Source: an uncultured bacterium (GTDB lineage: Bacteria > Cyanobacteriota > Vampirovibrionia > Gastranaerophilales > Gastranaerophilaceae). Taken from it: a stretch of 64,000 nt of DNA. Shown here one piece after another: positions 1-64,000 of this stretch. The position numbers were made by a program, and so were the translations under genes. The DNA is taken from NCBI GenBank assembly GCA_949300515.1, contig CASGEP010000014.1, positions 1 through 64,000 on the forward strand, read 5' to 3'. The notes under the pieces were generated by a model that made no database searches, had not been told where the DNA came from, and saw nothing but the letters and a program-made list of their open reading frames with translations. How positions within the stretch are numbered: the first letter of the stretch is position 1; each line of letters opens with the position of its first letter.

Positions 1-19
1 AATTTTACAATTTTTAACA

Positions 20-50
20 AATAAAACAAAAACAGGGATAAACCCTGTTT
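20..50 (-). terminator. Rho-independent terminator of the 64-2766 cluster
   Basis: An 8-bp perfect stem (30-37 with 43-50, loop of 5) is followed on the minus strand by a T-rich run (TTTTTGTTTTATT). It lies 13 bases past the stop codon of the last gene of the minus-strand cluster, so it probably ends that transcript. Confidence 0.8.
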
Positions 51-63
51 GCTATATCTGATA

Positions 64-387
64 CTAACCGCCGTAAGCCATTTGAATATTTGAAGATATT
101 GAAGAGTTAACGCTCTGGATTTCGCTTTCAACCATCTTGAGCTGAATTTGATATCTTTGCGCCTGTTCCTCAAGCCGCTGTTCAACGATTTTCAACCGCT
201 CCATCCGCTTTTGCAGTGCTTTAGATTCCGCAGAATCAGGGTCAAGGTCGCTGCCGAGCGTTTCAAGGTCGCCTGTCGATGCGGTTAATTGCATACGTGA
301 TGTGTTAATCAGCATAAGCTTGTACTCAAGGTCAAGCCTCATACTGTTTAGCTGCATTAATCTGATTGTCGATACAATTAATCCCAT
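64..387 (-). CDS. Small coiled-coil protein, function unknown
   Basis: A 107-residue protein that I do not recognise. Its second half (about residues 55-100) is a heptad-rich helix full of Gln, Glu, Arg and Leu and ends in a short Ser/Asn/Gly tail. This pattern (leucines spaced by Gln/Glu, then V..xI..N..) resembles the C-terminal helix of the 341-residue protein at the head of the same cluster. It has no signal peptide or membrane segment. It starts one base after the stop codon of the 89-residue gene upstream, so the two are probably translated together. Being next to sigma-28-linked genes, it might be a flagellar or exported protein, but that is inference. Confidence 0.7.
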   Translation of the reverse strand: MGLIVSTIRLMQLNSMRLDLEYKLMLINTSRMQLTASTGDLETLGSDLDPDSAESKALQKRMERLKIVEQRLEEQAQRYQIQLKMVESEIQSVNSSISSNIQMAYGG

Positions 388-388
388 T

Positions 389-658
389 TTATCTCATTTC
401 GTTAAATTTATTCCCCTTGAGGAATACGTGATCATTATTTTGTGCAATCAATTTTTCCATCTGATTCAGTTTATAGAGCTGATAATTAAGTCTGTACTTA
501 ACCATTTTTCTCTTTTTGTTTATGGAAAAAAAGTTTTTCAACATTGCGGCAAATTCTTTTGAAAAAATTTTAAGAGGGTTTTTTCTGATTAGAAAACTCT
601 TGGAAAATCCCAAAAAATTTTTCATTCTTCTTATATGTGCCTGAATGTTTTGCTGCAC
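389..658 (-). CDS. Small, very basic protein, function unknown
   Basis: An 89-residue protein rich in Lys, Arg, Phe and Asn, with no recognised domain. The start is GTG at 658, chosen because a strong ribosome site (AAAGGAG) sits 7 bases upstream. A small hairpin (671-688) lies right against that site. The stop codon is immediately followed by the next gene (one base gap), which argues that this is a real gene and not an accidental frame. A plus-strand open frame overlaps it (302-562) but has no ribosome site. A weak sigma-28 type promoter lies about 125 bases upstream. Confidence 0.65.
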   Translation of the reverse strand: MQQNIQAHIRRMKNFLGFSKSFLIRKNPLKIFSKEFAAMLKNFFSINKKRKMVKYRLNYQLYKLNQMEKLIAQNNDHVFLKGNKFNEMR

Positions 659-670
659 GAGCTTACTCCT

Positions 671-688
671 TTTAGGGGTAACCCTAAA
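671..688 (-). promoter_or_regulatory. Hairpin abutting the ribosome site of the 89-residue gene
   Basis: TTTAGGG and CCCTAAA pair perfectly around a 4-base loop. On the minus strand the 3' arm supplies the first As of the AAAGGAG ribosome site, so folding could partly hide it. No U-run follows, so it is not a terminator. Confidence 0.45.
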
Positions 689-781
689 CTAATAAAAACA
701 AAAACTGAGATAAAATTGCCACCTGCGGGATTATTTATATTTTTGTAAATATCCTCGAAAAGCAGACAGTGTATATATTTT

Positions 782-809
782 ATAACGTCACTTTAAAATA
801 AAAACTTTA
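782..809 (-). promoter_or_regulatory. Possible weak sigma-28 (FliA) promoter
   Basis: On the minus strand TAAAG (809-805) is followed by GACGTTAT (789-782), with 16 bases between TAAA and the -10. The -10 matches the sigma-28/sigma-D form GCCGATAT at 6 of 8 bases, and the spacing is the same as in three better matches elsewhere in the window. It would transcribe the 89- and 107-residue genes with a leader of about 115 bases. Confidence 0.4.
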
Positions 810-847
810 GAGGAACAATAAAATTGTTACAAAAATTTACAAAAATA

Positions 848-1669
848 CTATAAATCTTGTGCCAGTTTTGAATCCGATTCAATATCGTTCTTGAGTGTCT
901 GTCTTACGATATCTGCCTGAGTATCCAGCATTTTGCAAACCGTTTCTATGTTTTTTACCCTGTCTGATAAAATAACGTCGGCGTTTGTGGTAATTCTTCC
1001 CGTAATATTTTGATAGGCGCTGACTGCAGCGTTACCCGTACCCTGCATTAAGTTACCTGCAACGATTGCACCCAAACCCCACTCGCCCATATACGGCGAC
1101 AAAGCCTGCAGCAAACCGCCCCAACCCGAAACCAAACCGGCAAGGGGAAGTACAATGTTTTGTCCAAAACTAAATCCGCCCGAAGCAGTACCCAGAGCGG
1201 CAGAGGCCGTATTCATGGCGGCAATTCCCGCGGAACTTACCGCATACCCCGTTGCAGTACCTGCGGCACCGCCTGTTGGCACACCGTCGGTTCCAAAGCC
1301 GAGAGTAATTCCTGCGGCACCTGACGGAAAACCGGGATAAGAACCTAAGTCACCTATTCCGAATGCGGAAGTGGCGCCGTCATAAGATGCGGTAGAGCCT
1401 GTAATCGGCGACCAGTAAGAGGTACCGGGGATGTTCATCATACTGCTTCCGCCCATAACAGGCATAAATATACTCGGAGAGAACATGCTTGCCAATTGCC
1501 ACAAAAAGCCGCCTGCCGTACCAAAGCCGCTGCCCGAAGATGCAGAGCTTGATACCGTCAAATCGCGCAATCTGTCGTAAGTTTCATACAGTTCAGCTTT
1601 TGCAATAGAGCTTGCGGAACCGTATTTATTTGCAATTGTAAGCGCATGCATGTTTTTGTAAGAAACCAT
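848..1669 (-). CDS. Glycine/alanine/serine-rich protein, function unknown
   Basis: A 273-residue protein with a helical N-terminus (about 1-38), a long low-complexity middle rich in Gly, Ala, Ser, Thr and Phe (about 40-215, with small hydrophobic stretches), and a polar helical C-terminus (about 225-273). I recognise no family. The layout, helices at both ends and a compositionally odd middle, echoes the 341-residue protein just upstream, from which it is separated by 71 bases containing a hairpin. Both are likely on one transcript. The GC-rich middle creates a long open frame on the other strand (1155-1340), which I treat as a shadow. Possibly an exported surface or structural protein; this is inference. 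Confidence 0.75.
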   Translation of the reverse strand: MVSYKNMHALTIANKYGSASSIAKAELYETYDRLRDLTVSSSASSGSGFGTAGGFLWQLASMFSPSIFMPVMGGSSMMNIPGTSYWSPITGSTASYDGATSAFGIGDLGSYPGFPSGAAGITLGFGTDGVPTGGAAGTATGYAVSSAGIAAMNTASAALGTASGGFSFGQNIVLPLAGLVSGWGGLLQALSPYMGEWGLGAIVAGNLMQGTGNAAVSAYQNITGRITTNADVILSDRVKNIETVCKMLDTQADIVRQTLKNDIESDSKLAQDL

Positions 1670-1695
1670 ATACTAACCCTCGTGTACCTTTTATT

Positions 1696-1729
1696 TTTGC
1701 ACCATGCCGAGTTTTTAGCATGGTGCAAA
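1696..1729 (-). other. 12-bp perfect hairpin between cotranscribed genes
   Basis: Perfect 12-bp arms (1696-1707 and 1718-1729) flank a 10-base loop between the 341- and 273-residue genes. No U-run follows in the direction of transcription, so a full terminator is unlikely. It could be an mRNA-stabilising or processing stem that sets a different level for the upstream gene. Confidence 0.5.
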
Positions 1730-1740
1730 GTGTCAATTCT

Positions 1741-2766
1741 TTATGCGAACGTCTTAAATGTAGATTCGACGTTGTTTTGGATAATTTCCTGGACTGCGTC
1801 CATTTCGGTTTTAAGAGCTTCTTGCTCTGTATCAAGCTGTTTCAGTCTTAATTCAAGAGTTCTGTCTTGTTGCTGGATAATTTCTGTTCTTGCGTTAATA
1901 TCCTGAATAGCTCTTTCGTATATCATTTTTTGATATTCGTAGTCCTTCATGGCTTGTTCATAGCCTTCGGTGTCATCGACCTGAGTAAGGTCAAGGTCAA
2001 ATGTTTTTCCCGTGAGTTTTTCGCTCAACTCATCATTGCTGACACCTGTAATTTGAACAGATTCAAACCTTCCGTCGGATGTAGCCTGAAAAGTTGCCGT
2101 TGCATTGGATTTTTTCTTAACCGTTGCATCCATGGCAAAGTACTGGGTCAAACCTCCCGTATACATTTCAGAGGGATCTTCCGGAAGCTGTGCCCTTTCA
2201 ATATCATAAGAAGATATATAATAAGTTCTTTCATCAGTTTCGCCCTCATTGATTGTGTATTTGTAATAAGTGTCTTCTTCGGGGTTTCTTAAAGAATCGT
2301 TAGCTCTTATTGCAGAGTTGATTACTTCGATATTGCCCTTATCAATACCTGTAGTATCCGCGGGAGTTATTTCGTACTCCTGACCGTCCAGGTATATTTT
2401 AGTAGGCACTTGATCTTCAAACTCCATCGGGGTGCCTTGAGTAATGGGAACCGATGAATAACCGTTGCGCTCAAGTGTAGAATACTCAAGAACAATGTTA
2501 TATGTACCGTTTGTGCTGCCTGCTGCAGTATCAAACTTGGTTATGGAATAATCCTCGCCCATAGAGTCAAATACATAGCGGGTATTATAATAGTCTGTAG
2601 CACTCGGAGGCGTCGGGACCTGAAGCTCTAACATCTGATTAAACAGACCCGCACTTTCGTTAGAAAGCACCGTTCTTTGTTGGTTAACCTGCTGCCCTTC
2701 ATATTCAACATTTGTTTTCCTTGCCGTAAGACCTAAAAATCTTGCCTGGCTTGCTGCCATTCCCAT
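1741..2766 (-). CDS. Axial-protein-like protein under sigma-28 control, unknown family
   Basis: A 341-residue protein with a short N-terminal helix rich in Ala, Gln, Arg and Asn (about residues 3-50), a large beta-rich, Asp/Thr/Tyr-rich central domain (about 55-255) and a long C-terminal coiled coil (about 265-335) ending in Phe-Lys-Thr-Phe-Ala. It has no signal peptide. This order, helix, variable middle, helix, without a Sec signal, is that of flagellin, hook-associated and type III needle-type proteins, though I see no sequence match to them. The start ATG at 2766 is preceded by GGAGG, and a near-consensus sigma-28 promoter ends 34 bases upstream. The N-terminal motif looks like a family I recall from gut Melainabacteria, with no known function. 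Flagellar export is inferred. Confidence 0.8.
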   Translation of the reverse strand: MGMAASQARFLGLTARKTNVEYEGQQVNQQRTVLSNESAGLFNQMLELQVPTPPSATDYYNTRYVFDSMGEDYSITKFDTAAGSTNGTYNIVLEYSTLERNGYSSVPITQGTPMEFEDQVPTKIYLDGQEYEITPADTTGIDKGNIEVINSAIRANDSLRNPEEDTYYKYTINEGETDERTYYISSYDIERAQLPEDPSEMYTGGLTQYFAMDATVKKKSNATATFQATSDGRFESVQITGVSNDELSEKLTGKTFDLDLTQVDDTEGYEQAMKDYEYQKMIYERAIQDINARTEIIQQQDRTLELRLKQLDTEQEALKTEMDAVQEIIQNNVESTFKTFA

Positions 2767-2800
2767 AGCTTTCTATGCCTCCATTGTTCTTACATTATCC

Positions 2801-2828
2801 ATATCGGCAATATTATTTTTCAACTTTA
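2801..2828 (-). promoter_or_regulatory. Sigma-28 (FliA) promoter
   Basis: On the minus strand TAAAGTTG (2828-2821) and GCCGATAT (2808-2801) match the sigma-28/sigma-D consensus, whose -10 in Bacillus is GCCGATAT. The gap between TAAA and the -10 is 16 bases. Transcription should begin near 2795 and give a leader of about 28 bases with a GGAGG ribosome site for the 341-residue gene. Confidence 0.75.
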
Positions 2829-2939
2829 GCTTTTTAAAAATATTGTTACATTTCTTCAACATTTTATTGATACCAACTTTTACACACCTGAATTTTTTAA
2901 TGTTTTTATAAAAAAAGTCAAAAGATGTATAATATTCTT

Positions 2940-3809
2940 ATGAAATATATTGATATACACATCCACGGCGGATATGGAGTAAACTTTAATACCTCGGGCA
3001 GCAAAGAAATAAAAGAGCTTTTAAAAAAGCTCAAAAAAAGAAACATCACAGCCATATGCCCGACACTTACGGGAGATAGCACCCAAAAACTAAAAGAGCG
3101 CTTTGAATTATTCAGAGAGCTAAAAAACTCTCAAGAGCATGACGAATCTAAAATAATCGGACTGCACCTTGAGGGGACTTTTTTAAACCCCGATAAACCG
3201 GGAATTCAAGACAAAAAAGTATTTATGGCACCGACGGTTGAAAACTTTAAACATCTTGCACAGGGGTACACCGACATTATAAAAATAGTGACTTATGCGC
3301 CCGAGCTTGATAAAGACAACTCTTTTGCCCGACTTTTAAACAAAAATAACATAAAAGCACATGCCGGACATACTCTGAGTGATGATAAGGGCGGCGCAAA
3401 TGCTACGACACATCATTTTAACGCTATGCCAAACATTTCCCACAGGGGCAAAAATCTGGCTCTGGATTGTCTTTTTGACGATGAAATATATTGTGAAATA
3501 ATTTGCGACACAATTCATTTGAGCAAAAACATGCTAAAACTGTTTTTTGCAATAAAAAATCCTTCAAAAATCATGATGATTAGCGATGCGCTGCCCGCCG
3601 CACACTGTAAGGGCGAGGTAATTTTTTGCGGCAAAAAAATAAACAGCTATGGAAGGGCTGAGGACGGCACACTCGGCGGCTCGGTGATGTTTTTGGATGA
3701 AATAGCCGAACTTGCGGTAAAAAATGGTATAATGAGCACACGGGAAGTTCAAAAATATGCGTATTACAATGTTGTTGAATATCTCGATTTAGACGGGCGC
3801 AACTTGTAA
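2940..3809 (+). CDS. nagA: N-acetylglucosamine-6-phosphate deacetylase-like amidohydrolase
   Basis: A 289-residue NagA-family protein, which would remove acetate from GlcNAc-6-phosphate in amino-sugar and murein recycling. Visible family motifs are the metal pair H7-x-H9 followed by Gly-Gly, HLEG with Glu78, HAGH at 141-144, THHFNAM at 157-163, His193 and the catalytic Asp216 in ISDA. It is about 90 residues shorter than usual NagA: it begins directly at the HxH strand, so the N-terminal beta-strands are missing, and it ends before the usual closing strands. I prefer ATG 2940 over 2925 because a -10 box (TATAAT, 2928-2933) covers the first ATG, implying a leaderless mRNA. It stands alone, with no nagB beside it. 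Confidence 0.8.
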   Translation: MKYIDIHIHGGYGVNFNTSGSKEIKELLKKLKKRNITAICPTLTGDSTQKLKERFELFRELKNSQEHDESKIIGLHLEGTFLNPDKPGIQDKKVFMAPTVENFKHLAQGYTDIIKIVTYAPELDKDNSFARLLNKNNIKAHAGHTLSDDKGGANATTHHFNAMPNISHRGKNLALDCLFDDEIYCEIICDTIHLSKNMLKLFFAIKNPSKIMMISDALPAAHCKGEVIFCGKKINSYGRAEDGTLGGSVMFLDEIAELAVKNGIMSTREVQKYAYYNVVEYLDLDGRNL

Positions 3810-3877
3810 ATTTAGCATAAGACGGCTATTGTACAAGGGTTAAAATATGTTAGAATATATGAAAAAAGGAGTTTTAA

Positions 3878-4351
3878 ATGTTTAGGAAGATAAAAAATAT
3901 CACATTGGCGGTTTTGTTTACGGCATTGTTAACTTTTTCGCCCTCTTTTTCACCTTCATACGCGGCAAGTTCCGCTTCTGTAGTTGCTACATCACCGCTG
4001 AGCGTTGTTGCATCACCGCAAAAGTTTCTTAATAAAACAGTCACCATGAAGGCAACATTTGATAAGTTTTCAACACTCGGGCTGGACTATAAAAAAGCAA
4101 TGCGCTCCTCAAGCGACTATATAGGCTTTTTAATTCAAAGAGATGACGTTGTTGACCACAATGTACCGCTGTCAGAGATGAAATTATTTATTAAAAGGGA
4201 TTATGCCGAAAAGTTTATAGAACTTGATACGGGCGATAAAATCCAAATCACGGGAAAAGTATTTTCAACCGCATTGGGCGACCCGTGGATAGATATTAAC
4301 AAAATTACGATTTTGCAAAAGAAAGCCGGTTCCGACAAAGATAAAAAATAA
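3878..4351 (+). CDS. Secreted small protein, OB-fold-like, unknown function
   Basis: A 157-residue protein with a clear Sec signal peptide (basic start, hydrophobic core, cleavage near Ser-Tyr-Ala-Ala at about residue 30). The mature part has alternating beta-strand pattern with the sequence GDKIQITGKV near its end, which is typical of an OB-like fold of periplasmic proteins; this fold call is tentative. It ends in a lysine-rich tail. A strong ribosome site (AAAGGAG) lies 8 bases before ATG 3878. The GH57 gene follows after about 30 bases, so the two may be cotranscribed. Confidence 0.75.
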   Translation: MFRKIKNITLAVLFTALLTFSPSFSPSYAASSASVVATSPLSVVASPQKFLNKTVTMKATFDKFSTLGLDYKKAMRSSSDYIGFLIQRDDVVDHNVPLSEMKLFIKRDYAEKFIELDTGDKIQITGKVFSTALGDPWIDINKITILQKKAGSDKDKK

Positions 4352-4380
4352 CATTTTTAAAATTGGGCATTGGGAATAGT

Positions 4381-6909
4381 ATGAGCGAAGAAAAAAAAGA
4401 CAATAAACATACAAAATATTTAACAATCCACGGACATTTTTATCAGCCGCCGCGCGAAAACCCCTGGATTGAAGAAATAGAACTTCAGGAGAGCGCCGCA
4501 CCAAAGCATGACTGGAACGACAAAATCTGCTGGCAGTGCTATGAACCAAACTCTGTTTCAAGAATTGTAGACAATCAAAACAGAATATTAAATATTGTAA
4601 ACAATTACGAACTTATGAGTTTTAATTTCGGCCCCACGCTTTTAAGCTGGATGCAAGTACACGCAAAAAGTGCGTATAAAAGGATTATAGAGGCTGATAA
4701 AAACTCTCTTTCGCTCTACGACGGGCACGGGTGCGCCATTGCACAGGTATACAATCATATGATTTTACCCCTTGCAAACTTAAATGACAAATACACTCAG
4801 GTAATTTGGGGGATAAGGGATTTTGAAAAACGCTTTAACCGCAAACCCGAAGGTATTTGGCTGGCTGAAACGGCGGTAGACAGCGAAACGCTTGAAGTTC
4901 TCATCGACTGCGGCATAAAATTTACAATTTTATCACCCCATCAGGCGCAATGTGTCAGAAAAATGGACGGAGATGACAGCTGGCATGACGTCAGCTGGGG
5001 CAGTATAGACCCGTCTATGCCGTACAGATACTTTCCCGATGAAAATGATGAGAAAAAATATATAGATTTATTTTTCTACGACGGTGCAATATCAAAATCC
5101 GTAGCCTTTGACAATCTTTTGTGCGACGGCAACAAATTTGCCTACAGACTGCAAGACGGCTATGTTGAAAACAGGAGGCATCCGCAGCTTGTAAATATTG
5201 CAACGGACGGAGAAAGCTACGGACACCACACAAAATTCGGCGATATGGCTCTCTCGTACGTCCTTGAAGTAAAAGCGGAGGAGCTTGGTTTTAAAATAAC
5301 AAACTACGGCTGGTTTCTGGAAAATTTCCCTCCGACTTTTCAGGTCGATATTAAACCGCAATCATCCTGGAGCTGCTGTCACGGTGTGGGCAGATGGATT
5401 GAGGACTGCGGATGTTCAACAGGTGCGCAGTGCGGCTGGAACCAAAAATGGCGCCGCCCGCTTCGCGATGCTCTTGACTATATAAGAGATGAACTCATAA
5501 AAGTATGCTCCTGCGAGGGTGCCAAATATTACAAAGATTTTTGGGATGCCAGAAATAAATATATCGACGTTATTTTAGACAGAAGCGAAAAAAGCTATGA
5601 GGAATTTTTCAAGGCAAACGCAAAGAAAAACCTCTCTCAAAAAGACAGGGTAAAAGCCATTAAACTTATGGAAATGCAGCGTTTTTGCCAGCTTATGTAC
5701 ACAAGCTGCGGCTGGTTCTTCGCCGAAATTTCAGGCATTGAAACAACGCAAATTATGAAATATGCGCTTCGTGCAATAGAGCTGTCGGGCGAATTTACAA
5801 AAACAGACATAGAAAAGAAATTTTTATCAATCTTAAATAAGGCAAAAAGTAATATAGAAGGCTACGGCACGGGCAAAAACGTTTACGAAAGATTTGTCAA
5901 ACCTTCCGTCGTTACGGTAGAAAAACTTGCGGCACAGTGGGCATTTTCAAGCAAGTTTTTAAATTCGGAAGAATTGGATGAAATATATTGCTATAAAGTT
6001 AAAAAAATCAACACAAAAACCGTGAAGAAAAATCAGGCTTCAATTAACTTCGGACACATTGAGATGACATCAAAAATAACTTTTGAAAAGTTTGATATGT
6101 CTTTTGTGATTTTTAACACGGCAAGCGGCGAGTTTTACTGCAGCGTTAAAAGGCTGAACTCGCAGGAAGAATACAACAACGACAAGAGTGAAATCACAAA
6201 AGTATTTATGGCATGCGATTTAATTGAAACCCTAAAAACCATTCAAAAACACATAAGCAGCGAATATTACACACTAAAAGATATTTTAATCGACAAAAGG
6301 AAAGTAATCCTTGAAAAGATATTGATTTCAAAGCTTATAAAAACCGAAAAAACTTATCAGGACCTCTACGACGAGCTTAAAGCTCCTGTTTCATACTATA
6401 TTGATCTTGGTATGGATATACCCGACGTGTTTCGCGTAAGTGCCAAATTTACGCTTTTAAGGAGGCTTGAGGACGAACTGAACAAACTTGAAGCGTACTG
6501 CAGCGAAAAGGCACATGCAAAAATTACCCTGATAAAGCAAAATGCCGATAAATTCTGCATTAATCTGAACAAATGCAGAGCAGGGCAGATAATATCAAGG
6601 AAGCTTGAAACGCTGATACAAAAGCTCGCGGATGAAATGGAGCTTGATGTGGCGGATAACATTCTGGGGCTTTTAAATATACTTGAAAAGCTTGAGATAC
6701 AGGCAAATATCAACGAGGCGCAAAATATCTTCTTTGACTCAATATATTCTAAAATTAACATTTTAATCGAGCACCTTGAAACATCCAAAAATAAAAATCA
6801 CGACAGGAGTCTGGCGCTTAAAATTCTTGAAATAGGACAGATGTTAAATATTAATACCGAATTTTTCAGAGAACATATCGACAGGGCGAGTTTACCGAGA
6901 AGAAAATAG
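4381..6909 (+). CDS. Glycoside hydrolase family 57 protein with DUF3536
   Basis: An 842-residue protein of the GH57/DUF3536 type, presumably acting on an alpha-glucan such as glycogen. The N-terminal half carries GH57 signatures: HGHFYQPPRENPW near residue 18, a Trp-Leu-Ala-Glu-Thr-Ala motif near 160 that fits the nucleophile region, and a Thr-Asp-Gly-Glu-Ser-Tyr-Gly-His-His motif near 280 that fits the acid region. A cysteine cluster lies near 335-360, and the C-terminal third is helical. There is no signal peptide, so it is cytoplasmic. I start at ATG 4381; the same frame extends to a TTG at 4363. Its exact substrate cannot be told from sequence. Confidence 0.85.
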   Translation: MSEEKKDNKHTKYLTIHGHFYQPPRENPWIEEIELQESAAPKHDWNDKICWQCYEPNSVSRIVDNQNRILNIVNNYELMSFNFGPTLLSWMQVHAKSAYKRIIEADKNSLSLYDGHGCAIAQVYNHMILPLANLNDKYTQVIWGIRDFEKRFNRKPEGIWLAETAVDSETLEVLIDCGIKFTILSPHQAQCVRKMDGDDSWHDVSWGSIDPSMPYRYFPDENDEKKYIDLFFYDGAISKSVAFDNLLCDGNKFAYRLQDGYVENRRHPQLVNIATDGESYGHHTKFGDMALSYVLEVKAEELGFKITNYGWFLENFPPTFQVDIKPQSSWSCCHGVGRWIEDCGCSTGAQCGWNQKWRRPLRDALDYIRDELIKVCSCEGAKYYKDFWDARNKYIDVILDRSEKSYEEFFKANAKKNLSQKDRVKAIKLMEMQRFCQLMYTSCGWFFAEISGIETTQIMKYALRAIELSGEFTKTDIEKKFLSILNKAKSNIEGYGTGKNVYERFVKPSVVTVEKLAAQWAFSSKFLNSEELDEIYCYKVKKINTKTVKKNQASINFGHIEMTSKITFEKFDMSFVIFNTASGEFYCSVKRLNSQEEYNNDKSEITKVFMACDLIETLKTIQKHISSEYYTLKDILIDKRKVILEKILISKLIKTEKTYQDLYDELKAPVSYYIDLGMDIPDVFRVSAKFTLLRRLEDELNKLEAYCSEKAHAKITLIKQNADKFCINLNKCRAGQIISRKLETLIQKLADEMELDVADNILGLLNILEKLEIQANINEAQNIFFDSIYSKINILIEHLETSKNKNHDRSLALKILEIGQMLNINTEFFREHIDRASLPRRK

Positions 6910-7533
6910 CTAGCCAATCGGTCTTGAAAGGGTTTTCAGTCCTTCAAACTCGTATAGCTCTTTTGTTTTTCCGCCAAGCGAAATATACCTTGCAAACATC
7001 GCGCAAACTATCGCCTCAAGGGAAGATGCCGCCAGCATATTGTCGGGCAGCTGTTCAAAACCGTATTTCAACCTCAGCGAACTTTGCAGATTTTTACAAT
7101 CGAGAGAAGTACGCGAAAGGTAGTGAGCATTTAGTCCGTATGCCTGACGAAGCTGGTTGATGTCGCATCTGAAAATTTTAACCCCTTCTTCACGAAGATT
7201 TAAAAGAGCCGGACAAAGCCTTCCCGAGAGTCTTTTTGTCCAGTTTTGCCTGTCTATTTTAAAATAATTGCCAAGCATTTTGTAATTTTTTGAATGAATT
7301 CTCCATTTACCCTCAAGCAGCGAGTTATCATAGGGGACAGAAACGCACATAAGAGAGTTGTTTATGTAGGGAGAACTTTTAAAAAACAGCTCGATATCCT
7401 GTGTAAAGTAAAATTTATCAAGCAGTAAAATTTTTGAATTTCTGTCAAGGACACACACTGAACTGTCGTAATTTGAGGAATTAGACAAGGATAAACCGAT
7501 AAAGAAATTTTCACTACTTGACTTTTCAATCAT
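6910..7533 (-). CDS. Predicted RNase H-like protein (DUF429-like)
   Basis: A 207-residue protein that begins with a beta-strand and G-L-S-x-S pattern (about residues 12-30), as in RNase H-fold proteins, followed by a Cys-Pro-Ala-Leu-Leu motif near 110 that resembles the YPA-type motif of DUF429. I call the fold with moderate confidence; catalytic acidic residues are not all evident, so it may lack nuclease activity. It is convergent with the GH57 gene with no gap, and divergent from the ABC exporter. A good promoter (TTGAAA, 17 bases, TATACT) places the transcript start at the ATG, so the mRNA is probably leaderless. Confidence 0.6.
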   Translation of the reverse strand: MIEKSSSENFFIGLSLSNSSNYDSSVCVLDRNSKILLLDKFYFTQDIELFFKSSPYINNSLMCVSVPYDNSLLEGKWRIHSKNYKMLGNYFKIDRQNWTKRLSGRLCPALLNLREEGVKIFRCDINQLRQAYGLNAHYLSRTSLDCKNLQSSLRLKYGFEQLPDNMLAASSLEAIVCAMFARYISLGGKTKELYEFEGLKTLSRPIG

Positions 7534-7540
7534 ACTTTAG

Positions 7541-7569
7541 AGTATAATTAATTATAATTATTTTTTCAA
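7541..7569 (-). promoter_or_regulatory. Sigma-70 promoter giving a leaderless transcript
   Basis: On the minus strand TTGAAA (7569-7564), a 17-base gap and TATACT (7546-7541). The expected start is about 7534, one base from the ATG at 7533. A TATAAT on the plus strand (7543-7548) overlaps the same -10 and may serve the divergent exporter gene. Confidence 0.7.
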
Positions 7570-7587
7570 GGAAAAATTATCCTTCTT

Positions 7588-9339
7588 ATGTTTATTGCGG
7601 ATTTTTTTGATTTCATAAACACACACGCAAAAAAATACAGGGCGAAGTTATCTTTGCTTGTGCTGTCATCTGCCATAGCCGGCTGTTTTGAATTTGCAGG
7701 GCTGTCTTTAATCTGGTTTTTTGTGCTTTTGCTTACAAAAAACACTCTGAACACACCTTTTATACATTTTGAAAACAACAGTAAAACCGCGCTTTTTTTA
7801 GGGGTTTTGGTGGCTTTTATATACATATTAAAAGATGTTTTTATGATAGTGCATATTAATTTTCAAAATATGCTGCTGGCGGATATTTCGGATGATATTT
7901 TCAGGAAAAATTACACCTGCTTTATATCGCAAAACTACCTGACTACAAGCAAAATCCCCCCGTCAGACAAATTAAGAATTCTTGATTACTCTATAACTAC
8001 CGTAATCAACGGCTTTTTAGGTTCTGTCCTGTCATTTTTTGCAAATTCAATCGTGGCGCTTGGCATAATATCATATCTTTTTGTGAAATTTCGCACAACC
8101 GCAATACTTATAGGGATTTTTATTTTTACCGTCTGGTTTTTTGAAAGCAATTATTTTAAAAACAGAGCAAAATACTACGGCGAAAAATCCCATCTGGCAG
8201 AGAGAAACAAGCACAACTTTATTCTCTCAACCGTAAATGCGCAAAAAGATATTATTATCTACAACAAAAAAGATGAATTCAGCCAAAGTGCCTACAAACT
8301 GCAAAAAAATTCTTCCCTGCAGAAAAGAAAAATTCAGACCAATTTACAAATCCCGACATACATAACGGAAATAGGTGTTATGGGGGCATTTGTATTGTTT
8401 GTCGTGCTTATGCTTGTAAATAACTACTCGAATTCCGAACTTGGCGCGGGACTTGCAGCGCTTGCCGCAGTTATTTTAAGGATTGTCCCCAACATTAATA
8501 AAATCCAAAACTGCCTTCAGGGTATTAACTCGGCAAAAGCCGAACTTAAATGGTTTAAAAATATAACACTGCCCATGTATGAGTGCAAATTGCAAAATAA
8601 AAACACGGATAAAAAACTCGAGTTCAGGGGGTCGATAAGGTTTAAAAACGTTAATTTTTGTTACGAAAAAGATAACTATGCACTAAAGGACATAAACCTT
8701 ACAATCAACAAAAATGAATTTATAGGAATAATAGGAGCCTCGGGAAGCGGCAAAACAACACTGTTTAATTTAATTTGCGGGCTTTTTGAGCCCTCCTGCG
8801 GCACGATAGAAGCGGATAACACCGTACTTAATTCAAATACCATACCCCTGTGGCAAAACAATATCAGTATATTATCTCAGGACTATTCGCTTCCTTTTGA
8901 AACAGTCCGCCAAAATGTTACTTTAGAGGCAGACTTAAGCAAAAAAACAGACAAAGATAAGATAATTGAAGCGCTGAAAGCTGCAAATATCTACACGGAA
9001 ATTAATTGCGATATAAATAGGAACATAAATGAACTGTCCTGCGGACAAAGGCACAGGGTGGCGCTTGCAAGAGTCTTTTACTTTAACAGAGATATAATAA
9101 TGCTGGATGAAGCCACATCGGCACTTGATGTACAGAGCGAAAACGAAGTAAACAAAAGCATTGACGCAGTAAAAGGCAAAAAGACAGTAATCGCAATAGC
9201 GCACAGACTTACAACTCTTAAAAACAGCGACAGACTTATATATATGGACAAAGGTAAAATCATTGATACGGGAACTTTTTTAGAACTTGAAAACAAGCAC
9301 CCCTCCTTTAAAAAACTTATAGAACTCTCCCAATTTTAA
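7588..9339 (+). CDS. ABC exporter, fused membrane and ATPase domains
   Basis: A 583-residue half-transporter of the MsbA/PglK-like type. Residues about 15-320 hold five or six hydrophobic segments of the exporter membrane domain, and about 345-583 the ATPase. Walker A is GASGSGKT near 383, the signature is LSCGQ near 481, and Walker B is IIMLDEATSALD near 500, followed by the His of the H-loop (AIAHR). It would work as a homodimer in the inner membrane exporting a lipid, glycan-lipid or peptide. The substrate is unknown; no glycosylation genes are near. The ribosome site is weak (AAGGA, 15 bases before ATG 7588). Confidence 0.88.
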   Translation: MFIADFFDFINTHAKKYRAKLSLLVLSSAIAGCFEFAGLSLIWFFVLLLTKNTLNTPFIHFENNSKTALFLGVLVAFIYILKDVFMIVHINFQNMLLADISDDIFRKNYTCFISQNYLTTSKIPPSDKLRILDYSITTVINGFLGSVLSFFANSIVALGIISYLFVKFRTTAILIGIFIFTVWFFESNYFKNRAKYYGEKSHLAERNKHNFILSTVNAQKDIIIYNKKDEFSQSAYKLQKNSSLQKRKIQTNLQIPTYITEIGVMGAFVLFVVLMLVNNYSNSELGAGLAALAAVILRIVPNINKIQNCLQGINSAKAELKWFKNITLPMYECKLQNKNTDKKLEFRGSIRFKNVNFCYEKDNYALKDINLTINKNEFIGIIGASGSGKTTLFNLICGLFEPSCGTIEADNTVLNSNTIPLWQNNISILSQDYSLPFETVRQNVTLEADLSKKTDKDKIIEALKAANIYTEINCDINRNINELSCGQRHRVALARVFYFNRDIIMLDEATSALDVQSENEVNKSIDAVKGKKTVIAIAHRLTTLKNSDRLIYMDKGKIIDTGTFLELENKHPSFKKLIELSQF

Positions 9340-9340
9340 T

Positions 9341-9364
9341 AAAAAGCCCCTGTAGAACAGGGGC
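9341..9364 (-). terminator. Rho-independent terminator of the 80-residue gene
   Basis: A perfect GC-rich 8-bp stem (9346-9353 with 9357-9364, loop of 3) followed on the minus strand by TTTTTATT. It lies just past the stop of the gene at 9386-9628 and abuts the end of the exporter gene on the other strand. Confidence 0.85.
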
Positions 9365-9385
9365 ACACACTCAAGCAGGGTAAAT

Positions 9386-9628
9386 TTATCTTTTAGAAAA
9401 ACAGCTCCTTGCAACGCCGAAAAGTACCACAAAAGATTCGATAAAAGCTATCAAGCTCTCGACAAGGGCTTTTTCTTCCTCCTCTCCGACTCCTTTAATA
9501 TTTATTATTTCAATCAAAAAGTCATAAATAAAGACTTTTTTGTTCTTTGTTTTGGCATACTGAGCCAAAATACCCGCAAAATTACACAGTTTTGAAAAAA
9601 CATCTTTGATAACAACATCTTTTGCCAT
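9386..9628 (-). CDS. Small helical protein, function unknown
   Basis: An 80-residue protein that I do not recognise, apparently all-helical, with an acidic stretch (four consecutive Glu) in the middle. The start is supported by AAAGGAG 7 bases before ATG 9628, and the gene has its own terminator at 9341-9364, so it is probably a real single-gene unit. No signal peptide; the C-terminal third is hydrophobic enough to associate with a membrane. Confidence 0.7.
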   Translation of the reverse strand: MAKDVVIKDVFSKLCNFAGILAQYAKTKNKKVFIYDFLIEIINIKGVGEEEEKALVESLIAFIESFVVLFGVARSCFSKR

Positions 9629-9752
9629 GGTTAACTCCTTTTTATCTGTACCAAAAAAATAATATTACACCCCCGGGGCAAAAAATTTTTTTTGGTATTA
9701 TAAAAAGTTAAAATTTAAGCAAATATGTTAATTTTGTGATACAATTCGGACT

Positions 9753-10022
9753 ATGAAAAATGCTGATAAAAAACTTTTTTGGATAGGTACATTTTTTTTG
9801 TATATTGCAATGCTTATACTCACTGTGCTTCCCGTTTTCATAAGCAGCTATATTTCTTTTATATATGTAAACGCATCAAATTACAAAAACACTGCGGCGG
9901 TATTTTTTGCAATTGCCCTTGTTTTATATCTTCTTAGCAAAACAACTTTCAAAAGACAGCTTCTGACAATCGCCCTTGCATTTTGCTATTTTTATATCTA
10001 TATAAACTTCTTTACGGACTAA
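9753..10022 (+). CDS. Small integral membrane protein, unknown
   Basis: An 89-residue protein with three predicted membrane helices (about residues 10-32, 45-62 and 68-86) and a positive N-terminus. No family recognised. An extended -10 (TGA-TACAAT, about 9738-9743) ends only nine bases before the ATG and no ribosome site is present, so the mRNA is probably leaderless. Its last 4 bases overlap the end of the convergent tolC-like gene. Confidence 0.65.
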   Translation: MKNADKKLFWIGTFFLYIAMLILTVLPVFISSYISFIYVNASNYKNTAAVFFAIALVLYLLSKTTFKRQLLTIALAFCYFYIYINFFTD

Positions 10023-11806
10023 ATTCCTTCCTCATCATCCGAATCAACGGCAGGAAGTGTTTGCCCGATAGCGCGCTCCAGATTAGCCTTTGCACTGTTG
10101 TACTGATAAATTGTATTAAGGTAAGATAATCTTGCATCATAGTATTGAATTTGCGCCTCTTTGTACTCAATAGCATCGCTCACGCCGACTTTGTAGCGCC
10201 CTTGCGAGAGTTCATAGTTTTCTTTAGCTTTTTTAACCGCAAGTTTTGCGACAGGCACACGCTGTTTAGCATCGATTAATCTTACAAAAGTGCTTTGAAT
10301 GTCGTAATAAACATCGTTTACTGTTGCTTTAGAGTCAAATTTCTGCTTTTCTAAAAGTGCACGCGCTTCTTTTATTTGATTTCTTATCAAAAAAGGATTT
10401 ATCGCGGGAAAAGTCAAATATCCGCCAAAATCCCACCAGTTTGTATCGGCAACAGTTGTGCCCACACCGCCTATTGAAAAATTTGCACTCACTTCAAGTG
10501 ACGGAAAATAGGTCTTTTTTGCAAGTTTTATCGCCTGATCGGCAGCCTCTACACTGATTTTTGCAATTTTAAGCTCCGGACGCGACTCGTTTGCAATCTC
10601 GACTGCTTTTCTCATGTCAATCTCAACATTTTGATAAGGCGCGCTTGTATCTATTATATACGCCGGAATAAAGGGTAAACCCATTATGTTATTCAAATTT
10701 GATATTGCAATATCCACACTGTTGCTTGCACTGATTAGTTTTGCTCTTGCATCCTCCATATTAACCTGTGCTATTGTAACATCAACTTTCGGGCGAGTTC
10801 CGACCTCATAGAACGCAAGCGCCTGATTGTACATCTGCTCGAACTGTTCCAGTGTTTCCTGTGCAACGCGTTTTGCCTCAATGGTATAAATAAGATTATA
10901 ATAGGCATCTTTTACCTGACATACCACATCATTTACAACAGAGTCAATATTAGACTTTGACGATTCCCAGTTTAATTTGTCAATTGTATATTGATTTTGA
11001 GTGTAGCCAAAATCGTAAACAAGCTGAGAAATTCCGATTGTACCCATGACGTATTTAGTAAATGGGTCAATCACAAAACCTCTGCTCCTAAAATTGCTCA
11101 TATCCGGCTTAATTCTTGAAATACCGCCTTGCAGATTTACAACGGGCGAATAGTTTGAAAGGGTTTGTCCTTTTTTAAATTTTACGGCTTCCGCATTTGC
11201 GTAGGCAGATTTAATTTTGGGATTATTAATCAAAGAAAGCTCAAGGCAATCTGCAAGGTTTAACTCAAGAGTTTTTTGAACCGAGCCCGAAATTGTAATA
11301 GCCTTATCAGAACTCAGCCCCACTGGCATATAAGCATCAATCGGAATAGAGTACTCGTCGTATTTGTGTTCATTTTTCTTTTTCTTTGCAATTTTTTTCT
11401 CTTTTTTGGCTTCCTGTTTTACTTTTGCACTATCGCTGTCCTTGTCGCTCTTTGCATTGTCCTGTTTTGCGCTTTGCCCGTCATTAGCTGCGGTATCAAC
11501 CGTTTTTTCTCTTTTTTTAAAAAGCGCAAAAGTTTTAGCTTCGCGTTTTTGTTCTTCCGTTTTTTCCGTTTTATCCTTTTTGAAGAACCAAAATGCAACT
11601 TTCTTTTCTTTTCGCTCAGCCGAATTATCCGCTTGCAGCACTGTTTTTTGCTCCTGTTGTGCGGTTTTCTCCTCGCTCTGCAGAGTTTGAACGGTTTTAC
11701 CCTCGGGACCCGGCACGGCTGCAGCCTCCTGCGCAAGCGCAAAAATAAAAGCGTTTGAGTTGACAGCTATACAAAAAACTACAAAAAAACAGGCGATTTT
11801 ATTCAT
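10019..11806 (-). CDS. TolC-family outer membrane efflux protein
   Basis: A 595-residue outer membrane channel of a tripartite pump. It has an N-terminal signal peptide (residues 1-25), an unusual Lys/Glu/Ala-rich linker of about 140 residues (roughly 30-170, with several Lys-Lys-Lys runs), then the TolC domain with two repeats of the long-helix plus strand pattern (about 185-580; motifs such as [15 protein letters not shown] and a second LxxAxxxY-type helix). It is the last gene of the adaptor-pump-channel operon; its start overlaps the pump gene by 8 bases and is preceded by AAAGGA. The linker is much longer than in usual TolC proteins and might bind peptidoglycan or the envelope. Confidence 0.9.
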
Positions 11807-14800
11807 TTAAACTTTTTCCTTTATTTTGCATTTTTTTCATTTTTCTGTTGTTTGCAAACCTCTCTCTGGACTCTTGAATAACAACGTAAAATGCTGGCAC
11901 CAAAATTGTACCCACAATCGCCGCCGCTATCATACCGCCAAAAACCGTCGTACCGAGCGAACGGCGGCTTTCAGCCCCGGGACCCACCGCAAGCACAAGC
12001 GGCACCATACCTAAAATAAAAGCAATTACCGTCATCATAACGGCTCTAAACCTTATTTTTGCGGCCTCAATTGCCGCATCAAATATACTCATTCCCTGTT
12101 CTTCGCGCGCAACTTTAGCAAATTCGATAATCAAAATTGCCTGTTTTGCCGCAAGCCCGATTAGCATAATAAGCCCGATTTGCGCGTATAGATCAAGAGC
12201 GTAGCCTGCTATATACTGGAATATCAAGGCACCGAGCATTGCAATCGGTGCAATCAGCATTACACCCACTGGAAGCATCCAGCTCTCATAGAGTGCAACA
12301 AGGAACAGATAGACAAAAATCAAAGACATCGCAAGCACAACTGCCGTTTGACCGCTTGATTCAATCTCCTGCAAACTTGTTCCCGACCATGCAAAAGTCA
12401 TATCCTCCGGTAATATTTCATTTGAAATACGCTCCATTTCTTTAATGGCTTCACCCGAACTTTTGCCCTTTGCAGGGTTTCCGCTTATCTGCACGGATTT
12501 ATACATATTAAACCTTGTAATATCATAAGGTCCCGTCACAGGCTCAATCCTTACAACGGAACTTAAGGGAGAAGATTTACCGTCAGAGGATTTTATAAAT
12601 ACTTTACCCATATCGGAAGGTGTGGAGCGAAACATTTCCTGTGCCTGCAAAACAACCCTAAAGACACGTCCGTAAAGGTTAAAGTCATTTACATAGGTTT
12701 GCCCGAATTGCGAAGATAAGGCAGTATAGATTTCATCAACCGGAATACCCTGCGCAAGCGCTTTTTTGTAGTCTATATTTATCAAAAACTGCGGTATATT
12801 TGCGTTGTACTGGGTAAATACCCCTGTTACGACAGAGCTTCTGTTTGCCTCATAAATTAATTTATTCGCTTCTTCATCCAGCTCCTGCGGCGTTCTGTTT
12901 GCTTTATCAAGAAGCTGGTATTCAAAACCGCCGTACATACTAAGACCCGTAATCGCGGGCGGGATGAAAGAGAATATTTTTGCGTCCGGATATTTTGCAC
13001 TCAGCGCGTTTACATTAGAGCGAATATCGTCCAAAGATCGTTTTGACTCGTATTTTTGTTCTTTGCTCATAAAAATCTGCCTGTACCAGGGCACATTTTT
13101 TCTCTCCTCCCAGGGTTTAAAATGGGTAATAATCATTGAAGTGTTCTGTCCGTTAATACCTTCAAGACCAAGCACGTTGTGCACGCCCGGGATTTTTTTA
13201 ATGTCGCGCTCAAACTCGTCCGTTATGGACATAGTTTTAGACAGCGATGAGCCGTCTTTCAGCTGTACGCTTGTAAAGAGCGCTCCCGAGTCCTCGTTTG
13301 GCAAAAAGCCCGTGGGGATTATTTTAAAGAGAAATAATAGCGCCAAAACAAGCGCAACATAAGTTATTTTTGTACGAGAAGGCTTTTCTATGTAGTATTT
13401 CGAGCCTTCGATATAAGTATCTCTTATGTTATCAAACATTCTGTTGAATTTTTTAATTGTAATTTCCCATGCGGTTGCAAAAAATTCGCCCCACGCCCCA
13501 AGGAGTGCAAAACCACTTAAATTCTGATTATGTGACCAGTAATCACGGTATAATTCTCTGTAACGGTTAAAAAACGTACGTTTTGGCATTTCATCCTTCG
13601 ACCTTAAAATCGTAGCGCAAAGCGCAGGGGCAAGAGTAAGTGCCACAAGGGTTGAAAAACCGATAGAAACGGCAATTGTAACCGCAAACTGCTGATACAT
13701 TTTGCCCGTAATCCCCGGGATAAAAGCAACCGGAACAAATACCGCCATAAGTACAAGTGAAGTCGCAAGAACCGCGCCCGATACTTCATCCATTGATATA
13801 ATAGAAGCCTCGCGCGGCGATAAGCCCGCCTCTATATGCCTTTGTACGTTTTCAATAACTACAATGGCATCATCCACGACGGTACCGACCGCAAGCACAA
13901 AACCAAAGAGGGTAAGAGTATTTATTGAAAAACCGAGCATTGCAAAAACAATTATTGTACCTATAAGCGACACGGGAATTGCCACAAACGGTATAAAAGA
14001 AGCCCGAACATCGCCCAAAAAGAGGTATACAACCATAATTACAAGGAAAATCGCAAGAACAATCGCCTTTATTACCTCGCTTAAAGACTCTTTAATAAAG
14101 TCAGTAGAGTCCCTGAAAACCTCATAAGCTATACCGTCGGGGAAATTTTTGGACAATTCTTCCATTTTTTTATTACAGTCATTTGCGAGTGCAACGGCGT
14201 TTGCGTCAGCGAGCTGTATTACCTGTATAACCGCAACAGGCTGCAAATCTACACGCCCCATATAGTCATAGGTTTCAGCCGCCAGCTCCACGTTAGCCAC
14301 ATCCGACACTTTAACCGATGAGCCGTCAGGGTTTGACCTTACTATAATATTCTCGAACTCTTGCACAGTCTTAAGCCTGCCCTGTGTCCTTAAGACAATA
14401 GACATATCTTTTTTGTTTAAAAGAGGCTCGTTACCTATGTTTCCCGCGGGAACCTGAGCATTTTGTGCGGCTATCGCGGCATTTACTTCCGCAGGTGAAA
14501 CATTCAGCGCCGCAAGCTTTTGCGCATCAAGCCAAATTCGCATGGCGTAATCTTTTCCGCCAAAAACCGTAACTTCACCCACCCCTTTTACACGGGCAAG
14601 CTCGTCTTTAATAAATATTGAAGCGTAATTTGCAAGTTCTACAAGGCTTTTAGAGTTATCGGGCGAAAAGACTTTGTAAATTACAAGCCCTGCGCCTGCC
14701 GTGGATTCTTTAATGGTAAGCCCGTATCTTCTTACTTCATCGGGCAGCCTTGCCGTTGCAAGCGATGTTTTATTCTGCACATTTACAACCGCCATATCGG

Positions 14801-15098
14801 GGTTTGTACCGACTTTAAAATAAATACTTAACCTGTAGCTGCCGTTTTTTGAGTCGGAAGTCATATAGAGCATATCCTCTACACCGTTAACGGCTGATTC
14901 AATAGGGGCGGCAACCGTGGATTCAATAACATCCGAGCTTGCCCCCGGATATGTAGCGGATACAATTACCTGCGGAGGGGTAATTGTCGGATACTGTTCA
15001 AAGGGAAGATTTTTAAGTGCAATTAAGCCCGCAAGCGTTATAACAAGCGAGATTACAATTGCAAATCTTGGTCTGTCTATAAAAAACTTTGAAAACAT
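11799..15098 (-). CDS. RND multidrug efflux pump, inner membrane subunit (AcrB type)
   Basis: A 1099-residue HAE1-family RND transporter using the proton gradient to expel drugs or other hydrophobic compounds. The N-terminus [13 protein letters not shown] is typical of AcrB/MexB, followed by a large periplasmic domain, a block of membrane helices from about residue 335 to 540, a second periplasmic domain and a second helix block from about 900 to 1070. The TM4 region contains the Asp-Asp pair ([14 protein letters not shown]) that carries protons. It sits 14 bases after the adaptor gene and overlaps tolC. An insert of about 60 residues lies after the first helix block (about 500-560), where AcrB has a short amphipathic helix. 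Confidence 0.95.
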
Positions 15099-15112
15099 GC
15101 TCTGATTTTCCG

Positions 15113-16276
15113 TTACTTTTTGTCTTTTAGCTCTGCCTGCGGCTCATCCTCTAAAACAACTACAGGCTTGTCGGAGAGAACTTTTACAAGCCCTTCGCCG
15201 ATAAACTCATCCCCCGGGTTAAGCCCTTTGGTTACTACCCAGAATTTCTGATATTCGTTTGAAATTTCTATATATTTTTTTCTGGCAATTGAATCTTTAT
15301 CAACCACATATACATATCTTCCCGTAGAGTCCTGCAAAACGTAGTCTTGCGGGACGACGGTTTTTCTTTGGATTTTATTTGAATAAACTTTAACTTTTAC
15401 AAAATCCCCCGGAATAAGCCTGTTGTCGGGGTTTTGAAATGTCGCGCGGAGTGTGATAGTACCTGTAGTCTGGGAAATCTGGTTATCCCAAAAGTCGCCG
15501 ACCCCCTTATGCTCGTATTTTGTGCCATCGGGAAGGGTTACTTCAACGCTTATGGGCTGCTCTTTTTCGTCATTTTGGATAATTTCATTATCCCTTAAAC
15601 TTGCAAACTGCTTAGAGTCTACATTATAGGTTACATAAATCGGGTTTGTACTTACAACTCTGGCAAGCGCACCGCTTTGATTGCTTACATAGTTGCCCTG
15701 AGTAACGTTTAACATACCTATTCTGCCGTCAATCGGCGAAGTTATTCTTGTGTAGTTATAATTTCTCTTGGCATCGTTAACTGCGGCAATTGCGGCTTTT
15801 ACGTTTGCATTTGCGACATCTCTTTGTGCAAGAGTGTCATCATAGGTCGACTTTGCAATATAGTCTTTCTCGACAAGTTCTTTTGAGCGGGCAAAATCCT
15901 TACTTGCTTTAATTGCCTGGGCACGCGCCGTTGCTAAGTCTGCCTGAGCTTTATTCAGCGCAATCAAATACTGCTGCGGCTCAATTACAAAAAGGAGCTG
16001 TCCTTTTTTAACGTAATCACCTTCATTAAATTTCTTCTCAAGCAGATATCCGTCAACACGGGCAATAAGGTCTACGGAGTATTTTGCAACAACCCTGCCC
16101 GGAGCTTCTATTTCATTTTTATATTCAATCTCCTCAGCCTGCGACAGTTTGACTTTCGGAGTCATCATAGCGCCCATCATTTTTGCACGCATAAATTCGC
16201 CAAATTTGCCGCTTCCCCAGCGAAGAGCAATAAGCGCAACTATAACAAGCAATACAATGCCTATTTTTTTCTTCAT
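15113..16276 (-). CDS. RND efflux periplasmic adaptor (membrane fusion protein)
   Basis: A 387-residue adaptor linking the RND pump to TolC. It has an N-terminal membrane anchor (residues 4-18), a lipoyl half-motif ([32 protein letters not shown], about 55-85), a helical hairpin (about 90-160), the second lipoyl half and beta-barrel domains. I start at ATG 16276 because GAGG lies 8 bases upstream; the frame stays open to 16369 but that start has no ribosome site. An extended -10 (TGG-TATACA) near 16370-16378 gives a leader of about 87 bases containing a small hairpin. First gene of the efflux operon. No local regulator gene is evident. Confidence 0.92.
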
Positions 16277-16337
16277 ATAATCCTCAAAATGCTTCTCCTC
16301 AACAAAAATACTACCACCAAAAAAATATGGAATCAAC

Positions 16338-16378
16338 CGAAAGAATAGTACTTTCGTCCTAGTGCACAATGTATACCA
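16338..16378 (-). promoter_or_regulatory. Efflux operon promoter and leader hairpin
   Basis: On the minus strand an extended -10 TGG-TATACA lies at 16378-16370, predicting a transcript start near 16363. The leader contains a 6-bp hairpin (CGAAAG and CTTTCG, 16338-16356, loop of 7), which could be a protein-binding dyad or mRNA stem. Confidence 0.5.
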
Positions 16379-16450
16379 GGGCGGGATAAAAATAAAAAAC
16401 GATATGAGATAATGGTTATGTGAGAGTATTTTAAAACAGTTGGAAAAATT

Positions 16451-16621
16451 ATGAGAATATCGGAGTATTTTAAAGAAATCAACTCAAAAGTTGATAACAT
16501 AAACAAAAAAGCCGGAAATCCTTTTGTAGACTATGACTACTCAAACAACCCTTTTCGCGGAGCGTTTAAGAAAACATACATCTGGATTGAAAAGAGTGAT
16601 GACGAAGAAACTAGCAAATAG
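16451..16621 (+). CDS. Small 56-residue protein, unknown
   Basis: A short open frame of 56 codons encoding a hydrophilic, Lys/Asn/Asp-rich protein with two aromatic patches (ISEYFKEI at the start, AFKKTYIWIEK near the end). It begins at ATG 16451, 7 bases after TTGGA, and ends inside the last 11 bases of the convergent ATPase gene. Codon use (AAA, GAA, ATA-rich) fits neighbouring genes. It fills an otherwise empty 240-base gap between two minus-strand genes, which supports it being real. No family recognised. Confidence 0.6.
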   Translation: MRISEYFKEINSKVDNINKKAGNPFVDYDYSNNPFRGAFKKTYIWIEKSDDEETSK

Positions 16622-17687
16622 CCTCTTTAGTATCCGCATCAAAGAACTTAAGCTTAAGAGGGTTAATTGAAAAGTCAATCGTGTTGCCGAATCTGTAATC
16701 GCTTGATGTGGCGGCAATTGCCTCGTGGGTGCCTATGTTAAAGTAAACAAGTTTTTTTGAACCCAGTGACTCCTCAAAGTGCGGAAGGGCTTTGAATTTT
16801 ATAAGATTAAACGAAAAGTCCGCGCACGAGCGGTCTAAAATGTCCTCCATTCTGACACCGACAATAATGTTTTTGGCGGTTTTAGGATAAAGCGTGCAGG
16901 TACTTTTTAAATCAAGGAAAATATTGCCGAAATTCAAAATACCATCCTCTATTGTTGCAGGGAAAAGATTCATCGGATATGTACCCATAAAGGAAGCAAC
17001 AAAGGTGTTTTTCGGTCTGTTGTACACGTTATATGCGCTGTCTGCCTGCTGTATCGTGCCATTATTTAAAACAACAATCTTTTGCCCCATGGTAAGCGCT
17101 TCGATTTGATCGTGGGTAACGTATACAAAGGTCGTATCAAGCTTTTTGTGCAGTCTTTTAATTTCGGAGCGCATTGCAACTCTGAGTTTTGCATCAAGGT
17201 TACTTAACGGCTCATCCATTAAAAACACTTTAGGCTCGCGCACAATCGCACGTCCCAGAGCAACACGCTGGCGCTGCCCGCCCGAGAGTTCTCTTGGTTT
17301 TGACTTCAGGTATTCTTCAAGCCCCAAAATGCCTGCCGCTTCGTTTACGCGTTTTTTTATTTCACAATCGGCGATTTTTCTTACTTTTAGCCCGAAAGCC
17401 ATATTCTCAAAGACATTCATTTGAGGATAAAGCGCATAATTTTGGAAAACCATTGCAATGTCGCGGTCTTTCGGCTCGACATTATTTACGCATTTTGAGT
17501 CGATAAAAACTTCACCGAAATTCGGACGCTCAAGACCTGCAATAATTCGCAGCAATGTAGACTTGCCGCAGCCTGAGGCGCCGACAAGGATATTAAACTC
17601 TTTATCTTGAATATCCAGAGAAATATTATCCAGAATTGTTTTTTTACCAAAACGTTTTGTAATGTTTTTTAAAACAACTTTTGCCAC
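16611..17687 (-). CDS. Sugar ABC transporter ATPase, MalK/UgpC type
   Basis: A 358-residue ATPase of the carbohydrate-uptake ABC family. Walker A is GASGCGKST (about residues 36-44), the Q-loop is Phe-Gln-Asn-Tyr-Ala-Leu-Tyr-Pro, the signature is LSGGQRQRVALGRAI, Walker B is VFLMDEPLSNLDAKLR, and a regulatory OB-type (TOBE) tail of about 120 residues follows. The middle, THDQIEALTMGQKIVVLNNG, is typical of MsmK/UgpC. No permease or binding-protein gene is nearby, so it probably energises sugar permeases encoded elsewhere, as shared ATPases do in some bacteria. It lies 11 bases downstream of the kinase-like gene in an apparent operon. Confidence 0.88.
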   Translation of the reverse strand: MAKVVLKNITKRFGKKTILDNISLDIQDKEFNILVGASGCGKSTLLRIIAGLERPNFGEVFIDSKCVNNVEPKDRDIAMVFQNYALYPQMNVFENMAFGLKVRKIADCEIKKRVNEAAGILGLEEYLKSKPRELSGGQRQRVALGRAIVREPKVFLMDEPLSNLDAKLRVAMRSEIKRLHKKLDTTFVYVTHDQIEALTMGQKIVVLNNGTIQQADSAYNVYNRPKNTFVASFMGTYPMNLFPATIEDGILNFGNIFLDLKSTCTLYPKTAKNIIVGVRMEDILDRSCADFSFNLIKFKALPHFEESLGSKKLVYFNIGTHEAIAATSSDYRFGNTIDFSINPLKLKFFDADTKEAIC

Positions 17688-17698
17688 AAATTTTCCCC

Positions 17699-18832
17699 TT
17701 ATTTTCTATCCAAAGGCACAACAAAAGTAACCATTGTGCCAAATGCCGGTTTTGAATATACCCAGATATCACCCTTAAAATATTTTATAAACTTTTTAGC
17801 AAGTACAAAAGTAAGTTTTGTGCTTAGCGGACGTTTGTTTTTATTGAGTGTGCAATACGGCTCAAAAAGAGTCTGCAGTTCGTCTTCATCAAAAAACAGT
17901 TCGCTGGCTTTCATCTCAAAAAGAACGTAAGAATTAGAATCCTTCGACACCTTTGCATCAAAGTCATGCTTTTCCAAAAAAGCAATCGGAGGATTCCCCG
18001 CACTGAGTGCAACCCTTCCGATTTGAACATTTTCTATAAAGGCATCTAAAATGCTTTTTATTACATACTCCAAAACCCCTTGATCCAAAAAACAGCCCCT
18101 TGTTGCAATCGCCGAAAAATTTGACTCAAAAATAATTTTCTTCCTCGCAAAGACGGGTGCGTACTGTTTTACTATGGCATTTAAGAGATTTACCAGATCA
18201 AAATTTCTGAAATCGTACTGGTAAAGATTTGACTCCAGCCTGAATATGGTAAAAAGCTTTTCTAAATCATATGTTAAATCTTTTGCATTTTTATTTATTA
18301 TGTTGACGTATTTCATTTGCTTGTCAACAAGCACCCCGCCGACACCGTCGGATAAAGCACGCGAAAAACCATCTATTGTGGCAAGAGAAGATAAAATCTC
18401 GCCCGAAATACTCACAAGATAGTTATTTTTCTCATCTATAATATTTTTTGCGATTTCATACTGACCGTTTACCATGTTTTGCATTTTATAGCTGTTTGTA
18501 ACATTCCTAAGAGTTACATAGACTTTTTGCACAAGAGAATCCCTTGAGGCGGATATTTCAAAATAATAATCATCCTGTGCATCTTTAACTCTTGCTTTTG
18601 AAACCATTACACACTTTTGCAAAACAAGTTTATTGAGAAGATTTGAACCGCCATCCACAAAAGCCGAGAAAAACTCCCCGACAATTTGAGATTTTGAAAC
18701 CCTGAACATCTCAAGCGCCTTTGAATTTGCATCAAGGATTTTTCCCTCAAGCGAAACAATAAGTACACCGTCGGGAAATTTATTAAAAAGATCTTCCTTT
18801 TGTGGTCTTTTAAATAATCCTAGTAAATCCAT
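17699..18832 (-). CDS. PAS-domain histidine-kinase-like protein lacking the phospho-His
   Basis: A 377-residue cytoplasmic protein with a PAS domain (about residues 12-115), a dimerisation-type helix pair (about 130-205) and an ATPase-like domain (about 210-377). Where kinases read Ser-His-Glu-Leu-Arg-Thr-Pro-Leu, this protein reads Ser-Gly-Glu-Ile-Leu-Ser-Ser-Leu (143-150), so the phospho-acceptor His is replaced by Gly144. The N-box is weak and the DxGxG box is missing, while the last segment (GDIWVYSKPAFGTMVTFVVPL) is still kinase-like. It is therefore probably a signalling pseudokinase that senses through PAS and acts by binding. The next gene, 11 bases downstream, is the sugar ATPase. 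Confidence 0.75.
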   Translation of the reverse strand: MDLLGLFKRPQKEDLFNKFPDGVLIVSLEGKILDANSKALEMFRVSKSQIVGEFFSAFVDGGSNLLNKLVLQKCVMVSKARVKDAQDDYYFEISASRDSLVQKVYVTLRNVTNSYKMQNMVNGQYEIAKNIIDEKNNYLVSISGEILSSLATIDGFSRALSDGVGGVLVDKQMKYVNIINKNAKDLTYDLEKLFTIFRLESNLYQYDFRNFDLVNLLNAIVKQYAPVFARKKIIFESNFSAIATRGCFLDQGVLEYVIKSILDAFIENVQIGRVALSAGNPPIAFLEKHDFDAKVSKDSNSYVLFEMKASELFFDEDELQTLFEPYCTLNKNKRPLSTKLTFVLAKKFIKYFKGDIWVYSKPAFGTMVTFVVPLDRK

Positions 18833-18981
18833 TATGGACTAATCTTATCATAAAATGAATTAAAAAAACAAATTATATATCAAACCAAAGTATAAAAAAC
18901 ACCAAACAAAAAGATAATTACAGAGTGCAAAAATAAGCAATAGAATAGTATGTGTAACTTTGCAAAGGATGACTTAACAAA

Positions 18982-19308
18982 ATGGATTTTGTTACAAAAA
19001 AAATCGGCAAAAAAAGGATATTTGCACCTGAAAATAAGGTTTTTAGCGCCTCATGCGCAAAAAATATACTTAAAAAAGCAAAGAACACACCCTGTGCAAT
19101 AGACTGCACATATATTGAACGCTTTTTTGATGCAAAAACTCTTGAAATTATTATTGAAAACAACATTGCATTATGCAGTGCAAAAACAGAGCTTATCTGT
19201 CAGATAAGCCTCTTGAATACAAAAAAATTTCCGAGAGTTTTTTTAAACACGCAAGATTTTATCTGCGGCAGGAGAATACTTGTCAAAAGAAGGTTTAAGG
19301 TAGCGTAA
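18982..19308 (+). CDS. Small basic protein, unknown
   Basis: A 108-residue lysine-rich protein with five cysteines and no recognised family. ATG 18982 is preceded by AAAGGA at 12 bases, and codon use resembles the neighbours. It ends just before a GC-rich repeat element. The overlapping minus-strand frame (18918-19166) has no ribosome site. I am only moderately sure that this is expressed. Confidence 0.5.
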   Translation: MDFVTKKIGKKRIFAPENKVFSASCAKNILKKAKNTPCAIDCTYIERFFDAKTLEIIIENNIALCSAKTELICQISLLNTKKFPRVFLNTQDFICGRRILVKRRFKVA

Positions 19309-19313
19309 CAACA

Positions 19314-19504
19314 TGCAGTCGCACTGTCGTTTGAACTTCGCCAAGAACGGTTTCGGGCTTCGGCAAGGCTCACGCCTTCCCGTGCGCCCTCACACACTGT
19401 AGACTCGCGGGCTTCGGCAAGGCTCACGCCTTCCCGTGCGCCCTCACACACTGTAGACTCGCTTGTTCAAACGACGTGCAGTCGCACTGTCGTTTGAACT
19501 TCGC
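19314..19504. repeat. GC-rich composite repeat: 54-bp tandem pair inside 28-bp direct repeats
   Basis: Two perfect, directly adjacent 54-bp copies (19354-19407 and 19408-19461; 36 of 54 bases are G or C) lie between two identical 28-bp copies (19314-19341 and 19477-19504). Each 54-mer contains a small hairpin (AAGGC, TCAC, GCCTT). The second flank is part of a longer inverted repeat: an 11-bp arm at 19465-19475 pairs with 19486-19496 or so around a loop that itself contains GTGC and GCAC. Composition is far from that of the AT-rich neighbourhood. It looks like a mobile or amplified intergenic repeat. Confidence 0.85.
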
Positions 19505-19510
19505 TCGTAT

Positions 19511-19541
19511 AAAAAAAGCCGATAACTGCGATAGTTATCGG
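19511..19541 (-). terminator. Terminator-like hairpin with no obvious gene
   Basis: A perfect 9-bp stem (19519-19527 with 19533-19541, loop of 5) is followed on the minus strand by seven Ts. No minus-strand gene precedes it within 1 kb, so it is either part of the adjacent repeat element or the end of an unseen small RNA. The remaining 140 bases to 19682 hold nothing I can identify apart from a promoter for the PilZ gene. Confidence 0.6.
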
Positions 19542-19682
19542 GCAAAACAGTTTACGAGTGAGAGTGGAATATGCACTATAGAAATAATAAAACTCTTAAG
19601 AGATATCGTAAATAGTACACTCGGGTATATTTACACGCACACGTTTCCAAATAAAAAATAATCTGGTATAATAAGCACAAGT

Positions 19683-20336
19683 ATGAATGAGTATATTCAA
19701 AATATAAAAGAAGCAAAGAAAATTGAGATAGTAGTCAGAGAGCTGTCCTGCACAACGAGATTTCAGTGCAGCTTCATCAAAAAGCAGGATGACTCCCTGA
19801 TTTTTACAAAACCTCTTTGCGGCAGTCGCGAGTTCGACTACCCCAAGGGGCAGCCTCTTGAGATTTATGTTTACACGCCAAACGGAGTTTTCAGGCTAAA
19901 GTGCCGGCTTTTAGAGTGTATGAGCGAAACATGTGCCGTATCGACACCTTTTGAAACAAATAAAATTCAAAGACGGGAATTTATAAGAGTGAAGCTGAAA
20001 GTTAAAACCATAGTAACCATTGAAACTCCGACCTTTTCAAAAAAAATTACAACCGGCACAAAAGACATAAGTGCAAAAGGCATGAAGATTTTATTGGACG
20101 AGGATATCTCCAAATACACAAACAAAATCGAACTTTCAATTTTATTCCCGGAAAATATAATAAAAACTCTCGCCCGTATCATAAAAGTAATCCCCACAAA
20201 AACGCAAGACGGGCTGCGCTTTGTAACTTCTCTTATGTTTATTACAATAAGCGGAAAAGATATGGATTTTATTGTAAAAAAATGCTTTGAATTTCAAGCT
20301 GCACAGAGAAGAAAAATGCTTGATGAGAAAAATTAA
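19683..20336 (+). CDS. PilZ-domain protein, cyclic-di-GMP receptor
   Basis: A 217-residue YcgR-like protein. Residues about 5-90 form a beta-rich N-terminal domain and about 95-210 the PilZ domain. The cyclic-di-GMP motifs are intact: R98-x-x-x-R102 (RREFIR) and D128-I-S-A-K-G133. YcgR-type proteins slow flagellar rotation when cyclic-di-GMP is high, so with FliA and FliS in this window that role is plausible. An extended -10 (TGG-TATAAT) ends about ten bases before the ATG and no ribosome site is seen, suggesting a leaderless mRNA. The secreted-protein gene follows 11 bases later. Confidence 0.85.
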   Translation: MNEYIQNIKEAKKIEIVVRELSCTTRFQCSFIKKQDDSLIFTKPLCGSREFDYPKGQPLEIYVYTPNGVFRLKCRLLECMSETCAVSTPFETNKIQRREFIRVKLKVKTIVTIETPTFSKKITTGTKDISAKGMKILLDEDISKYTNKIELSILFPENIIKTLARIIKVIPTKTQDGLRFVTSLMFITISGKDMDFIVKKCFEFQAAQRRKMLDEKN

Positions 20337-20347
20337 AGGAGAAATCA

Positions 20348-21073
20348 ATGCTTAAAAAAACTCTCGGCACAATGGTTTTAGCTGCATTTATAAGTACGTT
20401 TAATGCCCCGCTTGCCCTTGCACAGGACTTTGAAAACCCGCCCTGCGACAACGAAGTCAGTGTTGAACACCTCAAGGACAATAAATACTCAAAAATAAAT
20501 CTGGTAAAAGTTACAAATTTTTCAAACATAGTACAAAAAGAAAATGTAATTGAGATAACATTTTCACAAAACTTCAACTCAAAATACTACAAAGAGGGTG
20601 ATTTTGTTCAATTCGACCTTTTAGACGGATTATCAACGGTTGAAGGCACCTGTATCATACCAAAAGGCTCATCACTCATCGCAAAAATTGTAAAAATACA
20701 AAAGCCGCGCTGGTTTTCAAGAAATGCTATAGTCTGTATTAACTTTACCCATATTCTGTTTCCGGATGGGAAAAATATCCCCATAACAGCAAAAATTGCC
20801 GGCAAAAAAGACTATCTGCAGCTTGGCGGCAAAGACACCGCTAAAAAAATTGCTGCATACACGCTTTCAATAGGCGGTTTCGGAACGGGTCTGGGTGCCG
20901 CAATCGGTGTTGCAGGCGGAAATGTTATAACGGGCGTGATAATCGGCGGCTCGGTAGGCGGCGGTGTAGGACTTTTGACGGGTATTATTTCCCCCGGACT
21001 GCACTACAAAGCAAAAAAGGGGCAAAAACTTCCCGTAGAGCTGCAGGAAAACCTCAAAGTGCCTAAATTATAG
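20348..21073 (+). CDS. Secreted protein with Gly-rich hydrophobic segment, unknown
   Basis: A 241-residue protein with a Sec signal peptide (cleavage near Ala-Leu-Ala-Gln, residue 25), a beta-rich middle and a Gly/Val/Ile-rich stretch (about residues 175-215) that could insert in a membrane or pack as a glycine-zipper. A strong AAAGGAG lies 7 bases before ATG 20348. It is in an operon with the PilZ gene and ends 2 bases before the convergent recF. Function unknown; glycine-zipper segments of this kind occur in envelope and pore-forming proteins. Confidence 0.75.
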   Translation: MLKKTLGTMVLAAFISTFNAPLALAQDFENPPCDNEVSVEHLKDNKYSKINLVKVTNFSNIVQKENVIEITFSQNFNSKYYKEGDFVQFDLLDGLSTVEGTCIIPKGSSLIAKIVKIQKPRWFSRNAIVCINFTHILFPDGKNIPITAKIAGKKDYLQLGGKDTAKKIAAYTLSIGGFGTGLGAAIGVAGGNVITGVIIGGSVGGGVGLLTGIISPGLHYKAKKGQKLPVELQENLKVPKL

Positions 21074-21075
21074 CC

Positions 21076-22167
21076 TTATACAATCTGCCCTTGCGAAATC
21101 TTAACGATTTCAACATCGGACAAAAACTCCTTATCAAAAGCAAATGTATCCACACTTGTTATAATTGTCTGCGTGTTTTCGCCTATTGCCCTCAAAAGAT
21201 AGTTCTGCCTTATGTTATCAAGTTCTGCCAGAACATCATCCAAAAGCAATACCGGCTGCTCACCCGCTTTTTCCTTTATTATGTCAAGCTCTGCAAGCTT
21301 CAGGGCAAGCACAAGGGTCCTTTGCTGTCCTTGTGAAGCATATTTTTTGGCATCAATTTCATTTATAAAAAAAGAAATGTCGTCCCTGTGCGGTCCGAAA
21401 AGACACTGTGTGCGGCGTATTTCATCATCTTTTATCAGGCACAGTCTGTCGTATATAAACTCCGAAAGTTCTTTTATACCGCACTCCTTTGGAACGTCAG
21501 AATCATAGTAAAAAGTCAGTTCTTCATCCTGTGAAACTGTTTTGTGCTTATCAAATGCAATTTTTTGCAGTTCGGACAAAAATTTTACCCTCAAATACAC
21601 AATGTTTGCTGCGGCAATTGACATCTGAGTGTTAAATGCATCCAAAAGTCCGTCATCGCGATATCCTTGCGCCAAAAAGTTGCTCTTTTGCAGGCGTATT
21701 TTGTTATATTTTGCAAGTTTATCATAATACGCGCCATAAACCTGACAAATCGCCAAATCAAGCCACTTGCGCCTGTTGGAAGGCTCGCCGCGAAGCAGCA
21801 TTAAATCTGCACTTGAAAAGTTTACAACCTTTAGAACTCTCAGAAAATCCTGCGATTTATTTTTCTTTAAACCGTTTACTTTTAAAATTTTATTTTTAGG
21901 CGGGTTAATAAAGACTTCAAGCGCAACCTCGGTGTCGCTTTTTATGCACTGCGCGCAGATCGTACAGCTTTGCTCGTCAAATTTAATAAGCTCCGAGTCT
22001 TTTTTAATTCTGTTTGAATTTAGCGCGCTTAAATAATAAACAGCCTCGAGTAAATTTGTCTTTCCCTGTGCGTTTTTGCCCACAAAAAGGGTTTTATTCT
22101 TTAAAAAAGTGTGCTCTAAATAGCCGTAATTTCTGAAATTTTTTAATTTCAAAGATTTTAAAAACAT
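21076..22167 (-). CDS. recF: DNA replication and repair protein RecF
   Basis: A 363-residue SMC-like ATPase that loads RecA at gaps with RecO and RecR. The N-terminus LKSLKLKNFRNY is characteristic, Walker A is GKNAQGKTN (about residues 31-39), the signature region is Ala-Ser-Gln-Gly-Gln-Gln-Arg-Thr near 285, and Walker B is LLLDDVLAELD near 320. Length matches the family. Unlike in many bacteria it is not next to dnaA, dnaN or gyrB. Its promoter shares a palindromic -10 with the divergent PfkB kinase gene. Confidence 0.95.
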   Translation of the reverse strand: MFLKSLKLKNFRNYGYLEHTFLKNKTLFVGKNAQGKTNLLEAVYYLSALNSNRIKKDSELIKFDEQSCTICAQCIKSDTEVALEVFINPPKNKILKVNGLKKNKSQDFLRVLKVVNFSSADLMLLRGEPSNRRKWLDLAICQVYGAYYDKLAKYNKIRLQKSNFLAQGYRDDGLLDAFNTQMSIAAANIVYLRVKFLSELQKIAFDKHKTVSQDEELTFYYDSDVPKECGIKELSEFIYDRLCLIKDDEIRRTQCLFGPHRDDISFFINEIDAKKYASQGQQRTLVLALKLAELDIIKEKAGEQPVLLLDDVLAELDNIRQNYLLRAIGENTQTIITSVDTFAFDKEFLSDVEIVKISQGQIV

Positions 22168-22188
22168 TTTATACTCTATACAAAGTTA

Positions 22189-22205
22189 TTATTATAGTAT
22201 AATAA
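22189..22205. promoter_or_regulatory. Symmetrical -10 shared by recF and the PfkB kinase gene
   Basis: A perfect 17-bp palindrome (8-bp arms around one G) contains TATAAT on the plus strand (22198-22203) and TATAAT on the minus strand (22196-22191). Each points to one of the divergent genes at 22236 and 22167. Confidence 0.55.
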
Positions 22206-22235
22206 AGAAAAGGTATTTTATAAAGAGGGGTTAAA

Positions 22236-23288
22236 ATGTATGATGTTATTACAATAGGCTCGGCGACACTGGATGTTTTTGTTGAAAGCGACGGCGCAAA
22301 CATTGTTTCCGTAAATTCCCTTAGGAGAAAAACGGAATTTATGTCGTTTCCCTACGGCGCAAAAGTTGAGATAGACGGCTTTTCAAGGAATATCGGCGGA
22401 GGCGGGGTAAACACTGCCGCAAACTTTGCAAACTTAGGGTTAAAAACCTCGACAATTGTTAAACTCGGCAACGATGAAATTGCCCCCGTTATAACAAAAA
22501 AAATGCAGCAGGATGGCGTGGATACTTCAAATATCATCACGTCAAAAGACCGGCTCAGCGGATTTTCAATCATTCTTGTAAGTTTTCAGGGGGACAGAAC
22601 CGTTCTTGCACACCGCGGAGCAAATGCTTCAATAAGCGAGGATGAAATAGATTTTAATGTATTTAAAAATACAAAATGGATTTACGTTGCACCCCTCGCC
22701 GGAGCTACAAACAAACTGCTTGATAAAATAGCCGAATTTGCAGACAAAAATAATATAAACCTTGCGATAAACGCGGGCAGCACGGCAATAAAAAAAGGTG
22801 AATCGTATTTCCACAACATAATAAAAACCGCAAAAATTGTGGTCATGAACAAAGAAGAGGCCTCAATGCTCACAAAAATACAGGTTCGCCCCGATACAAA
22901 AGATGAAAAATTTTCGCAAAAAGAAATACACCCCGATGTTGTTACCATGCTGAAAAAACTTCACTGCAGAGAAGACTCTCTTGCGGTAATAACGGACGGA
23001 AAGTACGGCGTATACTGTTATGACGGCAAAGACTTCTACCGCGCTCCCGAGTTTAGCGCAAAAGTAGTGTCAACACTCGGCGCAGGCGATGCATTCAGCT
23101 CCACGCTTGTGGCAACAATTCACAAATACGGCTGGGATGTCAAAAGAGCGCTCGCATACGCTTCCGTTAATGCAGCCTCGGTAATAGAAAAATTCGGCGC
23201 ACAGGAAGGCTTTGCAACAATGGAAGAAATTGAGGAAAAACTGCGCAAACACAGTGAATACAAGGTTAAAACAGTCCAATGCGATTAG
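22236..23288 (+). CDS. PfkB-family carbohydrate kinase
   Basis: A 350-residue ribokinase/PfkB-family sugar or nucleoside kinase. Early motifs include the Gly-Gly-Gly-Gly-Val-Asn-Thr-Ala substrate region (about residues 53-60), and the catalytic signature is GAGDAFSST near 290, with the aspartate as base. It has an insert of about 20 charged residues near 215. An AGAGG ribosome site lies 8 bases before ATG 22236. It overlaps the S4-protein gene by 10 bases. The substrate (ribose, adenosine, fructose-6-phosphate or another) cannot be decided from sequence. Confidence 0.88.
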   Translation: MYDVITIGSATLDVFVESDGANIVSVNSLRRKTEFMSFPYGAKVEIDGFSRNIGGGGVNTAANFANLGLKTSTIVKLGNDEIAPVITKKMQQDGVDTSNIITSKDRLSGFSIILVSFQGDRTVLAHRGANASISEDEIDFNVFKNTKWIYVAPLAGATNKLLDKIAEFADKNNINLAINAGSTAIKKGESYFHNIIKTAKIVVMNKEEASMLTKIQVRPDTKDEKFSQKEIHPDVVTMLKKLHCREDSLAVITDGKYGVYCYDGKDFYRAPEFSAKVVSTLGAGDAFSSTLVATIHKYGWDVKRALAYASVNAASVIEKFGAQEGFATMEEIEEKLRKHSEYKVKTVQCD

Positions 23289-23527
23289 ATAAATTCTTAA
23301 AAGTTTCAAGACTTATAAAAAGAAGAACTGTTGCAAATTCAATTTGCGAAAGCGCCAGAGTATTTGTCAACGACAATCCGGCAAAACCTGCAAAAACGTT
23401 AAAAGAAGGAGATATTATAACAATAGAATTTAAAGACAGCATAAAAAAAGTAAAAATTTTAAAAATACCAAACGGCAATGTGTCAATTAATGAAGCACAG
23501 AGTTTGTATGAAACAATACAGGATTGA
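23279..23527 (+). CDS. rqcP: S4-domain RNA-binding protein, RqcP/Hsp15 type
   Basis: An 82-residue protein consisting almost entirely of an S4 domain: MRLDKFLKVSRLIKRRT at the N-terminus and a later V-x-V-N-x-x-x-A-K-P-A core. RqcP (YabO) helps RqcH recycle stalled large ribosomal subunits. The start overlaps the kinase gene by 10 bases, so translation is probably coupled. Hsp15 (HslR) is the close alternative, but the length and opening fit RqcP better. A terminator follows at 23583-23640. Confidence 0.8.
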   Translation: MRLDKFLKVSRLIKRRTVANSICESARVFVNDNPAKPAKTLKEGDIITIEFKDSIKKVKILKIPNGNVSINEAQSLYETIQD

Positions 23528-23582
23528 CATTTTAAGTTAGCATTTTTGACACGAATAAAGTTTACAGCTTTTTATAAATAAA

Positions 23583-23640
23583 CCCAAAGACAGGTTACCC
23601 CTTAAGTTTGCATATGGCAAACACCTCTTTGGGCTTTTTT
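23583..23640 (+). terminator. Branched terminator after rqcP
   Basis: CCCAAAG (23583-23589) pairs with CTTTGGG (23627-23633) and encloses a second 6-bp stem (GTTTGC with GCAAAC, 23606-23622); a run of seven Ts follows. The two-stem form is more complex than a simple terminator, so some regulatory or small-RNA role is possible. Confidence 0.75.
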
Positions 23641-23651
23641 TATGCCCTTAC

Positions 23652-23719
23652 AAAAAAAGAGCCGCACCCGCGGCTGATTAGGGATATTCGATCTGTTACC
23701 AATTTGTAACAATTTTATT
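23652..23719 (-). ncRNA. Candidate small RNA in the rqcP-fliA gap
   Basis: An intrinsic terminator on the minus strand (6-bp stem 23660-23665 with 23670-23675, then seven Ts) has no protein gene upstream of it. A promoter-like pair on the same strand, TTAACA (23754-23749), 17 bases, TATATT (23731-23726), would start a transcript near 23719 of about 68 bases containing a second stem (23694-23699 with 23706-23711). The rest of the 23641-23851 gap is AT-rich with nothing else recognisable. Confidence 0.4.
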
Positions 23720-23851
23720 TTACAAAATATAAAAAATATAACATCATCTGTTAAAGCGAATAAAAACAAGCGTTTTCATATAGATATATGATGTCAAAAA
23801 AGCATTATTAAATGACAATATTGTTAAAATAGGACTTGGGATATAGTATTA

Positions 23852-24679
23852 ATGGATCATCAGAATATAGAGGTCGATTCGTATCGGAAAATAGTGAGGT
23901 TGTCTGACGAAGATTTAAAAAATCTTTGGGATGAATATTACAGTGACCGCAGCAATAAAATTGTCCGCGATAAACTTATCGTGCAGTACATCTACCTTAC
24001 AAGATATGTAATAGGCAGGGTAAAGGTCAACCTGCCGCCGAGCTTCTCATATGAAGATATAGCAAGCTACGGAGTAGAGGGACTTATTGATGCCATTGAA
24101 AAATTTTCTCCCTCAAAAGGGGCAAAGTTTGAAACATACGCCCTTATGCGCATAAGAGGCGCAATTATAGACAGGATAAGGTCATCAGACTGGCTCCCCA
24201 GGACAATAAGAAAAAAAATAAAAGACGTAAAACTGACCGCGGAAAAACTAAAACAAGAACTCGGAAGGGCGGCAACAAGCAAAGAAATAGCAGACGTTAT
24301 GGGTATAGAAAAGGAAAAAGTGGACGAAATTTTAGCCTCCGATACATCTGTTGACTCGATATATGATAAAAAAGGTATCGGCGAAGAAAGTGTTGAAATT
24401 ATCGATACAATAGAGGACAAAAACGGCGCCCGTCCCGAAGAAGAAATAGAAAAGAAAGATGCAAAACGCGAACTTGAAGCGGCTCTTAAAAAACTCCCCG
24501 ACCGCGAAAGAATGCTTTTGATTTTGTATTACCACGAAAATATGACACTTAAAGAAATCGGCGAGGCGATTAATGTGTCGGAATCCCGTGTCTGCCAGCT
24601 CCATGCACAGGCAATTATGAAGCTTAGAAATATCCTCAGTGCAAAAAGAAGCGAAAGACTGAACAGGTCAATCGTGTAG
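23852..24679 (+). CDS. fliA: RNA polymerase sigma factor FliA (sigma-28 / WhiG family)
   Basis: A 275-residue sigma-70-family factor of the flagellar class. Region 2 contains LWDEYY, then DLIVQYIYLTRYV, SYEDIASYGVEGLIDAIEKFSP and KFETYALMRIRGAIIDRIRSSDWLPR, which is the FliA/WhiG signature; region 3 follows near residue 125, and region 4 (about 210-265) ends in a helix-turn-helix (LKEIGEAINVSESRVCQLHAQA). It should direct late flagellar genes, and three matching promoters are seen in this window. It stands alone, with no flhA, flhF or motor genes adjacent and no flgM identified. Confidence 0.95.
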   Translation: MDHQNIEVDSYRKIVRLSDEDLKNLWDEYYSDRSNKIVRDKLIVQYIYLTRYVIGRVKVNLPPSFSYEDIASYGVEGLIDAIEKFSPSKGAKFETYALMRIRGAIIDRIRSSDWLPRTIRKKIKDVKLTAEKLKQELGRAATSKEIADVMGIEKEKVDEILASDTSVDSIYDKKGIGEESVEIIDTIEDKNGARPEEEIEKKDAKRELEAALKKLPDRERMLLILYYHENMTLKEIGEAINVSESRVCQLHAQAIMKLRNILSAKRSERLNRSIV

Positions 24680-24685
24680 TTTTGC

Positions 24686-24721
24686 GCATAAAAAAAATGT
24701 TTGCAGTTATCGCAAACATTT
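24686..24721 (-). terminator. Minus-strand terminator-like hairpin downstream of fliA
   Basis: A perfect 10-bp stem (24695-24704 with 24712-24721, loop of 7) is followed by eight Ts on the minus strand but not on the plus strand. The minus-strand yidC already has its own terminator at 24889-24913, so this is either a backup for yidC read-through or the end of an unannotated RNA in the gap. It may still help stabilise the 3' end of fliA mRNA. Confidence 0.6.
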
Positions 24722-24767
24722 AAAACACGAGGATATTAAGAGAGAGTAATAAATTATATCTTTTTGT

Positions 24768-24787
24768 ACTTTAGGATATCCCAAAGT
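24768..24787. promoter_or_regulatory. 20-bp near-perfect palindrome, possible operator
   Basis: ACTTT, a GGATATCC-type centre and AAAGT form a 20-bp dyad with one mismatched pair and no loop. A loopless palindrome is typical of a binding site for a dimeric regulator. It lies in the gap between the convergent fliA and yidC genes, where no promoter for either is expected. Confidence 0.35.
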
Positions 24788-24888
24788 CTTTATTATTTTG
24801 CTTTTCCTTTAAATTTAATTCCCTTACTCCTTAATAAAGTTTTTTTGATTAAAAAAATTGCCACATTAAAAAAGAATGTTAAGAAATA

Positions 24889-24913
24889 TTAAAAAGACCC
24901 GCATTTGCGGGTC
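24889..24913 (-). terminator. Rho-independent terminator of yidC
   Basis: GACCCGC (24896-24902) pairs with GCGGGTC (24907-24913) around ATTT, and TTTTTAATATT follows on the minus strand, 26 bases past the yidC stop. Confidence 0.85.
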
Positions 24914-24938
24914 GAAAAAAGCTGTATTATTTGTTTTC

Positions 24939-26018
24939 CTATTTAACTTCTTTTGCCTCGATTACCTTTGCATCGTCTGCAAGCGTGTCGCTGTTTTTGT
25001 GCGCATTCTCCTTATCAAGCTGCTTGTTTATGATAACAGTTTGAACTATTTGGAAAATATTACTTGTTACAAGATACAGAAGCACACCCGCGGGAATAGG
25101 GATGAAAATAAAAGTTAAACCAATCATAAGCGGCATAAACGTGCCCATAGACTTTTGAATTGCCTGCTGTGTAGCATCCTGCTGAATACCTTTTTGTGTC
25201 TGCATCATAACTTTTTGTGAAACCCACATGGTAAGCGCAAAAAGGACTACAAGCAATATGACGTCATAATGAATGGCATTTTGAACCTGCGCCACGGGAA
25301 CATTTGCGGCAAGTATATTATTCATCGGGGTAAATGTAATCGTTTCCGTTTCTTTTGTTTGGTTATCTATTACATTAACCTCAACTTTTTTAATCGCCTT
25401 CAGCTCTGCAAATGTAAGCTTCAGGCTGTCGGGATACATTTTAAGGTCAAAGTTTTGATTTGGTTTTATTTCGCCCTGAACACTGATTGCTTTTGCGGGT
25501 CTGTCAATTTTTACATTATCCAGAACTTTATCTTCAAGATAAACTTTTGCCGTTTTGCCCGCCGTAAAGCTATCGTATGGACCGACAACAAATTTTCCGT
25601 CAAAAGACTGTCCCGCGCTTGATTTTATGGTTGCATCAAGTCTTTTTATAAAAAGAAAACTCGCATCTCCGGCCTGCTGTATAAATTGCGGGCTCATAAG
25701 GGCGCTGTAGAGCAAAATAAAAATCGGAAGCTGCAGCAGCAGGGGCAGACAACCCGCCATCGGGTTAAATTTATGTTCTTTATAGAACTCCATCATTTTC
25801 TGCTGCATCATCTGAGGATTGCTTTTATATCTGTCCTGAATAGCTTTCATTTTTGGCTGCAAAAGCTGCATATTTCTCATAGAGCGCTGCTGGCTTATGC
25901 TTGAGGGCCACAAGCAGCCTCTTACAATTATTGTTAACAGTATTATTGCCAAACCCCAGTTACCTGCGACTTTTGCCAGAGCCTGCAAAAAAGAAAGGGT
26001 TAATCCTATAAAATCCAT
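24939..26018 (-). CDS. yidC: Membrane protein insertase YidC/Oxa1
   Basis: A 359-residue insertase that places proteins in the inner membrane. The N-terminus goes straight into the first membrane segment (no large N-terminal periplasmic domain as in proteobacteria), followed by the cytoplasmic hairpin (RNMQLLQPKMKAIQDRYK), a membrane helix with MAGCLPLLLQLPIF, an insert of about 120 residues on the outer side (about 118-245) and then three membrane helices. An insert at that position is a feature I know from cyanobacterial YidC. The conserved positive residue in the first helix region is Arg33 (TIIVRGCLWP). RNase P or rpmH genes are not adjacent here. Confidence 0.93.
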   Translation of the reverse strand: MDFIGLTLSFLQALAKVAGNWGLAIILLTIIVRGCLWPSSISQQRSMRNMQLLQPKMKAIQDRYKSNPQMMQQKMMEFYKEHKFNPMAGCLPLLLQLPIFILLYSALMSPQFIQQAGDASFLFIKRLDATIKSSAGQSFDGKFVVGPYDSFTAGKTAKVYLEDKVLDNVKIDRPAKAISVQGEIKPNQNFDLKMYPDSLKLTFAELKAIKKVEVNVIDNQTKETETITFTPMNNILAANVPVAQVQNAIHYDVILLVVLFALTMWVSQKVMMQTQKGIQQDATQQAIQKSMGTFMPLMIGLTFIFIPIPAGVLLYLVTSNIFQIVQTVIINKQLDKENAHKNSDTLADDAKVIEAKEVK

Positions 26019-26093
26019 ATTCTCTCCTATGTTGTCATGCCAATTTGACGATTATCAATTTAAATTTTACCTTAAACATGATATTATTCACAT

Positions 26094-27422
26094 ATGGATT
26101 ACACTTTTGATACAATTTGCGCCATAGCAACCCCTTTGAGCAAAGGGGGAATAGGCATTATAAGGGTCAGCGGCGAAAATGCCATCGAGATGGTGCAAAA
26201 AATATTTACAAAAACCATTGCCCCGAAGATGATAAACCACGGCTGGATTGTTGATAACGGCAAAAAAATAGATGAGGTAATTGTACTTCCTTTTGTTGCC
26301 CCTAACAGCTACACAGGCGAAAACGTCGCAGAAATTCAAACACACGGCTCTCCTGTCGTGATAAATCAAATATTGGAGATACTTTTAAACTCGGGCGCAA
26401 GACTTGCCCAAAGGGGTGAATTTACAAAAAGGGCATTTTTAAACCACAAAATGGATTTGTCGCAGGCGGAAGCGGTGCTGGATTTGATAAACGCAAAAAC
26501 GCAAGCAACTGCTCACGGTGCGGCGGGGAGCCTTTGCGGACTTTTAAAAACAAAAATCGAAGAAATAAAATCCAAAATCAGTGCTCTTTTGGGTAAAATT
26601 ATCGCCTCGCTTGATTTTCCGCAGGATGTTGCGGAAGTGGACTATGAGGAAATAATAAAAGAAACCCTGTCGGCAGCAGATGAAATAAAAGATATTTTAA
26701 AAAATGCAAAAATGCACAATATTTTAAGACAGGGTATAAAAATAGCCGTCGCGGGACGTCCGAACGCAGGCAAATCATCTCTTTTTAACGCGCTTTTAAA
26801 TGTCGAGCGCGCAATTGTAACGGAAATCGAAGGTACAACACGTGATACAATTACCGAAACGCTTGATATAAACGGCATAAGCGCAACTCTTATTGATACT
26901 GCAGGCATCAGAGAAAAAAGTCCCGACAAGGTGGAGAAAATAGGGATAGAACAGTCAAAAGCCGCAATAGAAGAAGCAGACATTGTCCTTTGTCTCTATG
27001 ACGGTCAGGCAGGAATTTGCGAAGCCGACAGAAAAATTTTCGACCTTGCAAAAGATAAGAAAAAAATTATAGTAAGAACAAAATGCGACCTTAGCGGCAA
27101 TATTTCAAAGGACGGTGAGATTTCAACCAGTTCCAAAACAAAAGAAGGTATCGAAAAACTGAAAAATGCCATTTACGAAGAAATCATTGGAGTAAATCCG
27201 GCACAGAGCGAATTTTTGACAAATAAAAGACATCAGTACTGTCTTAAAAAAGCTCTTGAGGCTCTTGAAAATGCACTGAACGGCGCAAAAACAGGCGAGC
27301 TGCAGGACTTAATCAGCATTGACCTGAAAGCTGCAGTTACAATCCTTGGCGAAATTAGCGGAGAGGTAATCACGGATGACATTTTGAACGATATTTTTAT
27401 GAATTTTTGTATAGGAAAGTAA
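26094..27422 (+). CDS. mnmE: tRNA modification GTPase MnmE (TrmE)
   Basis: A 442-residue GTPase that, with MnmG, adds the carboxymethylaminomethyl group to U34 of certain tRNAs. The N-terminal domain opens with DTICAIATPLSKGGIGIIRVSG, the G domain has G1 GRPNAGKSS (about residues 221-229), the G2 TRDT and G3 DTAGI motifs, and the C-terminus ends in Phe-Cys-Ile-Gly-Lys, the family's catalytic CxGK. A TGA-TATTAT extended -10 lies about 6 bases before the ATG at 26094, so the mRNA is probably leaderless. Confidence 0.96.
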   Translation: MDYTFDTICAIATPLSKGGIGIIRVSGENAIEMVQKIFTKTIAPKMINHGWIVDNGKKIDEVIVLPFVAPNSYTGENVAEIQTHGSPVVINQILEILLNSGARLAQRGEFTKRAFLNHKMDLSQAEAVLDLINAKTQATAHGAAGSLCGLLKTKIEEIKSKISALLGKIIASLDFPQDVAEVDYEEIIKETLSAADEIKDILKNAKMHNILRQGIKIAVAGRPNAGKSSLFNALLNVERAIVTEIEGTTRDTITETLDINGISATLIDTAGIREKSPDKVEKIGIEQSKAAIEEADIVLCLYDGQAGICEADRKIFDLAKDKKKIIVRTKCDLSGNISKDGEISTSSKTKEGIEKLKNAIYEEIIGVNPAQSEFLTNKRHQYCLKKALEALENALNGAKTGELQDLISIDLKAAVTILGEISGEVITDDILNDIFMNFCIGK

Positions 27423-27578
27423 TTTTTTACACTTTATATGTAACAAAACGTAAACTTTTTTATACAAAATGTTATAAAGAAAATTATCGGGGGAATAGTA
27501 CATAGTGTAAAGATGATATGGCTTAACTGGTTTCAAAGTTTTCTCTCTAATTCCTCTCTCTAATATGTGGTAAAATTT

Positions 27579-27608
27579 ACTGGCTCTCTCGGGTCAGTTT
27601 TTTTTATG
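27579..27608 (+). terminator. Terminator between mnmE and panD
   Basis: An 8-bp stem (27579-27586 with 27591-27598, two G-U pairs, loop TCTC) is followed by eight Ts. It ends about 34 bases before panD. In the 155 bases between mnmE and this stem lies a 16-codon open frame (27512-27562) with two Trp and many Leu/Ser codons and a CT-rich stretch with a repeated CTCTCTAAT; I cannot tell whether it is a leader peptide. Confidence 0.7.
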
Positions 27609-27641
27609 TCTGTATTTTTATTTTTGCTATATAATATGGCT

Positions 27642-27989
27642 ATGTTAATGGAATTTTTATACGCAAAAATACACAGAGCAACCGTAACCGACGCAAATCT
27701 TGAATACGTCGGCTCTATTACGATAGATAAAGCATTACTTAGGGCTTCAAATATTAAAGTAAATCAAAAAGTTGAAATTTTAGACATAAACAACGGTGAA
27801 AGGTTTTCCACATACGTAATCGAGGGAGAAGAAAACTCGGGAGTAATATGCCTGAACGGAGCCGCAGCACGAAAAGTACAAAAGGGCGATAAGGTGATAA
27901 TAGTTGCCTATGCAATTTTGGATGAAAAAGAACAGCAAACCTTTACCCCGAAGGTCGTACATGTCGATGAAAACAATAAGATTATCTAG
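27642..27989 (+). CDS. panD: Aspartate 1-decarboxylase PanD
   Basis: A 115-residue pyruvoyl enzyme making beta-alanine from aspartate for pantothenate and CoA. The opening [14 protein letters not shown] and the self-cleavage site Tyr-Val-Gly-Ser (the Gly-Ser bond gives the pyruvoyl group) are clear, as is the NGAAAR core. The start could be ATG 27642 or 27648. A TATATAAT box ends at 27635, so transcription should begin near 27642, which makes the mRNA leaderless with that ATG. Other pan genes are not adjacent. Its last 4 bases overlap the convergent ilvN. Confidence 0.92.
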
Positions 27990-28465
27990 CCCCTTGCTAT
28001 TGCAACTTTTCCGCTTCTGACAAAATCTTTATAGCCATAGGGCTTTATAAGCTCTATTAATGCCTGTATCTGCTTTTCGTCCGCAACCATGCGAAGTGTA
28101 TAGTTTTTATCCGTTATATCAATAACTTTTGCGCCCGTGACCTCTGCAATTCGCAAAATTTTATCCGCATCTTCGTCTTTTACCTGAATTTTTACCATAA
28201 CAATCTCACGCTCAATCGCTTCATTTACCGATAAATCCGAAACTTTTAAAACAGGTATCAATCTGTGCAGCTGTTTACAAATCTGCTCTATAGCTTCGCT
28301 TGTCGCAACGGTTGTAATGGTAATTCTTGAATAATTTCTGTCAATCGTAGGCGCAACGGTTAAGCTTTCAATGTTATAACCGCGCCCCGAAAACAGGTCA
28401 ACCACGCGCGAAAGCACGCCCGCTTCGTTTGTTACAAGTATAGATAAAGTATGTAATGTGCTCAT
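27986..28465 (-). CDS. ilvN: Acetolactate synthase, small regulatory subunit
   Basis: A 159-residue ACT-domain subunit that activates the catalytic subunit and gives valine feedback control. The ACT domain opens [29 protein letters not shown] (about residues 6-35), and the ALS-type C-terminal domain follows (about 80-155). ATG 28465 is preceded by AGGAGA at 6 bases. The frame extends upstream to 28537 inside ilvB, but that start is unsupported. It lies 8 bases after the ilvB stop in the ilvB-ilvN operon. Confidence 0.94.
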
Positions 28466-28473
28466 ATTCTCTC

Positions 28474-30189
28474 CTAGCAAACCTTTTGATCGTTTGAAAG
28501 CAACACCTTGTTCAGCGGCTGACCTGCAAGTACCCACGGGTAAACCATTTCAAAGCTTTCTACAACAAAGTCTATAAAAACGGAACAATTTGACTCCATC
28601 GCCTCTTTGAGCGCGGGTACAATATCCTGTTCTTTCTCGACTCTAATACCCTTTGCACCGTATGCCTCCGCTAATTTAACAAAGTCGGGCGACGATATTT
28701 TTGTCTGGCTGTAATGCTCATTAAAAAGCTTTTCCTGCCACTGGCGCACCATACCCAGATATCCGTTATTTATTACACAGTTTACGACTTTCAAGCCGTA
28801 ATCCATACAGGTTGCAAGCTCCTGAATGTTCATCTGGATAGAGCCGTCGCCCGCAATATTTAAAACGAGCGAATTTTTATTTGCAATTGCCGCCCCTATT
28901 GCAGCGGGAAAACCAAATCCCATAGTCCCGAGCCCGCCCGATGTTATAAAATGGCGCGGCTCGTCGAATTTGAAAAACTGTGCACACCACATCTGATGTT
29001 GTCCGACTTCTGTTGTAACAATAGGATGAAAAGGTTTTGTATATTCATAAATTGTCTTAATCACTTTAACTGCGCTTAATTTATCCGACGGACACTCGGG
29101 AATTGCACGCTTTTTCTTCCATTCATCAATTTGATTAAGCCATTTTTCTTTTACTGTGTGGTCTATCACAATCGGTTTTGAGGTAAGCTCCTCAATCATT
29201 GCTTTTAAAACATTTTTTGCATCCCCTACAATAGGAATATCCACCTTAACATTTTTGGAAATTGAACAGGGGTCTATATCTATATGGATTACCTGAGAAT
29301 CACGCGCAAAACGTTTCAGACAGCCCGTAATCCTGTCATTAAAACGAGTGCCCACCGCAATAATAACATCGGCATGCACAACCGCATAATTTGCCCAGTA
29401 GTTTCCGTGCATACCCAGCATACCGAGGCTTTGTGAGGAGCTTTCGGGATAAGTTCCCTTTCCCATAAGCGTGTGGGCAACAGGAATTTCTAAAAGCTGT
29501 GCCAGTTTTGTAAGTTCGTATGACGCGCCCGCCTGCAAAACACCGCCGCCCGAGATTATAACGGGTCTTTGCGCCTCTCTTATTAATTTCAGGGCTTTTG
29601 AAATCTGCAAAGGGTGTCCTTTGTATGTCGGGTTGTAGCCTGCAAGTTTTACTTCTTTCGGGTACTCAAAAGGCGCTTTTGCTACAAGGATATCTTTTGG
29701 CATATCAATCACGACAGGCCCCGGTTTGCCCGTTGTTGCTATATAAAACGCTTCCCTAATTACTCTGGCTAAATCTTTAACATCTTTCACCAGATAGTTG
29801 TGTTTGCAGCACGAGCGCGTAATACCTATTATATCAGCCTCCTGAAAAGCATCATTTCCTATTTGTTCCGTTGAAACCTGACCCGTAAAAACAACTAGCG
29901 GATAGCCGTCATAATAGGCATTTGCAATACCCGTTACGGTATTTGTTGCCCCCGGACCCGACGTTACAAGCGCCACCCCGGGGCGTCCCGATACTCTTGC
30001 ATACCCTTCCGCGGCATGAATAGCCGCCTGCTCGTGGCGTACAAGATAGTGTTTTATTTTATCCTGATTGTATAAGGCTTCGTAAATGTTTAAAATGACG
30101 CCGCCCGGATAACCGAAAATTTCCGTAACACCTTGTGCTTCAAGTGATTTAAGGAAAATCTGTGCGCCCGTAAACATTTCTTTAGCCAT
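28474..30189 (-). CDS. ilvB: Acetolactate synthase, catalytic subunit
   Basis: A 571-residue thiamine-diphosphate enzyme joining two pyruvates (or pyruvate and 2-oxobutyrate) in valine, leucine and isoleucine synthesis. The N-terminal PYR domain has the catalytic Glu in VRHEQAAIHAAEGYAR (about residues 46-61); the FAD-type middle domain follows, and the thiamine motif is GDGSIQMNIQEL followed by Asn-Asn-Gly-Tyr-Leu-Gly-Met (about 445-475). Biosynthetic type, with ilvN right behind. ATG 30189 is preceded by GGAG, and its -10 shares a palindrome with the divergent transporter gene. Confidence 0.95.
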   Translation of the reverse strand: MAKEMFTGAQIFLKSLEAQGVTEIFGYPGGVILNIYEALYNQDKIKHYLVRHEQAAIHAAEGYARVSGRPGVALVTSGPGATNTVTGIANAYYDGYPLVVFTGQVSTEQIGNDAFQEADIIGITRSCCKHNYLVKDVKDLARVIREAFYIATTGKPGPVVIDMPKDILVAKAPFEYPKEVKLAGYNPTYKGHPLQISKALKLIREAQRPVIISGGGVLQAGASYELTKLAQLLEIPVAHTLMGKGTYPESSSQSLGMLGMHGNYWANYAVVHADVIIAVGTRFNDRITGCLKRFARDSQVIHIDIDPCSISKNVKVDIPIVGDAKNVLKAMIEELTSKPIVIDHTVKEKWLNQIDEWKKKRAIPECPSDKLSAVKVIKTIYEYTKPFHPIVTTEVGQHQMWCAQFFKFDEPRHFITSGGLGTMGFGFPAAIGAAIANKNSLVLNIAGDGSIQMNIQELATCMDYGLKVVNCVINNGYLGMVRQWQEKLFNEHYSQTKISSPDFVKLAEAYGAKGIRVEKEQDIVPALKEAMESNCSVFIDFVVESFEMVYPWVLAGQPLNKVLLSNDQKVC

Positions 30190-30212
30190 GTCATTTTCTC
30201 CATTACTTTTTG

Positions 30213-30229
30213 GTATAATTGCATTATAC
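30213..30229. promoter_or_regulatory. Palindromic -10 shared by ilvB and the SulP gene
   Basis: GTATAAT, TGC, ATTATAC is a perfect 17-bp palindrome. Its plus-strand TATAAT (30214-30219, with an upstream TGG making it an extended -10) ends 11 bases before the SulP ATG; its minus-strand TATAAT (30228-30223) serves ilvB. The two promoters overlap, so their transcription should compete. Confidence 0.6.
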
Positions 30230-30230
30230 T

Positions 30231-31865
30231 ATGAACATAAAGTCAAGTGAAATTAAATTAAAAAGTATATGCAAAGATTTAACGGGAGGAGCTTTAGGTG
30301 CAGTAATAGCCCTTCCTCAGGCGCTTGCATTCGGCGTTGCAATAGGCACCGGAGCCTCAAGCGGTCTGTGGGGCGCAATTATACTGTGCTTTACGGTCGG
30401 ACTCTTAGGCTGTAATCAGCCTCTCCTGTCAGGTCCGACGGGTCCTGCGGCAATTGTTTGCGCTTCTGCGCTTGCAGTTTTAGGCGGCAATATCAACTCG
30501 CTTTTTGCGGTAATTTTCCTTGCGGGGCTGTTCCAGATAATAATTTCGCGCACAAGTTTAACAAAAATCGTTAAATATATTCCCTATCCCGTTATTTCAG
30601 GGTTTATGAATGCCGTGGGCGTAATATTGATAATTTTGCAGCTAAACCCTTTTCTGGGCACAAAGTCATCATCTACCCCGATATCAGCCTTTGAAAGTAT
30701 CTCTTACGTGCTTCAAAACGTCAATGAAAACGCACTTTTAACAGGTATTTTAACCCTGACGATTATTTTTTGCACACCGAAAAAAATTTCAAAAATTATC
30801 CCTTCGCAAATACTTGCCCTTATTATAAGCACAATTGCGGCTATGGCATACAATCTTGACCTGCCTGTAGTTCAAGGGGTTACGTCCAATCTCCCCTCCG
30901 TTATACGGGCGGATTTTTCAAACATAAAGACACTTTTAGTGCCCGCGCTTGTAATTGCAATCGTATGCACCTCGGAAAGCCTTATGACAAGCCTTGTCAC
31001 CGACTCGCTCACCAAAACAAACGGTAATACAAAAAGAATGGTCCTCTCGCAAGGGCTTGGAAACTTAATGTGTTCGCTGTTTGGTGCAATCCCCGGCTCC
31101 GGCGCCACCATGCGCTCCGTTGCAGCCGTAAAAGCCGGAGGCAGAACAAGGTTTTGCGCACTGACCTGTGCCGTGATTTTACTTTTAGTGGTGCTTTTTG
31201 CCCACGATTTTGCAAATAATATACCGCTTAGCGCTCTTGCTGCCATACTTTTTAAAGTCGGGTGGGATATAGTTGATACAAAACTTTTAAAAGTTGTAAA
31301 ATACGCCCCGAAACAAGATTTGATAGTAATGTTCATTGTATTTTTCCTCACCGTTTTCTATGATTTGATACTTGGGGTAAGCACGGGAATAGTGCTCTCT
31401 GCGCTAATTTTTGCCAAACAGCTCGCCGACAGTACAAATGTAAAATTCAGAGATATTGAGGATGAACACTCAATTGAAATTGAGAAAAAATTGCAGAGTG
31501 AAGCAGGGTATAAAATAAGAGCGGTGCATATTTTCGGGGAGTTTTTCTTTGGCAGCGCAACACAAATTATTTCACATTTTGAAGAAATTCTCGGCACAAA
31601 ATACCTTATAATATGCTATGAATCTGAAAATGTCCTTGATATCAGCGCCGTTTTTGCACTTGAGGACATTATCACAAGACTGAAATCGCAAGACATAACC
31701 CCTCATCTCGTCATAAAAAATTCAAAAATCCTAAAACAGCTGGATGACCTTGGAATTTGCGCACAGATAGGCAGGGAAAATGTTTTCTACAGCGAAGATG
31801 AAGCCATTGAAAATGCAAAAAAGCTTTTAAAACTTGAAAATAATAACAAACATCGCGGTGAGTAA
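30231..31865 (+). CDS. SulP-family anion transporter with STAS domain
   Basis: A 544-residue inner membrane anion permease. About 10-12 hydrophobic segments fill residues 20-400, with the family's conserved Ser-Gly-Pro-Thr-Gly-Pro (LLSGPTGPAAIV) near 65 and IPGSGATMRS near 290. A STAS domain follows (about 425-540). SulP proteins carry sulfate, bicarbonate or dicarboxylates; sequence alone does not say which, though relatives in cyanobacteria (BicA) take up bicarbonate. ATG 30231 follows the -10 box by 11 bases with no ribosome site, so a near-leaderless mRNA is likely. Confidence 0.88.
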   Translation: MNIKSSEIKLKSICKDLTGGALGAVIALPQALAFGVAIGTGASSGLWGAIILCFTVGLLGCNQPLLSGPTGPAAIVCASALAVLGGNINSLFAVIFLAGLFQIIISRTSLTKIVKYIPYPVISGFMNAVGVILIILQLNPFLGTKSSSTPISAFESISYVLQNVNENALLTGILTLTIIFCTPKKISKIIPSQILALIISTIAAMAYNLDLPVVQGVTSNLPSVIRADFSNIKTLLVPALVIAIVCTSESLMTSLVTDSLTKTNGNTKRMVLSQGLGNLMCSLFGAIPGSGATMRSVAAVKAGGRTRFCALTCAVILLLVVLFAHDFANNIPLSALAAILFKVGWDIVDTKLLKVVKYAPKQDLIVMFIVFFLTVFYDLILGVSTGIVLSALIFAKQLADSTNVKFRDIEDEHSIEIEKKLQSEAGYKIRAVHIFGEFFFGSATQIISHFEEILGTKYLIICYESENVLDISAVFALEDIITRLKSQDITPHLVIKNSKILKQLDDLGICAQIGRENVFYSEDEAIENAKKLLKLENNNKHRGE

Positions 31866-31931
31866 ATCTTAAGGGTAATTATTTTTTTAATCGTTTTGCG
31901 TATCTTTTTTAAAAAAGAAAGGATAAGCAAA

Positions 31932-32333
31932 ATGACAAACAAACTGGATATATTCAAGTGTAATGTATGCGGAAACATAGTCGAGGTAGTGCTCTCTGGC
32001 GGGGGCGAGCTTGTATGCTGCAATGAACCCATGGAGCTTGTCACACCAAAGACGGTAGAGTCAATGAATGAAAAACACGTACCCGTATTGGAAGAAAACG
32101 GTGACGAAAAAATAATTAAAGTAGGCTCAATACCCCACCCTATGGAAGATGAGCACTATATTCAATTTATAGAGGTAATTTCAAAAGACCACAGGTGGGT
32201 AAAGAGAAAATATCTGCACCCGCACGAACAACCCGAGGCAAAATTCAGCTGCAAATGCGACAAGAAATTTGATGCATATGCCTACTGCAATATACACGGA
32301 CTCTGGGAAAATAAATTTGAAGGAGAAAACTAA
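31932..32333 (+). CDS. dfx: Desulfoferrodoxin (superoxide reductase)
   Basis: A 133-residue two-iron superoxide reductase that turns superoxide into hydrogen peroxide without making oxygen, typical of anaerobes. Center I cysteines are Cys10, Cys13, Cys29 and Cys30; center II ligands are His49, His69, His75, Cys119 and His122, with the conserved Glu47-Lys48 pair. All key residues are present. ATG 31932 is preceded by AAAGGA at 7 bases. Ferritin follows after 2 bases, and its ribosome site lies in the end of this gene, so superoxide removal and iron storage are coupled. Confidence 0.94.
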   Translation: MTNKLDIFKCNVCGNIVEVVLSGGGELVCCNEPMELVTPKTVESMNEKHVPVLEENGDEKIIKVGSIPHPMEDEHYIQFIEVISKDHRWVKRKYLHPHEQPEAKFSCKCDKKFDAYAYCNIHGLWENKFEGEN

Positions 32334-32335
32334 AT

Positions 32336-32818
32336 ATGGATAACAGAACAAATGACCTTTTAAACAGGCAAATTAATATTGAATTTTACAGTGCATATCT
32401 GTATCTTGCAATGTCGACATATTTTAGCGAAATAAATATGGACGGCTTTGCAAAATTTATGAAAAAACAGGCAAAAGAGGAGCTTGAACATGCGCAAAAA
32501 ATCTATGATTATCTGCTTTTAAGGGATAAGAAAATCACTTATCAGAGAATTGAAGCGCCTGACACAGACTGGATTAGCGCGCTTGATGTATTGGATGATG
32601 CAATTGAACATGAAAAAACGGTAAGTGCAAAGATTAACGAATTGTACAGAGTTGCAAAAGAAACCGATGACTATGCAACGATGAACTTTTTGGATTGGTT
32701 TGTTGAAGAACAACTTGAAGAAGAAGAAAAATTTCGTATCTTAAGAGAAAAAATAAAAGCTTTTGACGAGTGCAGCTGTACTCTTGAGGCTATGGACAGA
32801 GAACTCAACAAAGAATAA
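32336..32818 (+). CDS. ftn: Ferritin (non-heme iron storage)
   Basis: A 160-residue bacterial ferritin subunit. The ferroxidase residues are visible: Glu17-region NIEFYSAYLYLAM, then EELEHAQK with Glu and His near 50-53, and the later Glu-rich helix FVEEQLEEEEKF near 125. It would form a 24-mer shell that oxidises and stores iron, preventing Fenton chemistry from the peroxide made by the superoxide reductase encoded just upstream. Start 32336 has GGAG 11 bases before. A terminator follows at 32822. Confidence 0.93.
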   Translation: MDNRTNDLLNRQINIEFYSAYLYLAMSTYFSEINMDGFAKFMKKQAKEELEHAQKIYDYLLLRDKKITYQRIEAPDTDWISALDVLDDAIEHEKTVSAKINELYRVAKETDDYATMNFLDWFVEEQLEEEEKFRILREKIKAFDECSCTLEAMDRELNKE

Positions 32819-32821
32819 TAC

Positions 32822-32857
32822 AGGGGGCTTATGCCCTCTTATTTTATTATTTTTTTG
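32822..32857 (+). terminator. Terminator of the dfx-ftn operon
   Basis: A 7-bp stem with one G-U pair (32822-32828 with 32833-32839, loop TTAT) is followed by a T-rich tract including seven Ts. The tail overlaps the last codons of the convergent nth gene. Confidence 0.75.
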
Positions 32858-33495
32858 CAAAAATCACCAATCGAGCATATCTCGCACAGAGGTTTTTGGG
32901 GCTTGCAGACGTTTTGCCCGTGGGTAACAAGCAGAGTATTAAAATCAATCCAGTATTTTTTCGGCAATTTATCCCTCAGTGCAAATTCCGTTTCGTCGGG
33001 ATTTTTTGTTTTTACATACCCCAGACGGTTGCAAATCCTGTGAACATGAACATCAACACATATTGCAGGCTTATTAAAACCTTTTGTCAAAACAAGATTT
33101 GCGGTTTTTCTTCCCACCCCTTTAAGTTTAACAAGTTCATCTATGGTATCAGGGACCTTCGAGTTATATTTTTCAACAATTTCTCTTGATAAATCAATTA
33201 TCTGCCGTGCTTTGTTCCTATAAAAACCGACAGGATAAATAGCATCGGTGAGTTTTTGTAAATCGGCTTTCATAATCTCCTGCGGCGTTCTTCCAAGCTC
33301 AAGCATGCGCATTGCGGCGGGATAAGTTGTTTTATCGTTTGTCCTGAGGCTTAAAATGCAGCAGATTAAAACAATATAAGGATCGGCAGCGCGCTCCATA
33401 AATTCAACAAACTCGGTCCTTTTGACCACATTTGTTTTGTTATCCTTCTCTAAGTTATTTATAATTTTATCTATATCCATTTTGGCAACTTGCAT
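32839..33495 (-). CDS. nth: Endonuclease III, base-excision DNA glycosylase
   Basis: A 218-residue HhH-GPD glycosylase/AP lyase removing oxidised pyrimidines. The helix-hairpin-helix is LKGVGRKTANLVL with catalytic Lys near residue 120, the catalytic Asp is in CVDVHVHR near 138, and the 4Fe-4S loop has Cys spaced 6-2-5 (about 196-212). Start 33495 is used; MDIDK at 33480 is an alternative because the upstream -10 boxes are so close that transcription may begin next to either ATG. Divergent from trxA. Confidence 0.93.
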   Translation of the reverse strand: MQVAKMDIDKIINNLEKDNKTNVVKRTEFVEFMERAADPYIVLICCILSLRTNDKTTYPAAMRMLELGRTPQEIMKADLQKLTDAIYPVGFYRNKARQIIDLSREIVEKYNSKVPDTIDELVKLKGVGRKTANLVLTKGFNKPAICVDVHVHRICNRLGYVKTKNPDETEFALRDKLPKKYWIDFNTLLVTHGQNVCKPQKPLCEICSIGDFCKKIIK

Positions 33496-33498
33496 GTA

Positions 33499-33518
33499 AT
33501 TATAATTGTGATTATAAT
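33499..33518. promoter_or_regulatory. Mirrored -10 boxes between nth and trxA
   Basis: Two ATTATAAT units (each its own reverse complement) lie at 33499-33506 and 33511-33518, so TATAAT is present on both strands twice. The plus strand has a 24-base leader with a good ribosome site for trxA; the minus strand has an almost leaderless nth transcript. Confidence 0.5.
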
Positions 33519-33542
33519 ACGTAAAAAAGGAGAAAACAAATT

Positions 33543-33866
33543 ATGAGTAATGCCAAAGATATAAGCGATGCAACTTTTGAAGCGGAAGTTCTAAAAAGCG
33601 AAAGTCTTACACTGGTTGATTTCTGGGCACCATGGTGCGGTCCGTGCAGAAAAATGGGTCCGCTTTTGGATGAAATTGCCTCGGAATTTGAAGGCAAACT
33701 GAAAGTTGTAAAAATTAACACGGATGAAAACCTCAAAACCGCAAAAGAATATCAAATAAGCGGTCTGCCGAGCCTCTTACTCTTTAAAAACGGCGAAGCA
33801 AAAGAGATTATGGTAGGATTAATGCCAAAATCTTCAATCATATCAAACATTGAAAAACTTTTATAA
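33543..33866 (+). CDS. trxA: Thioredoxin
   Basis: A 107-residue classical thioredoxin with the active site Trp-Cys-Gly-Pro-Cys (about residues 30-34), the buried Asp in LVDFWAPW and the cis-Pro in GLPSLLLF. It reduces protein disulfides with electrons from thioredoxin reductase. AAGGAG lies 10 bases before ATG 33543. Single gene, followed by a strong hairpin. Confidence 0.95.
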   Translation: MSNAKDISDATFEAEVLKSESLTLVDFWAPWCGPCRKMGPLLDEIASEFEGKLKVVKINTDENLKTAKEYQISGLPSLLLFKNGEAKEIMVGLMPKSSIISNIEKLL

Positions 33867-33900
33867 AAAATAACGCCTCCAAAATGGAGGCGTTAATATT
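33866..33900. terminator. Bidirectional terminator, trxA and phosphohexomutase genes
   Basis: A perfect 9-bp stem (33872-33880 with 33886-33894, loop of 5) lies between two converging genes. On the minus strand it is followed by ATTTTTTATA; on the plus strand by a weaker AT-rich tail. Confidence 0.8.
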
Positions 33901-33904
33901 AATA

Positions 33905-36133
33905 TTATTTCAAAAACGTATTTTTGTAGTTTGGAATTTTAAACTCCCTTTTATCTTCATCTTCTCTTGCGAATTTTTCATAGACTTTAAGCGATTTTTC
34001 CTTAACCGTGTTAACATAATCTTCGCTCAGATATTTTTTGTATTCATTGCTCAACTCGCCGCTGTAGTTTCCGAGAGTTTTTGCAAATACAAAGAGTTCA
34101 TCTCTGTCTGCGCCGCCCGCGTAGGCTTTTGTCTTAGCATCCGTTCCCGAGGGGCGTATTTCAACAAACTTGTCGCTAAAGTCAAAATAAGTGCCGTCGC
34201 CGACAAATTTTACGTCGAGCAGGTTTGAAAAATCGAGATTTTTAAACACTGAAGATAAAATATCTTTTATATTTTCAAGAGTGATTTTATTTTCATATTT
34301 TGCAATTGCAAGCGCAAGGAAAAATAAATCGTTTTTAGTCCTTAGCCCTTCGCCTGCTTTTTTTGCTTCTTTCAGCTTATCAATATTAGGCTCCGACTCG
34401 TTGTAGTAGGCAATATCCTCTCTTACGTCAAATTTTGCAATGATATTATTTTTATCATACACACGCCCTAAGTGCTTCCACAGCGGAACATCCAAACTTG
34501 CAACAAGCGCCGATGTGATAATAATTGCCTCTGTAGCGCTTTTTTCTCTCATAGCAAGTGCACATCTTCCGTTTAGCGACTTTATGATATCTTGTGCACC
34601 GACAATCATGCCGCCTGACTCCTCCCCGCCTAAAATCATTCTGGGCGAATTTCCAAGCGAGATGGTTTTGCCGAAAATATCTTTTATTTTAATATCTTTT
34701 ACGCCCTGTTCAATTTGATATTCAATCTTTTTGGCGGCGTTTGCAATTTCTTTAAACCCGACAGGGGTGTTAATAACCTCGATATTGTTATTTTTTGCCC
34801 ACTCGTCCCAGGTTTTTGAACTTGCCGTTGTTTTTATGATAAACCTTTTGTGCTCATCAAAACTGCCGTTTTCTTTCAGCATTTGAGTCCAAAAATCCAT
34901 AATCATCAAAAATGCCTGATTGGCGCTGAAAACACATAAAACCCGCGTATCATCAAGCCTTACCGTGTCCACACCCGCTGCCTTTATGGCATTTTCATTT
35001 TTAATATCATCAACCTGAACAACGCTCAGTCTGTCATGGTCCGGATCGGTCACAAGGCAAACTGTGTCTGTCGGGTAGTTTTTCAGCTTTTCATCATATT
35101 TTAGCGTTTCAATGACGGGGAAATACTCCCTGCTGTTTTTATCCTTTGCAACAACCGTAATATCAAGCGACCAGTCGTAGAATTTTCCGTCTTTTATGTC
35201 TTTTCCGATAGAGTGAAAGAACGGATCCTCCTGCGTATTCAGCCAGTCAAAATTCTTTTGCACGCCAAGCTGCTCCAGAATTTTGCTCAGTGTATTGTAA
35301 GCCGCGCCGCCGACCGCATCAATTACGATTTTTTTATCAAAATTTTTGATAAGTTCTATATTTTTATCATTAGCAACGCCGTTTTTTAAATATTCAACAT
35401 ACAAATCTATGCCATTATTCAGCTTTTGCATTGTTTTTTCGTCAATTAAATCGTTTTTTGAAGCTTCGAATTGAATTTTATACTCGCCTTTTTCATCAAC
35501 CGTTTTTAAAATTTGCTCAATTTTATTAACAAACTCCATGCTCTCATCCGGCAAAAACTGCGAACCCTGATTATTTAAGTCTTTTGTCGCATTTTTAACA
35601 CTTATGCCATGCGAGCTTGTAATGTATTCGGCGCCGACCAAATCGAGCTTAAAAGCCAGAAACGAAGCAAGCCAGATTGGTATTGTCCTGCGCTCGGTCG
35701 GGGTCAGCGTTCTTATGCCGAGTGCGCTCTGGATACGCGCGATAATATCAAGATAAATTTTTGAATTATATCTTACCTCGCAGCCCACAAGCTTAACAAG
35801 CTCGTCGTTCGGATATTTTTCTTTCAGCACGAGAGCTTTTGCAAGTGTGGCAAGAGTTATACCTATTGTATTAATAGGAAACCTTGTATCATGCGGATAC
35901 AAGACGTTTTGAGGCCCTCTGATACCTGCGGTTGAAACCATTGCTTCTTTTTTATAGGAGTCAAACCATTTTTTAAGCTCCAGCTTTTCAACTAATTCTT
36001 TCGTAAGAGTAAAAGTAAATTTATTTTCGTTGGTATAATCAAAAATTTTATCCTGTTTTACACTTTCAGGCGTGTTATTTTCAACGCCGTCAAGCAGCAT
36101 TTTCTCCAATTGAGACGGGTTATCTTTGCTCAT
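33905..36133 (-). CDS. Large phosphoglucomutase/phosphomannomutase-like protein
   Basis: A 742-residue alpha-D-phosphohexomutase family protein, well above the usual 450-600. The sugar-binding loop GGEESGG (about residue 510), the metal loop DPDHDR (about 350) and the phosphate loop RPSGTDAK (about 690) are intact. The catalytic loop reads Thr-Ser-Ser-His-Gly (about 175) instead of the usual T-A-S-H-N-P; the phospho-serine is kept but the Asn-Pro after His is not. It probably interconverts sugar 1- and 6-phosphates for glycogen or cell wall use, but the changed loop leaves specificity and even activity open. Single gene. Confidence 0.82.
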   Translation of the reverse strand: MSKDNPSQLEKMLLDGVENNTPESVKQDKIFDYTNENKFTFTLTKELVEKLELKKWFDSYKKEAMVSTAGIRGPQNVLYPHDTRFPINTIGITLATLAKALVLKEKYPNDELVKLVGCEVRYNSKIYLDIIARIQSALGIRTLTPTERRTIPIWLASFLAFKLDLVGAEYITSSHGISVKNATKDLNNQGSQFLPDESMEFVNKIEQILKTVDEKGEYKIQFEASKNDLIDEKTMQKLNNGIDLYVEYLKNGVANDKNIELIKNFDKKIVIDAVGGAAYNTLSKILEQLGVQKNFDWLNTQEDPFFHSIGKDIKDGKFYDWSLDITVVAKDKNSREYFPVIETLKYDEKLKNYPTDTVCLVTDPDHDRLSVVQVDDIKNENAIKAAGVDTVRLDDTRVLCVFSANQAFLMIMDFWTQMLKENGSFDEHKRFIIKTTASSKTWDEWAKNNNIEVINTPVGFKEIANAAKKIEYQIEQGVKDIKIKDIFGKTISLGNSPRMILGGEESGGMIVGAQDIIKSLNGRCALAMREKSATEAIIITSALVASLDVPLWKHLGRVYDKNNIIAKFDVREDIAYYNESEPNIDKLKEAKKAGEGLRTKNDLFFLALAIAKYENKITLENIKDILSSVFKNLDFSNLLDVKFVGDGTYFDFSDKFVEIRPSGTDAKTKAYAGGADRDELFVFAKTLGNYSGELSNEYKKYLSEDYVNTVKEKSLKVYEKFAREDEDKREFKIPNYKNTFLK

Positions 36134-36192
36134 GTGTTGTCCTTCCGTACTAGTATTGTATCGGAATTATTTTAACACAAAAAATATAATTT

Positions 36193-38520
36193 TTAAGCCT
36201 TAGCGCTCTTTTGCTGCTTCTTTTTTTCTTCATCCAGCACTTTTTGTGAAATTGTCTTTTTACCCGTTAATTTGGACATAAGACGGAAATATTTGCCCCA
36301 GAAGTCATTACGTTCAAGATTGTGTCTGTCATGTTCTATAATCTCGTCGCGGGTCAACTTCCTTGTCGGAACTCCGATTGACTTACGTATCAGATTTTCG
36401 TTTGTAAATTCTGTTGCGGCAGCCACGAGTCCCGCACCCAAAAGACTTCCATGGTAAGCCTTTTCAAATACCGTATTAAACAAATTCATAAGCAGTGAAT
36501 TAAAGAAGAAATTAGAAACCTTGTGCATAACTCTTTCTTTTGCAACGGTATTTGCACCTTCTATATCCTCGCCATGAGAAGTTATAAGCACTTCATTCCT
36601 GTAGTCGTTTACAAAGAAATAGCTGGCAATGAGCGTTACAAGAGGTCTTGAAATCGCAGCGAGGGATGAGTTTTTATAGGTCGATTTTCCGGTTTTATTT
36701 TCGGCACCCATAATGACTTTTCTCTTTATAAATTCCTCAAGCTCGGCATTTGTCATCTTGCCCGATTCGACTTTTTTATAGGCTTTATCAAACACTTTGT
36801 AAAGGCTTGTTAAATCCTCGGGAGTAACATTCGGGCTGACTTTGTTCTGCTGCTTGCCAAGCACGCCTTTTAGTATTCTTACGGGGAAATTTATTGCATT
36901 AGAAACAAAGACAAAAGGGTACGTAAGCGTCCTAAAGACCGGAGCGGCGATTTTTTTATCGACCTGACCCAATTTAACGAACTCAACTTCTTTTCCGTCA
37001 ATGTTTTTGATTTTTCTTGTATATTTTTCGCTATCCGAAAGTGCATCTCTGAACTTTTGCGCATATTGGTGCATATTGTACTCATTGTCGATTTTATCCA
37101 ATATTTTTGTTATTTTATCGTACTCGACTTCAAAATCTTTTTTCGTAATCATGCCGTATGCATCGTTAAGCCCTTCTTTTATGCATTCAAGGAAGCTATC
37201 GAAGTTTTTATTTTGACCGCGAAGGAAATACACGCCCAAACTCGTACCAAAGAGCACCCCTGCAACCTTCAGGACATTTTTTAAATTTAGAGCACTCTGT
37301 GTTTCGCCGTTTTTATCTTCATGTTCTGCGGCACCAAAGCCGACACCTTTAGAGTTTTCTTTCGGTTTCGCACTAAATGCGCCGAATACGCTCGGCATTG
37401 AGCCGAGTATATTTTCTCCTGCGGCATTTTTATTTTGCGCGGGAGCGTCATTTTTCTTATCTTTATCTTTGTTTTTGGGTTTATGATAAGCATAGTCGCG
37501 GGCTTCCTCCGGAGTGAGCGGATGAAGCGGCATGTGATTTAAAAGTCTTGATAAAATCTCCGAAACAAGGGCGGTGCCCGAAATCGTAACAAGTGCAACA
37601 TATTTGTTTGAATTTACGTATTTTGAAAGCGTACCGAGAGAAAGGAAAGTCATGGCAGCACTCATCAAAATTCTTGACGACTCTTGTTTAAAGCGCTTTT
37701 TCTGAGATTTTCTTGCAAGAGTGTCATTATCGTTTTGCATTCTTGAAATGTTATAAAAATCTATACCCGCCATGGTGGAGCTTACAAGACCCGTGCAAAT
37801 ACGGTTAACGGTGCGCTCATCAGCCGTTTTATAGTTCCCCTTAACGCTGCTTGTCGCATGTACTATGTTATTTAAGACATTCTCCGGAGTATCGGCGGGC
37901 ATCTTTGCACCCAGAGCCGAAGCTGCCGTTTCAAGTCCCGCTGTTTTCAATTTTGAAAGCGCTCTGTCGTCCTTTGCAATATCGCTCATTGTACCTTGTA
38001 AAATACAAAAGAGTTCTTCCGCTTTTTTTACGTCCGCTCTTTTTTGAAGAACGGGCGAATTTAGAACATTTTGGGCAAAATTTGAAAGCGAGGGCAGACT
38101 TTTTGCCTTAGCCGCCCCTCTTAAAATCCAGCTGCTAAGGTCAAGCCACAAATCTTTAAAGGGATATGTCGCGCTTTTGAAAAGCTTTGGTAAAATTCCG
38201 TCGTCAACAAATGTTACTTTTCCCGCATCGTCAACTATAAGCCTGCTTTTTGCATTTAATTTGCGGTAAGTATCGAGTAAATCACTCTCCATTTTTGAAA
38301 ACTCACCGCCGAATATTTCATCAAGTTTTAATTTTCGTGCGCCGTAATCACTGAAACTTACCGTATCTCTGGTAAGCTTTGAAAATAAATCCGAACCCTT
38401 AAAAGAAACATCAGAGCCTTTGTTATTTTGGGGATAAAAACCCGACCCGTCGTTTTCTCTGCATAATCCACGGTCACTGTAAACTATTCCCGTATTCACT
38501 TTTTTTACTTTAAGGTTCAT
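36193..38520 (-). CDS. Large protein of unknown function with membrane segments
   Basis: A 775-residue protein that I do not recognise. The N-terminal 45 residues are polar with an Asp-Val-Ser-Phe-Lys-Gly motif that I recall at the N-terminus of other Melainabacteria proteins. Then come helical segments, hydrophobic stretches near residues 285-340 and 420-440, a lysine/proline-rich disordered linker (about 345-395), and a second half with further hydrophobic stretches (about 530-550 and 630-720). The C-terminus is lysine-rich. No signal peptide. The repeated appearance of similar segments in both halves hints at internal duplication. Single gene with no informative neighbours. Confidence 0.75.
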   Translation of the reverse strand: MNLKVKKVNTGIVYSDRGLCRENDGSGFYPQNNKGSDVSFKGSDLFSKLTRDTVSFSDYGARKLKLDEIFGGEFSKMESDLLDTYRKLNAKSRLIVDDAGKVTFVDDGILPKLFKSATYPFKDLWLDLSSWILRGAAKAKSLPSLSNFAQNVLNSPVLQKRADVKKAEELFCILQGTMSDIAKDDRALSKLKTAGLETAASALGAKMPADTPENVLNNIVHATSSVKGNYKTADERTVNRICTGLVSSTMAGIDFYNISRMQNDNDTLARKSQKKRFKQESSRILMSAAMTFLSLGTLSKYVNSNKYVALVTISGTALVSEILSRLLNHMPLHPLTPEEARDYAYHKPKNKDKDKKNDAPAQNKNAAGENILGSMPSVFGAFSAKPKENSKGVGFGAAEHEDKNGETQSALNLKNVLKVAGVLFGTSLGVYFLRGQNKNFDSFLECIKEGLNDAYGMITKKDFEVEYDKITKILDKIDNEYNMHQYAQKFRDALSDSEKYTRKIKNIDGKEVEFVKLGQVDKKIAAPVFRTLTYPFVFVSNAINFPVRILKGVLGKQQNKVSPNVTPEDLTSLYKVFDKAYKKVESGKMTNAELEEFIKRKVIMGAENKTGKSTYKNSSLAAISRPLVTLIASYFFVNDYRNEVLITSHGEDIEGANTVAKERVMHKVSNFFFNSLLMNLFNTVFEKAYHGSLLGAGLVAAATEFTNENLIRKSIGVPTRKLTRDEIIEHDRHNLERNDFWGKYFRLMSKLTGKKTISQKVLDEEKKKQQKSAKA

Positions 38521-38706
38521 TTTTACCTGTAAGAATTATTTCACACTCTATGCTCTTAAAACAAGTATTTGTAAAGTAATTTTATAAATTTATTCTCATC
38601 TTCGGCTCTACAAAACTCATAAAATGCAAAATTTGCTATTTTGTTACGAAATTTGTATTTTTGTTAAATATTTGTCATATGCCCGTAAATAAATTATCCT
38701 GTAAAT

Positions 38707-40260
38707 ATGGATACTAACGGGAAAATTGTACTTGTAGACGACGAGGTAATGGTTACAAAAACTCTCTCAACCCTTTTAAAGCTTGAAGGGTTAAGGGATA
38801 CTGCGACTTTTAACAACCCGAAAGATGCCCTTGAATATCTCAAGGATAATCCGTGCGAACTTATAATTTCAGATTTCATCATGCCCGAAATGGACGGAAT
38901 TGAATTTCTCTCAAAAGCAAAAGAGCTTCCGCTGCAGGCAGAAACAACCCAGATGCTTCTTACGGGCTATGCCGACAAGGAAAATGCAATAAAGGCGATA
39001 AATGAAGTAGGGATATTTAAGTACGTTGAAAAGCCCTGGAATAACGACGATTTAATTTTAAATATAAAAAACGCAATAGAGCGGACGAATTTAAAAAGGG
39101 CGCTCAGAGAAAAAATCATCCAGCTTAAAAAAGCAAACTCCGAACTTGAGGAGTATTCAAAAAATCTTGAAAGCCTTGTGCAAAAACGAACAAAAGAGCT
39201 CTGGGAGAGCAGGGAAAAGTTAAACGCCATATTTACAAACTGCGCGGACGGGATTGTAACCTTTAAAAAAGATAACAGGCTTGTTTCGCTAAATCAGGCA
39301 GCATGCAAACTCTTTGGGCTGGAAGAAAAAAATCTTTTAAACAAAAACTTCTTTGAGCTTATTATTAACGAAAAAAATCAAAAAATCCAAAGCCCCGCAA
39401 AACAGGACGAACCGCTTTTCTTAAGGGATTTTAGCCTGATAAACTATGAAAAAGATATCAAAATACCCGTAGAAATAAGCCTTGCAAAGATAGAAAACGG
39501 CTCGGACTCTTTTGTGGTCGGAGTTTTAAGGGATGTTTCCTATCAGAGAGAAAACGAAAGGCTGCGCGATGACTTTATCGCAACGCTTACTCACGATTTA
39601 AGAACTCCGCTCCTTGCGGCGATAAGCGGTCTTGAGTTTATTTTAAACGGAACTCTTGGGGAAACCACGCAAAAACAAAAAGAGCTGCTTGAAGCAATGA
39701 AAAAAAGCAACGAGGACATGCTCGGCTTAACAAATGCGCTGCTTGAAGTATACAGATACGAAGCGGGCAAAATATTCCTGTGTAAAACAAGATTTCCCGT
39801 ATACAAACTTGTAAAAGACTGCGTAAAAGAGCTTGATATTTTATTTAAACAGAACAACAGCAGTATAGAAATTGAATGCAAAAATGAAGGCATGGAAATA
39901 AATGCCGACAAAAACGAAATAAGAAGGGTGATTTTAAATTTATTGGGCAACGCCATAAAGCATGGCGGAGAAAATACAAAAATAAAAGTTTTTATCCAAA
40001 AAGCGGACAAAGACCTTATTTTAAGCGTTGAGGACAACGGAGCCGGACTTGATGAAGAAGACCAAAAGAAACTCTTTAAGAGATTTTCTCAGGGAACAAG
40101 CAAAAAACGCTCCTGCTCGACGGGTCTGGGGCTTTATCTGTCAAGAAGGATAGTTGAGGCGCACAACGGCACAATCTGGGTTGAGAGCAAATTAAACAAA
40201 GGCTCAAAGTTCACTTTTTGCCTCAAAAACGCAGCTATTGAAAGCAAGGTATTACTATGA
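38707..40260 (+). CDS. Hybrid sensor: receiver, PAS and histidine kinase domains
   Basis: A 517-residue cytoplasmic protein. A receiver domain comes first (about residues 5-120; phospho-acceptor Asp56 in LIISDFIMPEMDG, Lys in the KPW motif), followed by a coiled coil (about 125-165), a PAS domain (about 170-285), HisKA with THDLRTPL (about 298-305) and an ATPase domain with N-box NLLGNAIKHGG, DNGAGLD and GLGLYLSRRIVEAHNG. All kinase residues are intact. A receiver at the front suggests that it is switched by another kinase and passes the signal on. The response regulator gene overlaps its end by 4 bases (ATGA) and is the likely partner. Confidence 0.88.
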   Translation: MDTNGKIVLVDDEVMVTKTLSTLLKLEGLRDTATFNNPKDALEYLKDNPCELIISDFIMPEMDGIEFLSKAKELPLQAETTQMLLTGYADKENAIKAINEVGIFKYVEKPWNNDDLILNIKNAIERTNLKRALREKIIQLKKANSELEEYSKNLESLVQKRTKELWESREKLNAIFTNCADGIVTFKKDNRLVSLNQAACKLFGLEEKNLLNKNFFELIINEKNQKIQSPAKQDEPLFLRDFSLINYEKDIKIPVEISLAKIENGSDSFVVGVLRDVSYQRENERLRDDFIATLTHDLRTPLLAAISGLEFILNGTLGETTQKQKELLEAMKKSNEDMLGLTNALLEVYRYEAGKIFLCKTRFPVYKLVKDCVKELDILFKQNNSSIEIECKNEGMEINADKNEIRRVILNLLGNAIKHGGENTKIKVFIQKADKDLILSVEDNGAGLDEEDQKKLFKRFSQGTSKKRSCSTGLGLYLSRRIVEAHNGTIWVESKLNKGSKFTFCLKNAAIESKVLL

Positions 40261-40922
40261 GCGATAACAAAATTAAAATTCTGATAGTTGAAGATCACAT
40301 GGTTGCAAGGATGGGCATTGCAATTATCGTAGAAAATACGGAAAACTTTGAACTTGCGGGACAGGCGCAGGACGGACAGGAGGGAGTTAATCTCGCCTTA
40401 AAACTGAAACCCGACGTAATTTTAATGGACATCGGACTGCCAAAAATTGACGGCATTGAAGCAACAAGAAAAATTAAAGAGGCAGCACCGGACTCGTCCG
40501 TTCTTATGTTTACATCGAGGGATAACAGCGAGGATATTTTTGCCGCACTGAGAGCCGGTGCCGACGGATATATTATGAAAGGCTCGGATGAAAAAACTCT
40601 CAAAAACGCAATTGAAGCGGTAAATCAAAAAGCAGGCTGGCTCGACCCGCAGATTGCGCGAATTGTACTGAGCGGCATAAACGAGCAAAAAGAAAACTCT
40701 CAGGATAAAACAAAAAATACGAACAACAAATACGGGCTCACAAAAAAAGAGCTTGAAGTGCTTTCTTTAATTGTAGACGGTCTTTCAAATCAGGAAATAG
40801 CCCAAAAGCTTGTTGTATCGCTGTCTACAACAAAAGCCCATGTACACAGTATTTTACAAAAACTCTATCTTACGGACAGGACAAAAGCGGCTGTAACCGC
40901 ACTTAAAGAAGGTCTTGTGTAA
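40257..40922 (+). CDS. NarL/FixJ-type response regulator
   Basis: A 221-residue regulator with a receiver domain (about residues 5-120; acidic pocket from VEDH, phospho-acceptor Asp in VILMDIGLP near 60, Lys in MKGS near 110) and a LuxR-type helix-turn-helix (about 155-215, LTKKELEVLSLIVDGLSNQEIAQKL). It starts within the kinase gene, so the two are coupled. Targets are unknown; the linker between domains (about 138-155) is short and Asn/Lys-rich. Confidence 0.93.
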   Translation: MSDNKIKILIVEDHMVARMGIAIIVENTENFELAGQAQDGQEGVNLALKLKPDVILMDIGLPKIDGIEATRKIKEAAPDSSVLMFTSRDNSEDIFAALRAGADGYIMKGSDEKTLKNAIEAVNQKAGWLDPQIARIVLSGINEQKENSQDKTKNTNNKYGLTKKELEVLSLIVDGLSNQEIAQKLVVSLSTTKAHVHSILQKLYLTDRTKAAVTALKEGLV

Positions 40923-40924
40923 TA

Positions 40925-41881
40925 ATGAAAAAATCTCTTTTTGCACTTTTAATTTTCCTGTTTTCAATAGCAGAGTGCGCATATGCACTTGAATTTTTTA
41001 ACAACCCGTTTTCACTGAAAATCAAACAGAAAAACGAGCCTATGGTGCAGACATGGGAAGAATGGCACGAAAAAGCAAAAAACGTTAATCTTGAAGACAG
41101 AGAAACATTTTCATATCAAGCACCTCAAGACAAGGACTTTAAACCGAAACAGCCCCCGCCGAAAAAATTTGCAAAATATAACGTAAGCCCCGGCGAAAAC
41201 GAAACAGACATTTCGCAAATTAAAAATAAAACGGAATTAAGGAGTCAGGGGGTGGTTTCGCCCGATTTTAAATACATGGCTTACGGCGAATATTACTACA
41301 GCGCGCCGTATGATATGGTATCAAGCGAAATATACGTGCAAAAACTCAACAGCGGCTTGACCCGTATGCAAAGAGTGCTTAATACAACAGTGCAAAACAC
41401 TCCGCACATTCCCGCAATCTCAAGCGGTACAAAGGAATTTAGAAAAAATCTGTATACAACGCTCACCATCGTAGACTTTTCAAAAAAATCCGATATGCTC
41501 CTTGTAAAGGAAAAAGTAGGCTCAAGCATTGAAGGAATATTCAGAAATTACGTCTGGGTTTATTATATGAAGGGCGATGAAACAAAATGGAGCGCGGTAA
41601 AATATGATATATTAAACGAAACAATTAAAAATTATTATACCGAAAACTCCGGAGTTGCACTTAATCTTTACAGATGGGATATAAGACCGCTGGGCTTCAG
41701 CAAAGAAAATCCAAATGTTGTTGTGGCGGAAGCCTTTGCCTGGGATAAAGATAAAAAACAAATTTTTCTCGGTTTTTGGGGACTTAACACGGATAACGGC
41801 GAAGTAAGCCTTATCTCAAAAGAGCAAATACCTATTGAAATCAGCGCAAACGGAATAATTGTTAAAGAATATTTACCATGA
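40925..41881 (+). CDS. Secreted protein, unknown function
   Basis: A 318-residue protein with a signal peptide (residues 1-21, cleavage near Ala-Tyr-Ala-Leu), a proline/lysine-rich stretch (about 60-80) and a beta-rich domain (about 110-318) with Tyr-rich strands. No family recognised. It begins 2 bases after the response regulator stop and so belongs to the kinase-regulator operon. It may be an envelope component monitored by, or affected by, that system; this is inference from position only. Confidence 0.75.
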   Translation: MKKSLFALLIFLFSIAECAYALEFFNNPFSLKIKQKNEPMVQTWEEWHEKAKNVNLEDRETFSYQAPQDKDFKPKQPPPKKFAKYNVSPGENETDISQIKNKTELRSQGVVSPDFKYMAYGEYYYSAPYDMVSSEIYVQKLNSGLTRMQRVLNTTVQNTPHIPAISSGTKEFRKNLYTTLTIVDFSKKSDMLLVKEKVGSSIEGIFRNYVWVYYMKGDETKWSAVKYDILNETIKNYYTENSGVALNLYRWDIRPLGFSKENPNVVVAEAFAWDKDKKQIFLGFWGLNTDNGEVSLISKEQIPIEISANGIIVKEYLP

Positions 41882-41943
41882 CCCCTGTTGAAAAACGAAA
41901 AAATGTGCTATAATTATAGTAGTTGGAGGACAAGCGGTAAGAT

Positions 41944-42342
41944 ATGATTGACGTTAAAAATTACGCATTTCTGGGACAAAGAAGTCAAGAAAAGAAAATC
42001 GAGAACTTAAAAAAGGAAAACTACAGCAGGATTTACGCTCATGAAGCAGCGCACAAAAATGCTGCGGGTTCACTTGGCGGACCGATTGTCATTGAATACT
42101 CCCCCCAAGGAATCCCCATTGGCGGACATGTTAATATCAGAATTCCGTCGCTAAACAGAGAAAATCCTGACGAAACAATTTCTCAAGCTAAACAAATCAA
42201 AAGAGCGGCACTTGCGCCGGTTACTGATTTGTCAGACGCCGATTTAAACGTTGCAAGACAAGCAGAAGCACTTCTGAGCGAAGCTCAGGACTACAAAAGG
42301 GATATGTCGCAAAACGGCGAAACTCTTGATATTGTCGGCTAG
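41944..42342 (+). CDS. SprA-related putative metalloprotease-like protein
   Basis: A 132-residue protein resembling the SprA-related family (PF12118). It has the zinc-protease-like motif His-Glu-Ala-Ala-His (about residues 33-37), followed by GSLGGP, then GGHVNI and the NPDETISQAKQIKRAALAP segment that marks the family. Catalysis is not proven for this family. The start 41944 is supported by GGAGG 12 bases upstream and a TATAAT -10. It ends with a 4-base overlap with the convergent tsaB. Confidence 0.75.
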   Translation: MIDVKNYAFLGQRSQEKKIENLKKENYSRIYAHEAAHKNAAGSLGGPIVIEYSPQGIPIGGHVNIRIPSLNRENPDETISQAKQIKRAALAPVTDLSDADLNVARQAEALLSEAQDYKRDMSQNGETLDIVG

Positions 42343-42992
42343 CCTTTTGTAAAAACAGGCGGAGTCTGAATGTAGTTAGCCTTCAACTTTGTGTGCGAGA
42401 AATCGCATACAATGTCTTTTGAGCTGTTTATTTTTTCTAAACCCAGATTGTACATCACCTCTGCCAGGGGGTAGTTTTGATCTTCATAATTAATAAACCT
42501 TGCCCCATCATGGCAGGAAAAGTCTTTATATACGTTTGAATCGCATACAACATCATAATCACGGATTAAATCCGCCAAATTATCTTTTAAAACAAGTTTT
42601 ATTTCGCTGCCGTCATAAAAATAATACATTCCCCGCCTTGCATCAAGCACAACACAGGGGGTTTTTACACCGTGTTTTAAAGCGGCATTTTTTAATATCT
42701 CGCATGAGTTTAATCTCACAACGGGCAAATCAAGCTCAAGTGCCATGACTTTTGCTACACTTAAAGCCGCCCGAATACCCGTAAAGCTTCCGGGGCCACA
42801 GTTTGTAACTATTGCATTTACGTCTTTGGGGGTGATTTTTGCTCTTTTCAGGATTTCTTTAATTTTTGGCAAAAGGTAGGCGCTGTGATAGTTTTTCTCG
42901 TCCGAATTTATTTGAATTTGTTCAAAAAACCCGTCAAACCCCAGAGCTATGTACGTTTTATCAAGAGATGTATCAAAGCATAATATCTTCAT
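42339..42992 (-). CDS. tsaB: tRNA threonylcarbamoyladenosine synthesis protein TsaB
   Basis: A 217-residue ASKHA-fold protein that partners TsaD in making t6A37 in tRNAs decoding ANN codons. The opening MKILCFDTSLDKTYIALG and the segment IVTNCGPGSFTGIRAALSVAK (about residues 62-82) are typical. It overlaps tsaE by 4 bases; tsaD is elsewhere. Confidence 0.92.
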   Translation of the reverse strand: MKILCFDTSLDKTYIALGFDGFFEQIQINSDEKNYHSAYLLPKIKEILKRAKITPKDVNAIVTNCGPGSFTGIRAALSVAKVMALELDLPVVRLNSCEILKNAALKHGVKTPCVVLDARRGMYYFYDGSEIKLVLKDNLADLIRDYDVVCDSNVYKDFSCHDGARFINYEDQNYPLAEVMYNLGLEKINSSKDIVCDFSHTKLKANYIQTPPVFTKG

Positions 42993-43489
42993 TTTGCAGC
43001 CTCAAAGTCTTTTTTAATGTTATTTAGAAAAACAAGATTATTTTCTCCCCGTGCATCCAGTTCAAAATACCTTACATCGCCTTCTTCGCTGTAGTCTACG
43101 TCCTTAGGGTAAGATATTTTTATGTCCATTCTGTCATAGCTTAGCGCATCTTCGCCGAAATTTGCCCACTCGACAAAAGTTAAAACATTTCTGTGAGAAT
43201 AGTCCAAAAGCTCCTCCATTATTGTTTTAAGCCCCTCTTTTTCAAGTCGGTACAAATCAAAATGGTAAACAGGCATTTTATATCCCAAATATTCGTTTAA
43301 AATTACAAAGCTCGGGCTGGTTATTTTTTCTTTAACGCCCATTTCTTTCAGCACATACCTCACAAAAGCCGTTTTGCCCGCGCCTATGTCACCATATAGC
43401 GACACAAAACAGCCGCTTTCGGGCAGATTTTTTGCAAAGGCATGTGCGAGTTTTCGGGTGTCTTTTAAATTTTTACATTCAATCTTCAT
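42989..43489 (-). CDS. tsaE: tRNA threonylcarbamoyladenosine synthesis ATPase TsaE
   Basis: A 166-residue P-loop protein of the t6A pathway. Walker A is GDIGAGKT (about residues 34-41), followed by the Thr-Ser-Pro-Ser-Phe switch and the HFDLYRLE motif near 75. The C-terminal tail of about 40 residues is a little longer than usual. It starts the tsaE-tsaB pair. Confidence 0.93.
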   Translation of the reverse strand: MKIECKNLKDTRKLAHAFAKNLPESGCFVSLYGDIGAGKTAFVRYVLKEMGVKEKITSPSFVILNEYLGYKMPVYHFDLYRLEKEGLKTIMEELLDYSHRNVLTFVEWANFGEDALSYDRMDIKISYPKDVDYSEEGDVRYFELDARGENNLVFLNNIKKDFEAAK

Positions 43490-43519
43490 AAAAAAATTTT
43501 AACATAAATATACAAACTC

Positions 43520-43547
43520 TAAAGTTTTATTCAAATTGTGCCGAAGT
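43520..43547 (+). promoter_or_regulatory. Sigma-28 (FliA) promoter
   Basis: TAAAGTTT (43520-43527) exactly matches the -35 consensus, and GCCGAAGT (43540-43547) matches the first five bases of the -10. The gap after TAAA is 16 bases, identical to the site at 2801. Transcription should start near 43554, about 40 bases before the small gene at 43595. Confidence 0.7.
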
Positions 43548-43594
43548 AAAAATTACAAGGATTTGGTTAATATAGCGCAGAAAGGTGAAGTTTT

Positions 43595-43771
43595 ATGAAC
43601 GAATATCAAAACTACGGCGAATATAATCCTGATTTGTGCGAATACAACCCGAGAAGCGCCGAACTTGAAGGTGAATTGAGAGAGCTTGTAAAAAGTGTTG
43701 AAAATTCTAAGATGACATTACTCCAAAACTTTATGAAAAAGATCTTACTTTTATCCTCCGCACAAAACTAG
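43595..43771 (+). CDS. Small 58-residue protein under sigma-28 control
   Basis: A 58-codon gene encoding a protein with a Tyr/Asn/Glu-rich first third, a charged helix (about 20-38) and a hydrophobic C-terminal helix (about 41-55) that could touch the membrane or a chaperone partner. ATG 43595 is preceded by AAAGG at 9 bases. The gene has its own sigma-28 promoter and its own terminator, so it is a compact single-gene transcription unit. I recognise no family. Being FliA-controlled, it may be a late flagellar or chemotaxis accessory protein or an export chaperone. Confidence 0.7.
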   Translation: MNEYQNYGEYNPDLCEYNPRSAELEGELRELVKSVENSKMTLLQNFMKKILLLSSAQN

Positions 43772-43774
43772 AAA

Positions 43775-43800
43775 ACAGCCCTCTTACGAGGGCTTTTTAT
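43775..43800 (+). terminator. Terminator of the 58-residue gene
   Basis: GCCCTC (43778-43783) pairs with GAGGGC (43788-43793), followed by TTTTTATTT on the plus strand. The AAAAC on the other side gives some minus-strand terminator function for the convergent 212-residue gene. Confidence 0.85.
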
Positions 43801-44439
43801 TTAAAACAGCTTTTTTGTACCCTGTTCGTGGAACTGACCGCCCGCACAGACAAGCTCGATTACTTTTAATAAAAACTCTCTTGAAGCGTCAATCGGGCTT
43901 ATTAAAAATTCCTGATTATCCTTGTGTCTTATTGTCATAATAGAATTTTGCGTTTTTTCCGCGGGCACATAAAGAGAGGCAATTTCATTATCCAAAAGCG
44001 CCTTCATTTGCGACTCGTAGTCGTCCGCACCTTTCATTATCGCATTGTAATTCCCGTTCAGCGCAAATATACGCCCGCAAAACAGCGGAGCGCGCCCCTC
44101 CTGCGGCAGAGCCTTTGGAGATATATTGAAGCGCGAAGTAAAAGTAATCTTGTGCCAGAGAATATTAACATATGCAAGGGTTTGCGAGTTGTCTATCTCA
44201 TAGTACACATTTTGTGTGGGGATGTTTCTTATTTTAAAAGACTGCTTTAAATACTCAACAACAGACTGCATTGTGTCAATCATTTTTATAAACATTTCCT
44301 GTGTAAGCTGGCTTGACTGCTGAAAATCAAGAAATTGTTTATACATATAAACCGCGACAAGTCCCGCTCGTTCTTGAACAACCGAGGATTTGCGCACCTG
44401 TATATCCAAATTATCCAAACTATCAAAATTATTTTGCAA
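43801..44439 (-). CDS. Protein of unknown function, 212 residues
   Basis: A cytoplasmic protein with a helical N-terminal half (about residues 10-75, Gln/Met-rich) and a beta-rich second half. I recognise no family. The start is probably TTG 44439, because AAAAGG lies about 9 bases upstream and no ATG precedes it in frame. It converges on the 58-residue sigma-28-linked gene across a shared terminator. Confidence 0.65.
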   Translation of the reverse strand: MQNNFDSLDNLDIQVRKSSVVQERAGLVAVYMYKQFLDFQQSSQLTQEMFIKMIDTMQSVVEYLKQSFKIRNIPTQNVYYEIDNSQTLAYVNILWHKITFTSRFNISPKALPQEGRAPLFCGRIFALNGNYNAIMKGADDYESQMKALLDNEIASLYVPAEKTQNSIMTIRHKDNQEFLISPIDASREFLLKVIELVCAGGQFHEQGTKKLF

Positions 44440-44593
44440 TTTAAAGCGCCTTTTTTTGGGTTAATGTCTAAATGATATAACAAAAACGGGGATAAATATA
44501 CACTAAGAATAATATTATTTTCAAAAATTTTAAATACTGGATTTATATTATTTTTTCAAAAAAGTTGTATAATTGTTTGAGAGGGTAATTTTT

Positions 44594-45496
44594 ATGGGAG
44601 TATCTGACAGCTCAAAAAAATATCTGGAGGAGTTTAAAATTTATTTAAAGAGCGAAAAAAACTTTTCCAATCATACAATAAGAGCCTACAGCGCAGATGT
44701 ATACACTTTTCTCATCTGGGCTGATAACTTAGATGTCGATGAAATTAACTCTAAAAAATTCAGCGAATATCTCTATTTTATACAAAAAATCAACTATACA
44801 AAAACTACGATAGCAAGGAAAATCGCCTCAATTCGCGCTTTTTACAAATTTTTATTTCAGGAAGAAATTATAGAAACAAACCCCGCTGATGCCCTTGTAG
44901 CGCCAAAACGCCCGAAATCACTTCCGGATTTTATGAGCGAAGATGAAGTTGAAAATATATTAAGAAATGTAAAAATTGAAACTCCTGCAGGATACAGAAA
45001 CAGGGTCATTTTTGAACTTTTATGGGTGTCGGGAATGCGTATCAGCGAGCTTTCAAACCTTAACTATGAAAACCTTAACCTGCAGCAAAATGAAATAAGG
45101 GTTCTGGGCAAAGGTTCAAAAGAGCGCATTGTACTAATCCCCGACAAAACAAAAGAAAACCTTGAAAACTACATAAACAACGTATCTGATTTGATTTGCA
45201 AAGCAAAAAAATTGCCGAATTCTCCGCTTTTTATAAACTACAACGGTTTCAGACTGCAAAACCAAAGTATAAGAAAAGCACTGAATGAAGTTGTGGAAAA
45301 AATAGAACTCCCCAAAAAAATAACTCCGCACATGTTCAGGCACAGTTTTGCAACAAGACTGCTTGAAAACGGCGCCGACCTGAGGATTGTTCAGGAACTT
45401 TTGGGGCATGCCAGCATATCAAACACCCAGATATACACCCACGTATCAAGCGCCCGCCTGAAATCCGTCTACAATTCGACCCACCCGCGTGCATAG
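44594..45496 (+). CDS. xerD: Tyrosine recombinase XerC/XerD
   Basis: A 300-residue site-specific recombinase with a SAM-like core-binding domain (about residues 8-95) and a catalytic domain. The catalytic set is visible: Arg in SGMRISEL (about 154), Lys in GKGSKERIV, His-x-x-Arg in HMFRHSFAT (about 246-249), His in LLGHASI and Tyr in TQIYTHV (about 281). The length and lack of phage or integron genes nearby suggest the chromosome-dimer resolution enzyme rather than a mobile integrase; whether XerC, XerD or a sole Xer cannot be told. I start at ATG 44594 behind GAGAGG; the frame extends to TTG 44573. Confidence 0.88.
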   Translation: MGVSDSSKKYLEEFKIYLKSEKNFSNHTIRAYSADVYTFLIWADNLDVDEINSKKFSEYLYFIQKINYTKTTIARKIASIRAFYKFLFQEEIIETNPADALVAPKRPKSLPDFMSEDEVENILRNVKIETPAGYRNRVIFELLWVSGMRISELSNLNYENLNLQQNEIRVLGKGSKERIVLIPDKTKENLENYINNVSDLICKAKKLPNSPLFINYNGFRLQNQSIRKALNEVVEKIELPKKITPHMFRHSFATRLLENGADLRIVQELLGHASISNTQIYTHVSSARLKSVYNSTHPRA

Positions 45497-45554
45497 CCTT
45501 AATATAGCTTATCGGGCAATAAAATACAAAACAAAAGTATAATATTATTTTGTG

Positions 45555-46625
45555 ATGAAAAAATTATTTTTAATCACAATTTCCGCCATATTTGCAATTA
45601 CAGGTACATCTTGCGCGATAAATAAATCACAGGAGATAATAAGACCTGTTGAGTATATTATAGTAAAAAGCGGCTCAAATGCCTCGGACAAAGTGTTTTT
45701 CGGATATCTAAAATCAAGCTCGCTCACTGATTTAAGTTTTCAAATAGAAGGAACACTCAAAAAAATCTATGTAAGCGAAGGTCAAACCGTATCAAAAGGG
45801 CAAATAATAGCAGAACTTGATGCCCCGCTTTATCATATTCAGGTGCAGGAGGCGCAATATGCACTATCTGACGCCGTTATTCAATATCAAAATGCAAAAA
45901 GCTACTATGACAGAATAAAAAAACTCCATGCGGCAGGCGGAATTTCAGACAATGACACGGATAACGCCAAAACAAAAATGGAGTCCGCAAACTATCAAAT
46001 TCAAATCGCACGCGAAAAGCTCAACTACATGGTTCATCGCTCCGGATACAGATGGATTTACGCACCCTCAGACGGAATAATCCTCTCAAAAGCCGCATCG
46101 GAGCAGCAATATTTAAACCCCGGCGCGCCCGTTGTACAGTTTCAGGGGATTAAAGACGTAGAAGCCTACATATTTGTATCTCAAAACTACATCAATAAAA
46201 TTAAATGTACAGACAGTGCAAAGGTAAAAGTTGATGCGATTAAAGATAAAATTTTTGATGCACAGGTAAAAGAAATAAGCCAAACAAGTCTGGAGCAGCT
46301 TTCATACAGAGTTAAATTAAAAATATTTAACCAGACGACCGAGTTAAAAGACGGAATGAGCGCAAGCGCAAACTTTGAAATAAACAAAAACGAAAAAGAC
46401 ACAATGCTCATCCCGATAAATTCAATAATAAAAGAAGGCGGCAGAAGTATTGTCTATACAATAATCAAAAGAAACAACAACTATGGCATAATAAAAAAGA
46501 ATTTTGTTGAAACGGGAGAGCTGAACGGAAACAGTGTTGTAATAAAGAGCGGCTTAAATGACGGAGATTACCTCGTTACAAGGGGTGTTAGCGAGGTACA
46601 GGAAGGACAGAGGGTAAAATATTAA
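45555..46625 (+). CDS. RND efflux adaptor, probable lipoprotein
   Basis: A 356-residue membrane fusion protein. It has a signal sequence with a lipobox-like end (Gly-Thr-Ser-Cys at about residues 16-19), so it is probably lipid-anchored. The lipoyl half LSFQIEGTLKKIYVSEGQTVSKGQIIAELD (about 58-88), the helical hairpin (about 92-150) and the barrel domain follow. GTG 45552 directly before the ATG is an alternative start. A TATAAT ends at 45543, so the leader is at most about 5 bases. Its stop overlaps the pump gene start (TAATG). Confidence 0.88.
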   Translation: MKKLFLITISAIFAITGTSCAINKSQEIIRPVEYIIVKSGSNASDKVFFGYLKSSSLTDLSFQIEGTLKKIYVSEGQTVSKGQIIAELDAPLYHIQVQEAQYALSDAVIQYQNAKSYYDRIKKLHAAGGISDNDTDNAKTKMESANYQIQIAREKLNYMVHRSGYRWIYAPSDGIILSKAASEQQYLNPGAPVVQFQGIKDVEAYIFVSQNYINKIKCTDSAKVKVDAIKDKIFDAQVKEISQTSLEQLSYRVKLKIFNQTTELKDGMSASANFEINKNEKDTMLIPINSIIKEGGRSIVYTIIKRNNNYGIIKKNFVETGELNGNSVVIKSGLNDGDYLVTRGVSEVQEGQRVKY

Positions 46626-49600
46626 TGCATTTAACAAAATTTTTCCTTGAAAAAAAATTCCTTCTTTTAACTCTTATAACAATTATCATCTTTGGCGGAA
46701 TATCCTATTACATTACAACGCCCAGAAACGAAGACCCCGGCTTTAAAATAAGGACTGCGGTGGTAACAGGTATCTTTAACGGCGCGGATTCAAGACAGAC
46801 GGATAAATACCTGACCGATGAAATAAAATCCGCGGTTGAGCAGGTGAGTGAAGTCGAGGACATAAGAAGCAAATCATACGAAGGCAAAAGTGTTGTCTAT
46901 GTTGATGTTTATGAAAACTACAAAGAACTTCAGCCAATCTGGGACAAACTCAGAAGAAAAATTGCAAATATACAGTCGCAGCTCCCAAAAGGCACGGCAG
47001 TGCAGGTTGATGACGAATTCGGCGATGTTTTCGGCATAATACTTGCTATAACGGGTAAAGACTTCAGCTACATAGAGATAAAAGACTACGCAGACACAAT
47101 AAAAGAAGAACTGCTGAAGCTTGATGACACATCAAAAGTTGAAATACTCGGCGAAGCACAGGAAACCGTTTATCTTTACTATGACAACTCAAGACTTGCA
47201 AAGTACAGCTTAAGTCCCGATGAACTTCAAAATATACTCTCCAAAACAAATATTATCACCCAGAGCGGCAAAATCCTCATCGGCGACAGGTATATTCTTG
47301 TACAAAGCGACGACAACTACACTGATGTCGAAAACATTAAAAACACGATAATAACTTACGGAAAAAAAGAGGAAGCGGTAAAATTAGGCGACATTCTGAC
47401 TGTTAAAAAAACATTTAAAGACCCGCCCGACACAATAATGCAATTTAACGGACAAAAAGCGCTTATTATAGCCCTTTCAATGAAGGAAAACGGCAATATA
47501 TTAAACTTCGGGAAAGCGGTAAAAAACAAAGTTAACGAATTAAAAAGCTACATGCCTGTTGGTATAAACATTGAATATGCGGCATTTCAACCCGAATATG
47601 TCAAATATTTAACGGATAAATTTACCACAAGCCTTATTCAGAGCGTACTTATAGTTATTGTAATGATATTAATAATTTTGGGAATAAAAACAGGGCTTAT
47701 TGTAGGGCTTATAATTCCCGTTACCATTCTCGGGACGTTTTTTGTAATGGGAAATTTAAAAATATGGCTGGATAAAATCTCTCTGAGCGCGCTCATAATA
47801 GCACTTGGAATACTCGTTGACAACTCCATTGTAATATCTGAGGGTATTTTAAAAAAAATCAAATCCGGCGCCAAAAACATTAAAGACACGGCAATACGGG
47901 TTTGCGAAAAGTTCCAAATGCCGCTTTTAATATCAACTCTCACAACTTCCTGCGCGTTTTTACCCATATATCTTGCAAACTCAACCGTGAGCGAATACAC
48001 CTCAAGTCTTTTTAAAGTTGTAGCCTGTACTCTTTTAATATCGTGGTTTTTATCAATAACATTTTTACCGTATTTAATAGAAATATTCGCTAAAGACGGG
48101 ATAAAAACACCTCAAAATGCCCTAAATATCTCGAAATATACTGCAAAATACATAAAAAAAGCCCTGCAAAACCCGAAATATACAGTCTTTTTTGCAGGCG
48201 TTTTTGTTTTATTCTCTTTTGTATTATTTTCGTTTGTTCCCAAAATATTTTTCCCCGACTCCGACAGAGCAATGTTTGAAATAGAATTTAACCTGCCCGA
48301 GGGCACGGACATTGAGGTAACAAAAAAAGTGACACAAAAGGCGGGAGAGTATTTAAAAAGTTTGAAAGAGGTTAAAAACTACTCAAGCTACATAGGCACC
48401 TCCGCCCCGCGCTATGTCTTATCCGCAAGCCCTAAGCCTATTAAGAGCAATTATGCAATGATACTTGCAAACACAAAAACTTACAAAAATATGGATAAAA
48501 TTGTCGAAGATGTGCAAAACTACTGCTCAAAAACCTTTGCCGATTCAAATACTATTGTAAGAAAAATCCCCCTCGGACCGCCTTATGATGCCCCTGTCGA
48601 GATAAGAGTTTTTGGAAACGATGAGAACGAACTTTTTGAAATTGTACGCGATATCCAAAAAGAACTCAGGGAAATAAAAGGGGTAATACTTGTAAAAGAC
48701 GACTGGGGAGCAAAAATCCCGAAAATAAAAATTGACATTGACGAGCAGAGCGCCTCAAGGTACGGAATAACAAATCAGATGGCGGCACAGAGCCTGCAGG
48801 CGGGACTGAGCGGTTTTACCGTGTCAAGCTACTGGCGTGACACAACTTCAATTCCTATAGTTTACAGGCTGAATTCACAATCTTGGGACAATGTAAATAT
48901 AATCGACTCAATAGGCATTTACACCCCTCTGTGGGAAAAAACCCTGCCGCTGTCACAGTTTGCAACGCTTTCTCTTGCATTTGAATACCCCTGTATAATA
49001 AGGCGAAACGGTTTTCTAACGGTAACCGTGCAAGGCTGGACAGATAAAAAAGAAACAACCGCTCAAAAAGTAATACAGACAATTAAGCCCTATCTGAACT
49101 CGATTGATTTTCCTCTCGGCTGGGGATATGAAGAAGGCGGAAGTGTAGAAAATTCCAAAAAAGGAAATAAATCTGTCGCACAAAAAATTCCCACAGCATT
49201 TAGCATTATACTTTTGCTTTTGATAGGTTATTTTAACTCTTATAAAATTCCCGTTATTGTACTTATAAGCTCCGCTATGGCACTGAGCGGCGCAAACATA
49301 GGGCTTTTAATAACAAAAAGCGATTTTGGCTTTATGACTTTTTTGGCATATGTGTGCCTTGTCGGAATTGCAACAAACAACGCCGTTGTACTGCTTGATA
49401 CAATTGAAAAAGAAAGAAAAAATAAAAACAACTCAAATCTTCGCCTTGTTATACAAAAGTCTGCAAGAAGCCGCATAACACCAATATTTTTAACGGCAAT
49501 AACAACAATAGGGGGTATGCTCCCGCTTTGGATAGGACGCGACCCAATGTTTTCGTCCCTTGCTGTTGCAATTATTTTCGGACTGGCGTCGTCTGTATGC

Positions 49601-49687
49601 ATTACACTGCTTGTTACACCATGTTTATATTTTATTTTGTGTTCAAAAGAAGCGCAAAAAGAGGCTCCAAGTCAGCCTGCTCAATAG
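46625..49687 (+). CDS. RND efflux pump, inner membrane subunit (second system)
   Basis: A 1020-residue HAE1-family RND transporter. Membrane helix blocks lie at about residues 335-530 and 860-1010, with two large periplasmic domains. In the helix-4 region the sequence LGILVDNSIVISEG has one Asp (VDN) where AcrB has an Asp-Asp pair, as in the more divergent RND subgroup. No TolC gene accompanies it, so it may use the channel of the first system. The last 56 bases overlap the end of the convergent bioF-like gene, so the C-termini of two proteins are encoded on opposite strands of the same DNA. Confidence 0.9.
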   Translation: MHLTKFFLEKKFLLLTLITIIIFGGISYYITTPRNEDPGFKIRTAVVTGIFNGADSRQTDKYLTDEIKSAVEQVSEVEDIRSKSYEGKSVVYVDVYENYKELQPIWDKLRRKIANIQSQLPKGTAVQVDDEFGDVFGIILAITGKDFSYIEIKDYADTIKEELLKLDDTSKVEILGEAQETVYLYYDNSRLAKYSLSPDELQNILSKTNIITQSGKILIGDRYILVQSDDNYTDVENIKNTIITYGKKEEAVKLGDILTVKKTFKDPPDTIMQFNGQKALIIALSMKENGNILNFGKAVKNKVNELKSYMPVGINIEYAAFQPEYVKYLTDKFTTSLIQSVLIVIVMILIILGIKTGLIVGLIIPVTILGTFFVMGNLKIWLDKISLSALIIALGILVDNSIVISEGILKKIKSGAKNIKDTAIRVCEKFQMPLLISTLTTSCAFLPIYLANSTVSEYTSSLFKVVACTLLISWFLSITFLPYLIEIFAKDGIKTPQNALNISKYTAKYIKKALQNPKYTVFFAGVFVLFSFVLFSFVPKIFFPDSDRAMFEIEFNLPEGTDIEVTKKVTQKAGEYLKSLKEVKNYSSYIGTSAPRYVLSASPKPIKSNYAMILANTKTYKNMDKIVEDVQNYCSKTFADSNTIVRKIPLGPPYDAPVEIRVFGNDENELFEIVRDIQKELREIKGVILVKDDWGAKIPKIKIDIDEQSASRYGITNQMAAQSLQAGLSGFTVSSYWRDTTSIPIVYRLNSQSWDNVNIIDSIGIYTPLWEKTLPLSQFATLSLAFEYPCIIRRNGFLTVTVQGWTDKKETTAQKVIQTIKPYLNSIDFPLGWGYEEGGSVENSKKGNKSVAQKIPTAFSIILLLLIGYFNSYKIPVIVLISSAMALSGANIGLLITKSDFGFMTFLAYVCLVGIATNNAVVLLDTIEKERKNKNNSNLRLVIQKSARSRITPIFLTAITTIGGMLPLWIGRDPMFSSLAVAIIFGLASSVCITLLVTPCLYFILCSKEAQKEAPSQPAQ

Positions 49688-50780
49688 CTGCACTAAGCGA
49701 GATTCTCAAGCGAGCGGAATTTTTTGCAACAGTTGGATATCTTATCGGCAAACAATAAAAGCCCTTATCCATAAGCGTTTTAGAAAACTCAAGCGCCTTT
49801 TGATTTTCACCGAGAACAACAGGAACAATGTAACTTGACCCTAAAATATTAAGCCCGCAAAGCCTTTTATGTACAATATCCGTCAATTTCAATAATTTGT
49901 TTTGAAATTTATCGGAAGAAAAAATATAATTTTGCAAAACAAAATATGCAAACTCCGCGCTTATTTGAGGAAAAACAGTCGAGAAAATAAAAGAGCGTGA
50001 AAAGTTTATCAAATAATCAATTAAAACCTTACATCCTACGCAAAACGCCCCATAAGACCCTACTGCCTTACCAAAAGTCGCCATAATTAAATCGACCTTG
50101 TCAAGCATACCTTCTTGCGCACAAAAGCCCAACCCACCGCCATACACCCCAAAAGAGTGTGCCTCGTCAACAATCAAAATTGCGCCGTATTTTTCTTTTA
50201 ATTCAACAAGCTTTTTTATGTCGCAAAAGTCGCCGTCCATAGAAAATAGCGCTTCTGTTGAGATAATTACATTTGCGTATTTTTTGGAATATCTGATAAG
50301 TTTTGACTCTAAATCTTCATAATTAGCGTGTTTAAAAGGTATTAAATCCGCGCCGCCAAGGCGTATCCCGTCAATTATACTCGCATGGTTTAACTTATCG
50401 CAAAACACAACATCGCCCTTTTTGGCAAGGGCACTATATATGCCGACATTTGCGTGATAGCCGCTGTTAAACAAAAGTGCGGCTTCCTTTTTAAATTTTT
50501 GGCTCAATAGCACTTCAAGTTTCTCATACGAAGTCGTATTTGCGCATAGAAGCCTTGCAGAGGGCACGCTGAGCGGTTTATCGTAATTTTTTAAAAATTC
50601 CTGCCCGACATCCTTATAAGTGCTGATTCCAAGATAGTCATTGGATGAAAGGTTTAAAAGCCTTCTGTTGTTTTGTATTACATATTTACCTTCAATCTCA
50701 AGAGCACTCAGCGAGCGAAAATTCAGACTTGCCTTTTTATCCGAAATCGCATCCGCATACGTCCTAAAGAGATTTTTCAT
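49632..50780 (-). CDS. bioF: BioF/KBL-type alpha-oxoamine synthase
   Basis: A 382-residue PLP enzyme of the 8-amino-7-oxononanoate synthase / 2-amino-3-ketobutyrate CoA ligase group. Motifs: SNDYLG near residue 46, the His in DKLNHASIIDG near 130, DEAHSFGVYG near 200 and the PLP Lys in MATFGKAVGSYGA near 235. BioF would start biotin synthesis; without other bio genes here, a different acyl-CoA/amino acid pair is possible. It overlaps the symporter gene upstream by 17 bases, and the RND gene downstream by 56 bases in the opposite strand. Confidence 0.82.
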   Translation of the reverse strand: MKNLFRTYADAISDKKASLNFRSLSALEIEGKYVIQNNRRLLNLSSNDYLGISTYKDVGQEFLKNYDKPLSVPSARLLCANTTSYEKLEVLLSQKFKKEAALLFNSGYHANVGIYSALAKKGDVVFCDKLNHASIIDGIRLGGADLIPFKHANYEDLESKLIRYSKKYANVIISTEALFSMDGDFCDIKKLVELKEKYGAILIVDEAHSFGVYGGGLGFCAQEGMLDKVDLIMATFGKAVGSYGAFCVGCKVLIDYLINFSRSFIFSTVFPQISAEFAYFVLQNYIFSSDKFQNKLLKLTDIVHKRLCGLNILGSSYIVPVVLGENQKALEFSKTLMDKGFYCLPIRYPTVAKNSARLRISLSAAIEQADLEPLFALLLNTK

Positions 50781-52308
50781 CTTTAAACCAGACTCTGTTC
50801 AGCGGATTTATTAATTTATATTTTTTGCAATAGGCAATCAAATCTTGTTTAATTTCGGGTAAGAGAATGAATATTGCAATAAGGTTGGGTGCAGCCATCG
50901 CAAGCATTGTAGCGTCCGTAAAGTCAATAACACTTTGAAGATTCATGCAAGAGCCGATTACGATAAATATACAAAACATTATCTGGTAAACTTTTGTACG
51001 TTTAAAACCTTCTCCAAAAAGGTAGCTCCAGGCTTTCTGACCGTAATATGCCCAGCTTATAATAGTGGAAATTGCAAAAAGTATTATGACTACCGCAAGC
51101 ACATAGGGGAAGAACGAAATTGTTCCGCCAAAAGCCGCAGAAGTAAGCTCTACGCCTGTTATACCTTCGCGATAGTTCAGATATTCGCCCGTTACAATAA
51201 TTACAAACGCAGTCAGAGAACATATAATAACCGTATCCAAAAACGGCTCCATCAATGAAACAAAACCTTGTGAAATGGGTTCATTTGTTTTAACAGCAGC
51301 GTATGCAATCGGCGCAGAGCCGGAGCCCGCTTCGTTAGATTGTACCGAGCGTCTGAAACCTATTATAATCGTGCCTATAACGCCGCCGACAACAGATTGC
51401 GGCATAAAGGCCTCTTTTACTATTACATATATCGCATGCGGGATGTGTTGAAAATTCATAAGGATAATTGCCGCAGCGGCAAACAAATACAGACCACACA
51501 TAATGGGAACGATTTTTGAAGTTACGTTGGCTATGGATTTAATACCGCCAACGATTATCAAACCTACGATAATTGCAACGATTAAGCCGAATACCCAGCT
51601 GTGAGCCGCAAAAAAGCTGCTCTCTCCGCCTGTAATATTTATTACCTGCTGTGTTGCCTGGTTTATTTGCAGCATATTTCCGCCGCCGAGAGCACCCGGA
51701 ACGCACATTAGCGCAAAAATAAGTGCAAGCGGCTGCCCGAGCCATCTCAAACCCTTTCTTGTAAGACCGTGCGCAATGTAGAACATAGGTCCGCCCGATA
51801 CCGAGCCGTCCGCATTAAACCTTCTGTATTTAACGGCAAGTGTGCACTCCAAAAATTTTGAAGCCATGCCGCAAAGTGCGCCGAATATCATCCAAAACAT
51901 AGCTCCGGGGCCGCCTATAGATATTGCTATTGCAACGCCCGCAATATTCCCGAGTCCTACCGTGCCTGATAAAGCGGTTGCAAAAGCGCCCATAGAGCTT
52001 ACTTCGCCATCGCGATCATTGTCATGTTCTTTATGATATTTTCCGAAAAGCTGTTTTAAAGAGTGCTTAAAACCCCATATGCCTATTAATCTTAAATAAA
52101 TTGTGTAGAATATGCTTGATAAAATCAAAAACAGAATTATAACCGGCACTTTCGTGCCCGCAATTGTAACCGAGGTAAAAATTGCTCCCGAAAATGCATC
52201 TGAAAAGGGTGCAAAATACTTATCCACGCAATCGCTCACGCTAAGTGCAAAAACACTTTGGGGAATAAGAAACATTGTTGCTAATACTAAAAGTAATCGA
52301 CTAATCAT
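50764..52308 (-). CDS. Sodium/alanine symporter, AGCS family
   Basis: A 514-residue inner membrane amino-acid carrier driven by sodium. About 10 hydrophobic segments are present after a signal-like first helix. Family motifs are GNIAGVAIAISIGGPGAMFWM (about residues 118-138) and GSGSAPIAYAAVKTNEP with the preceding RRSVQSNEAG (about 320-345). Substrates are usually alanine or glycine. It is cotranscribed with the bioF-like enzyme, and alanine is the amino acid substrate of BioF, so the pairing may be meaningful. Confidence 0.92.
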   Translation of the reverse strand: MISRLLLVLATMFLIPQSVFALSVSDCVDKYFAPFSDAFSGAIFTSVTIAGTKVPVIILFLILSSIFYTIYLRLIGIWGFKHSLKQLFGKYHKEHDNDRDGEVSSMGAFATALSGTVGLGNIAGVAIAISIGGPGAMFWMIFGALCGMASKFLECTLAVKYRRFNADGSVSGGPMFYIAHGLTRKGLRWLGQPLALIFALMCVPGALGGGNMLQINQATQQVINITGGESSFFAAHSWVFGLIVAIIVGLIIVGGIKSIANVTSKIVPIMCGLYLFAAAAIILMNFQHIPHAIYVIVKEAFMPQSVVGGVIGTIIIGFRRSVQSNEAGSGSAPIAYAAVKTNEPISQGFVSLMEPFLDTVIICSLTAFVIIVTGEYLNYREGITGVELTSAAFGGTISFFPYVLAVVIILFAISTIISWAYYGQKAWSYLFGEGFKRTKVYQIMFCIFIVIGSCMNLQSVIDFTDATMLAMAAPNLIAIFILLPEIKQDLIAYCKKYKLINPLNRVWFKDEKSL

Positions 52309-52410
52309 TAATTCACTCTCTGCTTTAATAAACCTTAACCATAATCACACAAAAAGGACTACATGACAAAACCTTGAGTCAATTTTGTTACATAAATTTA
52401 AAAGCCATGC

Positions 52411-52980
52411 TTATCTTTGTGTTTCCAAAGGTATTAAAATTACCTGTCCAATCTGCAATGAGGACGGATCTATGATATTGTTAAGTTTTAAAATTTCATC
52501 GATTTTTTTAGTATCATACTTTCCGTAAAATCTATAAACAATGCCGTCTATAGTATCACCGCTTTTTACTTCGTATTTTTCCTCCGTTACGGTAGAAACC
52601 GCCGCAGTTACAGGCTCCGAATCGGGGCCGATAACAGCAACATTTGCCTTTGGCGCCTGTTGGACAATTATCTCCTCTGTCTTGCTGTTACTTGCGAGGT
52701 TTGACAAACCTGCTATTGTAAAGATTACACTCATAAAAACAGCGCCGCAGATAAAACCGATTAACAAATAAACTCCCGGAGGTTTTTGTTTTGTTACTCT
52801 CGTATCCGTGTTTGTTTTACCTACGCTCCTCCAGAGAACATCAAGCTCCGAAGTTTTTGCAGGGGAAGGTTTCAAATAACGGGAATATTCACTCTTGTCC
52901 AAATCAAACGACCTTGAACTTTCAAGAGCCGACATATTTTCACGCGATAAACCCGCTCTGTTTAAGGTTGAACTTTTCAT
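52411..52980 (-). CDS. Membrane-anchored LysM protein
   Basis: A 189-residue protein with a cytoplasmic basic N-terminus (about residues 1-68), one membrane helix (about 70-92), a linker and a C-terminal LysM domain (about 137-186: YEVKSGDTIDGIVYRFYG ... IIDPSSLQIGQVILIP). LysM binds peptidoglycan or chitin-like sugars, so the protein bridges inner membrane and wall. A TTGACT, 18 bases, TAAGAT promoter and AGAGG ribosome site precede it. Cell-wall architecture or anchoring of a machine is likely, but the partner is unknown. Confidence 0.85.
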   Translation of the reverse strand: MKSSTLNRAGLSRENMSALESSRSFDLDKSEYSRYLKPSPAKTSELDVLWRSVGKTNTDTRVTKQKPPGVYLLIGFICGAVFMSVIFTIAGLSNLASNSKTEEIIVQQAPKANVAVIGPDSEPVTAAVSTVTEEKYEVKSGDTIDGIVYRFYGKYDTKKIDEILKLNNIIDPSSLQIGQVILIPLETQR

Positions 52981-53073
52981 ATTACCTCTTTAGTTCTTAC
53001 ACTTAGAATCTTATTTGAAAAGTCACCGCGAAGTCAAGAATGTAACAAACACATAACAAAAAAATTTACAAAG

Positions 53074-53646
53074 TTACTTTTGAGATTTTATATATTTCTT
53101 TGCGCCGTCAAACATGGAATCAATCAGCTTCTTGTTTTTATCAATATTAAATCCGCCGTCTTTTAAAAACTCTAAAACCCTTCTGTGCCACAGTTCATAA
53201 AGCTCCTCATCGGACATATTAAGCGCGTCCGATATATTTTTTAACTCCAAAAAATCAATCTGCAGAGGTTTTGCGCCTCTTAAAATATCTACAAGATTAA
53301 GGCGCTTTTTTCTCTCAAACATTTTTAAAAACTCAACCGTTGAGAGGTTATTATGTTTAATCGTGTCTTTTAAAAACTCAAGGTTTTCATTATACACCGG
53401 CGGGTCTTGGGGGATTTGATATTCAATAAAATCCTCCGGCCTGATATCCATAACGGTTGCAATGCGCTCAAGAGTTGTCGCGCGAGATGAAAACGGTATT
53501 GTTTCGTCAATTAAATTGTAAACATAAGAGAGAGTAACACCAATCATTTGTGCAAAATCTTTCTTGTGAAGTTTGTTTTCTTCAAGAAATTTTGCCACTT
53601 TTTGTGAACTTTTTTCATTTACTATAGGTTTATTTTTCATTGACAT
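53074..53646 (-). CDS. XRE-family regulator, two HTH-like regions
   Basis: A 190-residue protein with an XRE-type helix-turn-helix at about residues 15-70 (VAKFLEENKLHKKDFAQMIGVTLSYVYNLID) and a second similar region at about 88-150 (LEFLKDTIKHNNLSTVEFLKMF ... LELKNISDALNMSDEELYEL). The C-terminal 35 residues are helical and basic. GGAG 8 bases before fixes the start at ATG 53646. It probably regulates itself or the divergent pth; targets unknown. The second region may be a degenerate DNA-binding or dimerisation copy. Confidence 0.8.
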   Translation of the reverse strand: MSMKNKPIVNEKSSQKVAKFLEENKLHKKDFAQMIGVTLSYVYNLIDETIPFSSRATTLERIATVMDIRPEDFIEYQIPQDPPVYNENLEFLKDTIKHNNLSTVEFLKMFERKKRLNLVDILRGAKPLQIDFLELKNISDALNMSDEELYELWHRRVLEFLKDGGFNIDKNKKLIDSMFDGAKKYIKSQK

Positions 53647-53750
53647 AATTCAACTCCGTCTAATATGATATTTTACAGATAACCCTAAAACTCTTTTTTT
53701 TAATTAGTAAAAAGTACACTCTATCGGGTGAATATAAAGAAAGGTAAAAA

Positions 53751-54305
53751 ATGAAAGCTGTAATAGGACTGGGCAATCCTGAAGTAAAATATGCCAAAAC
53801 TCGTCATAACATAGGCTTTATGGTGGTCGATAAATTGCTTGAAAAAAATAATGTTACGCTAAGCGAAAAATTTCAATCATTTTTTGGCAAAAAGGGCGAT
53901 GTATTATATCTTTTACCAAAAACTTACATGAACTTATCAGGACGCGCTGTTGTAGAGCTGATGAACTTTTACAAACTCGGCGTTCGAGATTTTATTGTAA
54001 TTTGCGACGATTTTACACTTGAGCTGGGGACTTTGCGCTTTAGAAAAAACGGCTCTGATGGCGGGCACAACGGTCTAAAATCCATAATAAACCTCGTGGG
54101 TTCATCTGACTTTGACAGACTAAAAGTCGGTATCGGTCCGCTTGTAGAAAACATGCCCGTTGAAAATTTTGTCCTCGGTAACTTTAGGCAAGATGAAATT
54201 CAAACACTTGATAAAATCATACAAATTGCCGCAGAAAGTATTGAAGAATACTTAAAAACGGATATCCAAAATGTTCAAAATAAATATAATAAGAAACATT
54301 ATTAA
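53751..54305 (+). CDS. pth: Peptidyl-tRNA hydrolase
   Basis: A 184-residue Pth enzyme freeing tRNA from dropped-off peptidyl-tRNA. Motifs: GLGNPEVKYAKTRHNIGF with the catalytic His near residue 20, PKTYMNLSG near 62, the Asp in VICDDFTLELG near 92 and GGHNGLKSI near 110. AAAGG lies 9 bases before ATG 53751. Confidence 0.95.
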   Translation: MKAVIGLGNPEVKYAKTRHNIGFMVVDKLLEKNNVTLSEKFQSFFGKKGDVLYLLPKTYMNLSGRAVVELMNFYKLGVRDFIVICDDFTLELGTLRFRKNGSDGGHNGLKSIINLVGSSDFDRLKVGIGPLVENMPVENFVLGNFRQDEIQTLDKIIQIAAESIEEYLKTDIQNVQNKYNKKHY

Positions 54306-54409
54306 ATTTTGTAACAATATTTATAATAAAGCACAATACACTGTCAATAAAATATTTTTTTTAGTTTTTATACTACTATCATTAACTATGAAGTGAAGGA
54401 GAAATATAA

Positions 54410-54765
54410 ATGAACGTATCGTCATTAGTAAACAAACCGTCTTATACAGACAATGGTAATCAATACAGCAAATTCAGCGGTGGCAAAAAATTGGAGCAGT
54501 AGCCTTACCTGCAATTATGTTCACAAAGGATGTATTTGCAGGCGCGTTTAAAAAAGAAAATGTAGAGTTAGTATCAAATTTTTTAGGAGGAAAGGGTAAA
54601 TATTTCGGCTTACATGCATTAATCACAGCAATGCTTGTTGCATTAGGTACAGGTTTTGGTGCAATAGTTGATGCGGCTGTAAACAAAACAAGACGTTCAA
54701 AAGCTGATCAAGCAGCAGCGCAAAATGAACAAGTTGCTCAAAACAATCAAAATACTGAAGAATAA
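54410..54765 (+). pseudogene. Small membrane protein gene broken by a -1 frameshift in an A6 run
   Basis: ATG 54410, with a strong GAAGGAG 9 bases before, opens a frame that stops after 30 codons at 54502. The same protein resumes in another frame: adding one A to the six-A run at about 54486-54491 gives a continuous reading frame of about 118 residues to 54765. The joined protein has a polar N-terminus with Lys-Phe-Ser-Gly-Gly-Lys, hydrophobic stretches (about residues 30-43 and 67-90) and a Gln/Asn-rich tail. The internal ATG 54517 has no ribosome site. Causes could be a real mutation, an assembly error, or programmed slippage on the A-run. A terminator follows, so the unit is otherwise complete. 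Confidence 0.75.
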
Positions 54766-54789
54766 CTCAAAACTGTTTAATTAAAGAAT

Positions 54790-54820
54790 TTTTAAGCGGC
54801 ATATTGCCGCTTTTTAAATT
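54790..54820 (+). terminator. Terminator of the frameshifted gene
   Basis: AAGCGGC (54794-54800) pairs with GCCGCTT (54806-54812), followed by TTTAAATTTTGTCTTTT on the plus strand. Confidence 0.8.
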
Positions 54821-54854
54821 TTGTCTTTTTTAAAATAAAAAGTATAATTTATGT

Positions 54855-55580
54855 ATGAAAAAGATATTCTTAATTATTTTTATACTTATTTTCACAACCA
54901 TACCTAACGCGTTTTGTGCAGACAACGCTACTCTCATTAATCCTGACGGCACATACAACCAAGTTAGAAAAGAAAGTCTTTTAGATAAAATTAAAAGCTT
55001 TTTTAAAAGAGATAAAAAAACCGAGGTAAATCTTGAGGGCAAGGGTTATTACGGGAATTTGCCAAATATCGGGCAAGATTTTGAATACAAAAGGGAAACT
55101 GACGACACAATCCCAAAAAAACAATACAGCGAGCAAGACTTGAAAGACGGGCTTTTATTGGATGCGCCTTTGGATGACCCGCTGTTTTTAGATGTAATAA
55201 TAAAAAAGGAAAAAACGTCAGATTATGTAAATGACCTTGTCAAAATAAAAGAAACTCTTGAAAGACTTAGGCAGTGTGTAGTTGACAATGCGTCAATACA
55301 ATTTTTTAACGCAAATGTAAATGTATTGGATTTGCAGACGACAAACCTTGAAAAAAAATACCAAAATACTGCATATGCCCAATCTAACAGCTATTATGCA
55401 ATAAGACATGTTAACTACAGTGCAAAAATTTTGGGCAATCTAAAATACGATGCAAACTTTTACTCACGCTACATGCCGCTAAAAGACAGTGCTTACAGTG
55501 CAGACAACTTAAAAATAAAATCACAGGCGCTTTTGAGTGAAATTGACAAAACAATATTCGAGATAGGCAATGCCCAATAG
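54855..55580 (+). CDS. Secreted helical protein, unknown
   Basis: A 241-residue protein with a signal peptide (residues 1-21, cleavage near Phe-Cys-Ala), a polar N-terminal region containing Ile-Asn-Pro-Asp-Gly-Thr, and a mostly helical C-terminal two thirds (about 110-240). No family recognised. A TATAAT lies 6 bases before ATG 54855, so the mRNA is leaderless. The Asn-Pro-Asp-Gly-Thr motif recurs in the next protein (Asn-Pro-Asp-Gly-Thr at about 33), which suggests that the two are related or act together at the envelope. Confidence 0.75.
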   Translation: MKKIFLIIFILIFTTIPNAFCADNATLINPDGTYNQVRKESLLDKIKSFFKRDKKTEVNLEGKGYYGNLPNIGQDFEYKRETDDTIPKKQYSEQDLKDGLLLDAPLDDPLFLDVIIKKEKTSDYVNDLVKIKETLERLRQCVVDNASIQFFNANVNVLDLQTTNLEKKYQNTAYAQSNSYYAIRHVNYSAKILGNLKYDANFYSRYMPLKDSAYSADNLKIKSQALLSEIDKTIFEIGNAQ

Positions 55581-55618
55581 TGTGATGTAAATATTTTTTT
55601 TCGCAATAACCTTTAGTT

Positions 55619-56518
55619 ATGAAAAAAATTATTTTATCTTTAACGCTTATATTTTCAATGCAGTGCGCTTTTTGCGAAATTGTAATAGACAAACTGCCCG
55701 AGGTTAAATACAGAAACCCCGACGGTACGGAATTTGTACCCAACAGTGCAAGCTACCCTAAAATAAGTCAAATGGAGAGGCTCGTTTTTAACAAAACATT
55801 TGAAGACGAGCCTGTAGAAATAAGGCTAAACAGGCTTGAGAGCAAACTTTATCGCAAGGATTACTCAAACTCGCCTCTGGCACAAAGAGTAGAAGCGATC
55901 GAAAATACGCTTGATGAAAAAAGTGTAAGTAAAAAAGAGCGCTCAACCCTTGCTCAACTTGAGAAAAAAATATTTAATAAATCTTACGAGAACGAAGATA
56001 TGGAAAAAAGGATTGAAAGACTTGAAAAATCAGTCCTTGGGGCAAATCAAAGCGGAAATTTAAACTCCAGAATAGAAACCCTTAAAGTAGCAAGCTCAAG
56101 TCTTGAAAATCAATCAAGAGAACTTGCACAAGCACAACAAAACTATCAAAATTTCCAAAATCCATATCAGCCGCAAAACGGCTTTAAAAATGCAATAAGA
56201 AATATTTTTGGCGGATTAAACCCCGGCACTATGACAGGCTTTTCACCACCGATAAGCTCTATGACATATCCGCAATATCAACCCTACAGCGCAAATAACA
56301 ATACATACAACAGCATTTGGAACAATCAACCCTACTACAATACAATGCCGCAACAAGGGCAAGGGCAAAATTTTTACTACCCTTCACCAAGCGGAAATAC
56401 ATATTATCAGGACATCTTTAAAGACAACAGCGGAGATGAAATGTACTATACCGACGGTCAGTACTACAAAGACTTAAACTCTGCAACAGGCGGTATGGGT
56501 GTAACAATAATTAACTGA
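55619..56518 (+). CDS. Secreted repeat protein with Tyr/Gln/Asn-rich tail, unknown
   Basis: A 299-residue protein with a signal peptide (residues 1-19). After an Asn-Pro-Asp-Gly-Thr motif come three imperfect copies of a 30-40 residue helical unit of the form (M/L)E-x-x-(V/I)F-N-K-(T/S)-(F/Y)-E-x-E...R-(L/I)-x-R-L-E-(S/K) at about 51-75, 77-100 and 116-140, then a coiled coil and a long low-complexity tail rich in Tyr, Gln, Asn, Pro and Ser (about 175-299). It looks like a surface or matrix protein. It probably shares a transcript with the preceding gene, 38 bases away. Confidence 0.75.
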   Translation: MKKIILSLTLIFSMQCAFCEIVIDKLPEVKYRNPDGTEFVPNSASYPKISQMERLVFNKTFEDEPVEIRLNRLESKLYRKDYSNSPLAQRVEAIENTLDEKSVSKKERSTLAQLEKKIFNKSYENEDMEKRIERLEKSVLGANQSGNLNSRIETLKVASSSLENQSRELAQAQQNYQNFQNPYQPQNGFKNAIRNIFGGLNPGTMTGFSPPISSMTYPQYQPYSANNNTYNSIWNNQPYYNTMPQQGQGQNFYYPSPSGNTYYQDIFKDNSGDEMYYTDGQYYKDLNSATGGMGVTIIN

Positions 56519-56539
56519 TTTGTTTAAAGTTTGATTTCA

Positions 56540-56584
56540 AATTAGAATGGTTTTTAGAAAATGTATCTTAAAACCATTCTAATT
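56540..56584 (+). promoter_or_regulatory. 15-bp perfect hairpin enclosing the comEC start codon
   Basis: The arms 56540-56554 and 56570-56584 are perfectly complementary (15 of 15) and the 15-base loop contains ATG 56561. No ribosome site is evident before the ATG. On the mRNA the start codon would therefore be presented in, or locked under, a strong stem. No U-run follows, so it is not an ordinary terminator. It may control translation of the DNA uptake channel. Confidence 0.85.
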
Positions 56585-59047
56585 GTATCAACTTCAATAT
56601 TTTATGTTTTTGGTATATGCGCAAATTTGTACAATCACACAGAGGCTTTTGCGCTGTTTTGTGCATTTTGTGCAATTTTAATGTCTTTCATAAAAATTAT
56701 CAAACCAAAACATGCGGTTTTACTTTTTCTCATATTCTGTGCAGGCTTTTACAACACAAAGTACAACATCAAAGACTATGACTCATTCAGTAACATAAGA
56801 ATTAACAACATCTACTGTGAAGGCAGAGTTTTATCCATAGCGCAAATCTCAAAAGAAGGAACAAGGGCAAAATTTTATCTTGATGTTGAAAATGTAATTT
56901 TTAAAAATAAAAAATACAACCTGAGGAACACAAAAACACTTGTTACAATAAATGATTTAAACAAAAGTTTTAAGGATATACAAATCGGAGATAAAATAGG
57001 CATAACAGGCAATTTAAGACCTCCTAAAAGCGCAACTAATCCCTCACAATTTGACTATGCAAAATATTTAAAATACAAAGATACATTTTCAATACTTTAT
57101 GTCGAGGGCAAAAACTACAAAATTTTATCTAAAGCAGACAGTTATAAAACCCTTGACGATTTTTGGCGATACCTGCTTCAGAAAACCGACAACACAAGAA
57201 AAGATATAATAAATAAACACTCAAAATACATAAAAAGCCCTCAAATAGAAATTTTAGGAGGAATAGTTTTTGGAAATGAGGCCATAAACCCGCCCGATGA
57301 AATTAAACAGAGTTTTGTTAACTCGGGACTCTTGCATTTGCTTGCGGCAAGCGGATTAAATGTAGCGCTTATATTTGGAATATGGTGGTTTTTGGCGCAA
57401 AACATTTTCAGACTGCCATATGTTATATCCATCTGGTGCGGCATATTTTTTGTTATTTTATACACAATCTCAACAGGTTTTCCGCCTCCTGTTATAAGGG
57501 CTGCAATAATGTTGTTTTTTGTACTTTTAGGCAAACTCATAGACAGAGAGTCAAAGCCTGTCGCACTTATATTCTTTGTAGGTTTTGTAATGCTGCTTTT
57601 TAACCCGAAAATGTTTTGTGATGTCGGCTTTCAACTGTCTTTTGTTGTAACTATAGGACTTATTGTAACAATAGAGCCGATTTGCAATAAATTAAACGCA
57701 AAAAACAGGCAATACATTGCAAAAATAAAAGATTATCCAAGGTATGCAAAAATAATTCTTATGACTTTTTCGCCAAAGTTTATACTTGCAGCGATTTTAG
57801 TCCCAATATGCGCACAACTCTACGTATCACCGCTTCAGATGTATTATTTCAATACTTTTACTCCACTGAGCCTTTTTGCAAATCTTTGCACCATACCGTT
57901 TATAGGCGCAGTAAGCTTTTTAGGATTTATAAGTTCTATTTTAGGCACCATTCCCTACTTTGGCGATAAAATTATTGTAATTTTCGATATCATAATAAAT
58001 CCTTTTTTAGTGCTCCTTGTAAAAATATCTCAATTCTTCTCAAACTTTAAAAACTCAATCATAACAACTCCTTCTCCAAGCGTGTTTCAGATGATTTTAT
58101 TTTGGATTTTACTGATTTTACTTGTCGAAAACATAAAAGAAAATTTTAAAAACAAAAAAGCTGCAATATCTCTAATATACACGCTAATACTGTTTTTTGG
58201 CACTTTTATACAAATTCCTGCAAACGATTTTGAAATTTTAACTTTTGATGTGGGGAATGCCGATTCCATACTTTTAAAAACTCCAAAAGGTAAATATATA
58301 CTAATAGACACCGCAATGGCACCCTACAGGGGTATTTCAAACGCAAAAACCATTATGGAGGAGTATTTTAAAGATAAAAACATAAAAGAGCTTGAAATAC
58401 TTATCATTACACACTTTGACATAGACCACTGCGGCGGTGCGAAAGATATCTTAAATGACCTCAAAGTGAAAAATGTATACGTGCAAAATTTAAACCCTGT
58501 TGAACAAAAAGGAATTGAGATAATAAACATTTTAAAAAAGAAAAACATAAAATATGCAGCAGCTAAAAACAACGAAACAATATATACGGAGGGGGATTTT
58601 TACATAAAAACTTTTTGTGCAAATATAAATTCTCCCCTGCCCAAAGACAGAAAAGACAACGAGAATTCCATTATCACGCTTGTCGGCTCAAAAAATGCAA
58701 ACGCACTGTTTATGGGTGATTCGGGAATATTAGCATTTAGTAAAATTGAAAATTATATAAATCAAATTGACATATTAAAAGTCGGACACCACGGCGCAAA
58801 ACGCACTCTTGATTATGAAATGTTAAATGCTCTTAAACCGAAATACGCGGTAATTTCAAGCGGATATAACATCTACGGACACCCGGACAGGAGCACGCTT
58901 GAAATTTTAAGCAAATATAACATTAACACCTATAGCACAAAGGACTCGGGTGCAATAAAATTTTCAAAATGCTCAAATCATATCTGCAAAGTTGAACACT
59001 TCAGCGCGCAAAGCGGCAAATTTACAGACTCTGGCTCACCTGATTAA
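56561..59047 (+). CDS. comEC: DNA uptake channel ComEC/Rec2
   Basis: An 828-residue competence protein carrying DNA across the inner membrane in natural transformation. It has an N-terminal pair of membrane helices and an OB-like domain (about residues 75-200, with the ComEC segment LRPPKSATNPSQFDYAKYL), the competence membrane domain (about 225-515, opening with LLHLLAASGLNVALI), and a C-terminal metallo-beta-lactamase domain (about 555-800) with intact motifs THFDIDHCGG and GHHGAKRTL and a late His in GHPDRSTLE. Both intact nuclease-like motifs suggest that it can degrade the non-transported strand. Its last 26 bases overlap convergent yebC. comEA and pilus genes are not adjacent. Confidence 0.92.
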   Translation: MYLKTILIVSTSIFYVFGICANLYNHTEAFALFCAFCAILMSFIKIIKPKHAVLLFLIFCAGFYNTKYNIKDYDSFSNIRINNIYCEGRVLSIAQISKEGTRAKFYLDVENVIFKNKKYNLRNTKTLVTINDLNKSFKDIQIGDKIGITGNLRPPKSATNPSQFDYAKYLKYKDTFSILYVEGKNYKILSKADSYKTLDDFWRYLLQKTDNTRKDIINKHSKYIKSPQIEILGGIVFGNEAINPPDEIKQSFVNSGLLHLLAASGLNVALIFGIWWFLAQNIFRLPYVISIWCGIFFVILYTISTGFPPPVIRAAIMLFFVLLGKLIDRESKPVALIFFVGFVMLLFNPKMFCDVGFQLSFVVTIGLIVTIEPICNKLNAKNRQYIAKIKDYPRYAKIILMTFSPKFILAAILVPICAQLYVSPLQMYYFNTFTPLSLFANLCTIPFIGAVSFLGFISSILGTIPYFGDKIIVIFDIIINPFLVLLVKISQFFSNFKNSIITTPSPSVFQMILFWILLILLVENIKENFKNKKAAISLIYTLILFFGTFIQIPANDFEILTFDVGNADSILLKTPKGKYILIDTAMAPYRGISNAKTIMEEYFKDKNIKELEILIITHFDIDHCGGAKDILNDLKVKNVYVQNLNPVEQKGIEIINILKKKNIKYAAAKNNETIYTEGDFYIKTFCANINSPLPKDRKDNENSIITLVGSKNANALFMGDSGILAFSKIENYINQIDILKVGHHGAKRTLDYEMLNALKPKYAVISSGYNIYGHPDRSTLEILSKYNINTYSTKDSGAIKFSKCSNHICKVEHFSAQSGKFTDSGSPD

Positions 59048-59816
59048 TCAAATCTTCGTCAGCTTCAAAGTTTGAGTATACATTTTGCACGTCGTCATGT
59101 TCTTCAAGCTTATCAAGCAAAAGCAAAACTTTCCTTACAATAGCTGGGTCGCTCACCTCACAGGAATTGGAAGGAATGCGCGTAAGTTCCGAACTTTTCA
59201 ATTTGTAGCCGAGAGCCTCAAGCCCCTCTACCGTGCTTTGAAAATTTTCAACGGTGGTTGTAATTTTATACTCCGAATCTTCTTCAATAACGTCTTTTGG
59301 GTCAAAGTCCATACAGTCCTCAAAAAGTTCGTCAAAAGTAAACATTTTGACTTCTTCCTTAGACTTTTTATCGGGCGCTTTCGGTTTTTCTATGACTATT
59401 TCACCCACAGGCTCGAATATCCAGCCTACACAGCCTGTTTCGCCAAGGTTTCCGCCGAATTTTGTAAAATAGCTCCTGACATCCCCTGCCGTTCTGTTTC
59501 TGTTGTCGGTTGCAGCCTCAATAAACACTGCAACTCCGCCCGCTGCGTATCCTTCATAGGTTATTTCTTCGTAATTTTCGCTGCTTGCGCCGCCTGCCCC
59601 TTTTTCAATTGCTCTTTTAATTGTATCGTTCGGGAGACCTCCGGCTTTTGCCTTTTCTACCGCGGTTCTTAGCCTGAAATTACCGTTTATATCCCCGCCG
59701 CCAATTTTTGCGGCAATTATTATTTCTCTTGAAAACTTGGCAAAACTTACACCTTTTGCGGCATCCGTTTTTGCTTTTTTATGTTTGATATTAGCCCACT
59801 TAGAATGTCCTGACAT
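59022..59816 (-). CDS. yebC: YebC/TACO1-family protein
   Basis: A 264-residue protein of the YebC family, now regarded mainly as a translation factor aiding ribosomes at proline runs; some members act as DNA-binding regulators (PmpR). The N-terminus SGHSKWANIKHKKAKTDAAKG and the segments RTAVEKAKAGGLPNDTIKRAIEKGAG and ITYEGYAAGGVAVFIEA are characteristic. An acidic insert of about 20 residues lies near 155-175. AAGGA 7 bases before fixes ATG 59816. Confidence 0.92.
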   Translation of the reverse strand: MSGHSKWANIKHKKAKTDAAKGVSFAKFSREIIIAAKIGGGDINGNFRLRTAVEKAKAGGLPNDTIKRAIEKGAGGASSENYEEITYEGYAAGGVAVFIEAATDNRNRTAGDVRSYFTKFGGNLGETGCVGWIFEPVGEIVIEKPKAPDKKSKEEVKMFTFDELFEDCMDFDPKDVIEEDSEYKITTTVENFQSTVEGLEALGYKLKSSELTRIPSNSCEVSDPAIVRKVLLLLDKLEEHDDVQNVYSNFEADEDLINQVSQSL

Positions 59817-59842
59817 ACTATTTCCTTATTTTGCCTGTTTGC

Positions 59843-59850
59843 ATTATAAT
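59843..59850. promoter_or_regulatory. Self-complementary -10 shared by yebC and the TPR gene
   Basis: ATTATAAT is its own reverse complement and supplies TATAAT to both strands. Plus: 59845-59850, with the TPR gene ATG 8 bases later (leaderless). Minus: 59848-59843, with a leader of about 20 bases and a ribosome site for yebC. Confidence 0.5.
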
Positions 59851-59858
59851 TAAACCAT

Positions 59859-60316
59859 ATGAAAAACGAACTTTCAAGAATAGATTACATAAGAGAACTT
59901 ATTAACGATTGCAGATACGATGAAGCGCTTGAAGCGCTTGAAATCGCACAGGAAAAAGAACCTGACAACTGGGAGCTGTTTTACGAATATGCAAGACTTC
60001 AGTTTGAACTAGGCGACTATGCAAGCGCTGTTGCAAATTATGAGCAACTTGTCGAACACCACAAAAGCGCAATTGTATACTATAATTTGAGGCGTACGAA
60101 TGCAACAATCAGCTTGATAAGGCAATAGGGGCGTATTTGAGGGCTACCGTTGCAAACGAAAAATTCCCTTTTGCATATAAAAAACTCGGCATGCTTTTTA
60201 TGGCACGCAACGACATGGAAAGTGCAAAAGAATATTTTAATGACTATTTAAAACTTGATATAGCTAAAGATGAAAAAGAGAGCGTAGAAAAAGTTTTAAA
60301 AAGGATAGAAAAATGA
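59859..60316 (+). pseudogene. TPR-repeat protein gene broken by a one-base deletion
   Basis: ATG 59859 opens a frame with TPR-like repeats (about residues 10-75: ALEALEIAQEKEPDNWELFYEYARLQFELGDYASAVANYEQL) that drifts after Tyr-Tyr-Asn-Leu and stops at about 60126. From 60092 the neighbouring frame continues with more TPR sequence (AYECNNQLDKAIGAYLRA ... FAYKKLGMLFMARNDMESAKEYFNDYLKL) to TGA 60314-60316. Restoring one G in the GG at about 60091-60092 joins them into about 152 residues. The second half ends with a 4-base overlap (ATGA) with the glutaredoxin gene, as expected for an intact gene. Real mutation or sequencing error cannot be told from sequence alone. Confidence 0.85.
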
Positions 60317-60564
60317 ACGTTGAAATTTACACCGTTGACTATTGCCCCTATTGCAAGAAAGCTCTGGCATTTTTTGATGAACACAACGTTAAATATAACC
60401 GCATAAGAATTGATGACGATGAAGCCTCCTGGCGCAAAAAACTCGGCGAAATGTTTAACATAAACGGCGATGTTACCGTTCCCCAGATAATTATAGACGG
60501 CAAGAGAATAGGCGGCTGGAGCGATTTGGCAAGCGCTGTTGAAGAGGGCAAATTAAAATTTTAA
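60313..60564 (+). CDS. grxC: Glutaredoxin
   Basis: An 83-residue glutaredoxin with active site Cys-Pro-Tyr-Cys (about residues 11-14), the Thr-Val-Pro cis-proline motif near 58 and the GGWSDL glutathione-binding end (usual GGCDDL form). It reduces disulfides and glutathione adducts. It starts inside the stop codon of the TPR gene, so expression depends on translation of that gene, which the frameshift upstream would interrupt unless corrected. Confidence 0.93.
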   Translation: MNVEIYTVDYCPYCKKALAFFDEHNVKYNRIRIDDDEASWRKKLGEMFNINGDVTVPQIIIDGKRIGGWSDLASAVEEGKLKF

Positions 60565-60588
60565 TTTGTTAATTTTTGTAACAAAAAC

Positions 60589-60616
60589 TAAAGCCGGCGG
60601 CTCATTTTGCCGATAT
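60589..60616 (+). promoter_or_regulatory. Sigma-28 (FliA) promoter
   Basis: TAAAG (60589-60593) and GCCGATAT (60609-60616) match the consensus, with 16 bases between TAAA and the -10, as at 2801 and 43520. The -10 is identical to that of the 341-residue gene. The transcript should start near 60623, about 22 bases before ATG 60645. Confidence 0.7.
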
Positions 60617-60644
60617 TTTAAACACAGGATATGGATGTTTAAAT

Positions 60645-60800
60645 ATGTTTAAAAAAAGCAAAAAACCGCTGACCAACTCGCTCGAGTGTGTAGATCTTAT
60701 GTTAAAAGGGGCAAAAAAGCGGCGCAGACTAGCCGCATGCGCCATAAATTCAATGAACAGCCAGCTTGGCATTGCACCCGAGATTACAATTATCAAATAG
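60645..60800 (+). CDS. Small 51-residue basic protein under sigma-28 control
   Basis: A 51-codon gene, MFKKSKKPL at the start, a central Lys/Arg cluster (KKRRR) and a hydrophobic end (PEITIIK). No family recognised. Two upstream ATGs stop after a few codons, which leaves ATG 60645; an AGGATATGG stretch lies about 10-15 bases before it. It ends directly before the convergent FtsB-like gene with no gap. A near-consensus sigma-28 promoter sits 29 bases upstream of the start, so it is probably expressed with late flagellar genes. Confidence 0.6.
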   Translation: MFKKSKKPLTNSLECVDLMLKGAKKRRRLAACAINSMNSQLGIAPEITIIK

Positions 60801-61265
60801 CTAATTTGTCATTGTACTGTTATCATTGAGATTAAACTTATTTGCAACATTGTGCTCAAAATAGTGCACAACTTTTTCCTTGAGAGTTTTCGGCTCAACT
60901 TCAACCTGCTCGGGTTCGTTTATTATGACCAAAACCTCATTTTTTGCCGCCATTTTAAGATTGTTTCTTGCAATTGATTCAACTTTCTTTAAAGAATTGA
61001 AATTCTCAACTTCTTTTTTAAGAGTTTCATTTCTCTTTTGAGCCGAAGCCAAAAGCTGTTTTGATTTTACGATTTTTCCCTGATAGATAACAATTTTTGA
61101 AATATTTAAAAGCGCGCTGTAGCTAATCTGAAACACACACAAAATAAGTACGATTGTTAAAAAAGAATGATAAAAACGCACCTTTGTGCTTTTCTTTTTC
61201 CTGTTGGCACGCACTTTCTGCCTCAGATTATCACTGTTTAAAGTTTTTACATTCTCTAATTGCAT
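60801..61265 (-). CDS. FtsB/FtsL-like septum protein
   Basis: A 154-residue bitopic protein with a basic cytoplasmic N-terminus (about residues 1-32), one membrane helix (about 33-55) and a leucine-zipper-type coiled coil (about 62-105) ending in ENFNSLKKVESIARNNLKMA, the pattern seen in FtsB, DivIC and FtsL. These join FtsQ in the division complex. The C-terminal 45 residues are acidic and unlike known FtsB tails. Which of the paralogues it is cannot be decided. Confidence 0.75.
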   Translation of the reverse strand: MQLENVKTLNSDNLRQKVRANRKKKSTKVRFYHSFLTIVLILCVFQISYSALLNISKIVIYQGKIVKSKQLLASAQKRNETLKKEVENFNSLKKVESIARNNLKMAAKNEVLVIINEPEQVEVEPKTLKEKVVHYFEHNVANKFNLNDNSTMTN

Positions 61266-61307
61266 AGACAGATTTTAACTCGCATAAGAAAATTTTTCCA
61301 TAGAATA

Positions 61308-62252
61308 TTACAAAAAAGAAAAATTAACGGCATAATCACCCAGACACCGCGCGCATTCATTATAAAAGTGCACTGGCGCAGGGTTATTATCTATCCATTT
61401 CAACTCATACAGGGTATTTAACAGTGCAATTTCTCTGGGTAAGTTATTATTCTGCGCCATCTTTACAATTAAAATCTTATTTTCTTTAATGTTAAACACA
61501 AGAACAAACCCGCCTGCACCCACTTTTGCAAGCAAATTTTTCTTGCCAAGCTCTATCACTTTTGTATCAAGCCTGCCCTCGCCGCCAAAAATATAAGGAT
61601 TATCAAGCATCGCCTCTCTTATAAACAAATACTTTTTATCATTAAAAAAATTAAAAAACATTTCTGCAATCTCATTTATCTTAAAGGCAAAAACAGGCGT
61701 GCCGCAGCCGTCATAAGAAATTTTTGCCTCTTTTGCATGACACAATTCCAAATGCCGCCTGTAAATAAGCTGTTGCAGAGGGTGAGAAATGTCCGTATAA
61801 GAGGATAAATCCCAATCGTTTAGCACGCAAAGCGCAAGCATAAGGGCATGCTTTGCGCTGCAGTTGTTATATACCGGCATAATCCGCCCATCGAAATCAC
61901 GCTCATCAAGAGGTTTTGCCGCAGGACACTTCAGGTAAGAGCCGCTAAGTCCGGCTTTATTTAAAACAGACTCAACAAGTTTAATATGCTCGTTTGTGCC
62001 GCTGTGCGAGCCGCAGCATATTGCAATCTCACAAGGTGTTAAACTCAGCCTTGAAACTGCATCAAAGTCATATATAAGACTCGCCTGCAGCGGTTTTGAG
62101 AGAGAGCGCATAAAAAAAGATGCGCCACGGTCATCTCCCGCCCGCTTTAGCAATGACGATTTGTCATATAAGAAAGCACAGCCAAAATACGCTTCGTCCC
62201 ATACATCATCTCTTTTTGAACAAACAAGGGGTACATATTCAACAAAGCGCAT
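61308..62252 (-). CDS. L-asparaginase II-type protein
   Basis: A 314-residue protein of the asparaginase II (PF06089) type, hydrolysing asparagine to aspartate and ammonia. Motifs: SLSKPLQASLI (about residue 50), CGSHSGTNEHI (about 80) with the catalytic Ser/His region, NNCSAKHALMLA (about 128) and YDGCGTPVFAF (about 180). It is a little shorter than family members. It lies 3 bases after the stop of the MshEN-like protein, in one operon with it and perhaps with the FtsB-like gene. Confidence 0.88.
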   Translation of the reverse strand: MRFVEYVPLVCSKRDDVWDEAYFGCAFLYDKSSLLKRAGDDRGASFFMRSLSKPLQASLIYDFDAVSRLSLTPCEIAICCGSHSGTNEHIKLVESVLNKAGLSGSYLKCPAAKPLDERDFDGRIMPVYNNCSAKHALMLALCVLNDWDLSSYTDISHPLQQLIYRRHLELCHAKEAKISYDGCGTPVFAFKINEIAEMFFNFFNDKKYLFIREAMLDNPYIFGGEGRLDTKVIELGKKNLLAKVGAGGFVLVFNIKENKILIVKMAQNNNLPREIALLNTLYELKWIDNNPAPVHFYNECARCLGDYAVNFSFL

Positions 62253-62255
62253 AAT

Positions 62256-63008
62256 CTACTCTTGGATATTTAAAAGCTTTCTTAAACGCGCCTTTAAAAT
62301 GCGGTTCTCATGCTCCAGACGTTTTAGTTCTTTTTGCAAATTCTGGTAAACCTGGGCGACCGTTTCCTGATTATCCATCTTAAGCGATGCAAGCCCAAGT
62401 CCCATAATAAAGCGCTTTTTAGATTCTTCTTTAAATAAAAGAACAATTTTAACGTCTTTTTCCGTTATATAGCCAAGTTCAATCATAATCTGGGCAATTT
62501 TTGCATTCTCACCCTGCTGACCCCTGCTCTTTTGCTCGCGAATTGCTGTTTCAAGCTGTATAACATCAATTTTACCCAGCCTTTTTAACAGTTCGCCCGT
62601 TCTTATTTTACCGGCAAGAAACTGAATAATTGCGTAGTTGCTCTCGCATTTGGGGATTTCAATAAACTCTTTTTCAACCGCGCGCACAAATACCGACGAC
62701 GTTTCAGCCAGAGTCCAAAAATTTCTCAAAGTAATTTCAAAAATATCAAACTCATGTGTACAGTTTTCCAAAAAAGTATAAAACTGATCACTAAGGTTAT
62801 ACTTGTGCTCCTCCAGCTCCATTTTACCCTTAAATGTAATTTTTGGGACAAGAAACTGGAGCGGCTCTTTAGGATTTAGAAGATCCAGAAATTCTTCCAG
62901 CTCCTCTGTAAGCCTCTGCTCGGTTTTTAAATAGATAACCTGCCTCACCCACAGGGGCAGGACATATATGTTATTCAGAAATAATTCAGAATTTTTTTGC
63001 AGTTCCAC
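62256..63008 (-). CDS. MshEN-like domain protein with coiled coil
   Basis: A 250-residue protein. The first half (about 1-125) is unrecognised and helical/beta mixed. Residues about 130-195 (GELLKRLGKIDVIQLETAIREQKSRG ... IMIELGYITEKDVKIVL) resemble the MshEN domain at the start of type II secretion and type IV pilus ATPases, a domain that can bind cyclic-di-GMP; the order RLGxI...L..AI..QK is conserved but the full nucleotide motif is not certain. A coiled coil ends the protein (about 218-248). The start is GTG 63008. It may be a cyclic-di-GMP sensor near flagellar genes. Confidence 0.7.
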   Translation of the reverse strand: MELQKNSELFLNNIYVLPLWVRQVIYLKTEQRLTEELEEFLDLLNPKEPLQFLVPKITFKGKMELEEHKYNLSDQFYTFLENCTHEFDIFEITLRNFWTLAETSSVFVRAVEKEFIEIPKCESNYAIIQFLAGKIRTGELLKRLGKIDVIQLETAIREQKSRGQQGENAKIAQIMIELGYITEKDVKIVLLFKEESKKRFIMGLGLASLKMDNQETVAQVYQNLQKELKRLEHENRILKARLRKLLNIQE

Positions 63009-63147
63009 TAATCTATCTCATTCATACGGTTTGCTATCATTCCAATATCATTATAGATTATAATAAAAATAAATAAAATACACCATTTAATTTATTGAAA
63101 ACTTATGAGATAATATACAATGTAATTAATAACATCGGAATAAAAAA

Positions 63148-63573
63148 ATGGGACTGGACGGAATATCCGTTAATCAACTCAGAATTACTCCTGAAAACAC
63201 TTCAAGAGAAAATGCCATCAACGCAGATATGCTGGTTAACCATAATAATGGCTCAAGAAGCGTAAATTCGCTTGACAAAAAGGGTGCAATAGACACCGAT
63301 GACAAGGAAAATACCTCATTCTTCGGAGCGGGATCTTCCCATGACGGCGAAGATGACACGGAGACGGAAGAAAAACCGCAGGAAGAATACGAAAAAATAG
63401 ATTTAAGCGACAAAGAATTATATGAAATCAGAGTGGATGAAAACACAAACTCGCTTACCATCTACAATAAAAAAGAGTGCAAAACCGTACAAGAGATTAC
63501 TCCGGATAAGTTGTCCACACTTGTTGACAACTTAAGAAACCCGGGCGGAATACTTGTAAACAAAAGGATATAA
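63148..63573 (+). CDS. flaG: FlaG-like flagellar protein
   Basis: A 141-residue protein with a polar, acidic and low-complexity N-terminal two thirds and a C-terminal segment (about residues 95-141: YEIRVDENTNSLTIYNKKECKTVQEITPDKL ... GGILVNKRI) that fits the FlaG domain, although the usual Arg-Gln-Ile-Pro motif is here Gln-Glu-Ile-Thr. FlaG modulates filament length. The link is strengthened by fliS, 5 bases downstream. fliD, normally between them, is absent here. ATG 63148 has no strong ribosome site. Confidence 0.65.
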   Translation: MGLDGISVNQLRITPENTSRENAINADMLVNHNNGSRSVNSLDKKGAIDTDDKENTSFFGAGSSHDGEDDTETEEKPQEEYEKIDLSDKELYEIRVDENTNSLTIYNKKECKTVQEITPDKLSTLVDNLRNPGGILVNKRI

Positions 63574-63578
63574 TAAAA

Positions 63579-64000
63579 ATGAACCAATATGTTAAACAAT
63601 ATCAAAAAACAACGGTCGAAACAGCTTCAAACGAAAAAATATTAATTATGCTCTACGACGGAGCCATCCAGTTTTTAAACAAGGCTAAAATCGCGCTAAA
63701 TGAAAAAAACTGGGAACAGTCGCACAACAACCTTATGGGCGCGCAAAGAATTCTTGAGGAATTTATTAACACAATTGACAAAGAACCAAACCCCGAACTT
63801 GCCCAAAACCTCATAAACCTTTATGAATACTTCATAACAAGGCTTATACAGGCAAATATGAAACATCAAATCGAGCCTATAGATGAAGTTTTAAAATTCT
63901 TAAAAGACTTAAAAGCAACCTGGGAGAAGGCAATAGCAATCTCACAAAAAGAAAAAGCCGAACTTATCACAAAATCTAAAGCTCTCACCTCTCAAGATGA
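63579..64000 (+). CDS. fliS: Flagellar export chaperone FliS (partial)
   Basis: The first 140 residues of a FliS protein, with no stop before the window ends. The opening Tyr-Gln-Lys-Thr-Thr-Val-Glu-Thr-Ala, the LIMLYDGAIQFLNKAK segment (about residues 25-40) and the four-helix layout (N-N-L-x-x-A-Q-x-I-L-E-E-F, LYEYFITRLIQAN) are family marks. FliS binds the flagellin C-terminus and keeps it unfolded for export. A ribosome site is weak (AGGATATAATAAAAATG), and translation is likely coupled to the flaG-like gene. Confidence 0.93.
   Translation, partial: MNQYVKQYQKTTVETASNEKILIMLYDGAIQFLNKAKIALNEKNWEQSHNNLMGAQRILEEFINTIDKEPNPELAQNLINLYEYFITRLIQANMKHQIEPIDEVLKFLKDLKATWEKAIAISQKEKAELITKSKALTSQD

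What the first reader, a model, noticed from the sequence alone, without database searches (positions are those of the whole stretch)
1741..2828. Unknown 341-residue protein under a sigma-28 promoter and built like a flagellar axial protein
Seen directly: TAAAG with GCCGATAT at the right spacing, 34 bases before the ATG, and a protein with helical ends, a large variable middle and no signal peptide. Known: sigma-28 drives flagellin and other late flagellar genes; axial proteins have paired terminal helices and a variable middle. Inferred: this is an uncharacterised, FliA-controlled, flagellum-exported structural or secreted protein. It could be a filament component in a lineage with few recognised flagellins.
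Basis: partly seen in the sequence, partly recalled or inferred. Interest (0 to 1): 0.75.

Follow-up and report, generated by a model that had tools for sequence, protein, structure and literature searches.

The report
Sigma-28 family tied to non-flagellar exporter
This gene belongs to a large unnamed protein family in gut relatives of cyanobacteria that is switched on by the flagellar sigma factor but goes with a second, flagellum-like export machine that survives in species that have lost their flagella, so it is probably cargo of an undescribed secretion device and not part of a swimming filament.

Summary
A 341-aa protein (2766-1741, minus strand) has helical ends, a beta-rich middle, no signal peptide, and a sigma-28-like site TAAAG-N15-GCCGATAT (2828-2801) 34 nt before the ATG. 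The spacing is one base longer than textbook, but N15 and the distance are kept in seven further genus members while the spacer diverges. Across the family 49/116 genes carry a >=11/12 site against 6/884 other ORFs.

FliA control and axial-like build are supported; the flagellum is not. The protein belongs to a family, unnamed in Pfam and NCBIfam, with conserved ends and free middles, found in all 57 relatives of the order. Fourteen of these lack flagellin and flagellar FlhA, yet keep FliA, a second export set (FliE-FliF-FliG-like-FliH-FlhA2, with FliOPQR, rods and FliI where seen) and more family copies. FlhA2 is a separate clade from flagellar FlhA and from injectisome SctV. In four flagella-less genera the window's four-gene cassette lies about 5 kb or less upstream of fliE-fliF-fliG-fliH-flhA2.

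Best reading: FliA-controlled substrates, probably axial or surface subunits, of a non-flagellar, flagellum-derived type III system in Gastranaerophilales. Export itself is inferred, not shown. I found no description of it in the papers searched.

The parts
1741..2766 (-). the 341-aa two-ended family protein (ATG at 2766)
   Evidence: no Pfam/NCBIfam family; two paralogues elsewhere in the genome
2626..2763 (-). codons of the conserved N-terminal helix (residues 2-47, MGMAASQARFLGLTARKTNVEYEGQQ...)
1975..2589 (-). codons of the variable beta-rich middle (residues 60-264)
1747..1971 (-). codons of the conserved C-terminal helix (residues 266-340, ...NNVESTFKTF)
2801..2828 (-). sigma-28-like promoter TAAAG-N15-GCCGATAT, 34 nt before the ATG
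848..1669 (-). 273-aa cassette partner: helical ends (MVSYKN..LTIANKYGSAS; NADVILSDRVKNIETVCKMLDTQ), Gly/Ala-rich moderately hydrophobic middle; follows the 341-aa orthologue in about ten genera
   Evidence: structure model unusable
389..658 (-). 89-aa basic cassette partner (net +16), conserved with the cassette
64..387 (-). 107-aa minimal family member: N and C end helices with no middle
   Evidence: profile comparison 94-96% probability
23852..24679 (+). FliA (sigma-28) of this genome
   Evidence: G000:C14:23975-24637, 239.6 bits, over the TIGR02479 cut-off; sigma-70 regions 2, 3, 4

Best explanation
The gene encodes one of a family of FliA(sigma-28)-controlled substrates of a second, flagellum-derived but non-flagellar type III export apparatus (called the FlhA2 system here) in Gastranaerophilales and related orders. 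Shown by computation: the family; its two-ended architecture; the N15 sigma-28-type site before most members, also in genomes without flagella; retention of FliA and FlhA2 when flagella are lost; the family being confined to genomes of one branch of the FlhA2 tree; the same four-gene cassette as in this window lying next to fliE-fliF-fliG-fliH-flhA2 in four flagella-less genera. Inferred: FliA transcribes the gene, the FlhA2 machine recognises the unprocessed N-terminal end and exports the protein, and outside the inner membrane the N- and C-terminal helices pair as in D0 of axial proteins, so that members polymerise or cap on the rod and display their variable beta-rich middles. In this picture the 107-aa member with no middle is the simplest stalk subunit, and the 341-aa protein and its paralogues are decorated or tip subunits.
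For: Family in 57/57 genomes of the order searched; the one relative without it (G057) also lacks all FHIPEP. Class sample: 0 family in the 54 FHIPEP-negative genomes, 211 of the 235 positives have it. All family-positive outgroup genomes checked have FlhA2, and G116 has FlhA2 with no flagellar FlhA found. Tree: FlhA2 is a 100/100 clade apart from flagellar FlhA and SctV, split into a family-positive and a family-negative branch. 14 genomes without flagellin and flagellar FlhA keep FliA over cut-off, FlhA2 and the family. In flagella-less genomes 26/35 family genes have TAAAG-N15-NYCG against 0/142 other ORFs, and only spacer 15 is enriched. Cassette next to fliE-flhA2 in G020, G021, G024, G027. 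No signal peptide; model with paired end helices; top Foldseek match is a flagellin filament, E 2.6e-4. Second set complete in this genome and separate from the flagellar operon.
Against: No export or expression data. The cassette is not linked to flhA2 in this genome, and its linkage in four related genera may be one inherited event. The linked cassette copies in G020, G021 and G027 show no recognisable sigma-28 site. Families f10-f12 have FlhA2 and FliA but not the family, so it is not a core part. Profile comparison finds no sequence homology to flagellin, rods or FliE, no PDB sequence match, and the flagellin fold match has TM 0.18 only. Two family-positive genomes (G137, G241) lack a full-length FlhA match, perhaps from assembly gaps.
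Confidence: 0.66

Rival explanations
1. One reading: a minor filament, cap or junction protein of the ordinary flagellum, exported by flagellar FlhA under FliA.
For: Sigma-28 site; axial-like ends; the window genome does have a flagellum gene set with FlhA (859.5 bits), FliP and FlhB over their cut-offs and flagellins.
Against: Family universal and more numerous in genomes with no flagellin or flagellar FlhA; cassette next to flhA2, not flhA1; flagellins of the order mostly lack the N15 site.
Confidence: 0.08
2. The FlhA2 system is a true second motility organelle whose filament is built from this family instead of flagellin.
For: Second set has rods, FliE, FliF, a FliG-like gene, FliN and FliI; FliA control; axial architecture; copy number rises where flagellin is lost.
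Against: The FliG-like protein matches no FliG family in Pfam or NCBIfam, so a rotor is doubtful; lengths from 107 to 712 aa and up to about 20 divergent paralogues do not suit one polymer; stators not examined.
Confidence: 0.12
3. The family members are exported by the FlhA2 system as free effectors or adhesins acting on host or neighbour cells, with the ends serving only as export and chaperone signals.
For: Many divergent paralogues with free middles; one member has GLUG repeats; gut habitat.
Against: No enzyme domain in 25 long members; both ends always kept together, 133 of 133, more than an N-terminal signal needs; a member exists with no middle at all.
Confidence: 0.2
4. Cytoplasmic coiled-coil proteins that merely share FliA control.
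For: No direct export evidence; the N-terminal helix is not a classical signal.
Against: Beta-rich variable middles typical of exposed proteins, linkage to the export operon and branch-wise co-occurrence with FlhA2.
Confidence: 0.06

Closest known systems
Flagellin and hook-associated axial proteins (FliC, FlgK, FlgL)
   Same: paired terminal helices, variable middle, no signal peptide, sigma-28-type control; best PDB fold matches are filament and junction proteins
   Different: no Flagellin_N match, no profile similarity, present without flagella, many paralogues of 107-712 aa
Non-flagellar type III secretion systems derived from the flagellum (Abby and Rocha 2012, PMC3459982), in particular the secretin-less Myxococcales type
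   Same: flagellar export core kept for protein translocation without motility
   Different: FlhA2 falls in its own clade, below the SctV cut-off; keeps FliE, FliF with its C-terminal domain and rod proteins; FliA retained
Partial flagellar gene sets of Gastranaerophilales (Soo et al. 2014, PMC4040986; Utami et al. 2018, PMC5877343)
   Same: same organisms; the incomplete sets they describe probably include the FlhA2 set
   Different: read there as remnants of lost flagella; here a second, conserved, separately inherited set with its own FlhA clade, FliA and substrate family
Needle, tip and translocator proteins of injectisomes (SctF, SctA, SctE/SctB)
   Same: by analogy only: small helical hairpin (107 aa), about 340-aa protein with terminal helices, partner with hydrophobic stretch, in one cassette
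   Different: no sequence similarity found; beta-rich middle; the analogy is from general knowledge, not a test

Membership tests
Flagellin / FliC family | Flagellin_N domain (PF00669) | tested here: not met
   no match; hhalign against seven flagellins of the order 0.1% probability
Flagellin / FliC family | long N- and C-terminal helices (D0/D1) around a variable middle | tested here: met
   helices 2-47 and 266-340
Flagellin / FliC family | fold matches solved flagellins | tested here: inconclusive
   9n59 E 2.6e-4, probability 0.82, but TM 0.18
Flagellin / FliC family | occurs with flagella | tested here: not met
   14 genomes of the order without flagellin and flagellar FlhA have the family
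Flagellar rod/hook family | Flg_bb_rod motif (PF00460) | tested here: not met
   no match; hhalign against rods of the second system below 1%
FliA (sigma-28) regulon | -35/-10 elements with conserved spacing before the gene | tested here: met
   spacing is N15, not N14
FliA (sigma-28) regulon | FliA encoded in the same genome | tested here: met
   window 23852-24679
FliA (sigma-28) regulon | transcription depends on FliA | not testable with these tools
   needs RNA or in-vitro transcription
Substrate of the FlhA2 export system | occurs only with FlhA2 | tested here: met
   two genomes (G137, G241) without a full-length FlhA match
Substrate of the FlhA2 export system | genetic linkage to the apparatus | tested here: met
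   four flagella-less genera; not in the window genome
Substrate of the FlhA2 export system | exported through it | not testable with these tools
   experiment needed
Second apparatus as injectisome (NF-T3SS) | SctV equivalog | tested here: not met
   598.6 bits against cut-off 692.25; FlhA cut-off also missed (688.5 against 772.1)
Second apparatus as injectisome (NF-T3SS) | SctC secretin | not tested
Second apparatus as flagellum | FliG motor domain | tested here: not met
   the gene between fliF and fliH matches no FliG model
Second apparatus as flagellum | MotA/MotB stators in flagella-less genomes | not tested

The most novel reading that the evidence does not exclude
Gastranaerophilales and related orders build a third kind of type III organelle, besides flagellum and injectisome: a FliA-controlled, rod-based secretion or filament device on an FlhA2 core, whose extracellular part is made from a family of two-ended proteins unrelated in sequence to flagellin or needle proteins, and which persists after the flagellum is lost.
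Probability: 0.4. Interest if true: 0.88.

Novelty: new variant of a known kind. Interest (0 to 1): 0.72.

Why it matters
Published work reads the partial flagellar gene sets of non-motile gut melainabacteria as remains of lost flagella (PMC4040986). The data here say that many of those genes form a second, conserved export machine with its own FlhA lineage, its own sigma factor link and a fast-evolving set of likely surface substrates. That would give abundant but hardly cultured gut bacteria a way to contact hosts or neighbours, would change motility calls made from such genomes, and would add a branch to the question of how secretion systems arose from the flagellum.

Tried and rejected
Pfam, NCBIfam and PHROGs gave no family for the four cassette proteins. 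PDB sequence search with the family profile: nothing up to E 10. Structure model of the 273-aa partner: pLDDT 36, not used, so a translocator-like role stays a guess. hhalign of family, 107-aa and 273-aa proteins against flagellin, rods and FliE: nothing; only the 107-aa protein joins the family, and the 273-aa C-terminus gives 12-22%. First two attempts to collect flagellins by a text pattern failed and were redone with coordinates; the 'vs flagellin' lines printed are stale output and were ignored. Loci fetched by the promoter pattern were left out of the promoter statistics to avoid circularity (supersedes). Flagellins as a positive control for the motif: only a minority of the 20 had a site of 10 or more, mostly N14, so the N15 signal belongs to this family rather than to flagellins. 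Hypothesis that FliA retention tracks the family: rejected, it tracks FlhA2.

Full report
WHERE IT IS. The window is the start of a 73-kb contig of a 1.72-Mb draft genome. Nearest named relatives of its family genes are Candidatus Gastranaerophilales MAGs, 71% identical over a full-length paralogue, so the organism is a non-photosynthetic gut cyanobacterial relative.

OBSERVATION. The 341-aa ORF 2766-1741(-) is real. On the minus strand, CTAAAGTTGAAAAATAATATTGCCGATATGG stands with its -10 box 34 nt before the ATG. The gap is N15, where the textbook sigma-28 consensus has N14 (own knowledge). The exact pattern with N14-16 occurs six times in the genome and never reversed. In the genus, seven further orthologues have it at the same distance and always with N15, although the spacer sequence differs, e.g. 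TTGCAATCCCAAGGT in G002 and TTTTATTCTAAATGT in G007 (against gene starts). Over all family genes in loci that were not fetched by the motif, 49/116 have at least 11 of 12 matches against 6/884 other ORFs, and N15 accounts for 43 of the 49. The consensus over 69 genes is [CT]TAAAGTTT-N12-GCCGATAA. Related genes are not independent, so the p-value printed should be read loosely; the spacing test below is the stronger argument.

THE PROTEIN FAMILY. No Pfam, NCBIfam or PHROGs family. Two paralogues in the same genome share only about 45 N-terminal and 55 C-terminal residues. Among 133 family ORFs found in fetched loci every one with the N end also had the C end; lengths run from 107 to 712 aa. The window itself holds a minimal member, 107 aa, with both ends and no middle. 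AlphaFold with 42 aligned sequences gives helix 2-47, a beta-rich middle and helix 266-340 (pLDDT 83, pTM 0.47). Foldseek's best PDB match is a flagellin filament (E 2.6e-4, probability 0.82), and several other filament and hook-filament junction chains rank high, but the TM-score is 0.18, so this supports a similar layout and not common descent. Long members carry no enzyme domain; one has GLUG repeats.

NOT THE FLAGELLUM. FHIPEP searches reveal two full-length FlhA types: flagellar (about 880 bits) and a second (about 720 bits), plus a soluble FlhA-C-only protein. Fourteen of 57 genomes of the order have neither flagellin nor flagellar FlhA, yet all keep FlhA2, FliA over its cut-off, and the family. 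Family matches per genome are higher there (median 17 against 9 after collapsing the window's genus; matches are partly pieces of genes, so this is a rough count).

THE SECOND APPARATUS. In the window genome C15 carries SLT-FliE-FliF-(FliG position)-FliH-FlhA2 and C27 carries FliR-FliQ-FliP-FliO-FliN and the FlhA-C protein, separate from a flagellar FliP-FliQ-FliR-FlhB-FlhA operon on C6. NCBIfam: FlhA2, FliF2, FliQ2, FliR2 and FliN2 miss the cut-offs for both flagellar and injectisome equivalogs, FliP2 just passes FliP, and the flagellar FlhA, FliP and FlhB all pass. In G026, G032 and G039 the operon also has two FlgF/G-like and FlgB- and FlgC-like rod genes; a 450-aa FliI-like ORF follows flhA2 in G026 and G032 (rods named from motif and order, supported by the remaining PF00460 matches in flagella-less genomes; FliI by position and sequence appearance only). 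The maximum-likelihood tree puts FlhA2 in its own 100/100 clade, neither within flagellar FlhA nor with SctV. Adding further orders, the clade splits into one branch whose genomes have the family and one (f10, f11, f12) whose genomes do not.

LINK BETWEEN THE TWO. In four flagella-less genera (G020, G024, G021, G027) the same four genes as in this window - family protein, 271-273-aa protein, 90-aa protein, 108-111-aa minimal member, in this order - lie about 5 kb or less upstream of fliE-fliF-fliG-fliH-flhA2. The 273-aa partner follows the 341-aa type in about ten genera. Class-wide, none of the 54 FHIPEP-negative genomes has the family, 211 of 235 positives do, and every family-positive outgroup genome examined has FlhA2. 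FliA also tracks FlhA2: 25/25 FlhA2 genomes over the cut-off, 0/4 in the FHIPEP-negative family f8.

SIGMA-28 WITHOUT FLAGELLA. In genomes without flagellar FlhA, 26/35 family genes have TAAAG-N15-NYCG within 200 nt upstream against 0/142 other ORFs of such genomes; every other spacer from 10 to 20 gives 0-2. Flagellins of flagellated relatives mostly lack it. So the promoter class is tied to this family. Exception: the cassette copies next to flhA2 in G020, G021 and G027 have no recognisable site.

MECHANISM. Most likely: FliA transcribes the gene when the FlhA2 base is ready; the unfolded protein is exported; its end helices pair and pack on the rod or on each other; the middles are displayed. 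Shown: everything up to linkage, promoter and predicted layout. Inferred: transcription by FliA, export, assembly, display. The needle/tip/translocator analogy for the cassette is a lead only.

LITERATURE. Gastranaerophilales flagellar sets have been read as complete in some and degenerate in others (PMC4040986, PMC5877343). The flagellar origin of non-flagellar systems, including a secretin-less branch, is known (PMC3459982). Searches for type III secretion or secretion systems with these taxa found no description of the FlhA2 set or this family; the library is open-access only.

LIMITS. MAGs; genome handles without names; family copy counts approximate; two family-positive genomes without a full-length FlhA match; no stator, ring or secretin search; no experiment.

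Noticed in passing
window 60589-60615 (+), ORF 60645-60800: A second TAAAG-N15-GCCGATAT site with 29 nt to a 51-aa ORF (MFKKSKKPLTNSLECVDLMLKG...), another candidate FliA target of unknown kind.
   Followed up: no
L022:9306-10757 (G000:C27), also in most relatives: A soluble 483-aa protein carrying only the FlhA cytoplasmic domain (FHIPEP 321-656) with no membrane part, encoded on the same contig as the second FliOPQR set.
   Followed up: partly
window 19683-20333 (+): PilZ protein with a YcgR-type N-terminal domain about 3.5 kb upstream of fliA, a possible c-di-GMP control point.
   Followed up: no
L008:791-1342 and other ORFs listed: A few non-family ORFs (183 aa MGLTIGGLSSNNVFSKA..., 275 aa, 609-aa LysM-like, 110-aa) have strong sigma-28-type sites and may be further substrates of either system.
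   Followed up: no
flagellin upstream regions L279-L298: Most flagellin genes of the order lack a recognisable sigma-28 site; the few found are mostly N14, unlike the N15 of the family, which could mean two promoter classes.
   Followed up: partly
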